Assembly (NCBI GenBank): GCA_027069135.1
Contig: JALXFE010000603.1
Location: 1-35,199 of the forward strand
Source of the DNA: Thermoanaerobaculia bacterium
GTDB taxonomy: Bacteria > Acidobacteriota > Thermoanaerobaculia > Multivoradales > JAHZIX01
Length of the DNA: 35,199 bases
Direction of reading: 5' to 3'
Shown here piece after piece: positions 1-35,199 of this stretch. Position numbers and translations under genes: made by a program. Below the pieces are notes generated by a model, which had not been told where the DNA came from, made no database searches, and saw nothing but the letters and a program-made list of their open reading frames with translations. How positions within the stretch are numbered: the stretch's first letter is position 1; each line of letters starts with the position of its first letter.

Positions 1-173
1 GGCAAGGAAGGTGCCGGGCGGAAGATACCGAGGTAAGTGCTTCATACTCCTTGGGACGGAGAGTAGGAGGCGGATCTTGCAGATTCTGGGGAGAAATCGG
101 GGAATTGGGTGAAATTCGGGGGATTTCAGGAAGGGGCAGCCGATTATTGGGAGGATATACGGGTTTGAACCTG
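1..173. other. left-edge non-coding stretch with G-runs
   Basis: No gene is recognised here. A minus-strand ATG at 45-43 opens a frame that runs off the window edge (15 codons visible, beginning MKHLPRYLPPG). It is preceded by AAGGAG only one base away, which is too close for a normal ribosome binding site, so it is left uncalled. Four G-runs at 88-91, 99-102, 107-109 and 118-122 with loops of 7, 4 and 8 bases could form a G-quadruplex on the plus strand. Confidence 0.3.
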
Positions 174-737
174 CTAGGCCCGACTGTCCCAGAGAATGTC
201 GTTGACGCCCCTATGGTGGTTCTCGTAGCGGGCGGCGACGAAGAGGGCGTCGGAGAGTCGGTTGAGGTAGCGCACGGTGAAGGGGCCGACGGCTTCTTCC
301 CGTGCGAGACTTACCAATTCCCGCTCCGCTCGCCGGCAGACAGTCCGGGCGACGTGCAGGTGGGCAGCACCTGGGGCGCCTCCGGGAAGGATGAAGTTGG
401 CCAGAGGCGAAAGCTGCGTCGACATCTCGTCCATCCATGCTTCGAGAGCGTCGACGTGACGCCCCTCGATCCGAGGCACCGGGAGCTTTTCTTTGTCTTC
501 TTCCAGGATGCAAAGATCCGAGCCCAGGTGAAAGAGTTCGTTTTGGATCCGCTGCAGGGGTTCGACGAGGTCCGGGACCAGGCCAGCAGCCAACGCGACA
601 CCGAGTACCGAGCCGAGCTCATCTACCGTGCCGTAGGCGTGGATGCGCAAAGCATCCTTGGGTACCTGCTGACCGCTGCCGAGGCGGGTCTCGCCGCCGT
701 CTCCCGTGCGCGTGTAGACCTTGGTGATTCTCGGCAT
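174..737 (-). CDS. pduO: PduO-type ATP:cob(I)alamin adenosyltransferase
   Basis: This 187-residue cytoplasmic enzyme would transfer the adenosyl group of ATP to cob(I)alamin, making coenzyme B12 for salvage or for adenosylcobalamin-dependent mutases. The family signatures are all visible: TRTGDGG at 9-15 (ATP-binding N-terminus), FILPGG at 115-120, RTVCRRAER at 131-139 and [14 protein letters not shown] at 157-170. Length matches the family. The frame stays open far upstream, but the ATG at 737 is chosen because the homology starts there and GGAGG sits 7 bases before it. It lies 32 bases after the DprE1-like gene on the same strand and is probably the last gene of that operon. No cobalamin riboswitch or B12-dependent enzyme is visible nearby. 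Confidence 0.93.
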
Positions 738-769
738 CTCAGAACCTCCGGAAGTTGGGGTGGACGACT

Positions 770-2260
770 CTAGTGAGAGGGAAGAAGGAGACGCTCGGCG
801 AGAGCTGAGGTGAGCCTCCCTCGGGGGTCTATCTCGCTCTTGAGCTTCGAGAATCGGGCCAATTGGCCCTCCCTCCACGTCGCCTGAAAAAGCTGCGCCG
901 AAATCGCAGCGTCTTTGGCCGGATAGAAACGTCCACCGGCGGCGACGACCGGCTGAGAGAGTTCCTGAATCATGGCCCATAGGCGCTGTCGATTCTTCGC
1001 CGTCACCGGAAAATCGAGAGCGAGCGAAAAGCCGTCGACCGCGTGGGAGAGCAGAAAGTCGTCGGCCCGGTGGCATTTTAGCACCGCCAAGAACGAGGGC
1101 ATCCGGTACCGGTGACAGATCTCCAACTGCTCACGAAACACCTCTTCCGCAGACCCTGCGGGCACAAAGCTTTGGTGCTGGATCAACCCGCCGTCGGCCG
1201 GATAGGCCCGTTCCCAACCGGGCATGTAGTCCAGGAGGAATTGGAACGCTGCCAGACTTTGATCGTAGGTCTTATTTCTCTCGAAGATCCTCGCATGGAA
1301 GTACTTTACTGAATTGACCCAGCGCATCCCGAAGCGGTTCGTCACGAAACGGGCAAACCACCACATCTTTGATTTGGGCAAAACGCCGAAGACCCGATCC
1401 GGGAGACTTTGACTCTCTAGGTTTAGGCTCTCCTGAGGGCTGGGATGATCCTTCGCGGCCAGATAGCTCGCCAGATGAATCTGGCCCCGGCCGAGGCGTT
1501 TTCCCTGGGCGAAGGCATCCAACCAGCCGACGACGTATTCGTGGTCGTCCTTGGCACCGTCCATCCGCTGCAACATCTCACCCAGATCACCCACCGGTAC
1601 GGCGGTGACACGCACCGAGCCGGTCTCGACTCGCTTGAGCTGCATGCGGATCCGTGTCAGGACACCCAGCTGCCCGAAGGAGCCGATCACAGCCTGAAAT
1701 AGCTCCGCATCGGTGTCCGGCCTCACCGTACGGACCTCGCCCGAGGGCGGCATCAAATCAAACTCCAGGCAATGATCTCCGACGGTTCCGGCCTGCCAGT
1801 TGTTCTTGCCATGGACGTTCATGGCCAGACACCCTCCCAAGGTCGGCCGCATCGTGCCCGGAACGACCGGGGGCCACCAACCTTGAGGCAACGTCGACTG
1901 CCACATCTGCTCGATGGTCACCCCGGGTTCGATGTCGATCACTCCGGACTCTCGGTCCCAGGAGAGGATCCGGTTCATCCGACGTAGATCCAGGACGATC
2001 GCCTCCGACCGCAGAGCGGCGTCACCGTAGCTGCGCCCGGTGCCGCGCAAGGTGACCTTCCATTCCCGGGAGCTCGCGACCTCGAGAATTTCTTGAAGCT
2101 CCTCCACACTTTGCGGCTGAGAAACGTAGCCGGCGGCGGCCACGGCACGGCCGAAGCCAGCCACCGATGCCAGCTTCTCCGCCGACAAAGGTCCGCTGTC
2201 GGGAGTTTGCTCCTCGCCCTCGCCGCCTCCCCTCAACGGCTCGAGCCTTTCTCGATGCAT
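770..2260 (-). CDS. dprE1: DprE1-like FAD-dependent oxidase
   Basis: This FAD-linked oxidase (496 residues) resembles decaprenylphosphoryl-beta-D-ribose 2'-oxidase, the first half of the DprE1/DprE2 epimerase that makes decaprenylphosphoryl-arabinose in mycobacteria. The FAD site shows [10 protein letters not shown] at about 73-82 and VHGKN at about 149-153. The C-terminal RFYPAKD carries the lysine (about 449) equivalent to DprE1 Lys418. In the segment matching the mycobacterial Cys387 region, Cys is replaced by Ala (FSLALDFP). The adjacent SDR gene makes the paired-epimerase reading likely. The actual substrate is inferred: another polyprenyl-phosphate pentose or a different sugar is possible. 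The start is uncertain: 2260 leaves 5 bases after the SDR stop, while an ATG at 2332 would give 520 residues but overlap the SDR by 67 bases. Neither has a strong ribosome binding site. Confidence 0.85.
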
Positions 2261-2265
2261 CCTGA

Positions 2266-3018
2266 TCAGATCTTCAGACGTCGAAAAAGAAAGGATGGAA
2301 TGGAGCCGATCACCCAGCTGACCAAGCGCCATCGAGCCGGCACATAGGCGCAGACCACGCCTCGGCGAGCCTTGGCGAGAATGATCTCCGCGGCCCGCTC
2401 CGCTGAAATCAACCACAGGAGGCCGGGTTTGCCGAAGGTCATGGGCGTGTCTACGAACCCGGGCTTGATGGTGACCACGCGGACGCCCCGGCGGGCGACC
2501 CGGTTGCGCAAAGCTTCCAGGTAGATCGCCAAAGCCCCCTTGGAAGTGTTGTACCCGGGGTTGGCGGAGCGGCCCCGGTCCCCCGCGATGGACCCGATCC
2601 CGACGATGGTTCCGCTGCCCAATTTATTGAACCGCCGGGCCGCCTCGTTGAGCCAGGCCATCGCCCCGAGCAGGTTCACCTCGACCATCAGGCTGTCTTT
2701 GCTCGTGTCGTACTCCTCGAAGTCGACCTCGGGCATGACCCCGGCGGCGTAGATGACCAGATCGAGACCACCCATGGCTCGGGGAATCTCCTGAAAGAGG
2801 TGCGGGATCTCGTCCCTGCGCAGGACATCCTGAGGAAAAGGAAAGGCCCGCTCCTCACCGCATAGGTCGTTGATCTCCCCAGCGATGCGCTCGAGCTCAT
2901 CCGCCCGGCGGGCAACGATCGAGACCAACGCTCCTTGCGCCGCCAGCTTCCGGGCCAGGGCCTCGCCGATCCCGGAGGAAGCCCCGATCACCAAGGCATG
3001 GTGGAATTCACTCGCCAT
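2266..3018 (-). CDS. SDR-family oxidoreductase, DprE2-like
   Basis: A classical short-chain dehydrogenase/reductase of 250 residues. It has the Rossmann glycine motif GASSGIG at 12-18, the NAG-like AAG at 91-93, Asn115, Ser143 and the catalytic YNTSK (Tyr156, Lys160). A hydrophobic stretch near the C-terminus (WLVSWVIGSIPSFLF-like, after about residue 230) could touch the membrane, as expected for an enzyme acting on a lipid-linked sugar. Its start overlaps the asparaginase stop by 11 bases, and its stop lies 5 bases before the DprE1-like start, so the three are probably translationally coupled. Position beside a DprE1-like oxidase suggests that it performs the NAD(P)H-dependent reduction of the keto-sugar intermediate (DprE2 role). 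The sequence alone shows only the SDR fold. Confidence 0.85.
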   Translation of the reverse strand: MASEFHHALVIGASSGIGEALARKLAAQGALVSIVARRADELERIAGEINDLCGEERAFPFPQDVLRRDEIPHLFQEIPRAMGGLDLVIYAAGVMPEVDFEEYDTSKDSLMVEVNLLGAMAWLNEAARRFNKLGSGTIVGIGSIAGDRGRSANPGYNTSKGALAIYLEALRNRVARRGVRVVTIKPGFVDTPMTFGKPGLLWLISAERAAEIILAKARRGVVCAYVPARWRLVSWVIGSIPSFLFRRLKI

Positions 3019-4048
3019 CAGCCCAGATTCCTACTTCGAAACGGCCGGAGGAATCCGCGGCACCGCGGAACATCCCCTCGGAATTGAAAGTCAAAGTCAT
3101 GTTGCCTCGGGAATCGACAGCGACCAGGCCGCCGTCCCCCTCGTCGAGGCGCTCGAAGATCAGCTTGCGGGCCGCCGCTTCCAGGTCGAGCCCACCGAAC
3201 TCCACTAACGCGGCGACATCTCGGGCGACGGTGTTGCGGATGAATTGCTCCCCGAAACCGGTGCAGGCGACCGCCGCGCTGCGATTGCTGGCATAGGTTC
3301 CGGCTCCGATGACCGGGACATCCCCGACCCGACCGAAGCGCTTATTGGTCATGCCGCCGGTAGAGTTTCCGGCTGCCAGATTCCCGTGGCGATCGAGGAC
3401 CACAGCCCCCACGGTCCCCAATTTGCCTTCCGGTCTGCCGGCGCTCTTGCCGGATTTCTCGGCATCGGCGTTCCGTTCCTTCTCGACGACGCGCTGCCAT
3501 TGGTCATAGCGCCGCTGGACGAAAAAATACTCCGGGTCGACGATCTCCAGTCCCTGTTCGGCGGCGAAGGTCTCGGCCCCACTCCCCATGAGGAAGACGT
3601 GCCGAGATTCGTCCATCACCTTCCGGGCCAGATGTATCGGATTGCGGATCGTCTTGACCCCGGAGATCGATCCACAGTTCTGGTCCCGACCGTCCATGAT
3701 GGCGGCGTCCATCTCGTGGGTGCCCTCGTTCGTGAAGACGGCTCCTTTACCGGCGTTGAAGAGGGGGTCGTCCTCCAGGGTCGCTAGAACGCTCTCCACA
3801 ACGTCGAGGCTCGAGGCACCCTCCTCGAGCATGTTGCGACCCAACTCGAGGGCACGCCTCAAGCCTTCCTTGTAGGCTGCCTCAGCTTCCGGAGGTACCC
3901 GGCTGTGCCGCACTCCGGCGCCACCGTGAATCGCGATGGCCCAATCGACTCCTCCCGTATCCTTCGGCTCCTGAGGAGCCGGGGCCTCCGGTGCCGGAGC
4001 ACAGGCGGTGAGTGCAAGCAGACACACGAGGACGGAAAGACGACGCAT
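3008..4048 (-). CDS. iaaA: isoaspartyl peptidase / L-asparaginase lipoprotein
   Basis: An N-terminal-nucleophile hydrolase of the plant-type asparaginase family (346 residues). The precursor is expected to cleave itself between Gly211 and Thr212 (GTVGAV), making Thr212 the nucleophile. NSTGG at 228-232, RVGD at 240-243 and TGFGE at 263-267 are the usual substrate-pocket motifs. It would hydrolyse isoaspartyl dipeptides or asparagine. The N-terminus is a lipoprotein signal with lipobox LTAC (Cys16), so the enzyme is membrane-anchored outside the cytoplasm, whereas many homologues are cytoplasmic. AGAGGAG stands 6 bases before the ATG. It is the first gene of the minus-strand operon and has a good promoter just upstream. 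The functional link to the sugar epimerase genes behind it is not obvious. Confidence 0.92.
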   Translation of the reverse strand: MRRLSVLVCLLALTACAPAPEAPAPQEPKDTGGVDWAIAIHGGAGVRHSRVPPEAEAAYKEGLRRALELGRNMLEEGASSLDVVESVLATLEDDPLFNAGKGAVFTNEGTHEMDAAIMDGRDQNCGSISGVKTIRNPIHLARKVMDESRHVFLMGSGAETFAAEQGLEIVDPEYFFVQRRYDQWQRVVEKERNADAEKSGKSAGRPEGKLGTVGAVVLDRHGNLAAGNSTGGMTNKRFGRVGDVPVIGAGTYASNRSAAVACTGFGEQFIRNTVARDVAALVEFGGLDLEAAARKLIFERLDEGDGGLVAVDSRGNMTLTFNSEGMFRGAADSSGRFEVGIWADGE

Positions 4049-4098
4049 AGAAACTCCTCTGGGTGGATCCGACCGGTCGGGTTGACCTTAAGGCTAAG

Positions 4099-4128
4099 AG
4101 TATACGGTCCCGCCCTCGGGCACAGCAA
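4099..4128 (-). promoter_or_regulatory. sigma70-type promoter of the asparaginase operon
   Basis: On the minus strand TTGCTG (4128-4123) and TATACT (4104-4099) are separated by 18 bases. They lie about 50 bases before the asparaginase start. The match is good for a GC-rich genome, but it is a consensus reading only. Confidence 0.5.
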
Positions 4129-4182
4129 AGGAAAGACATCCGGGCGAACCCTGTGAGGGGAATATTTTCGGCGCCGATACCG

Positions 4183-4211
4183 TTGACTCCCCAAGGACCG
4201 GGCACTACATT
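4183..4211 (+). promoter_or_regulatory. sigma70-type promoter of the Gly/Tyr-rich secreted protein gene
   Basis: TTGACT (4183-4188) and TACATT (4206-4211) are separated by exactly 17 bases, 24 bases before the ATG at 4236. With the minus-strand promoter at 4099-4128 it makes a divergent promoter region. Confidence 0.5.
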
Positions 4212-4235
4212 GGATTCAACGGATTCGGACGGCCC

Positions 4236-5177
4236 ATGGAGATGAACCGCAAACCATCGCGAAGCCCCTTGAGACGACAACGCTTCTTCCTTGCTCTGGC
4301 GGCCTGCTTGGGGCTATCCGTCGGCCTCGCCGGGGCTCCGGCTTGGGCAGATATCATCCTGCTCACCAACGGCAAGACCCTTGAGGGTACCCTCGAGGAG
4401 CTCAGTAACGGCAAGGTCCGCGTGCGTTTGGGCTACGGTAGCCTGAGCCTCTCCAGGGAACAGATCGCCACCGTTCACCGCGCCCACACCCTGGATGAAA
4501 TCATTGAGGACGCCCTCGAAGGGTTGGCTCCGCAAGACGCCCAGGGCCGCTACCGACTCGCGCGGCAAGCCCAGGAAGAGCACTCCCTCACCCTGTACCG
4601 GAGATTGCTGGAGAAGGTCGTGGCCATCGACTCGGACCATGAAGCGGCTCGGCGCGAGCTCGGCTACTTACCCCATGACGGCACCTGGGTCACCGAGGCA
4701 CAACTTCATAAGCTACAAGGGGAGGTCAGCTTCCGCGGGGAATGGATGGCCGCCCAGACCCGGGACCAGATCCTGATCGCTGAGGCGTCCGGGCGCAGGG
4801 CTTCCGAGGAGCGCCGCCAGGCTCAATTCGCCGCGGTGCATCAACGACGGGAAGCGGCCGCCGCCGCTGAGCGCGAAGCTGAAACCTTAGCGGCCCGACC
4901 TGCGGGCTTTTCCTCGACGTTCCAGCCGGGACGGAGTTTCGGATTCGCCTCCGGAGCGTACGGTTTTGGCAGAATCTATGGCGGCTACGGCGGCTACGGC
5001 GGCTACGGATACGGACCGGCCTACCAACCTCTGCAACCCTTTCAGCCGGGACAGATCCAGGTCCCGAACCAGACCTATCGCTACTCCTTCCACCAGACCT
5101 TTAGCGCTCGTCCCGGTCGCGGCCCTCGCCCCTACGTCGGCTACCGCGCCGACCCTCCGCCCCGACGTCGACGCTAA
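4236..5177 (+). CDS. secreted protein with small beta domain and Gly/Tyr-rich tail
   Basis: Function not recognised (313 residues). Residues 1-38 form a signal peptide with a basic N-region, a hydrophobic core and an AWA-D cleavage site. Residues 40-80 (ILLTNGKTLEGTLEEL and following) are a short beta-rich module with the pattern 'D.I.L.NG..LEG.L', seen in many secreted proteins of Acidobacteria and Planctomycetes. Residues 95-180 are helical and charged, with a D-G-T-W-V-T motif. Residues 185-215 are an Arg/Glu/Ala-rich probable coiled coil. From about 231 there is a YGGYGGYGGYGYG run, then a Gln/Pro/Tyr-rich and finally Arg/Pro-rich tail ending PPRRRR. The composition suggests a surface or cell-wall-associated protein. 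It stands alone between two divergent or convergent units. Confidence 0.8.
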   Translation: MEMNRKPSRSPLRRQRFFLALAACLGLSVGLAGAPAWADIILLTNGKTLEGTLEELSNGKVRVRLGYGSLSLSREQIATVHRAHTLDEIIEDALEGLAPQDAQGRYRLARQAQEEHSLTLYRRLLEKVVAIDSDHEAARRELGYLPHDGTWVTEAQLHKLQGEVSFRGEWMAAQTRDQILIAEASGRRASEERRQAQFAAVHQRREAAAAAEREAETLAARPAGFSSTFQPGRSFGFASGAYGFGRIYGGYGGYGGYGYGPAYQPLQPFQPGQIQVPNQTYRYSFHQTFSARPGRGPRPYVGYRADPPPRRRR

Positions 5178-5189
5178 ATTGAGCCCGCG

Positions 5190-6899
5190 CTAGAAATCGA
5201 GCTTCTCCAGCCGCCTCCGGCCCAGCCGCAGAGGTATGAAGCACGTCAGGGCGGCGAGCAGACTCAAACCTCCCAACCCGAGGCTGGCGGGCCACAGAAG
5301 ATCCGAGGACCAACCTCCCCAACGAGCCACCAACCGCCACTGAAGAAGGGCGGCCTGGATCCCGCTCGCCACCACGACGAAGGCCATGCTGAGGATGAAG
5401 TTCAGCGTCCCCCCCATTCCGGAAACGATGCGGGAAGGGTTGTCTTCCTCGAAGTTAGCGAAGAGGCTGCCGAGTCCGACCGCCAGACCCGCCAGGGCCA
5501 GGTTCGTCACCGCGACAGTAAACAGCGATACTCCGATGCTGAAACCGTCGAGCCGTAACCGGTAGCTCGTAACCAACGTGATCAGAAGGGTAAAGCCGGA
5601 AGTCGCGAGAACCCCCAACCAAAGTTTCTGCCGCTGAACCTGCCTCCAAGAAATGGGAGCCAATCCGAGGACCCAGGCCCTACGCCCCTCGAGGCTGATC
5701 ATGGGAAAGAGAAAGCGGGTGGTCAGGGTCGCCAGGATGAGCAGGCCGACCGTCCCGTTGAGCATCGCGATGAGACCCCGCCAGAGCTGTGCGTCGTAGG
5801 CCGGAGAGCTGCGCCGCATGGTCGCGGCATAGAGGGCCAGAATCCCGAAGAAGAGAAGAAATTGGGACCATTGGGCGGGATCCCGCCAGAAGAGCAGGAT
5901 GTCTTTGAAAACCAAGGAACGGTACGGCTCCGGCAGGGGGCCCACCCATTTCCGCAGGATCCCTCGGCTGCTGACGGCGCCCTTGCGCTGCCCGCTCGCC
6001 ACCCCTTGAAGGGCAGACCAGCCGGGAAAGAAGATCCACCCCGCCAAGACGGTCGCGAGGCCGACCCCCACCGATGCTGCGACACAGAGGAGAAACAAAG
6101 GCGGCGCCGCTGCAGAAGGGGATCCTGCCGCCAGCTCCAAGATCGCCGAGACCGCCCATTGGCTGGGAAGCGCCGGGTGCTCCGCCGTCCTCATGACCTC
6201 CAGAAGGGTCTCCAAGCTAGCCCCGGTTCCCGGATCGAGAGCCGCCAGCCGACCTCGGATGAAGACGAAAAAACCTCCGACCCCCACCGTCGCGGCCACC
6301 AGGAGCCCCCTCTTCCCAAGGATCGGTAGGCATCGCAAGGCCGCCAGAGCGATGATCGCCCCCAGGGCGGCGGGGATGAGGGCGAAGAGAGGATAGATCG
6401 CCAGAAGACCCAAGTAGAAAATGGGCGGTGCCTCGGCTATCAGGCCGAAAGCCACCAGGAAGGGAGAGCCCAGGAAGGCCGAAGCCCAAGAGCTTAGGAG
6501 AGCCGACTCCAAGAACCGCCCGAGGAAGAAAGTTCGATAGCCGATGGGAGCCGTCAGGAGGAAACGGACCTCTCGGGCGCGATACAACGTCGCGAAGGTC
6601 ACCAACGAGCTCGAGAAAACCAGCAACCAGAACAAGGCGAGGGCTAGCGACGAGAGCAGCCGTCCCGTGATCAGATTGCCGGCCGAGAATCCGAGCGTTC
6701 CCACGGCTTCTCCACCGAAGATCTGCAACCAGCCCAAAGCACCCCCGAAGAGTCGGAAGGCGCCCCACCAAAGAAGAACGGCGGACAGGGAGACGACCGC
6801 GACCTTCAAGCGAGACTCGCGGCGCAGAGAGACCAGGCCGTGACGAGCCATGCGGCTCTTGGCCCGAAATATGGCCCGGAGGGGTCCGCGGGGCGACAC
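5190..6899 (-). CDS. ABC-2-type transporter permease
   Basis: A large polytopic membrane protein (569 residues) with many hydrophobic segments, for example AVVSLSAVLLWWGAF near 34-48 and LALALFWLLVFSSSLVTFAT near 86-105, and long cytoplasmic connections. It follows the ABC ATPase gene by 6 bases, so the two should form one exporter. The size and layout resemble the large ABC-2 permeases linked with single ATPases in Acidobacteria and Bacteroidetes. The substrate cannot be read from the sequence. The start is uncertain: GTG at 6899 has GGGAG only one base before it, and ATG at 6851 (MARHGLVSL) is an alternative 16 residues shorter. The 3' end is convergent with the Gly/Tyr-rich protein gene, 12 bases apart. 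Confidence 0.85.
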   Translation of the reverse strand: MSPRGPLRAIFRAKSRMARHGLVSLRRESRLKVAVVSLSAVLLWWGAFRLFGGALGWLQIFGGEAVGTLGFSAGNLITGRLLSSLALALFWLLVFSSSLVTFATLYRAREVRFLLTAPIGYRTFFLGRFLESALLSSWASAFLGSPFLVAFGLIAEAPPIFYLGLLAIYPLFALIPAALGAIIALAALRCLPILGKRGLLVAATVGVGGFFVFIRGRLAALDPGTGASLETLLEVMRTAEHPALPSQWAVSAILELAAGSPSAAAPPLFLLCVAASVGVGLATVLAGWIFFPGWSALQGVASGQRKGAVSSRGILRKWVGPLPEPYRSLVFKDILLFWRDPAQWSQFLLFFGILALYAATMRRSSPAYDAQLWRGLIAMLNGTVGLLILATLTTRFLFPMISLEGRRAWVLGLAPISWRQVQRQKLWLGVLATSGFTLLITLVTSYRLRLDGFSIGVSLFTVAVTNLALAGLAVGLGSLFANFEEDNPSRIVSGMGGTLNFILSMAFVVVASGIQAALLQWRLVARWGGWSSDLLWPASLGLGGLSLLAALTCFIPLRLGRRRLEKLDF

Positions 6900-6905
6900 G
6901 CTCCC

Positions 6906-7631
6906 TTAGCCCTCGTCCTGGGTCAATTCCAGGAAGACGTTTTCCAGGGAGCCCGGATGACTGGCCAAAGCCTTGATTTCGTCGACGGTACCCAGATGCC
7001 GGAGGCGACCCTGGTGGATGATCCCCACCCGATCCGCCAGTTCCTCGGCGATGGTCAGGCTATGGGTCGACATGAAGATCGTCAGCCCTAACTGTGCCTG
7101 CTGCTTCAGGAACGCTTTGACGCGATGAATATTCTTCGGATCGAGACCCACCCACGGCTCATCTACGATCACCGCCTGGGGCTCGTGGAGGAAGGTCGAG
7201 GCGAAGGAGAGCTTCTGACGCATTCCGTGGCTGTAGTGTTCGACCAGCTGATCCGTCTCCGCCGACAGCTCGAAGGTCTCCAGAAGCTCCTCCGCCCGAG
7301 GGCGCCAACGCTCCGCCGGCATACGGTAGAGGCCAGCGACGAACTCCATCCACTCCCAACCGGTCAGCCGCGGGTACAAGAACGGATGGTCCGGGATATA
7401 CCCGATCCGACGCTTGGCTTCGAGGGGTTGGGTTTGGAGATCGAAGCCCGCCACCCAGGCTTGGCCTGAGGTCGGGCGCAGGAGGCCGGTCAGCATCTTG
7501 ATGGTCGTGGTCTTGCCCGCCCCGTTGGGACCGAGGAAACAGAAAAACTCCCCCACCTCGACCTCAAGATCCAACTCCGACACTGCGGTCTTTGGGCCAA
7601 ATGCCTTGCTGAGTTGTTCGACTCGGATCAT
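6906..7631 (-). CDS. ABC transporter ATP-binding protein
   Basis: Cytoplasmic ATPase of an ABC-2 exporter (241 residues). It has Walker A GPNGAGKTT at 34-42, a signature loop degenerate from LSGGQ (YSHGMRQK at 134-141, common in this subfamily), Walker B AVIVDEP at 154-160, the D-loop GLDP and the switch histidine in STHS. GGAG is placed 7 bases before the ATG at 7631. The permease gene follows immediately. Upstream, the same reading frame stays open through a 12-bp tandem repeat all the way back to the stop codon of bpt, but no ATG, GTG or TTG start occurs in that stretch, so 7631 is kept as the start. Confidence 0.93.
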   Translation of the reverse strand: MIRVEQLSKAFGPKTAVSELDLEVEVGEFFCFLGPNGAGKTTTIKMLTGLLRPTSGQAWVAGFDLQTQPLEAKRRIGYIPDHPFLYPRLTGWEWMEFVAGLYRMPAERWRPRAEELLETFELSAETDQLVEHYSHGMRQKLSFASTFLHEPQAVIVDEPWVGLDPKNIHRVKAFLKQQAQLGLTIFMSTHSLTIAEELADRVGIIHQGRLRHLGTVDEIKALASHPGSLENVFLELTQDEG

Positions 7632-7658
7632 CCTGGATCTCCGGTGGGGCTGTGTAAT

Positions 7659-7735
7659 TTCTAGCGCACGTTCTAGCGCACGTTCTAGCGCACGTTCTAG
7701 CGCACGTTCTAGCGCACTTTCTAGCGCAACTTCTA
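7659..7735. repeat. 12-bp tandem repeat between bpt and the ABC exporter
   Basis: Six consecutive 12-base units of TTCTAGCGCACG (plus-strand reading) run from 7659 to 7730, followed by a partial unit TTCTA. The first four are identical; the fifth ends ACT and the sixth AAC. Each unit contains the rare tetramer CTAG. On the transcribed minus strand the unit reads CGT GCG CTA GAA, encoding Arg-Ala-Leu-Glu in the frame shared by both neighbouring genes. A 12-base unit keeps that frame whatever the copy number. It probably changes copy number by slippage. Confidence 0.95.
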
Positions 7736-7741
7736 TTGGTC

Positions 7742-7763
7742 GCCTCGGCTAGCAGCCCGAGGC
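7742..7763 (-). other. GC-rich hairpin with the bpt stop codon in its loop
   Basis: GCCTCGG (7742-7748) and CCGAGGC (7757-7763) are perfect 7-base inverted arms around an 8-base loop that holds the TAG stop of bpt (7751-7749 on minus). No U-run follows, so it is not a classical terminator. It could slow transcription or ribosomes at the gene end. Confidence 0.5.
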
Positions 7764-8501
7764 ATCGACGGACCGCCAGACAGGGTCATCGACGGGCTCC
7801 GGGCGGCCCTCCAAGACCTCGTGAGGACGATAACGGGCTTTGTACCGCATGCTGCCGTTGCCGTCCACGCGAAAGCCCAAATAGAGATACGGAACCTTCC
7901 TTTCCCGCGCCCATCGGATTTGGGTGAGGATGGAGAAAACACCGAGGCCTCGGGACCTTTCTTGGGGATCGTAGAAGCTGTACACACTGGAAAGGGCTCC
8001 GGGCAGAACGTCCGTCAGGGAGACCGCCACGAGTCGCTGGGCGTCGAAGAAAAGGATCTCGTAGCCGAAGGAGCCGTAACCTTCGACGAAGCTCTGGTAA
8101 TAATCCTCCGGTGCGCTCTTGGACCCGGGCCATTGGCGACGTGCTTTCATGTCTTGATGGTAGCGGTGGTACAAGGCCAGGTGGGCCTCGGTGAGAGTGG
8201 GGCGGCGAATGAGCACATTGAGATCCCGGTTCCGCCTCCAGTTGCGACGCAGGGACCGACTCGGCTGGAACTCGCGGACCTTCACTCGCAGGCTGACGCA
8301 TTCGGCACAACCACGGCAGGCCGGCCGAAAGAAGACCCGACCGAATCGCCGCCACCCCCGCTCCAGCAACTCCTGGTAGACCTCGGGCGGACAATCCGCG
8401 ATATAGCGGTACCGCATTCGGGCCGCTTCTCCCCGGAGGTAAACACAAGGCTCCTCGGAACTGAGAACTTCTGTGGGCAGCTGTTGGCGGGTCGTCGTCA
8501 T
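7749..8501 (-). CDS. bpt: aspartate/glutamate leucyltransferase (Bpt)
   Basis: Bpt transfers leucine from Leu-tRNA to N-terminal Asp or Glu of proteins, making N-degrons for ClpS/ClpAP. The 250-residue protein has the family N-terminal cysteine cluster (PCVYL at 18-22 and ACRGCAEC at 61-68), the YRYIADCPPEVY region and the C-terminal GNAT-like half with KARRQWPGS, YSFYDP and YLYLGFRV, as well as MRYKARYRPHEVL near 215-227. Length is typical. It is divergent from the dipeptidase gene, with about 115 bases between. The downstream minus-strand neighbour is the ABC exporter, separated by the 12-bp repeat. The stop codon lies in the loop of a hairpin. Confidence 0.94.
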   Translation of the reverse strand: MTTTRQQLPTEVLSSEEPCVYLRGEAARMRYRYIADCPPEVYQELLERGWRRFGRVFFRPACRGCAECVSLRVKVREFQPSRSLRRNWRRNRDLNVLIRRPTLTEAHLALYHRYHQDMKARRQWPGSKSAPEDYYQSFVEGYGSFGYEILFFDAQRLVAVSLTDVLPGALSSVYSFYDPQERSRGLGVFSILTQIRWARERKVPYLYLGFRVDGNGSMRYKARYRPHEVLEGRPEPVDDPVWRSVDASGC

Positions 8502-8540
8502 GGCATCTCTTCCGACATCCTAACCCGCCTTCCGCGCCCG

Positions 8541-8570
8541 ACCCGGCTACAATCAACCCGGCTACAATCG
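8541..8570 (+). repeat. 15-bp tandem duplication containing TACAAT
   Basis: ACCCGGCTACAATCA (8541-8555) is repeated as ACCCGGCTACAATCG (8556-8570), 14 of 15 identical. Each copy has a -10-like TACAAT (8548-8553 and 8563-8568) facing the dipeptidase gene. No good -35 box lies at the usual distance from either copy, so promoter activity is a guess. Confidence 0.75.
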
Positions 8571-8617
8571 ACCCTCCGAGACAGCGGAGCGATCGATCAG
8601 AAAAAGGAGAGTGGCAC

Positions 8618-9943
8618 ATGGTATCCGAGGTTCTAAGTATCGCGGCGGTCTTTGCCCTGGCTGTGCCCCTAGCAGCACAAGAGGGCCCGGCAGCACAAGA
8701 AAGGAAGTCGCCGGCAGGCGTAGCGTCCGATCCTCAGGTCGAGCAGGCTCGCGAGATTCTCCGGCAGGTCCCTCTGATCGACGGTCATAACGACGTCCCC
8801 TGGCAGTATCGAAGCCGGGTCTCGAACCATCTGGCAGAGATCGATTTCAGCGGGGATACGACACGGCTCGACCCTCCCATGCATACGGATCTTCGGCGGC
8901 TGCGCGAGGGCGGTGTCGGCGGGCAATTCTGGTCGGTCTTCGTTCCCGCGAGCCTTCCCGGTCCGGAAGCCGCCCGGGCCACCTTCGAACAGATCGACCT
9001 GGTCCATCGCCTGGTCCGACGCTATCCGGAGGATCTGGAGCTGGCTTTGAGCGCCGCGGATATCCGCCGGATCCACGGCCAGGGGCGCATCGCCTCGTTG
9101 ATCGGCGTCGAAGGGGGCCATTCCATCGCGAATTCGTTGGGAGTTCTACGCCAGCTCTACCAAACCGGTGCTCGCTATATGACCTTGACCCATTCCCTCA
9201 ACATCGATTGGGCCGACTCCGCTACGGATGACCCGGTGCTTCACGGGCTCTCGAAGTTTGGCCGAGAAGTCGTGGGCGAAATGAACCGCCTCGGCATGTT
9301 GGTGGACCTCTCCCACGTCTCACCCGCCGTGATGCATCAGGCTCTCGATATCGCCCAGGCGCCGGTGATCTTTTCCCACTCCTCGGCCTTTGCTCTCACC
9401 GCCCACCCTCGCAACGTACCCGACGACGTCCTTGAACGGCTCGCGGACAACGGGGGTGTTGTGATGGTGACCTATGTGCCGGCCTTTATTTCGGAGCCCG
9501 TACGCCAATATTGGGCCGGCTACGAGGCAGAAAAGAAGCGCTTCGAGGCCCTCCATCCCGGTGACCCGGAACAAGCGAAGACGGACTTCAAGGCCTGGAA
9601 GGAGGCCAACCCGGTCCCGGTCGCCACCCTCTCGGACGTCGCCGACCACATCGACCACCTGAGAAAGATCGCCGGTATCGACCACGTGGGCATCGGCTCG
9701 GACTTCGACGGCATCCGTTTTACTCCCGAGGGCCTGGGGGGAGCGGATACCTACCCGGACCTCTTAGCCGAGCTCCTTCGCCGGGGCTACTCGGCCGAAG
9801 ACGTGGGCAAGATCGCCGGCCTCAACGTGCTCCGGGCCTTCGAAGGGGCAGAGAAGACCGCAGCCCGGCTGCAGAAGGAGACCCCCGCGTCCGACGCTTT
9901 GATCGAGGAGCTAGACGAGACCGAGAGCCGCACCGCCGACTGA
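8618..9943 (+). CDS. secreted membrane dipeptidase (peptidase M19)
   Basis: A renal-dipeptidase family zinc hydrolase (441 residues) that would cleave dipeptides outside the cytoplasm. Residues 1-21 are a signal peptide ending LAAQ. Metal-binding residues can be seen: His57 and Asp59 in DGHND, Glu165 in GVEGGH, His233 in DLSHVS and His254 in FSHSS. The C-terminal GIGSDFDG and the ending AEDVGKIAGLNVLRAF are also characteristic. GGAG is placed 8 bases before the ATG. Length is normal for secreted bacterial M19 enzymes. It stands alone ahead of the VWA-protein gene, 43 bases away. Confidence 0.94.
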   Translation: MVSEVLSIAAVFALAVPLAAQEGPAAQERKSPAGVASDPQVEQAREILRQVPLIDGHNDVPWQYRSRVSNHLAEIDFSGDTTRLDPPMHTDLRRLREGGVGGQFWSVFVPASLPGPEAARATFEQIDLVHRLVRRYPEDLELALSAADIRRIHGQGRIASLIGVEGGHSIANSLGVLRQLYQTGARYMTLTHSLNIDWADSATDDPVLHGLSKFGREVVGEMNRLGMLVDLSHVSPAVMHQALDIAQAPVIFSHSSAFALTAHPRNVPDDVLERLADNGGVVMVTYVPAFISEPVRQYWAGYEAEKKRFEALHPGDPEQAKTDFKAWKEANPVPVATLSDVADHIDHLRKIAGIDHVGIGSDFDGIRFTPEGLGGADTYPDLLAELLRRGYSAEDVGKIAGLNVLRAFEGAEKTAARLQKETPASDALIEELDETESRTAD

Positions 9944-9986
9944 AGCTCTCCGGGACGATTCCTTCGCTGGCCGAGCTGATACCGCT

Positions 9987-11879
9987 ATGCTCGGGCCCAT
10001 GCGGAAGCCTTTTCTCGTTCTCATCCTCCTCCTCTCGGTCCTCCTCGCAGGAATTCACGTCGTGGGTTCCGAAGAACGGACGGCCCGCCTACTGGATGGC
10101 CTCGATCCCCGCGACGACGGTGGCGACCTGCCCGTCGAAGCGGTGTGCGTCGTGGCCGGCTCGACGGATCAGGGTCAGCTCTACTGTGTCTTACAGGTGG
10201 TCGTTCCCAGCCCCAGCCTGGGCGCTGCGGCCTCTCGGAGCCTACGTCTCACCGTCGCCGTCTCCGACCTGGACAGCGAAACGGAAGTTACCCGCCGGAC
10301 CGTTGCTACCGGTTCCCTGGACAATACCGGCGCCTGGGTCTACCTGGTTCCAGTAGGGATCTCGGAAGAGATTCGTGGTCTCGCGGTGGTGGTCGAAGAC
10401 CCAACCTCCCAACGTTGGGGAGGAGCCTTGGTAGAGATCACAGAGGAGCCCCTGCCCGTTGACGAAGAGGCCGCCGTCTCGGAAGGTTCCCCCATCGGTC
10501 TGCGGATTGGCCCCCCGTCCGGTGGAAACCCCGGGGCAGCCGATCCCACCACCACCATGATCCGCCTCGTGCCGCCGCGCCACGAGCCCGCCACCGGCAC
10601 GACCCGCATCGAGGTCATCGCCACCAGCGAGGCCGTGGAACGGGTGGAGTTTTTTCTCGACGGCGACCGGGTCAGCGAGGATCGCCGAGCCCCTTTCGCA
10701 GCTAGGTTCAATCTCGGCCAGCCCCCCCGGCCCCAGGAAATCCTGGGCATTGCCTACGATGAATACGACCACGAGGTGGGCCGGGACACCCTCGTGGTCA
10801 ATGCCGGTAGCGGCGTCTTTAGGGTGAGCATTCGCTCCCTCGCCGGGAATCCCGCTTCGGGCTCTGTAGAAGTGACCGCCGCCGTAGAAATCCCTCCCGG
10901 GAAGGCATTGGATCGCCTGGAGTTCTACTTCAACGGGGAGCTCGCCGCCCAACGGCGTCAACCGCCCTTCACCGCCTCCGTTCCCACCCCCTCAGCCGGG
11001 CCGACGGATTTCGTGCAGGTCGCCGCGTTCCTCAAAGATGGAAGCTCCATCGACACCGTACGGCTGCTGGCCGCCCAGGGCGTGGTCGAAGAGGTGGACG
11101 TCAACCTGGTAGAGCTATACGTCGTGGCTTCAGACGCCTTTGGCCGCCCCATGAAGGGGCTACCGAAAGAAGCCTTCTCAGTCCGGCGCGGCGGCAAGGT
11201 CCAGCCCATCGAAGGCTTCCAATTCGCCGAGGATCTGCCCCTCCTCTTGGGGTTGGTGATCGATTCCTCCGGCAGCATGGATGAACGAATGACCGAGGCC
11301 AAGCGAGCTGCCGGCGGCTTCTTGGGACAGATCATGAAGGAAGGGGACCGCGCCTTCCTAGTGGATTTCGACACCCGGCCCCGGCTGGCCCATCCGGCGA
11401 CGAGCGACCTCGGTGCCATCTTCCGCACCTTCTCCACCTTGCAGCCGGAAGGACTCACCGCCATCTACGACTCGGTGGTGTTTTCCGTCCTTCACTTCGA
11501 GCAGGGCCGGGGACGCAAAGCTCTCGTGATCCTCACCGATGGCGACGATTACCAAAGCCGCTACAGCCCCCGCCGCGCCATCGGCGACGCCCAGGATGCG
11601 GGAGTTCCCGTCTACGTCATCGTACTGGGGGAAGGAAAACAGGCCCGGCGGATCCTCAAAACCGGAGATCTCGACCATCTCACCGCCAAAACCGGCGGGC
11701 GGGTCTTCCTCACCTCTCAACCCGGGGACCTGGAAAAGGCCTACGCCCAAATCGACGCCGAGCTACGCAGCCAATACCTCCTCACCTTCTACGCCGAGCC
11801 GGACGGCCAGGACCTCGACATCGAAGTCCGCATCGACCGCCCCGGCGCCAAGGCCCGCACCGTTATCGGTGGTCGGTGA
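9987..11879 (+). CDS. secreted VWA-domain protein with Ig-like repeats (VWFA-related)
   Basis: A 630-residue exported protein. Residues 5-27 are a signal peptide (an alternative start is Met5). Residues 205-270 and 295-365 are two related Ig-like modules sharing 'R(V/L)EF(F/Y)(L/F)(D/N)G' and 'RR.PF.A'. Residues 371-410 match the N-terminal segment of the VWFA-related domain of Acidobacteria. Residues 418-600 are a von Willebrand A domain with an intact metal site: DSSGS at 426-430, Thr490 and DGDD at 518-521. The middle of the protein binds no recognised ligand. It may act in adhesion or protein-protein contact outside the cell. The 3' end overlaps the HD-GYP gene on the other strand by 17 bases. 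Confidence 0.88.
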   Translation: MLGPMRKPFLVLILLLSVLLAGIHVVGSEERTARLLDGLDPRDDGGDLPVEAVCVVAGSTDQGQLYCVLQVVVPSPSLGAAASRSLRLTVAVSDLDSETEVTRRTVATGSLDNTGAWVYLVPVGISEEIRGLAVVVEDPTSQRWGGALVEITEEPLPVDEEAAVSEGSPIGLRIGPPSGGNPGAADPTTTMIRLVPPRHEPATGTTRIEVIATSEAVERVEFFLDGDRVSEDRRAPFAARFNLGQPPRPQEILGIAYDEYDHEVGRDTLVVNAGSGVFRVSIRSLAGNPASGSVEVTAAVEIPPGKALDRLEFYFNGELAAQRRQPPFTASVPTPSAGPTDFVQVAAFLKDGSSIDTVRLLAAQGVVEEVDVNLVELYVVASDAFGRPMKGLPKEAFSVRRGGKVQPIEGFQFAEDLPLLLGLVIDSSGSMDERMTEAKRAAGGFLGQIMKEGDRAFLVDFDTRPRLAHPATSDLGAIFRTFSTLQPEGLTAIYDSVVFSVLHFEQGRGRKALVILTDGDDYQSRYSPRRAIGDAQDAGVPVYVIVLGEGKQARRILKTGDLDHLTAKTGGRVFLTSQPGDLEKAYAQIDAELRSQYLLTFYAEPDGQDLDIEVRIDRPGAKARTVIGGR

Positions 11880-12480
11880 GGCGCTCTGTCAGGAAGATTT
11901 CCGTAAGCTGCGGGTCGAGCTGCGTTCCGGCCACCCGCTCCAATTCGTGGACGGCGGTGGCGCGGCTGAGGGCCGGACGGTACGAGCGGTGGGAGGTCAT
12001 GGCGTCATAGGTATCGGCGATGGAGAGAATACGGGCGGCAAGCGGGATGCTCGATCCACCGAGCTTCCAAGGATAGCCCGCGCCGTCCCAGCGCTCATGG
12101 TGGGCAGCGACAGCGGCGATCCAAGGGGCCGGTAGGCCGGCGGAGGCGAGAAGCTTGGCGCCGAGCAAGGGATGGAGACTCATGGCCTTGCGGTCCTCTT
12201 CGGTCAGAGACGAGGGTTTGTGGACGAGATCCCGCGGCAGAAGTACCTTGCCGAGGTCATGGAAGAGGGCTCCCCAGACGACCACCTCCACCTCCCGCCC
12301 GCTGAGCCCCAAAGCCGTCGCCAGCCCGCGGGAATACCGGGCCACGCGATAGGAATGCCCTCCGAGGTCTTGACCGGCAGCCCCCACGAGGCTCAACAAG
12401 GCCAGTGCCGGATCCGCCGTCCCGGTGCGAGTCCGGACCGGACGTACGCTCGTTCCCCACATGCTCTTTGCAACGATCAT
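11863..12480 (-). CDS. stand-alone HD-GYP domain phosphodiesterase
   Basis: A 205-residue protein made almost only of an HD-GYP domain, which usually hydrolyses cyclic di-GMP. Metal and substrate residues are present: His42 in GGHSYRVA, His74-Asp75 in LFHDLGK, a His-His pair at 127-128 and the diagnostic DGAGYP at 132-137, then ADTYDAM. The usual receiver domain is missing; only about 25 unconserved residues precede the domain, so activity would depend on level or partners. ATG at 12480 is preferred to the GTG three codons earlier because AAAGG lies 8 bases before it. The last 17 bases overlap the VWA gene tail to tail. Confidence 0.9.
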   Translation of the reverse strand: MIVAKSMWGTSVRPVRTRTGTADPALALLSLVGAAGQDLGGHSYRVARYSRGLATALGLSGREVEVVVWGALFHDLGKVLLPRDLVHKPSSLTEEDRKAMSLHPLLGAKLLASAGLPAPWIAAVAAHHERWDGAGYPWKLGGSSIPLAARILSIADTYDAMTSHRSYRPALSRATAVHELERVAGTQLDPQLTEIFLTERLTDHR

Positions 12481-12591
12481 CGTTCTCACCTTTCCTCTGA
12501 TGAGAGCATCGTCGCAGAACGGACATTAACAGGGGATTACGTCCCAGCACTCCGGTCTGGAAAGATCATCAAGAGTGCCAGGCGAGAGGTT

Positions 12592-13221
12592 CTACGCCGG
12601 GGGTGGTTGCGTGCATGCACCGCACGTGATCTCGCATTTCACACAATCAAGGCAGGGATTCGGCGGGAAGGTGCAGCATTTCTTACTGGGACTACAAGTA
12701 CAATTATTGCCATTCTGGTCACAGCTACAATCTCCTGAGACCGTATAGCACGGTCGCCCACGGAATTCGAAAGACTGATGGAGACCTTGGGCAAAGCCAG
12801 TTCCGTTGAGGGTGATGGGCATCACGTTTCCATCTTCGAAGGCGAGAACCACCTCCATCTTGCGGACTTCGGAGGCGTCAAACGCCAGCCGGTGGCTCAT
12901 GGTTCCCTCGAGCACCGGCAGGTCCAGCGAAAGCCGCGCCAGGGCTAGCCGTGGCTTGAGAGCCTCCTCGACCAGCTCTTTGGATCCGCTCGTGGTGATG
13001 CGCAGCAAGTCGCTCGTATCCCCGGGAACTCGGACCACAGCCGCCACGACCCCCTCCATCTCGATGCCGAGAGAAAGGAAGAAGGTAGTTGCATCGACTT
13101 GACGCGACTCGAATCTAAGAGTGCCGACCAAGGAACTCGGAGAAAAGCTTTCCACGTTCTCGGCCCAGAGAGGAAGCACGCAAAGTAGTCCCATCAAGAC
13201 AAATCCGAGTTTCTTTAACAT
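12592..13221 (-). CDS. secreted protein with a 12-cysteine tail
   Basis: Function not recognised (209 residues). A signal peptide (MLKKLGFVLMGLLCVLPLWA) is followed by a beta-rich region of about 130 residues without cysteine. The last 55 residues then contain 12 Cys in tight clusters (DCSC, NCTC, KCC, PCLDCVKC, TCGAC) ending in PPPA. Such a tail suggests a metal- or cluster-binding knot, or several disulfides. AAGGAGA stands about 9 bases before the ATG. The gene and its upstream region are AT-richer than the neighbours, which hints at a different origin. It is monocistronic, flanked by the HD-GYP gene downstream on the same strand and the LysE gene in divergent orientation. Confidence 0.8.
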   Translation of the reverse strand: MLKKLGFVLMGLLCVLPLWAENVESFSPSSLVGTLRFESRQVDATTFFLSLGIEMEGVVAAVVRVPGDTSDLLRITTSGSKELVEEALKPRLALARLSLDLPVLEGTMSHRLAFDASEVRKMEVVLAFEDGNVMPITLNGTGFAQGLHQSFEFRGRPCYTVSGDCSCDQNGNNCTCSPSKKCCTFPPNPCLDCVKCEITCGACTQPPPA

Positions 13222-13380
13222 GCAAAAGGTCTCCTTACGGGGAGCTTGGGTAGTTCTTCAGAAATCTTACCATACATCAGTCTATCTCCTAAGATCTCAG
13301 AGACATACAGTCTTGTGACTCCCGGGAGATCCGGTTCTTACTCCGAGACTCCGAACTCGCACGGGTAGACTCGGGCCTCC

Positions 13381-14004
13381 ATGATCGATCCACGGACCCT
13401 CGCTTTCTTTCCCCTCGCCCTGCTCCTGACCATGACTCCTGGGGCCGACACCCTGGTGCTGTTTCGAAACGTACTGCGGGGCGGACGCCGGGCGGGAATC
13501 GCGACTGCCGTGGGAGGACGATGTGGACTCCTGGTCCATGCGGTCCTTTCCGCTTGGGGCCTGTCGGCGGTGCTCGCGCACTCCGCGACCGCCTACCAGG
13601 TCTTGAAATGGGCGGGAGCTTTCTACCTCGTTCTCCTGGGCCTCAAGAGCTTCATGGGAGCCTTTCGTTCCTCAAGAGTCCATCGGAACGAGCCCGGCTC
13701 CGCGCCCTCCGGGAATCCTTTCCGGGAAGGTTTTCTGACCAATGTCCTGAATCCCAAGACGGCCGTGTTTTATTTGGCCTTTCTGCCACAATTCATCGGC
13801 CCTTCGGACCCGGTCTTCGCACGCTCGCTCTTCCTTTGCGGGATTCACATTCTCGTCTCCCTGCTCTGGTACGGCCTGCTCTGCCTCCTCTTCTCGCAGG
13901 CCCGCCGGTGGCTCACTCGGCCCGGGGTTCGTCGCTTCCTCCATACCTTGAACGGCACCGTCCTCGTAGCGTTGGGTCTGCGCCTCGCGATGTCCGACGG
14001 CTAG
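13381..14004 (+). CDS. LysE/RhtB-family amino acid exporter
   Basis: An inner-membrane exporter of 207 residues with about six transmembrane segments. The family N-terminus is clear: LTMTPGADTLVLFRN at about 17-31 and GGRRAGIATAVGG at about 35-47. The central GAFYLVLLGLKS, then FREGFLTNVLNPKTAVFY at about 117-134 and the FLPQFI motif are also standard. It would export an amino acid such as threonine, homoserine or lysine; the exact substrate cannot be read. No strong ribosome binding site precedes the ATG. It is about 100 bases ahead of the TAXI gene, on the same strand. Confidence 0.92.
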   Translation: MIDPRTLAFFPLALLLTMTPGADTLVLFRNVLRGGRRAGIATAVGGRCGLLVHAVLSAWGLSAVLAHSATAYQVLKWAGAFYLVLLGLKSFMGAFRSSRVHRNEPGSAPSGNPFREGFLTNVLNPKTAVFYLAFLPQFIGPSDPVFARSLFLCGIHILVSLLWYGLLCLLFSQARRWLTRPGVRRFLHTLNGTVLVALGLRLAMSDG

Positions 14005-14105
14005 TTCACCGGTCTGGGGTAAACTGCCGCCGCCCTTTGTCGTAGGAAGAAGGGCCCACGAGCTCAAGACCCAAGAGAATTCTTCCAAGAAGGGGTGCCG
14101 AGATC

Positions 14106-15152
14106 ATGAACACCAGGCGAACGTTGACTTTCTTGCTTCTATCCGCGACCTTCGTCGCCTGTGGTAGCCCGGACTCCGGAACAACGGGTCCCGGAACGAC
14201 AGAGCCCTCGGCTCCGAAGACCCGATTCTTGAGCATCGGAACGGCCCCTCCCGGCGGGGCCTTCTTCGTCGTGGGCGGGGCCCTGGCAGAGGTCTTGGAA
14301 GCCCATCCGGGAGACTCCGGTTGGCGGGTCACGGCGGAGTCCACCAAGGGATCTCAAGAGAATATCCGCCGCCTCGAAAAGGGTGAGCTCGATCTGGCGC
14401 TGGCCAACTCCGCCATCAGCTATTTCGCCGTCCGCGGTGAAGGGGCCTGGAAGACCCCCTATGAGCTCCGGGCGATCATGACCCTGGCCCCCAACGTGGC
14501 GCTCTTCATCACCCCCCAGGGTTCCGGCGTCGAGAACATCTCCGATCTACGCGATCAGCGGGTGGTTCTGGGCCCGGCGGGCGCTGGCTTCGAGTACTTC
14601 TTGCGCCCCATACTCAAAGCCCATGGTCTGACCTACGACGATTTCTCGCCTCTCTACAGCACTCAAGTGGGAGCGGTAGATTTGCTCGCTGATGGCTCCG
14701 CGGCTGCTGCTTTCCTGGGAGGGGCGGTCCCCACCGCTTCGATCACCCAGGCGGCCAGTGGCCAAGATATTCGTTTCGTTCCCTTCGAGGTGAAAGCGCG
14801 TCAGGAGCTCATCGACGGCTTCCCCTTCTTTCGCGCCGCCACCATCCCCGCCGGTACCTACCGGGGGTTGGACACCGACTTTGAAGGCCTCGACGTGGGC
14901 TCCATGCATCTGATCACCTCCGCAAAGATGGACGACGACCACGCCTATCAGATCGCCAAGACCCTGTATGAATTCCGCCAGCAGGTAACGGAGCGCCACC
15001 CCGCGGGCAAGGCCATCAACCCCAAGAACGTGGTCCGCGATACCGGAACCCCGTTCCATCCCGGTGCGATCCGTTTCTATCGGGAAATCGGCATCTGGCC
15101 GGAGGAAGAGTCGGCTCCGCAACCGGCAACGGAGCCCGCGGGTCAGGGCTAA
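14106..15152 (+). CDS. TAXI-family TRAP transporter solute-binding lipoprotein
   Basis: Extracytoplasmic solute receptor of a TRAP-TAXI system (348 residues). A lipoprotein signal with lipobox FVAC (Cys19) anchors it. The mature part starts FLSIGTAPPGGAFFVVGGALAEVL, rather than the receptor type DctP, and has ESTKGSQENIRRLEKGELDLAL, a TAXI hallmark. AAGGGG is about 11 bases before the ATG. The fused membrane subunit follows 7 bases later, so the pair makes a complete sodium-driven importer. TAXI systems carry glutamate, other organic acids or unknown ligands; the substrate here is not visible. Confidence 0.92.
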   Translation: MNTRRTLTFLLLSATFVACGSPDSGTTGPGTTEPSAPKTRFLSIGTAPPGGAFFVVGGALAEVLEAHPGDSGWRVTAESTKGSQENIRRLEKGELDLALANSAISYFAVRGEGAWKTPYELRAIMTLAPNVALFITPQGSGVENISDLRDQRVVLGPAGAGFEYFLRPILKAHGLTYDDFSPLYSTQVGAVDLLADGSAAAAFLGGAVPTASITQAASGQDIRFVPFEVKARQELIDGFPFFRAATIPAGTYRGLDTDFEGLDVGSMHLITSAKMDDDHAYQIAKTLYEFRQQVTERHPAGKAINPKNVVRDTGTPFHPGAIRFYREIGIWPEEESAPQPATEPAGQG

Positions 15153-15159
15153 GATCCCG

Positions 15160-17106
15160 ATGGCCGCAACCTCTTCGAAGCAGGCCCCAAGAGCTCTGGA
15201 ACTGGCCCTCGGTGCTGGTCTTTGCCTCTTCGCCCTGACTGAGATCAACTATCCCCGACTAACGCCGCAGACTCAGTTGGGCGCTTTCACCGCCTTGGGT
15301 CTGACCCTATGCTTCCTCTCTTTCCCTACCGCTCGGCGGTGGCGCGGCCATCCCCTGTCACGACTCACCGATCGGGTGCTGGCGGGACTGTCCCTGATCT
15401 GCTGCTCCTACATCGCCGTACAGAGTGAGCCGATCTTTGAATCTCTTTGGATCGCCGGATCCTCCCTCGGGGACCGCGCCGGGTCGGAGACGGTTCCGGA
15501 CCTGGTGATCGGGGCTCTGGGTCTAGCCTTGGTCCTCGAGGCAGCCCGCCGCACCGTAGGCCTTTCCTTGCCGCTCTTGTCCCTGTTTTTCCTGGCCTAC
15601 GCCGCCCTCGGACCCCGCTTACCATCTTGGCTCTTCCCCCACCGGGGCTACAGTCTGGAGCGCATCGTCGGCCAGACGTTCCTGCACAGCCAGGGGGTTT
15701 TCGGAATCGCTCTCCAGGTGATGTTCACCTACGTCTTCCTCTTCGTTCTCTTCGGGGTCCTGCTGGAGGTTACCGGGGCGACGGCGTTTATCCTCGGGCT
15801 GGCTCGCCGCGTCTTCCGGCACAGTCCCGGCGGCGCCGCGAAGGTGGCCGTCCTGAGCAGCGGCCTCATGGGTTCTCTCTCCGGGAGTGCGGTCGCCAAC
15901 ACGGCGACGACGGGGACGTTCACCATCCCGATGATGCGCAGCGGCGGGATGAAGGCCCACGTCGCCGGGGGCGTGGAAGCCGCAGCCAGCTCCGGCGGGG
16001 CCCTGGTGCCGCCGGTCATGGGGGCCGGTGCCTACATGATGTTGGAGCTCGTGCAGCCGGCGGTGACTTATTTGGAGATCCTGCGGGCCGCCCTCATTCC
16101 CGCCCTCCTCTACTACCTCTCCCTTTTCCTCATCGTCCACTTCAAGGCGCGACAGACCGGCTCCGCAGCCTCTCTGGACGACTCCCCGGAGATCCCCTTG
16201 AAACCCTGGGCAGGAGTCATCTTCCTGGGCTCGTTTCTTACCCTGATCACGCTTTTACTTGTCGGCTACTCCCCCTTTCGGGCCGCCACCGTGGCCGGGG
16301 TAGCGGTGCTCCTTCTCAGCACCTTCAGACAAGAGACACGATTGGGATTTCAGAAACTCCTGCGAGCCTTCGCCAAAGCGGCGCGGGATATGGTTCCGCT
16401 CATCGCCGCCGCCGCCTGCGTCGGCGTGATCCTCGGCGTCGTGACCCTCACCGGAGTCGGCGGACGGCTACCCTCGGCACTTCTACCCCTGGCGGAGCAG
16501 AACCTCTTTTTCGCCTTGGTCGCCATCATGGCTTCTTCCATCGTCCTCGGCATGGGCCTACCCTCGGCGGTCTGTTATCTGCTGATGGCGACCTTGGTAG
16601 GGCCGGTGCTCGGCGGCCTGGGGGTCGTGCCCCTGGCCGCTCACCTCTTCATCTTCTATTTCGGAATGATGTCCATGGTGACTCCGCCGGTGGCCTTGGC
16701 AGCCTATACGGCAGCCTCCATCTCCGGCTCGAATATCTGGAAGACCTCCATCGCTGCGTTCCGCTTCGCCTCGGTCGGCTTCACCCTGCCTTTCATGTTC
16801 GTCTACCGACCGGAGCTGCTGCTCTTGAGCTCTGACGGGTCTCTGGCGGCGGCGGGGCCGGTTTTGCTCGCCGTGGTGGTGGCGATTCTTGGGATCATCC
16901 CTTTGGCAGCAGCGATTGCGGGCTACCTCTTCGGACCCTTGAGCCCAGGTCTTCGGGCGGGCCTTCTCGCGGCCAGTGGCCTCTTGCTCCTACCGATTCC
17001 TTCCACCACCGGCGCTGGCCTCGTCGTCTTGGCCGTTTGTTTCGGCCTCGCCTGGCGGCAGCGGGCTAGCTCCTCTCAAGGACAGGAAAACGCGCCCGTG
17101 TCCTGA
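15160..17106 (+). CDS. TRAP transporter fused permease (DctQM-type)
   Basis: Membrane subunit of the TAXI transporter, 648 residues, with the small 4-TM (Q) part fused to the large (M) part, as usual for TAXI systems. The conserved SGSAVANTATTGTFTIPMM region (about 278-296) is followed by GGVEAAASSGGALVPPVMGA. The second half carries GMGLPSAVCYLLMA and FGMMSMVTPPVALAAY, the other half of the transport core. The frame is open upstream into the TAXI gene, but the ATG at 15160 just after the TAXI stop is the sensible start. The 3' end overlaps the Calx-beta gene by 31 bases tail to tail. Confidence 0.92.
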   Translation: MAATSSKQAPRALELALGAGLCLFALTEINYPRLTPQTQLGAFTALGLTLCFLSFPTARRWRGHPLSRLTDRVLAGLSLICCSYIAVQSEPIFESLWIAGSSLGDRAGSETVPDLVIGALGLALVLEAARRTVGLSLPLLSLFFLAYAALGPRLPSWLFPHRGYSLERIVGQTFLHSQGVFGIALQVMFTYVFLFVLFGVLLEVTGATAFILGLARRVFRHSPGGAAKVAVLSSGLMGSLSGSAVANTATTGTFTIPMMRSGGMKAHVAGGVEAAASSGGALVPPVMGAGAYMMLELVQPAVTYLEILRAALIPALLYYLSLFLIVHFKARQTGSAASLDDSPEIPLKPWAGVIFLGSFLTLITLLLVGYSPFRAATVAGVAVLLLSTFRQETRLGFQKLLRAFAKAARDMVPLIAAAACVGVILGVVTLTGVGGRLPSALLPLAEQNLFFALVAIMASSIVLGMGLPSAVCYLLMATLVGPVLGGLGVVPLAAHLFIFYFGMMSMVTPPVALAAYTAASISGSNIWKTSIAAFRFASVGFTLPFMFVYRPELLLLSSDGSLAAAGPVLLAVVVAILGIIPLAAAIAGYLFGPLSPGLRAGLLAASGLLLLPIPSTTGAGLVVLAVCFGLAWRQRASSSQGQENAPVS

Positions 17107-17861
17107 AGGGGTTCGAAGGGAGTGCGTAGCGGGTTGATATAGACCCGTCTCGCCAGGGTCTCGGTATCGACGACGGTGATGGTCGCTTCCACGTTGGTCA
17201 ACCCGCCAGCAAAAACCCAGAAATTCCCGTTGTTGGAACACCCTCGCAGGACTTTGAGAACCATCTCCACGTTGGCCGGATTGAAGAACCAGAAGTAGCC
17301 CGTATCCCCGGTCAAGGGAACGCCCATACCGACTCCTTGATTGCCGTTGGGGGTTCTCCAATTGACCGTTACACGGAACCGCCCTCCTTGTAGGCAGAGG
17401 GTGGTGGCATTCGCAGTGCAGCCTCCTCCGGGACCGTCGTCGTCCAGGATCATGAGCTCTGCGGTGGAGAGGCTCCCGAGGGTCGCTCCACCGGTGGGGT
17501 TCGACAGATCGAGACGGACGGTCTCCACCCCTTCCGGCACACCGTCGTCGAGAAGACCAAGATCAACGACCTTGTCCGCCCCATCGTCGTTGGCCCATTC
17601 GACGGTGGTGGAGGTCTCCACGTAATCGGCACCGGGAGTCGCGCTGCCAGCGGAGGTTGAAAACGTCACGCTGACGGCGCCGACCGTTCCGCCGCTGCGC
17701 CGAAACTCGATGCGTGCCGTTGCGCTCGCTTCACCGGCGGCAAAGAGGCTCTCCGTGAATTGAAGAGTCCCAGCCTGGCCCGAGGCGGCAAGAGGACTCA
17801 GCAGGGCGAGACACCAGACCGAGAGGCTGAGCATTGGAAACCAACGAAGTTGAAATGACAT
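17076..17861 (-). CDS. secreted Calx-beta protein with Cys-bounded C-terminal domain
   Basis: A 261-residue exported protein. A signal peptide (residues 1-28, ending AASG) leads into one Calx-beta domain (about 31-141) with the typical ATPGADYVETS and DDGVPEGVETVRLDLSNP segments and the ILDDDG calcium-site end. A GGGC linker leads to a second domain of about 110 residues starting CTANATTLCL and running to the end CP. It contains the signature GDTGYFWFF, EMVLKVLRGC and WVFAGGLTNVE. I know this second domain as a frequent ending of secreted proteins in Thermoanaerobaculia-type genomes, but its function is unknown. It may mediate surface attachment or matrix binding. It is monocistronic. Confidence 0.88.
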   Translation of the reverse strand: MSFQLRWFPMLSLSVWCLALLSPLAASGQAGTLQFTESLFAAGEASATARIEFRRSGGTVGAVSVTFSTSAGSATPGADYVETSTTVEWANDDGADKVVDLGLLDDGVPEGVETVRLDLSNPTGGATLGSLSTAELMILDDDGPGGGCTANATTLCLQGGRFRVTVNWRTPNGNQGVGMGVPLTGDTGYFWFFNPANVEMVLKVLRGCSNNGNFWVFAGGLTNVEATITVVDTETLARRVYINPLRTPFEPLQDTGAFSCP

Positions 17862-18124
17862 CCGATCGCCCTCCAGGAGCTCCGCAAACCCTTGAGTCTC
17901 AAATCGAGGTTCATTCTACCGAAAACGACGGCCGCAAGATCGATCGCTTGGAGCCATCGTTCACCTTCAAGCTTGTCTCGCGATTCTGTTTCGAGACCTC
18001 GAGCCTCCCGCCCCTTCGGTTCGCACCTCCATACCGGTCACCGATGGTAGACTCGCCGCTTCCGGGAAAAATTGACTTCTTCGCGAGTCTCGATACCCTC
18101 CCGGGACACCCCCTTGAACCCAAC

Positions 18125-18129
18125 AGGAG
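18125..18129 (+). promoter_or_regulatory. ribosome binding site deciding the GTG start of the lysine-ketoglutarate reductase
   Basis: AGGAG lies 7 bases before GTG at 18137. The frame is open back to 17834, but homology begins at this GTG and no other candidate has a comparable site. The 275 bases between the Calx-beta start and this gene hold no other recognisable feature. Confidence 0.6.
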
Positions 18130-18136
18130 ACCCAGC

Positions 18137-19393
18137 GTGGCAGATATCGGGATTCGCCGAGAGACCATCAACGCTCAGGAGCGACGAGCACCCTTGAGCC
18201 CCCAACACGTGGATGAGCTGGTCCGTGAGCAAGGGTTCTCCGTGATCGTTCAACCCTCCGACAAGAGAATCTACACAGACGAGAGCTATCGCAAAGCCGG
18301 AGCTCTCCTGCAGCAGGATCTCTCCGGTTGCAAAATGGTCCTCGGGATCAAGGAGATTCTCGAGGATCATGTGCGGGAGGGTGGAGCCTATCTCTGCTTC
18401 AGCCACGTGATCAAAGGGCAGAGAGAGAGCATGCCTCTTCTGCAGAGAATGCTGGAACAACGAGCGACCCTCATCGACTACGAGCCCATCGTCGACCGTT
18501 TCGGCCGGCGACTGCTCTTCTTCGGTCGCCACGCCGGTTACGCGGGCATGATCGACGCCCTCTGGACCCTCGGCCGGCGCATGAGGGCCGAGGGCATCGA
18601 AACCGCCTTCGCCGGGGTCCGTCAGTCGACGGAGTACCGTAGCGTTGAGGAGGCTACGGAGATTCTCGCTTCGACCGTGGGCGCCCGAATTCGGGAACGG
18701 GGAATCGATCCCAGCATTCACCCCCTGGTCGTCGGATTCACCGGCGGTGGCAACGTCTCCACGGGAGCCCAGGACATCCTCGGTCACTTGCCGGTGGTCG
18801 AGATCGAGCCCGGAGACCTCCCGACCCTCCACGAGAAGACCCACACCTCTCGGCGGGTCGTCTACAAGGTGGTATTCCGCCGGCAATTCCGCCAGAATTT
18901 CGCCCAGCATCTGCCCCATTTGACGGTTCTGGTGAATGGCATTTATTGGGAGCCGGGGAATCCCAAGATCGCCACCCGCCAGGAGCTTCGGGCTCTGTGG
19001 CAAAAACCGGGGACCCCGAAGCTGAAAGTGATCGCGGACCTCTCCGCGGATATCGGCGGTTCCATCGAGGCCACTCTGCGCCAGACGACGCCGGACGATC
19101 CCGTCTTCGTCTACGACGCGGAAAACCACGCGGAGCTCGCTGGCGTCGAAGGCCGCGGCCCCGTGATGCTCACGGTAGGCAACTTGCCGGCAGAGTTTCC
19201 AAGGGATGCTTCAGAGCATTTTGGAGATTCTCTCTTTCCGTTTCTCACCGGGTTGCGCAACGCGAGATATGACGTCAGCTTCGAGCATCTCTCGTTGCCG
19301 GCTGCCGTCCTCGGGGCGGTCATCACCCACGCCGGGGAGCTGACCCCGAGATACCGGTACCTCGAGGAGCACCTCATCAAGGAGACCCCATGA
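18137..19393 (+). CDS. lysine-ketoglutarate reductase (AASS N-terminal type)
   Basis: This 418-residue enzyme resembles the N-terminal half of animal and plant alpha-aminoadipic semialdehyde synthase, which condenses lysine with 2-oxoglutarate to saccharopine using NAD(P)H. Visible matches include RRETINAQERRAPLSP near the N-terminus (AlaDH/PNT N-terminal fold), YRKAGALLQQD, FSHVIKGQ, LIDYEPIVD, GRHAGYAGMIDALW, the Rossmann-type FTGGGNVSTGAQDI and DLSADIGGS. The GTG start is supported by an AGGAG site. Its stop overlaps the start of the saccharopine dehydrogenase gene (ATGA), so the two halves that are fused in eukaryotes are separate but coupled here. This is distinct from the yeast LYS1 fungal-type enzyme. 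Confidence 0.88.
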   Translation: MADIGIRRETINAQERRAPLSPQHVDELVREQGFSVIVQPSDKRIYTDESYRKAGALLQQDLSGCKMVLGIKEILEDHVREGGAYLCFSHVIKGQRESMPLLQRMLEQRATLIDYEPIVDRFGRRLLFFGRHAGYAGMIDALWTLGRRMRAEGIETAFAGVRQSTEYRSVEEATEILASTVGARIRERGIDPSIHPLVVGFTGGGNVSTGAQDILGHLPVVEIEPGDLPTLHEKTHTSRRVVYKVVFRRQFRQNFAQHLPHLTVLVNGIYWEPGNPKIATRQELRALWQKPGTPKLKVIADLSADIGGSIEATLRQTTPDDPVFVYDAENHAELAGVEGRGPVMLTVGNLPAEFPRDASEHFGDSLFPFLTGLRNARYDVSFEHLSLPAAVLGAVITHAGELTPRYRYLEEHLIKETP

Positions 19394-20718
19394 AGAGAGT
19401 CCTGGTCCTCGGCGCGGGCCTTGTCGTGCGCCCCCTCCTCGATGAGCTCTTCGCCCGCGGAGACACCGACGTCACCGTCGCAGCCCTGAATATCGACCGC
19501 GCTCGAGAGCTGGTCTCAGGCCAACCTCGGGGCCAGGCCCTGGAGTTGGATGTGGCCGACGCCCCCCGCCTGCGCTCGGCGGTCGAAGCTTCGAACCTTG
19601 TGGTCAGCCTCCTGCCGGCGGATCAGCACCCCCGGGTGGCCGAGGTCTGTCTGGAATTCCGGGTGCCGCTCGTGACCTCCTCCTACATCAGCGACGCTAT
19701 GAGGGCGCTGGATAAAAAGGCACGCCAGGTCGGGGTCCTGCTCCTCAACGAAACCGGCCTCGACCCCGGGATCGACCACATGCTCGCCGCCGACGTCATC
19801 CACCGGGTCCGCCAGGAAGGGGGGGACATCCAGACCTTCGCCTCTTATTGCGGAGGACTGCCGGCGCCCCAGGACAACGACAACCCCTGGGGGTACAAGC
19901 TGAGCTGGAGCCCTCGGGGCGTCCTCGTCTCCGCCCGCAGCAACGTTCGTTATCTGGCCGCCGGAGACGTCGTCCAGCACCCGCATCCCTATGTACCCGG
20001 CGCTGGGCGTAGCCTCGAGGTCCCAAAGATCGGCACCCTCGAGGTCTACCCGACCCGGGATTCCCTCAAGTATCAGAAGCCCTACCGGCTGGAGCATCTC
20101 GACGAGATGTACCGCGGGACGCTGCGCTACCCCGGTTGGACCGCGACGCTGCGCAGCCTGCTGGCGTTGAATCTCCTCGACATCGAGGCGGAATCGGTGG
20201 CCGGCAAGACCTACGCATCCTTCCTCGGCGAGCGCCTCGGCGATTCTTCGACCGGTACCCGCCTGAGAGAGCGCCTCGCCGGGCACCTCGGGTTGGCCCC
20301 GGAGGACCCGGTGCTCCATCGCCTGGACTGGCTTGGACTGCTTTCCGAGCAACCCCTGCCGGAGGCTCCCACGGCTCCTCTGGATTTGGTCGCCACGCTC
20401 TTCCAGCAGAAGTTGCAATATCAGCCCGGACAGAGCGACATGGTGGTCATGGAGCACCATTTCACCGCCAGCCGTGCCGATGGAAGTCTGCGCCGGATCC
20501 TCAAACGTATGGTGGTGATCAGCCCCTTTGGAGACCGCTCCGCCATGGCTCGCACGGTGGGGACCCCGGCGGGCCTGGCCGCCAATCTGATTCTGGACGG
20601 CCGCCTCTCGCTGGCCGGGGTTCGGGTGCCGGTGGATCCCACAATTTATCTCCCGATCCTCCAAGGCTTGAAGGAACGCGGCTTCGAGATCGAGGAGGAG
20701 GAAGAAGAGCTGACGTAA
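19390..20718 (+). CDS. saccharopine dehydrogenase (AASS C-terminal type)
   Basis: This 442-residue enzyme resembles the C-terminal half of eukaryotic aminoadipic semialdehyde synthase, which splits saccharopine to glutamate and alpha-aminoadipate semialdehyde with NAD+. It has an N-terminal Rossmann motif (VLVLGAGLVVRPLLDEL), VVSLLPADQHPRVAEVC, LNETGLDPGIDHMLA, the YCGGLPAPQDNDNPWGYKLSWSP segment and GTLRYPGW, all strong matches to that family. The start overlaps the previous stop by 4 bases. The E1 gene follows 11 bases later. Substrate assignment follows from the pairing with the reductase; homospermidine or carboxynorspermidine synthases share the fold but lack these motifs. Confidence 0.88.
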   Translation: MKRVLVLGAGLVVRPLLDELFARGDTDVTVAALNIDRARELVSGQPRGQALELDVADAPRLRSAVEASNLVVSLLPADQHPRVAEVCLEFRVPLVTSSYISDAMRALDKKARQVGVLLLNETGLDPGIDHMLAADVIHRVRQEGGDIQTFASYCGGLPAPQDNDNPWGYKLSWSPRGVLVSARSNVRYLAAGDVVQHPHPYVPGAGRSLEVPKIGTLEVYPTRDSLKYQKPYRLEHLDEMYRGTLRYPGWTATLRSLLALNLLDIEAESVAGKTYASFLGERLGDSSTGTRLRERLAGHLGLAPEDPVLHRLDWLGLLSEQPLPEAPTAPLDLVATLFQQKLQYQPGQSDMVVMEHHFTASRADGSLRRILKRMVVISPFGDRSAMARTVGTPAGLAANLILDGRLSLAGVRVPVDPTIYLPILQGLKERGFEIEEEEEELT

Positions 20719-20729
20719 GGCACCGACCC

Positions 20730-23240
20730 ATGCACGACTCCTCTTATCCGACTCCGGAAGATCTTCGGCTGCGCTTTGGCGCCTTCGCTCAGGAGCATTT
20801 CCCCTTCTTGGCACAACAGCTGGAGGGAGCGCTCGAGGAAGTTCTCGAGGGCTCGAAAATATTGAACTCCCAGGGGATAGAGGACCTCGCAGACCCGCTC
20901 GGGGAAGAGCTTCGCCGGCGCCTCGCCCCATTGCGCCCCTTGAGGAATGCGGAGGAGACCTCTCCCGGTGTCAGCGCTGAGAAGCGTTGGAGCGAAGCCG
21001 AAGCAGCGTTGTCCGCAGCCCTACGAGGCTTTTTTCGCCGCGAGAGCCTTCGGGCGTCCATCACCCCAGAAGAGAAGCGGGAGATGCTTCGTGGAATGCT
21101 CCTCACCCGGGCGATGGACAACCGGCTCAAATCCCTCTTTACCGGCGGAGAGATTCGCTACTCCGGCAAGGATCTCCTGGGCGGGCATGTCGAGAAGAGC
21201 TTTCAGGGCAAGGGCTTTCGCTCCCTCGGTCAAGAAGCCATCTACGCCGCTACCCTTCGCCTACGTCGGGGGGAGGCCTTTCGTGGAGACGGCGGAGCCT
21301 GGGAAGGCGATATCGTCGCGCCGCTGATCCGCGACGCCGGACTCGCCCTGGGCATGCGACCGGAGCTGGCCACGGTAGAGATGATCCTCTCCGCCCAGAT
21401 GGGAAAGGCGGGGCCTCCCATGGGTGGCAAGGATCTTCACTTGGGAGACCCGGAACACGGCATTCTGCCTCCGTCAGCTCCGCTGAGCATCGCCTCCCTC
21501 ACCGCAGCTGGGCTGGCCTTCGCCATGGCCCGGGAAGGCTCCGGCCGCGTCGCGGTCTCCATGATCGGAGAAGGGGGATCCTCCCTGGGGGAGTGGCACG
21601 AGGCGATCAACCTCTCCGCCGCCCGGCGGCTGCCCATCGTCTTCTGCCTAGAGAACAACCAGACCGCCCTATCGACACCCGTACTACAACAATCCGCCGT
21701 CCGGACCTTCGCGGACAAGGCCGTGGGCTACGGAATCCCCGGCATCACGGTGGATGGCACCGATCCGGAGGCCATCGCCGCAGCCTTCGCCGGGGCCGCC
21801 GAGCGGGCTCGCGCTGGAGACGGGCCTACCCTCATCGAATTGGTAGCCATGCGAATGTGTGGCCACGCCCATCACGACGATATGCTCTACCTGGGCCGAG
21901 ACCCTCAACCCGGTTGGGCTTATCCGGACCTCGCCCCGGGGGGCTATGCCGACGAGACGGCCTATCGATTCTGGGCTCGACGGGATCCGATCCGAACTTT
22001 CGGGGACCGTCTCGAAAAGGCCGAAATCCTTCGACCGGGAGAGTTGGAGAGCCTCAAGAAGGAGGCCGAGGATCTCGTAGAAGAAGCTGCCCAGCGGGTC
22101 ATCGCCGCCCCTTGGCCGGACCCCCGGGAAGCCCGGGAGGATGTCTACGAGGGTCTATCAGTCGTCGACTCTCGGGAGGTTCTCGCGGTCCGTCGGACTC
22201 CCGCCTGGGGCCCCTCCCCATCCCTTCCGCCGGTGGAACCGGGTCTGCCCGCAGACCCCGGGGGAAGAACCTTTCTCGAAGGCATTCTTCTAGGCGTGCG
22301 CGATGCCCTCGTAGGAGATCCCAGAACCTTCGTCTACGGACAGGATGTCGGCGCCCCTTATGGCAACGCCTTCCTGCTCTTACGCCCCCTTCTCGAAGAC
22401 TTCGAGGATCGAATCGTCAACTCTACCCTCGCGGAGGGTGGCATTTTGGGGGTTTGCATCGGTGCGGCCCTGGGCGGGCTCCGGCCCATTGGAGAAATCC
22501 AATTCAACGACTTCGTGGCGACCGGGTTCAACCAGTTGGTCAACAACGCTGCCAAGATCCGCTACCGCTGGGGGGGCTGCGTGCCCATGGTGGTACGAAT
22601 GCCCTGGGGGGGCTTACGATCCGCCGGTCCTTACCACAGCCAAAACACCGAGGCTTGGTTCTACCGGACTCCGGGGCTGAAGCTCGTTGCGCCTTCCACC
22701 CCGCAGGATGCCCGGGCTCTTTTCGCCGCCGCCATCGAGGATCCGGATCCCGTACTTTTTTTCGAGCACATCGCTCTCTATCGGGATCCCCGCATCCGTC
22801 AGGCGCTCCCGGAGGAGGCTCCGCCCCCTCTCCCCCTCGGGCGCGCGGCCCTTCGCCGCTCGGGCAGTGACCTGGCCATCATCTCCTATGGCGCCTATGT
22901 GCATGCCGCGCTGCGGGTCGCCGACCGGCTGGCGACGGACGGCATCGAGGCCTCGGTGCTGGACTTGAGAAGTCTCGTCCCCATCGATCGGCAGGCAGCG
23001 TTGGCGGTCACCCGCCACTGCGGCCGGGTGCTGATCGTGCACGAAGATACTCGCACCGGAAGTATCGGCGAGAGCCTCGCCGCCATCCTCCAGGAAGAGG
23101 CCTTCGAGTTCCTGGACGCCCCCATCCGCATCCTCGGCGCCTTGGACACACCCGTCCCGTACTCCCCGCCCCTCGAAGCGGAATTCCTTCCCAGCGAGGA
23201 GCAGCTGGAGAGAGCTTGCCGGTTATTGGTGGACTATTGA
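20730..23240 (+). CDS. fused alpha-beta 2-oxoacid dehydrogenase E1
   Basis: A single 836-residue thiamine-diphosphate enzyme carrying both E1 subunits. Residues 1-110 are an extra helical region without recognised function. Residues 115-480 are the alpha part, with FRSLGQEA (163-170), HLGDPEHG and the ThDP motif GEGGSS...LENN (280-310; the usual GDG is GEG). From about residue 510 the beta part shows VYGQDVG, AEGGILGVCIGAALGG, GEIQFNDFV and GPYHSQNTEAW. It would decarboxylate a branched-chain or other 2-oxoacid for a lipoyl E2, which is not in the window. Its place directly behind the two saccharopine genes suggests 2-oxoadipate, the later intermediate of lysine breakdown; this is inference. 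The start ATG lies 11 bases after the previous stop, with only a weak AAGG. Confidence 0.88.
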   Translation: MHDSSYPTPEDLRLRFGAFAQEHFPFLAQQLEGALEEVLEGSKILNSQGIEDLADPLGEELRRRLAPLRPLRNAEETSPGVSAEKRWSEAEAALSAALRGFFRRESLRASITPEEKREMLRGMLLTRAMDNRLKSLFTGGEIRYSGKDLLGGHVEKSFQGKGFRSLGQEAIYAATLRLRRGEAFRGDGGAWEGDIVAPLIRDAGLALGMRPELATVEMILSAQMGKAGPPMGGKDLHLGDPEHGILPPSAPLSIASLTAAGLAFAMAREGSGRVAVSMIGEGGSSLGEWHEAINLSAARRLPIVFCLENNQTALSTPVLQQSAVRTFADKAVGYGIPGITVDGTDPEAIAAAFAGAAERARAGDGPTLIELVAMRMCGHAHHDDMLYLGRDPQPGWAYPDLAPGGYADETAYRFWARRDPIRTFGDRLEKAEILRPGELESLKKEAEDLVEEAAQRVIAAPWPDPREAREDVYEGLSVVDSREVLAVRRTPAWGPSPSLPPVEPGLPADPGGRTFLEGILLGVRDALVGDPRTFVYGQDVGAPYGNAFLLLRPLLEDFEDRIVNSTLAEGGILGVCIGAALGGLRPIGEIQFNDFVATGFNQLVNNAAKIRYRWGGCVPMVVRMPWGGLRSAGPYHSQNTEAWFYRTPGLKLVAPSTPQDARALFAAAIEDPDPVLFFEHIALYRDPRIRQALPEEAPPPLPLGRAALRRSGSDLAIISYGAYVHAALRVADRLATDGIEASVLDLRSLVPIDRQAALAVTRHCGRVLIVHEDTRTGSIGESLAAILQEEAFEFLDAPIRILGALDTPVPYSPPLEAEFLPSEEQLERACRLLVDY

Positions 23241-23281
23241 GCCTATCTAGACAGACTCGACGGGGCCCCGCCAGGCGAGGG

Positions 23282-23734
23282 TTAGCGCAAGGTGAGGGTC
23301 TTGACCAGATCTCCGGGAAGTCTCGTGTCGGCGGGTACGTAACCGATGGCGCCCGGGGTCGAGCTCACGAAGTCCAGCACTTGCGCCGGAGAGGATTTCT
23401 CCGGGGGAGGCGTTCCGTACCCGGTAAAAATCTGTCGTTGCCAGTATTTCTTGATGGCACTGAGGCTGCGCTTGTGGACCTCCTTCGAGAAAGCTTCCCG
23501 CACGTCTCGAATATTGAGGTCCACCGGATAAATCTTTCTTCCATCCGGCCACTTCGTCTTCTTCTTGAGGAAGTAGCCCGAAGCCTCCGCCCGGGTCAGG
23601 GAATCTTGGTCCACCGTCGAATGGGCGATCAGGAGAAAGTCTTTCGGCTGTCCACCGGACAGTGGGCCGATCACGAGCACCACCAAGGCGAGAGCCGCCA
23701 GGCAGAGGGTACGAATGTTTGTTTTGCCAATCAT
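23282..23734 (-). CDS. small PstS-like substrate-binding-domain protein
   Basis: A 150-residue exported protein. Signal peptide (residues 1-29) ends near PLSGGQP. The mature part (LLIAHSTVDQDSLTRAEASGYFLKKKTKWPDG, read in two parts) matches the short phosphate-binding-like (PBP-like) domain proteins found in many Gram-negatives. The region FSKEVHKRSLSAIKKYWQRQIFTG and the end TPGAIGYVPADT are typical of that fold. Ligand unknown; homologues are often linked to phosphate or transporter-like sensing. ATG at 23734 is preferred to GTG at 23776 because the signal peptide begins there. It is convergent with the E1 gene and divergent from the VWFA-related gene. Confidence 0.78.
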   Translation of the reverse strand: MIGKTNIRTLCLAALALVVLVIGPLSGGQPKDFLLIAHSTVDQDSLTRAEASGYFLKKKTKWPDGRKIYPVDLNIRDVREAFSKEVHKRSLSAIKKYWQRQIFTGYGTPPPEKSSPAQVLDFVSSTPGAIGYVPADTRLPGDLVKTLTLR

Positions 23735-23913
23735 GTGTCGAATTTGACCTCTGAAGCGAATCTTAGGAAAATTCACTCGCGTCTTTTAGCATACCGTGCT
23801 ACTCCGGCAGAAGAAAGGGGAAACCTCTGCCCATCGAGGTTTGCTCTGGGTCGGCGGGGAAGAATGCGGCGAAGTTTTGCGTTCTAGAGTCTCGGAGACC
23901 ATAAGGAGATTCC

Positions 23914-25572
23914 ATGTATAGATCCGCCCTAACGCTTCTCATCGCCCTCGGGTTCAGCCTCCCGGCTCTCGGGCAGCCGCAGGAGGATTCCGCCTTCGGC
24001 GAGGTGATCGACGTTCGCGTGGTCAACGTCGAAGTCGTCGCTACCGACCGCAGGGGAAACCGAATTCCCGATCTGACCCCGGACGATTTCCGTCTCATGG
24101 TCGATGGCAAGGAAGTTCCCATCGAGTTTTTCACCGAGGTTCGTGAGGGGGCGGCGGTCGCACAGTCGGAAACGGCGACCCAGGCCGCTCCCGGACTGAC
24201 GAGGGGAGAGCCGGTGGGCACCAGCTATCTGGTGTTTGTGGACGATTTCTTTCCCCTGGCTCGAAATCGCAACTCGGTCCTGAAGTCGATCCGCGAGGGC
24301 GTGTCCCTTCTCGGACCGGAAGACCGCATGGCGATTGCAGCCTTCAACGGGCGGCGGTTGGAGATGCTCTCCTCCTGGACCCAATCCAAGGATCAGATGG
24401 CCAAGGCCCTGCAGCGGGCCGAAGGCAGAAGGACGGGTTCCTACCTCTACCACAACAACTCTGAGCTCCTCAGCGACGAAGCCGCCGATCTGATCGTTCC
24501 CATTACCGATGGTGCCACCGGAGATCCCCTGGATGAGGAATTTTCCTTCGACCAGGTCAACGCCCGGCGCTACGTGGACCGCATGGAAATCCACCTCGAG
24601 AAAATGGCCTCCGCCGTCAACGGCGCCCTACGGGCTTTCGCCAAGCCTCCGGGCCGAAAAGTCATGCTGCTCCTCTCCGGAGGATGGCCCAACTCCCCCA
24701 TACGCTATTACTTGAATTCCAGCGAGGGACCGGTTCCGGACTTCACGGACTTCGGCGATGATCGAGGGCCACGGGTTCTCAAGAGCATCTACGAGACCGC
24801 CAACCGGGTCGGGTACACCCTCTACCCCATCGATGTAGCGCTGGATCGCGCTTCCCCCGTCTCGGCGTTTCGAGACGACGTTCCAACGGTGGATACCTCC
24901 GCGAGAGGGCTGACCCGGGAGGTCGAGTTGCATGCGACTCTGCAGATCCTCGCGCAGGAAACCGGCGGCAGGGCGATCCTGGACAATGCTCGCTTTTCCG
25001 CTTTGGATCGGGTGGTCAGCGATACCCGGTCGTATTATTGGTTGGGATTCACCCCCCAATGGAAGGAAAACGATAGCTCTCACAAGATTCGGCTGAAGCC
25101 GAACCGTCCGGGCCTCAAGATCCGAGCCCGGGAAGGATTCCAGGACTTCTCCCGGGAAACGGCGATCTCCTACCAGGTAGAGAGTGCCCTTCTGATGGGC
25201 TTCCTTCCGGGTTCTAAGCCCCTTCAAGTCAAGTTGGGGGCCAACAGCAAGCAGCGGAGAGGGCGGGTCGAAGTTCCCATTTCCGTCTCCATTCCGATGG
25301 ACGCGATCACGATGATTCCCCATCGCGGCCAATACGTTGCAGAGCTGAAGCTACGCATCTCGGTTCTGGACGAAAGCGGCGACCGCAACGAGATGCCGGT
25401 CATCCCCGTCCGTCTGGCAGGCCCGGAGCCACCCAAACCGGGGCAACACGCGGTGTATGAGACCAGCGTCAAATTGAGAGCGGAAGATCATGACCTGGTC
25501 ATCTCCCTCTACGACGCCGGCAGCGACAGCATGCTCTCGACCGTCAAGAAATTCCGCTTCACCAAACGATAG
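23914..25572 (+). CDS. secreted VWFA-related protein with degenerate metal site
   Basis: A 552-residue exported protein of the acidobacterial VWFA-related family. Signal peptide 1-20 (PALG-Q). The family N-terminal module is visible at 31-78: VIDVRVVNVEVVATDRRG, then LTPDDFRLMVDGKEVPI. A von Willebrand A fold follows, but where the metal-ion site DxSxS should be the sequence is FVDDFFPLARNRN (about 108-120), so metal binding through that motif is lost. Later VMLLLSGGWPNS, YPIDVALD and the DTRSYYWLGFTP end are typical for the family, and the C-terminal 130 residues form a further beta domain. AAGGAG lies 6 bases before the ATG. Confidence 0.88.
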   Translation: MYRSALTLLIALGFSLPALGQPQEDSAFGEVIDVRVVNVEVVATDRRGNRIPDLTPDDFRLMVDGKEVPIEFFTEVREGAAVAQSETATQAAPGLTRGEPVGTSYLVFVDDFFPLARNRNSVLKSIREGVSLLGPEDRMAIAAFNGRRLEMLSSWTQSKDQMAKALQRAEGRRTGSYLYHNNSELLSDEAADLIVPITDGATGDPLDEEFSFDQVNARRYVDRMEIHLEKMASAVNGALRAFAKPPGRKVMLLLSGGWPNSPIRYYLNSSEGPVPDFTDFGDDRGPRVLKSIYETANRVGYTLYPIDVALDRASPVSAFRDDVPTVDTSARGLTREVELHATLQILAQETGGRAILDNARFSALDRVVSDTRSYYWLGFTPQWKENDSSHKIRLKPNRPGLKIRAREGFQDFSRETAISYQVESALLMGFLPGSKPLQVKLGANSKQRRGRVEVPISVSIPMDAITMIPHRGQYVAELKLRISVLDESGDRNEMPVIPVRLAGPEPPKPGQHAVYETSVKLRAEDHDLVISLYDAGSDSMLSTVKKFRFTKR

Positions 25573-25616
25573 ACGGGCTTCGGATCCCTGCGTCGACGAG
25601 TCGGGAGCGGGGAACG

Positions 25617-25916
25617 TCAGGCCCCAGCGGAAATCGGGGTGGGTTCGTAGCGCTCGACCTGGATCTGGTCCTGATGCTGACGGGCCTGCGCAAGCTCGTA
25701 GGCTGTTTGCAGGCGTAGCCAATGATCGGCGTTGGACCAACCGGCTTTCTCCAACCGGATCGCCATGTCAGGAGAAATTCCAGACCGGCCGTTGATCACC
25801 CTCGAAAGGGTATGCCGGGTGACACGCAGAATCTTAGCCCCTTCAGTAATACTCAATTTCAACGGATCCAAACACGCATCTTTCACCGAGCGGCCTGGGT
25901 GTGGCGGATTCTTCAT
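25617..25916 (-). CDS. higA: HigA-family antitoxin
   Basis: Antitoxin of a HigBA pair, 99 residues, an XRE-type helix-turn-helix DNA-binding protein. [13 protein letters not shown] at the N-terminus, [28 protein letters not shown] (helix-turn-helix, read in parts) and [10 protein letters not shown] are characteristic. It would bind HigB and repress the operon through the palindrome upstream. ATG at 25916 is chosen over the one at 25922: AAGGG is 8 bases before it and family members begin MKNPPHPG. It starts 24 bases after the toxin stop; the toxin-first order is normal for higBA. The 3' end faces the VWFA-related gene 44 bases away. Confidence 0.9.
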
Positions 25917-25940
25917 GGCCATAGCCCTTGTCCCCTTTCG

Positions 25941-26219
25941 TCAGTGGTAGTCGACCAAGTTGACCTCAAAAGCCATTCGGTCCTCAAAACGGAAGATAAT
26001 GCGCCAATTGCCAGAAATCGTCACACTCCAGACGCCCTTCAGATCGCCTTTGAGTTGGTGGAGACGATATCCCGGCAAGTCAAGATCACCAGGAGCTTGG
26101 GCTCCGTCCAAATGGAACAACACATCACGGATCCGGTTTCGATGGTCAGCATGGACTTTGCTACCGTCACCTTGCTCGTAAAGCCGCTTCAGGCCCCGGT
26201 GTCGAAAGCTCCTAATCAT
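25941..26219 (-). CDS. higB: HigB-family toxin (RelE/ParE superfamily)
   Basis: A ribosome-dependent mRNA endonuclease toxin of 92 residues. MIRSFRHRGLKRLYEQGD, PGYRLHQLKGDLKGVWSVTISGNWRIIFRFE (read in two parts) and the C-terminal NLVDYH are hallmark HigB segments, including the Arg and terminal His that belong to the active site in this family. No defect is visible, so it should be active. A -10-like TACGAT lies only 5 bases before its ATG, so its mRNA may be nearly leaderless. It is the first gene of the pair and sits directly outside the left 27-bp repeat. Confidence 0.92.
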   Translation of the reverse strand: MIRSFRHRGLKRLYEQGDGSKVHADHRNRIRDVLFHLDGAQAPGDLDLPGYRLHQLKGDLKGVWSVTISGNWRIIFRFEDRMAFEVNLVDYH

Positions 26220-26224
26220 AGGCT

Positions 26225-26250
26225 ATCGTAACACGCAACGTTGCGCGTTG
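26225..26250 (-). promoter_or_regulatory. higBA promoter with palindromic operator
   Basis: On the minus strand TACGAT (26230-26225) sits 5 bases before the higB ATG. Immediately upstream is the perfect 12-base palindrome CGCAACGTTGCG (26234-26245) inside a wider GCAAC/GTTGC pattern reaching 26250. It falls where the -35/-10 spacer would be, a good place for autorepression by HigA. No clear -35 box is present. Confidence 0.5.
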
Positions 26251-26280
26251 CACTAAGGCCGTGATTCCGCCCCGGTTTGG

Positions 26281-26301
26281 CGGACACTCCAAGTGTGTCC
26301 G
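26281..26301. repeat. short inverted repeat beside the left 27-bp repeat
   Basis: CGGACAC (26281-26287) and GTGTCCG (26295-26301) are perfect inverted arms around a 7-base loop. The pair ends exactly where the left 27-bp direct repeat begins. Confidence 0.6.
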
Positions 26302-26328
26302 GGAAGGTTCTCAGGACACCGGTGCGGG
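26302..26328 (+). repeat. 27-bp direct repeat, left copy (possible attL)
   Basis: Identical over 27 bases to 28424-28450; begins GGAAGGTTCTCAGG and ends ACCGGTGCGGG. Similarity stops abruptly on both sides. This copy has no coding role that I can see. Confidence 0.95.
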
Positions 26329-26572
26329 TCATCGGACTCTCCCTGGAAATCATTTGATCGAGCAAGGCAAACGAGAACCATCGCTATCTGTGCTACGGGC
26401 ATTGGCCGATGCTCTGGGAGTTCCTTTTGATGCACTAGTCATTTTGGCGCAGGGCCCAAAGAGCCAGCTTCGGACCGAAAGCGAAGTTGCGCAACGGTTG
26501 GCTGATTCCGTGCAGCGGCTAGCAAGCTCGGAGGAGGCACTGACAGCGCTACTCGCGAAAGAGAGTCCATAG
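26329..26572 (+). pseudogene. remnant of an XRE-family helix-turn-helix gene
   Basis: Only the second half of an XRE DNA-binding domain survives. IEQGKREPSLSVLRALADALGVPFDALV is the usual turn from helix 3 to helix 5 (read in parts), followed by a charged helical tail ending LLAKESP. The first helices are missing: similarity begins immediately after the 27-bp repeat, and the start of the surviving part seems split between two frames (GLS in one, NHL-IEQGK in the other), implying small indels. The open frame reaches back to GTG 26261 only through unrelated sequence. The stop is 2 bases before the reverse transcriptase start, so the two were probably one operon. Some retron classes have XRE-type partner proteins. 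Confidence 0.65.
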
Positions 26573-26574
26573 AA

Positions 26575-27630
26575 ATGGACATTCGCGACGTGAGGCCTCA
26601 CCACATAGCTGATGCAATGGGACTACCGTTGAACGTGCTCTACAAGCAGGTTCGGCGGCCAGAGTCCAATTATCACCCTCCCAGGGAAGAGATTGACAAG
26701 AAAGGGCAGACCCGTATCCTCGACGTCCCCAGGTACCCGTTTAAACTTCGACTGAGAAAACTCCATCGCTTCTTTCAAAAGGAGCTGGACTTCCCAGGTG
26801 CCGCCCATGGAGGGGTTCGAGGGCGTTCTTCCCTCTCAAGTGCTCGAAAACACGTCGGGCGGGCGGTTGTCATAACTCGCGATGCTCAAGATTGCTTCCC
26901 ATCGATCAAGAGACGGCTTCTCGGCCGCGAGCTCAGGGCTCTGGGTTTCGTCCCTCAATGTGTCGACCTTCTTCTTCGCCTCATAACCGTACATGACCGG
27001 ATTCCTCAAGGCTCTCCCACCAGCAATGACGCCGTGAACCTCTTGTTCTGGCGCCAAGACCTCCGAATAACGCAGGAACTGTCACGCATTGGAGGTCGAT
27101 TCTCGCGAAATGCAGACGATCTTGTCGCCTCGACTAATGGACGACCTGGTTCGGAAGAAAAGGCGGGCAGTGCTCTGGAAGATGCCATGAAGTCTCTCGG
27201 GTTAAGAGTGAACCAGCGGAAGAAGGACGACCACGGTCGCCAGGGCGCGGATGCTTGCCAATATGTACATGGCCTCGTTGTAAACAGCGGATCTGGGATT
27301 AGACCATCCAGTGATCATCTACGCACTGCTCTTTCGGCCGGTAAAGGCTATGTAGCGTCCTCGCATTTGGCTTCTCCAACGACATTGGAATCTGTGGCGT
27401 GCAAACGAAAGGTCCTTCTGGGTTGGATGGCGTACTTTGGCGGGACCGAAAGAAGTAATGTTAAACATCTTGGCCACCTCCTTCGGGCCGGGGATCGGCA
27501 GGTAGAGCGCGGCCTCACAGAAGCAGGCCTGCAGGCACAGCGAACTAGCTGGTGGGTCGCTTCCCGGCGTGGTCCAGGACCCAAAGAGCTAGCTCGAATC
27601 TGGCGGACGAAAGCTGCTACCGCGCGATGA
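26575..27630 (+). CDS. retron-like reverse transcriptase
   Basis: A 351-residue RT of bacterial retron type. Motifs in order: DKKGQTRILDVP (41-52), HGGVRGRSS (78-86), SARKHVG (89-95, comparable to the retron NAxxH motif), motif A TRDAQDCFPSI with catalytic Asp103 (101-111), PQGSPTSNDAVNLL (144-157), NADD (179-182) with both catalytic aspartates, and VHGLVVN (231-237) at the place of the retron VTG motif. Two departures from consensus are YADD changed to NADD (codon AAT) and VTG changed to VHG. The frame is otherwise intact and full length. No msr-msd RNA can be recognised: the XRE remnant leaves no room before the RT. It may be an inactive or divergent retron RT; a stand-alone defence RT is an alternative. 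Confidence 0.8.
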   Translation: MDIRDVRPHHIADAMGLPLNVLYKQVRRPESNYHPPREEIDKKGQTRILDVPRYPFKLRLRKLHRFFQKELDFPGAAHGGVRGRSSLSSARKHVGRAVVITRDAQDCFPSIKRRLLGRELRALGFVPQCVDLLLRLITVHDRIPQGSPTSNDAVNLLFWRQDLRITQELSRIGGRFSRNADDLVASTNGRPGSEEKAGSALEDAMKSLGLRVNQRKKDDHGRQGADACQYVHGLVVNSGSGIRPSSDHLRTALSAGKGYVASSHLASPTTLESVACKRKVLLGWMAYFGGTERSNVKHLGHLLRAGDRQVERGLTEAGLQAQRTSWWVASRRGPGPKELARIWRTKAATAR

Positions 27631-27841
27631 TGATGAAACGCGTGTCGGTGCTCGGCTTTTAGCCTATCCGCTCTAAGGCCCCGCCCTCATTTGTGCAGTG
27701 AGCCTCAGGTTCGATAATCATCCTCTGATCGGACCTGAGATCGATCCTGGAATCCGCCAGCGCACCGAACCACCAGGCAAGCCACCGTGCCTGGTGGCTC
27801 TGAAACCGAAGGCCGTCGTCCAGGCTCCAGCGACTCCCTGC
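27631..27841. other. non-coding stretch between RT and toxin genes
   Basis: The 3' ends of the RT (plus) and the ParE-like toxin (minus) face each other over 211 bases. No gene is seen. The only clear structure is the hairpin at 27770-27797. Confidence 0.6.
27770..27797. terminator. strong hairpin, possible bidirectional terminator
   Basis: CCACCAGGCA (27770-27779) and TGCCTGGTGG (27788-27797) are perfect 10-base arms with an 8-base loop. An alternative stem GCCACC/GGTGGC (27781-27786 with 27793-27798) would compete with it. There is no T-run on either side, so termination is uncertain. Confidence 0.4.
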
Positions 27842-28141
27842 TCAGCGGGCCCTTCGGCGCCACTCCTCGGGATTTCGCGCATTGTGAAGAATCGCGAGAA
27901 CTTCGAGGAGACCCCCGTGTTTGCGAAAATAGATTCTGAAAGGGAAACGGCGGGTGACCACTGCGCCTCTTACGTCGTGGTGGATGCGGGGAAAATGCTC
28001 AGGATTGTCCTGGATGCGACGGAGAAGCTGCAGGATAACGTCCAAGAACTCGTCGCCGAGGCCGGACTGCCGGTCTTCATACCACTGCGCCGACTTCCGA
28101 AGCTCTGCTTCAACTAGCGGCGAGAGACCTGGCCAGAGCAT
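27842..28141 (-). CDS. ParE/RelE-family toxin
   Basis: A 99-residue toxin of the ParE/RelE superfamily. The N-terminus VEAELRKSAQWYEDRQSGLGDEFLDVI is the usual helix pair (read in parts), followed by NPEHFPRIHHDVRGAVVTRRFPFRIYF and the C-terminal LAILHNARNPEEW, common to the plasmid-stabilisation type. ATG directly follows the antitoxin stop (TAAATG), so translation is coupled. This toxin is usually paired with antitoxins of the kind found upstream. It may act on gyrase or on mRNA; the sequence does not decide. It is the last gene of its pair, convergent with the RT. Confidence 0.9.
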   Translation of the reverse strand: MLWPGLSPLVEAELRKSAQWYEDRQSGLGDEFLDVILQLLRRIQDNPEHFPRIHHDVRGAVVTRRFPFRIYFRKHGGLLEVLAILHNARNPEEWRRRAR

Positions 28142-28366
28142 TTAGCGGCGACGCAAACCAGCCCGGATTCGCTCCACGACTTCTGGAGCTGAAGTGAAGG
28201 TGTCCGGATTCGCATTGGCAAGAGCAATCCGCTCCTCAAGCACTTGGCGGTGCCAGTCGGGCATCGGGGCCAAATTCGCCTGAAGAGCTTCAAGGAGAGC
28301 TTCTTTCTTTTTCCGAGGCAACGCCAACACCTGCTCCTCTAGGGCTATGGATTCTTCACGGGCCAT
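28142..28366 (-). CDS. antitoxin, addiction-module component (TIGR02574-like)
   Basis: A 74-residue antitoxin. The pattern ALEEQVLALPRKKKEALLEALQ followed by WHRQVLEERIALANANPDTF (read in parts) matches the short 'putative addiction module component' family that accompanies ParE/RelE toxins. It is all helical and ends Arg-rich. The stop TAA is immediately followed by the ATG of the toxin. The likely transcription start coincides with its ATG, so no ribosome binding site is expected or seen. It lies 57 bases inside the right 27-bp repeat. Confidence 0.88.
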   Translation of the reverse strand: MAREESIALEEQVLALPRKKKEALLEALQANLAPMPDWHRQVLEERIALANANPDTFTSAPEVVERIRAGLRRR

Positions 28367-28372
28367 AAGACC

Positions 28373-28401
28373 AGTGTAGGCCAGGCGGCAAGCCTTAGCA
28401 A
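28373..28401 (-). promoter_or_regulatory. leaderless promoter of the second toxin-antitoxin pair
   Basis: On the minus strand TTGCTA (28401-28396) and TACACT (28378-28373) are 17 bases apart. The antitoxin ATG begins 6 bases after the -10 box, so transcription should start at or next to the A of the ATG. Confidence 0.55.
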
Positions 28402-28423
28402 CTAGCGGCGGCGTGCCCGTCTT

Positions 28424-28450
28424 GGAAGGTTCTCAGGACACCGGTGCGGG
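28424..28450 (+). repeat. 27-bp direct repeat, right copy (possible attR)
   Basis: Identical to 26302-26328. On the minus strand it encodes the last residues and stop of the DtxR/MntR-type gene (PAPVS and TGA at 28435-28433). Confidence 0.95.
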
Positions 28451-29110
28451 CAGGGGAGCGACCTGGATTTTGGCGGCGGCGCCGAAGCCTAGGCTGACGC
28501 TGTCGCCGGTGGGGAGGAGCCGGAGGCGTACGGTCTCGGCGGCGGTGTTGCGCTCCTTGACTTCGACTCGGCTCCCGGGAACCAGGCCCTGCTGCTCCAG
28601 GAGTTGGAGGAAGCCGCTGCTCTGATCCCGGACCCGGGAGACACGGAAGGGCAGGCTCAGGGCACAGCTTAGAAGATTCTCATGATCGCGCCGCTCCACA
28701 TGCCCTTGGGCATTGGGAATGGGATCACCGTGGGGATCCACCCGGGGGTATCCCAACATGCTGTCCATACGCTCGACGAAGCGATCGGAGACCACGTGCT
28801 CCAGCTGCTCGGCTTCCTCGTGGACTTCCCCCCAATCCATGCCGACCACCTCTACCAGAAACAGCTCGATGAGACGATGGCGGCGCAGCACGTGGAGCGC
28901 GAGCTTGCGGCCGGCCTCCGTCAGACTGACGCCGCTATAGGGTTCGTAGCCGATCAGACCGCTTTGGGAAAGAGTCTTGACCATGGCCGTGACGGTTCCT
29001 GAAGCGACCCCCAAAGCGCTGGCGATGCGCCCCATGGGGACCAGGTTTCCGGTCTCTTCCTGCTCCAGGAAGATGCACTTCAAATAGTCTTCGACGGTAC
29101 TCGTGGCCAT
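28433..29110 (-). CDS. DtxR/MntR-family metal-dependent regulator
   Basis: A 225-residue regulator with three parts: a winged helix (about 1-60: VEDYLKCIF, then IASALGVASGTVTAMVKTL), a metal-binding dimerisation domain (about 65-145) and a C-terminal FeoA/SH3-like domain (about 155-220). Asp8, the His of RRHRLIE, and the E-x-x-E-H set in AEQLEH correspond to MntR ligands rather than to the Cys-containing DtxR set, although position 11 is Lys instead of Glu. It would repress genes when Mn2+ or Fe2+ is abundant. It is 34 bases behind the PhnE-like gene on the same strand and probably belongs to that operon. Its last codons lie in the 27-bp repeat. Confidence 0.9.
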   Translation of the reverse strand: MATSTVEDYLKCIFLEQEETGNLVPMGRIASALGVASGTVTAMVKTLSQSGLIGYEPYSGVSLTEAGRKLALHVLRRHRLIELFLVEVVGMDWGEVHEEAEQLEHVVSDRFVERMDSMLGYPRVDPHGDPIPNAQGHVERRDHENLLSCALSLPFRVSRVRDQSSGFLQLLEQQGLVPGSRVEVKERNTAAETVRLRLLPTGDSVSLGFGAAAKIQVAPLPAPVS

Positions 29111-29144
29111 GAATGCGTATTGTTTTCCCGAGAAACCCTTAAAG

Positions 29145-29921
29145 TCAACGGACCCAACGCCGTGCCCAATACGTGAGCTGGTCGAGAATCGCCACGACGA
29201 CGATGATCACCAAGAGAAGAACGGCGACCTTCTCGTATTGGAATCCTCGGACGTAGAGCTGAATGTAATAACCGATACCTCCGGCGCCGACCAAGCCGAG
29301 AACTGCGGCATCCCGGAAGTTCATCTCCAGGCGATATACGGTAAAGGCCACGACCTGGGGAACGGATTGAGGGAAGAGGCCCCAGCGGACGGTTTGAAGC
29401 CACCCGGCTCCAGTCCCGGCGACGGCCTCGACGATGCCCTTGTCGGCGGTCTCGAATTCTTCCGCGTAGAACTTTCCCAACATGCCGATGGAGTGGAAAG
29501 CGATGGCCAGAGCCCCCGGGAACGGCCCCAACCCCACCGCCGTCACGAAAAGGATCGCCACGACGATCAGGGGGATCGAGCGTAGGAACCCGAGGAAAAA
29601 CTTCGTCGCATGGGCCAGCCCCGGGGGAACCACGTTCGAGGCCGCCAAGAAACCCATCGGCAAACCGATCAAGGTCGCCAACGCGGTACCGCCGACGGCG
29701 ATCATCAAGGTCTCCCAGGTAGATCGAAGAACCAGGGTCGTAACGGACCCATCCGGTGGCACCAGACGGGAAAAGAACTCGGCGAAACGAGGACCGGAGC
29801 GCACCAAGGCCCCGAGATCGAACTCTGCCCCTCTAAGGGCCAGAATGACCAGGAGACTCGCGACGAGCCAGCTACAGGCCTGAGCCAAAAGCCGGAGTGT
29901 CCAGCTTCGGCGCAAAGTCAT
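29145..29921 (-). CDS. phnE: PhnE-like ABC transporter permease
   Basis: Inner-membrane permease of 258 residues with about six transmembrane segments. The domain signature is typical of the phosphonate permease family: LVLRSTWETLMIAVGGTALATLIGLPMGFLAA (read in parts), FFLGFLRSIPLIVVAILFV, GKFYAEEFETADKGIVEA and NFRDAAVLGLVGAGGIGYYI. GGAGG and a longer G-run lie 9-14 bases before the ATG at 29921. An open frame extends further upstream but overlaps the ATPase gene. The start overlaps the end of the ATPase gene by 50 bases. The substrate could be phosphonate, phosphite or something else. Confidence 0.9.
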   Translation of the reverse strand: MTLRRSWTLRLLAQACSWLVASLLVILALRGAEFDLGALVRSGPRFAEFFSRLVPPDGSVTTLVLRSTWETLMIAVGGTALATLIGLPMGFLAASNVVPPGLAHATKFFLGFLRSIPLIVVAILFVTAVGLGPFPGALAIAFHSIGMLGKFYAEEFETADKGIVEAVAGTGAGWLQTVRWGLFPQSVPQVVAFTVYRLEMNFRDAAVLGLVGAGGIGYYIQLYVRGFQYEKVAVLLLVIIVVVAILDQLTYWARRWVR

Positions 29922-30717
29922 CTTCACGACCCCCTCCTCCCTCTCCGGGTGGCCCGGACGCACGGGTGCTGCGATACACCTTCGCACCGTGGGCCTCTGT
30001 AAATCCTCGAGGTGGTCCGTCGTAGACCACCCGCCCATCCGCTAACCCCAAGAACCGGCTGGCGTATCCACGGGCCAACTCCGGCTGGTGAAAATTCACC
30101 AATAGCGTCACTCCCCGCCGGGCGACGCACTCCACCAAGAGATCCAAGACGTCCTCCGCAAGCTCCGGGTCCAGGCTCGAGGTGGGTTCGTCCGCAACGA
30201 CGACTTTCGCCTCCTGCATCAGAGCCCGGGCGATGGCGGCCCGCTGACGTTGGCCTCCGGAGAGGGTTTCCACCCGCCGGTGTCCCAACCCCTTGAGCCC
30301 CACCTCCTCGAGAATCTCTTCCGCCTTGCGCCACTCCTCGGCCGGATACCAACCGAGGAGGCTGCTGAAAGTCCCGACCCTCGAGAGACTGCCCGTCAGG
30401 ACATTGCCCACGACGCTCATGCGCGGCACTAGCAGGAAGGCCTGGTCGATCATCGCTACCTGCCGCTGGACTCTCCGGCGCCGCCGCCGATTCCCGGCGG
30501 CGGGATCCTGCCCCAGAACGCGGACGAAACCGGTAGACGGTTTGAGACGCCCTTTGATGAGCTTCGAGAGAGTCGTTTTCCCGGAACCGCTATGGCCCAA
30601 GACGAAGACACGCTCCCCGGGAAAAATTTCGAGATCTTCGAGGTCCAGAGCCCGAGTCTTTCCGAAGAGCACCTGGACCTCAGAGAACCGGATCACCGGG
30701 GTGGCAGCGCTAGCCAT
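29872..30717 (-). CDS. phnC: PhnC-like ABC transporter ATP-binding protein
   Basis: Cytoplasmic ATPase, 281 residues. Walker A GHSGSGKT at 41-48, signature LSGGQRQR at 152-159, Walker B VVVADEP at 172-178 and the H-loop in NFHQPE. The family-specific insertion after Walker A (RRRRRRVQRQVAMI and the LTGSLSRV segment) matches PhnC. The C-terminal 40 residues are Gly-rich and extend into the permease start. ATG at 30717 overlaps the end of phnD by 8 bases; the frame is open further upstream without homology. Confidence 0.92.
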   Translation of the reverse strand: MASAATPVIRFSEVQVLFGKTRALDLEDLEIFPGERVFVLGHSGSGKTTLSKLIKGRLKPSTGFVRVLGQDPAAGNRRRRRRVQRQVAMIDQAFLLVPRMSVVGNVLTGSLSRVGTFSSLLGWYPAEEWRKAEEILEEVGLKGLGHRRVETLSGGQRQRAAIARALMQEAKVVVADEPTSSLDPELAEDVLDLLVECVARRGVTLLVNFHQPELARGYASRFLGLADGRVVYDGPPRGFTEAHGAKVYRSTRASGPPGEGGGGREDDFAPKLDTPAFGSGL

Positions 30718-31645
30718 CACCCTCGGAGACCTTCCCCAACGGAGGCAAGAATCCTTCCGCGGTGGCCAGGGCCTCCGTTTCTGCATAGGTTTGCGTACCG
30801 ACCTCGACGTACCCGTCGACCCCGTAAAGCTGCTGTAACAAGGGTCGGTCCGGGCCTTCGTTGAGAGCCAGAAGAGCTTTCTTGAAACCCTCCCGGGAGC
30901 TCGAATCCAACCCTTTTCGAACGACGACACAATGGGAAGGGATCGGTCGGGATTCGGCGATCCAGACGATCTGATCCCTCTCTTCGCCACGGAGCAGATC
31001 GAAGGCGAACTCGCCGATCCCGGCGGCGTCGACGAAGCCGTTGAGCACAGCGCGCAAAGCTTGTTCGTCGCCGCCGGCAAAATAGATCCGGCGGAAGTAA
31101 CGGTCCGCTGAATCCCTACCCCCGATGAGGCCGGCATCCTTGAAGATCACCAAGGGATAGAGATAGCCGGAAGAGGACACCGGATCGACGAAGGCGATGG
31201 TCTTCCCCTCGAGATCCGCCGGCTTGCCGAGCCCACTGTCCTTGCGCACGAAGATCCGTGACCGATAGGTCGTCGATCCGCCGTACACCTCCCCCAGGAT
31301 CGGCTCTGCCCCGCCGTGGCGATGGGCCAGCAGATATTGCAGAGCTCCCATGAAGGCAGCGTCCGCGGAGCCATTTCGCAGGGCCTCCACCACGCCGGCA
31401 TAGTCGGTAGCGACGAAGGGTTTCACCGGTCGCTTCAAAGCCTGTTCCAGGTACTCGACCACGGGATCGATATCTTCAAGGAGCTGGTTGGGATTCTCGT
31501 AGGCGATAAAAACGATCTTGAAAGGTTCTTGGGCCACCCCGGGGCAGGCCCATAGGACTCCCCACATCACGAGTACTACCACCGCCGACCACCAGGTGGC
31601 GGGTCTTGGACCTCGAGCTTCGAATCTTCTGTCGTCTTGCTGCAT
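30710..31645 (-). CDS. phnD: PhnD-like phosphate/phosphonate-type substrate-binding protein
   Basis: Periplasmic receptor of the importer, 311 residues. A hydrophobic signal peptide (about 20-38, ending GVAQ) precedes the domain PFKIVFIAYENPNQLL, then VVEYLEQALKRPVKPFVATDYAGVVEALRNGSADAAFMG (read in parts), all typical for PhnD and PtxB-like receptors. SSGYLYPLVIFKDAG is the usual ligand loop. ATG at 31645 has AGGA 5 bases before it; the open frame extends 42 codons upstream without homology. The gene is between the di-heme protein and PhnC. The ligand is not given by sequence: the metal-type regulator and cytochrome in the same operon argue that it may not be a simple phosphonate. Confidence 0.88.
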   Translation of the reverse strand: MQQDDRRFEARGPRPATWWSAVVVLVMWGVLWACPGVAQEPFKIVFIAYENPNQLLEDIDPVVEYLEQALKRPVKPFVATDYAGVVEALRNGSADAAFMGALQYLLAHRHGGAEPILGEVYGGSTTYRSRIFVRKDSGLGKPADLEGKTIAFVDPVSSSGYLYPLVIFKDAGLIGGRDSADRYFRRIYFAGGDEQALRAVLNGFVDAAGIGEFAFDLLRGEERDQIVWIAESRPIPSHCVVVRKGLDSSSREGFKKALLALNEGPDRPLLQQLYGVDGYVEVGTQTYAETEALATAEGFLPPLGKVSEGDG

Positions 31646-31667
31646 TTTGTCCTCACTCTTCCTGCCG

Positions 31668-33605
31668 TCAGCGCAGGACCTCGGCGTTCTCTTCGTAGAG
31701 GCGGCGATATTGCGCGACCCGCTGCGCCACGGCGGCGGGGTCGCCTCGCAGGCGGGCTGCGAGAGCTTCATCCATGAGCTGTGCTAAATGATCCAGGGTT
31801 GGAAGGTGGCTCCGGTCCTGAATATCCCATTTGTGGGCCCGCAGCTCGAAAGCGATGGTGGCGAAAGTGGTGTCCAGCAGCTCCCCTTCTCCCCGGGCGG
31901 CCAGCAACTCGTAGGCGGAGAGGAAGAAGCTGAACTCTTCGAGCTCGGAGTCGAGGGTGTGGAGCGTGTCCTCATAACCCTCGACGCCGCCGCCGATCAC
32001 CTCGAGGTAGGCCGTAAGATCCGCCAGCTCGCCTTCGTCAAGATCCAAAGAGTACGTGGTGTTGAACCAACTGTTGACCGCGCGCAGCGTAGGCTGACTT
32101 CCGTCGTGGAAGTACGGTGCCGTAAAGCGGCTGCTGAGCAGAGTGGGTGTATCCATGGCCCGGTCTCTGGAATCGTCCCCAGCGCCGACAACCGAGCCGA
32201 TATCGTGACGCCGCCGGTCCAGGAAATGATCCTCGGGAACGTGACAGCTGGCACAGGAGCGCCCCCCCATCTGTTCGAAAGGTCGGAGGAAGATTCTCTC
32301 CCCCCGCTGGCTGGCGATGGAGGCTCCCGCCGCGAGCCGGCCGTCCGGAGCCAATTGCGGATTGGGCAGGAAATCGAATTCCAATTGATAGGCCACCAAC
32401 GCATCGAGCACCAGGGGTGCCGGCTCCGGGCCTGCGAACTCGTGAACGATGACATTCCGCGTGAACTCCCGCAGCGACTCGAAGCGACCGTTGCGGCCAT
32501 AGGGTGCAGTAAAGCGAAGGCCTCGGAGATCCGGGATATCCAGGGGATCGAAATGACCGTTATTGGCGTGGGGAGCGAAGAAGCTGTTGGAGACGTCCAC
32601 CCCGCCCGGCCGGACAGAAAGCCCCGGAATAAAGAGCTCAGGGTTGGTGACTCCCTTGTTGTGGCAGGTATTGCAGGAGATCCCCAGGGAACGCGCCGGC
32701 TCGCCGAAAATGAACGGGCTGTCAAAAGCCATGTCTCCAATGGCGATCAGGGGCGTCTCAGACTCGTCCACGCCGCGGGCCGCCATGTTGAGGATCTGGC
32801 GGGGGCGCGGAAGCTGCTTGTTGATCTCAGCCCCCGGGGGCAGCGCGGCGGGAACGACACCCCGGCCAATTCGTCTAGAGGATAGAGCCGGCACCCGGGA
32901 AGCTCCGGGCTGCGATCCCAAGTACCGGACCGAAAGGTAGGCCTCGACAGCAGTCGAGCTGGCGGCGAAATCGTGAGTCTTCGGAGAGATCGCACCGGCG
33001 CCGAGAATCCCCGGGCTTCCGAGGGCGCTGGCGAGCTCCAGCCAATGAAGCCCAAGGTCTCGAAAGACCTCGGGCTCGGCGACTCGAAGGTGGGGCTCGA
33101 AGGCCGCCCAAATCCCGCGGGCCTGATCGAGCTGCTCGGAGGCGATCCGGTGATTGCCAAGAGAGCTCCTGGCCAGCGCAAGGTGCTGGCGAAGGGCCTC
33201 CGCGGTCGCCCCTCCCGCAAGCTGGGAAAGCTGCTGCGCCGCCTTTCTTCGCACCGGGAAGGGAGGGGGCTCGTCTGCCGCTGCCGGACCAAAGAAAGGC
33301 GCCAGCGTCGAGGCCACAGAGGACCGGAAAACGGCAGCGGCTTCCGGGTCCGTCTCTCCCAGGCCCTCGGCGAGAACCTGGAGATCCCTCTCCACTTCGG
33401 CCCAGGGCAGGGGATTCAAGGCGAGCAGGAACTCCAGGCGGCGGTAACTCTCCGCCATGGGATGGAGATCCTCCGGGGGGACGATATGGGCCCGGGCCTC
33501 GGAGCCGACGAACAAGGACCAGGCGACCACCAGGGCGGCCGACCCATACCAGGCCTGCTTTCTTCCTCCGGAGAGGTGACCTTCATGTCGATTCTTGAGA
33601 AACAT
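31668..33605 (-). CDS. di-heme cytochrome c peroxidase-like protein
   Basis: A 645-residue exported protein with a long N-terminal region and a C-terminal di-heme module. Signal peptide 1-39 (SEARAH). Residues 45-280 are mainly helical with no recognised domain; GLHWLE at 185-190 has the GxHxxE spacing of imelysins. Residues 285-600 form the MauG/CCP-like part: heme sites CNTCH (311-315) and CASCH (451-455), TAPYGRNGRF and TAPYFHDGSQPTLRAV (495-510), the latter being the hallmark of this family. Peroxide reduction or an oxidation of a partner is the family role. GGAGGAG precedes the ATG. It is the first gene of the operon with the PhnDCE-like importer, and its promoter overlaps a palindrome. 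Confidence 0.88.
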   Translation of the reverse strand: MFLKNRHEGHLSGGRKQAWYGSAALVVAWSLFVGSEARAHIVPPEDLHPMAESYRRLEFLLALNPLPWAEVERDLQVLAEGLGETDPEAAAVFRSSVASTLAPFFGPAAADEPPPFPVRRKAAQQLSQLAGGATAEALRQHLALARSSLGNHRIASEQLDQARGIWAAFEPHLRVAEPEVFRDLGLHWLELASALGSPGILGAGAISPKTHDFAASSTAVEAYLSVRYLGSQPGASRVPALSSRRIGRGVVPAALPPGAEINKQLPRPRQILNMAARGVDESETPLIAIGDMAFDSPFIFGEPARSLGISCNTCHNKGVTNPELFIPGLSVRPGGVDVSNSFFAPHANNGHFDPLDIPDLRGLRFTAPYGRNGRFESLREFTRNVIVHEFAGPEPAPLVLDALVAYQLEFDFLPNPQLAPDGRLAAGASIASQRGERIFLRPFEQMGGRSCASCHVPEDHFLDRRRHDIGSVVGAGDDSRDRAMDTPTLLSSRFTAPYFHDGSQPTLRAVNSWFNTTYSLDLDEGELADLTAYLEVIGGGVEGYEDTLHTLDSELEEFSFFLSAYELLAARGEGELLDTTFATIAFELRAHKWDIQDRSHLPTLDHLAQLMDEALAARLRGDPAAVAQRVAQYRRLYEENAEVLR

Positions 33606-33632
33606 CCCACGATCTCCTCCGAGATTTTTGAC

Positions 33633-33654
33633 GACTCAAAATATATATCTAGTC
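33633..33654 (-). promoter_or_regulatory. AT-rich near-palindrome, candidate DtxR/MntR-type operator
   Basis: A 22-base near-palindrome with 16 of 22 positions symmetric: ends GACT and AGTC with an ATATATAT core. Outer TTTTTGA/TCAAAAA arms extend it imperfectly to about 33625-33663. It overlaps the -10 region of the operon that ends with the DtxR/MntR-type gene. The assignment to that regulator is inferred from position; it does not match the classical MntR or IdeR box closely. Confidence 0.45.
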
Positions 33655-33669
33655 TATCAAAAAAATCAA
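33640..33669 (-). promoter_or_regulatory. promoter of the di-heme/PhnDCE operon
   Basis: On the minus strand TTGATT (33669-33664) and TATATT (33645-33640) with an 18-base spacer, about 35 bases before the ATG at 33605. The -10 box lies inside the near-palindrome. Confidence 0.5.
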
Positions 33670-33797
33670 GATCGACAGGAGATCTCCTTTAGACCCCCGG
33701 GGGCGCCTCGCTATACTCCAGCTCTGCCGTCCCTAGAATTCCGGGTTCTGTGTCCGGCGTCACCAGACTCACGTTCGCAACAAAGGGAACAACGACC

Positions 33798-33857
33798 ATG
33801 TCCGAAAGGCTCCGGTCCATTGCAAATCCAACCGAGAAGGCGGACCCGGGGCTTTGA
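33798..33857 (+). CDS. possible 19-codon leader peptide or frameshifted gene start
   Basis: ATG at 33798 preceded by AAGGGA 9 bases away opens a 19-codon frame ending in TGA at 33855-33857. The TTG that begins the glycosyltransferase frame overlaps this stop (TTGA). It is either a coupled leader peptide or the true N-terminus of the next gene separated by a one-base frameshift or sequencing error. Confidence 0.35.
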   Translation: MSERLRSIANPTEKADPGL

Positions 33858-35199
33858 GTCCCTCTGCCCGCCTAGGGGCCAAGAAGAAACCGAAGAGGGC
33901 CAAGCCGGCCAAAGTTTCGGCTCGAGGGTCGAAACCTCGAGACGGCCGGCAGGGCGGGCGGCAGGACCTCCTCTGGACCCTCCTCCTGACCCTTCTCGCC
34001 TGGTTACATCGGATCTTCTTTATCGTTTCCAATTCCGACCGTGGGCTGCCGGTCACCGAGTTCTACTATGGCGACTCCAAGGCCTTCTTTCTCTATGCCC
34101 GGGCGATTCTCGCCGGCCAACCCTACGATGCAGGTATCCCCTTTCATCCCCCCGGTTTCGCCTATTTCCTGGCGGGCGTCCACCGCCTCCTGGGAGCTGG
34201 CGACCCCTCGGCGGCCGTGCCTCATCTATATGTGAAGATCACCCTCGCTCTGGTGTCTTCGCTCTCCGTCGGGCTCTTATTTCTTCTGATCAAACCCTAC
34301 CTCGGACGCACCGTGGCTCTCCTCACGGGCCTTCTCTGCGCCTTCCACTTCGGCCTCGCCGTGCTCGGGACGGCGCCGGTCACGGAAGGGCTCTATCTCA
34401 CGCTCCTGATGACCTGCCTGCTGATCTGGACTCGAAAGCTCGAGCACCCGCTGGCGGCTCCAGGGATTCCCCGACCTTCCCGCCGATCTCTGTGGGGATT
34501 GCTCTTCGGTCTTTTTCTCGGCCTCCTCACCCTGGTACGGGCGGAGGCGCTGCTCCTGGTGGCCTTGCTCGTAGGAATCGGCCTTCTCGGATGGATGATC
34601 AGGCCTTGGACCTCTCGCCGCTCCGAAAGTGGGCCGCCTTCGAGGGATCCACGGGGCTGGCTTCCCTGGGGCCTCGCCCTTCTCGCCTTCGCGATCACCC
34701 TGACTCCGAATACTCTGCGCAACCAAAAGCACCTCCGCCGGCTCAACGTCGAGCTCGGCTCCCAAATGGAAGAGCCCCTTCCGACCCTCGTGCCGCTGAC
34801 CCTCTACGGCCCCTTGAACCTCGCCCTGGCGAATCATTCGCAAGCCGACGGGACCTTTTCCCGAGATGTCATTTCCTCCCAGACTACGAGCGGCCGCTTG
34901 GATGTCCGCAATCCTCAGCACCTACGTTTTCTGCTCCACGGCGACGAGATGGCCTGGGACTTCATCCGGCAGGAGCCAGCGGCTTTCGGACGGTTGGTGT
35001 TGAAGAAATGGAAGCTCTATTTCGGGAGCGCCAGGCTGGGCTGGACCCAATGGAATTTCCCCGGTGGCTTGGCCGGCCTCCGCCGGCCGGTGGACATCTT
35101 CGTCCCCTACTCGAGTGCCGCTATGGCCTGGATCCTGGGGCCGGCCTTCTTGGGATGGATTCTCTGCCTATGGCGCCCGGGTTCCGAGCGACGCTGGGG
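33854..35199 (+). CDS. GT-C glycosyltransferase, ArnT/PMT-like (3' end outside window)
   Basis: An open frame of at least 448 residues running off the right edge. A basic, Lys/Arg-rich N-terminus is followed by TM segments beginning LLWTLLLTLLAWLHRIFF. The first outer loop has the acidic motif TEFYYGDSKAFFLYARAI, then GIPFHPPGFAYFLAG, characteristic of integral membrane transferases that use polyprenyl-phosphate sugars. At least seven hydrophobic segments follow, for example LTGLLCAFHFGLAVLG and FGLFLGLLTLVRAEALLL. It would glycosylate lipid A, a protein or another acceptor outside the membrane. No in-frame ATG occurs near the start: TTG at 33854 is the only candidate after the stop at 33734. 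Confidence 0.75.
   Translation, partial: MSPSARLGAKKKPKRAKPAKVSARGSKPRDGRQGGRQDLLWTLLLTLLAWLHRIFFIVSNSDRGLPVTEFYYGDSKAFFLYARAILAGQPYDAGIPFHPPGFAYFLAGVHRLLGAGDPSAAVPHLYVKITLALVSSLSVGLLFLLIKPYLGRTVALLTGLLCAFHFGLAVLGTAPVTEGLYLTLLMTCLLIWTRKLEHPLAAPGIPRPSRRSLWGLLFGLFLGLLTLVRAEALLLVALLVGIGLLGWMIRPWTSRRSESGPPSRDPRGWLPWGLALLAFAITLTPNTLRNQKHLRRLNVELGSQMEEPLPTLVPLTLYGPLNLALANHSQADGTFSRDVISSQTTSGRLDVRNPQHLRFLLHGDEMAWDFIRQEPAAFGRLVLKKWKLYFGSARLGWTQWNFPGGLAGLRRPVDIFVPYSSAAMAWILGPAFLGWILCLWRPGSERRW

Follow-up and report, generated by a model that had tools for sequence, protein, structure and literature searches.

The window, a 35,199-nucleotide stretch of DNA from a Thermoanaerobaculia bacterium, raises the question of what a phosphonate-type ABC importer does in one cluster with a secreted di-heme protein and a metal-dependent repressor. 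Because databases annotate the proteins as phosphonate importers, the set is filed under phosphorus nutrition; the evidence assembled here points instead to metal uptake. In particular, the cluster is best read, with a probability of roughly 55%, as a periplasmic metal-acquisition system comprising a receptor, a di-heme partner, and metal-responsive control, and the conserved set points to an unrecognised iron or manganese uptake route. The original prediction had proposed metal-dependent acquisition of a metal complex or oxidisable ligand, with the cytochrome releasing or modifying it; of this, metal acquisition is supported as the best reading.

Layout and conservation of the gene set

The cluster comprises five genes on the minus strand (33605-28433), in the order di-heme c-type protein, PhnD, PhnC, PhnE, and DtxR/MntR-type regulator (Table 1); the original prediction had the place, strand, and order of all five right. 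Because the intergenic gaps, in gene order, are 22 bp, an overlap, an overlap, and 34 bp, the five genes likely form one transcript.

Table 1. Genes and promoter elements of the cluster, in window coordinates
Feature	Position	Strand	Basis
-35 box TTGATT	33664..33669	-	Sequence; spacing kept in relatives
-10 box ATATAT, 17-bp spacer	33641..33646	-	Sequence; spacing kept in relatives
Candidate operator ATTTTGAGTCGTCAAAAA (consensus TTTTTGAGTACTCAAAAA)	33625..33642	-	Conserved between lineages; overlaps end of -10 box
Secreted di-heme c-type protein, 645 aa	31668..33605	-	PF03150 CCP_MauG match and two CxxCH
PhnD-type periplasmic binding protein, 311 aa, transferrin-like pocket	30710..31645	-	Domain match, pocket alignment, fold comparison
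PhnC-type ABC ATPase, 281 aa	29872..30717	-	Profile and domain matches
PhnE-type permease, 258 aa	29145..29921	-	Score above PhnE equivalog cut-off
DtxR/MntR-family regulator with C-terminal FeoA domain	28433..29110	-	Pfam domains, ligand residues

A neighbourhood check on relatives reveals that importer and cytochrome stay together. PhnD follows the cytochrome gene in 29 of the 30 GTDB loci whose contig continues, and the PhnD proteins of the set form one clade (82/85). The hosts, largely uncultured marine and soil lineages, span at least six phyla: Acidobacteriota, Planctomycetota, Nitrospinota, Hydrogenedentota, Verrucomicrobiota, and Bdellovibrionota. In a comparison of 98 relatives, a full-length cytochrome is encoded in 9 genomes and a family PhnD in precisely those 9; the window's own genome has both, supporting the cytochrome-importer set as a genuine unit that is conserved. 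At 11 loci a DtxR/MntR-family gene lies adjacent, in four different arrangements, which supports the predicted metal-dependent repressor as part of the set in many lineages. The regulator was rejected as a marker of the operon: 62 of 99 relatives encode an orthologue, most of them lacking the operon, and orthologues away from the operon have no informative neighbour genes.

An outer-membrane barrel (PF13557) is encoded beside the set in many relatives, and in genome L138 a TonB siderophore receptor and a PepSY gene adjoin it. FeoAB lies beside the set in L032 and was rejected as evidence of shared control because it is convergent with the MntR gene; the association of FTR1 and a TonB receptor with a PhnD that is more distantly related (G381, of clade V) is weak, since a single genome among the 4 of clade V shows it. 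The open-licence literature yielded no description of PhnD with DtxR, iron, or transferrin.

The receptor pocket and its kinship with transferrin lobes

The importer shares with PhnDCE and PtxABC systems (PF12974) the three-gene ABC architecture and fold, receptor residues Y82 and Y127, and, in most clades, a Ser-rich anion site, but its partners are a cytochrome and a DtxR/MntR-type regulator instead of C-P lyase or phosphite dehydrogenase. An ordinary phosphonate or phosphite importer with the cytochrome as a chance neighbour would account for the PhnE score, which exceeds the equivalog cut-off (TIGR01097; 263.9 vs 216.7 bits), and for PtxB being the source of the best PDB sequence matches. 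We consider this reading highly improbable, since neither PhnD nor PhnC reaches its equivalog cut-off (TIGR03431, 172.4 vs 261.1 bits; TIGR02315, 224 vs 266.1 bits), since no C-P lyase, phn hydrolase, or ptxD-like gene was found among the locus neighbours checked (by ORF reading, not full annotation), since the cytochrome has been retained while the lineages diverged over hundreds of millions of years, and since the residues expected of such a receptor have been replaced.

The pocket of Te_PtxB is formed by Y55, Y100, S130-S132, H160, and Y208 (PMC5700983), which align with Y82, Y127, S157-S159, D193, and H238 of the window PhnD. Y127 and H238 are present in every family member. Position 193, corresponding to PtxB H160, is Asp or Tyr across the family; in the specificity cap, PtxB Y208 is replaced by the invariant His, H238, and D22 by Y49, and Asp205 is likewise replaced. 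In clade III, S130 and T131 become D and M, so that the S-T-S motif is absent, and in another clade T131 becomes E. The S-T-S...H oxyanion motif with its cap (D205/E177 or Y208/D22, as in PMC5700983) is thus not found, and, as judged by alignment, the pocket is predicted to be devoid of phosphonate and phosphite features. The predicted separation of the importer from Pho- and C-P-lyase-type phosphonate systems is therefore borne out: the receptor lacks the residues on which specificity for phosphonate or phosphite depends.

The single best structural match of the PhnD-type protein is ArrX (Z 30), as would be expected of an importer or sensor of arsenic, antimony, or another oxyanion with the di-heme protein as its oxidase. 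Such a role is very unlikely: ArrX and AioX accompany sensor kinases, not PhnC and PhnE, their pocket residues differ from those of the window protein, and DtxR/MntR control does not fit such a role. After the PhnD, PtxB, ArrX, AioX, and HtxB structures, the next best folds are holo-transferrin lobes (Z 23-24, 2.6-2.9 Å, 250 residues), and superposition on the ovotransferrin N-lobe (1iej; Z 24.2, 2.6 Å, 250 residues) reveals the same lobe fold.

Sequence homology specific to transferrin was rejected. No family member reaches the PF00405 gathering cut-off (9 of 28 match weakly, best E 0.017), and the window's own genome contains no PF00405 match. The human transferrin N-lobe, a query whose numbering reproduces D63, Y95, T120, R124, Y188, and H249, was matched better by the control, a generic PhnD paralogue profile (P 4e-5 and 2e-6), than by the family's own profile (P 2e-4). 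Because the paralogue profile outscores the family profile, we limit the claim to fold kinship and site residues: sequence similarity to transferrin is a trait of the whole PhnD superfamily, and only the site residues are special.

Specifically, second-shell residues E119 and Y121 and the P-S-H238 segment coincide with human transferrin E83, Y85, and P247-S248-H249, while Y127 coincides with Y95; E119, Y121, and H238 are present in none of 10 PhnD paralogues, two PtxB proteins, or ArrX. The positions of the iron ligands D63, Y95, Y188, and H249 are occupied by G100, Y127, D193, and H238, so that two of the four ligands are retained. Clade III carries D100 and clade IV carries Y193, and no clade combines all four. 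Unlike members of the transferrin family, the window protein is a single-lobe, secreted, bacterial ABC receptor.

The di-heme protein and a proposed uptake mechanism

The di-heme protein contains heme motifs CNTCH (residues 311-315) and CASCH (451-455), of which C311, C314, H315, C451, C454, and H455 are invariant in the family alignment. The CCP_MauG match (PF03150; 37.4 bits vs gathering 25.6) covers the second half only; the helical parts at the N-terminus (about 40-235) and C-terminus (about 548-645) have no Pfam match and, in a structure search, match unrelated bundles. In the structure prediction the heme region has pLDDT < 50, there are no clear axial heme ligands, and comparison of the whole structure was set aside, the BccP, MauG, and MacA matches reaching only Z 8-9 at about 7 Å. 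Scores are far from the MbnH and MauG equivalogs (TIGR04039, 30 vs 362.9 bits; TIGR03791, 23 vs 443.9 bits). The protein resembles MbnH/MauG and di-heme cytochrome c peroxidases in its two CxxCH hemes and PYxHxG-type motifs, but differs from them in its heme-half order, which resembles hydrazine synthase gamma, in its large N- and C-terminal helical additions, and in a predicted N-terminal His: the mature N-terminus is probably His40.

MauG and MbnH modify protein tryptophans, and a distant relative of theirs might modify or oxidise an organic ligand or metal chelate (a siderophore fragment, or a phosphonate- or catechol-type compound) that the importer then takes up. Pocket variation between clades could reflect different chelates, and the TonB siderophore receptor and PepSY genes beside the L138 set would fit. 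This alternative is nonetheless quite unlikely: the invariance of H238 and Y127, together with the retention of a transferrin-like second shell, argues for the same metal core in all clades, and no recurring biosynthesis gene was found among the neighbours checked.

For the metal-acquisition reading, we propose that the PhnD oxyanion pocket has been turned into a metal site, in which Y127, D193 or Y193, and H238 would hold Fe(III) in a transferrin-like manner, leaving the Ser-rich helix N-terminus free for a synergistic anion, e.g. phosphate or carbonate. The secreted di-heme protein would act in the step preceding capture; most likely it would oxidise Fe(II) (or Mn(II)), giving the trivalent form bound by the receptor, or alternatively it would free the metal from a ligand. 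PhnC and PhnE would bring the cargo in, the PF13557 barrel of many relatives may serve as the entry pore, and the metal-loaded regulator would shut the promoter via the palindrome at 33625-33642.

This scheme shares with FbpABC and FutABC a periplasmic binding protein, an ABC importer, and, as proposed here, Fe(III) with a synergistic anion, but the binding-protein branch and permease family differ, and a cytochrome partner occurs only in the present set. With EfeUOB and P19/FTR1 it shares the proposed logic of a secreted redox protein (in EfeB, a heme peroxidase) with an iron importer; the present set uses ABC import, and in place of an FTR1/EfeU permease and a DyP-type peroxidase the operon encodes PhnE and a CCP_MauG-type heme protein.

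If correct, the metal-acquisition reading would describe a system in which an ABC importer has a di-heme protein as its obligate partner, would account for a possible iron supply in several genomes that lack FeoB, and would provide experimentally tractable bacterial transferrin-fold relatives with partial transferrin sites, bearing on the open question of the origin of transferrin's iron site. We tentatively advance a more elaborate and less likely version: a widespread 'transferrin-type' uptake in which a phosphonate-receptor scaffold captures Fe(III) or Mn(III) with a synergistic anion, is loaded by its own di-heme metal oxidase, for which a metal site at the N-terminal histidine is predicted, and is controlled through a one-site operator dedicated to it. 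Such a system would parallel, in bacteria, the combination of ceruloplasmin and transferrin, and clades carrying D63-, Y188-, or H249-like ligands separately would record the assembly of a transferrin site from an oxyanion receptor.

Probable identity of the metal, with the regulator and operator

The window regulator contains both expected domains (PF01325, 50.0 vs 26 bits; PF02742, 111.9 vs 27 bits) and Mn-type ligand residues D8, H78, E101, E104, and H105, with Glu at the DtxR Cys102 position. It scores below the MntR equivalogs (175.8 vs 350 and 75 vs 153 bits), whereas neighbour regulators in L032 (158.8 vs 138 bits) and L033 (195.6 vs 153 bits) exceed NCBIfam curated MntR cut-offs. It resembles MntR and DtxR in Pfam domains, MntR-type ligand residues, and a palindromic operator at the promoter, but differs in its added FeoA domain, in K11 replacing MntR Glu11, in its operator, TTTTTGAGTACTCAAAAA, and in a regulon of apparently one site.

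The Mn-type appearance of the regulators, two of which classify as MntR under curated cut-offs, argues for a manganese system, in which Mn is taken up under an MntR-type regulator and the di-heme protein is an H2O2-guarding peroxidase or a Mn(III) maker; transferrin-type sites bind Mn(III) too. We consider this somewhat unlikely, given K11, the preference of Tyr/Asp/His pockets for trivalent iron, and the genomic distribution of other importers. FeoB is absent from 6 of 10 operon genomes vs 8 of 61 without the operon (Fisher p 0.003, with no kinship correction; p 0.11 among genomes at least 90% complete only). Nramp, missing from 1 of 10 operon genomes and from 11 of the 61 others, shows no association with the operon and was rejected as the importer that the operon replaces. 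The cargo would thus most likely be Fe(III), and less likely Mn.

The promoter predicted at 33640-33669 is supported: its -35 and -10 boxes recur with equal spacing before the relatives' genes. The near-palindrome originally proposed as the operator (33633-33654; 8/11 pairs) is not conserved between lineages and was dropped; the conserved element is a palindrome directly behind the -10 box, shifted by ~10 bp. In a regulon search allowing 2 mismatches, extra matches were at control level only, and the regulon is apparently one site. The core of the element, TTTTGANNNNTCAAAA, lies upstream of the cytochrome gene in relatives and has one exact occurrence in the 7.17 Mb genome, at the cluster promoter.

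Gene order and distribution of the importer-cytochrome set

The operon of the original prediction is real and unusual: five minus-strand genes, beginning with a secreted di-heme c-type protein ("cytochrome"; 645 residues) and ending with a metal-dependent regulator (see table). Spacings, in order, are 22 bp, overlap, overlap, and 34 bp. Downstream lie a toxin-antitoxin pair and then a retron-like unit, which do not belong to the set; the best PADLOC matches of the latter are HTH_VI (E 3.5e-9) and RT_VI (E 5e-32).

Features of the operon and its surroundings in the window
Feature	Coordinates	Strand	Remark
Conserved operator	33642-33625	-	from upstream-region comparison
Secreted di-heme protein	33605-31668	-	first in transcription order
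Candidate histidine-brace metal site	31671-33605	-	residues 40-48 of this gene's product
PhnD	31645-30710	-	second
PhnC	30717-29872	-	third
PhnE	29921-29145	-	fourth
DtxR/MntR-family regulator with FeoA domain	29110-28433	-	last
ParE-type toxin, PF09720 antitoxin	27842-28363	-	directly downstream of regulator gene
Probable type VI retron	26261-27630	+	HTH gene, then reverse transcriptase
HigB-like toxin, HTH antitoxin	25617-26219	-	
TAXI-type TRAP transporter genes	14106-17106	+	receptor-like ORF, fused permease-like ORF

The cytochrome, used as query against 84,980 genomes, identified 33 loci, of which 32 are clear relatives, in Acidobacteriota, Planctomycetota, Nitrospinota, Hydrogenedentota, Verrucomicrobiota (Opitutales), and Bdellovibrionota (Oligoflexia). 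Full-length relatives are 49–63% identical across nearly all 645 residues. At 30 loci the contig extends past the cytochrome, and at 29 of these PhnD lies immediately 3′ of it in the same orientation, bearing out the predicted association; the exception, L052, has a shortened cytochrome. PhnC and PhnE follow PhnD at every locus where the contig is long enough. Variants include an outer-membrane barrel gene inserted behind the cytochrome (L033) and the order C-E-cytochrome-D (genome G008). Among 98 relatives of the window's genome, a close PhnD is present in exactly the nine with a full-length cytochrome; one more (G046) has a cytochrome fragment only. Among 396 genomes sampled from the phylum, the PhnD family stands beside the cytochrome in 10, and one (G381) has a distant PhnD relative without a cytochrome. 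When the cytochrome-linked PhnDs are placed in a tree alongside paralogues, PtxB, and ArrX, they form one side of a single branch (support 82/85).

A PF13557 outer-membrane barrel gene (LITDRPDQTES...), possibly the pore of the system, adjoins the set at L023 (9722-10570), L024, L026, L029, L030, L032, L033, L134, L135, L138, L146, L147, and L149, mostly downstream and, in clade IV, upstream; none is present beside the window's own operon. Nitrospinota loci (L041–L051) have AMP-dependent synthetase and amidohydrolase genes downstream, in conserved order.

Receptor pocket and transferrin parallel

The set is a conserved system and not a phosphonate importer; metal uptake through a transferrin-like receptor is its most probable function, and it is provisionally best filed as a variant among ABC metal importers, with metal binding predicted.

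In PtxB, the ligand is contacted by Y55, Y100, S130, T131, S132, and H160 and capped by Y208 with D22, while the C-P-lyase PhnD cap is D205/E177 (PMC5700983; 5jvb numbering is consistent with this). Alignment maps the PtxB contacts to Y82, Y127, S157–S159, D193, and H238 of the window's PhnD, and D22 to Y49. H238 is invariant across the family; residue 193 is Asp except in clade IV (L012, L128–L132), where it is Tyr. In clade III (Planctomycetota, Opitutales, L028), D-M-S replaces S-T-S and position 100 is Asp; in clade IV, S-E-S replaces S-T-S and position 82 is His. With these substitutions, the phosphite/phosphonate specificity residues are gone, and acidic residues, Tyr, and His occupy the former anion-holding positions. 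The receptor thus does not look phosphonate- or phosphite-specific, in keeping with the original prediction.

In an alignment with the human transferrin N-lobe, Y127 coincides with iron ligand Y95 and H238 with H249 (within P-S-H); D193 corresponds to Y188, residue 100 to D63, and E119/Y121 to second-shell E83/Y85. E119, Y121, and H238 occur in none of the ten PhnD paralogues, two PtxB, and ArrX aligned. An AlphaFold model of the PhnD (pLDDT 90) matches PhnD/ArrX/PtxB structures at Z 25–30; next, and ahead of all other listed binding proteins, come holo ovotransferrin, lactoferrin, and transferrin lobes (Z 23–24, 2.6–2.9 Å, 250 residues). The family profile also matches PDB transferrins (melanotransferrin, E 1.9e-9). 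Family-specific sequence similarity to transferrin was rejected, because a control paralogue profile scores higher; thus fold kinship is shared by the PhnD superfamily as a whole, and what sets this family apart is the site residues alone, whether by descent or by convergence.

A distant PhnD clade without cytochrome (L133/L136, L140–L145; G381, G125, G309, G149) includes a G381 member with a transferrin-like Tyr/Tyr/His trio plus an intact S-T-S motif, divergent to an FTR1 permease and a TonB receptor.

Di-heme protein

The CCP_MauG score is confined to the second heme half, and MauG, MbnH, and hydrazine synthase gamma are matched only weakly, with scores far under equivalog cut-offs. Both CxxCH motifs are invariant among homologues, and H40, H48, M292, H346, M446, H467, H500, and H591 are also conserved. 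Because a signal-peptidase-like A/G directly precedes H40 (HIVPPE..HP) in 28 of 29 sequences, the mature protein probably starts with His, as histidine-brace copper proteins do; the predicted N-terminal H40 and a second His, H48, make up the candidate metal site, which 28 of 29 homologues retain. In the predicted structure, the N- and C-terminal helical parts are good and the heme part is poor.

Regulator, operator, and cargo

The set has a DtxR/MntR-family gene next to it in the window and at ten other loci: downstream within the operon (window, L025, L031, L037, L048), divergent (L032, L036, L054), or upstream in the same orientation (L033, L034, L053). Given a few such genes per genome, chance would give roughly 0.1 adjacency per 33 loci. 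The regulators do not all belong to one subfamily (some are DtxR with a FeoA domain, others short MntR), and those of L032 and L033 exceed curated NCBIfam MntR cut-offs. In the window's regulator, Asp8, His78, Glu101, Glu104, and His105 occupy MntR ligand positions, with Lys11 instead of Glu11. Its orthologue is widespread in the order, in most cases apart from the operon, so the regulator may serve the lineage as a general Mn/Fe sensor.

Comparison of upstream regions revealed TTTTTGAGTACTCAAAAA common to Acidobacteriota and Opitutales members, a perfect palindrome at L023; at L037, TTATTTTGATTAATCAAAATAA is perfect over 22 bp. The operator sits at a constant position immediately behind the −10 box, which a 17-bp spacing separates from a TTGAC-type −35. 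Its core, TTTTGANNNNTCAAAA, occurs exactly once in the window's 7.17-Mb genome and once each in G013 and G048; G001, G033, and G044 have it before the cytochrome plus one or two other sites, and in a relaxed-match search other sites were no commoner than a reversed-pattern control. A dedicated single site fits an autoregulated operon, and we infer that the adjacent regulator binds it. In Nitrospinota members (L041–L051), the operon's promoter is preceded by a palindrome of another sequence, TTTAGRCATGYCTAAA.

The MntR type of the regulators points to Mn as cargo. Fe, as Fe(III), is favoured about two to one. The Tyr/Asp/His pocket speaks for it, as do a TonB siderophore receptor and a PepSY protein encoded divergently from the set in G036. 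So does a genome comparison, kinship ignored, in which FeoB is missing from 6 of the 10 operon-bearing genomes and from 8 of the 61 others (p 0.003); with only genomes at least 90% complete retained, the figures are 3 of 7 and 7 of 47 (p 0.11). In the same comparison, Nramp has no relation to operon presence.
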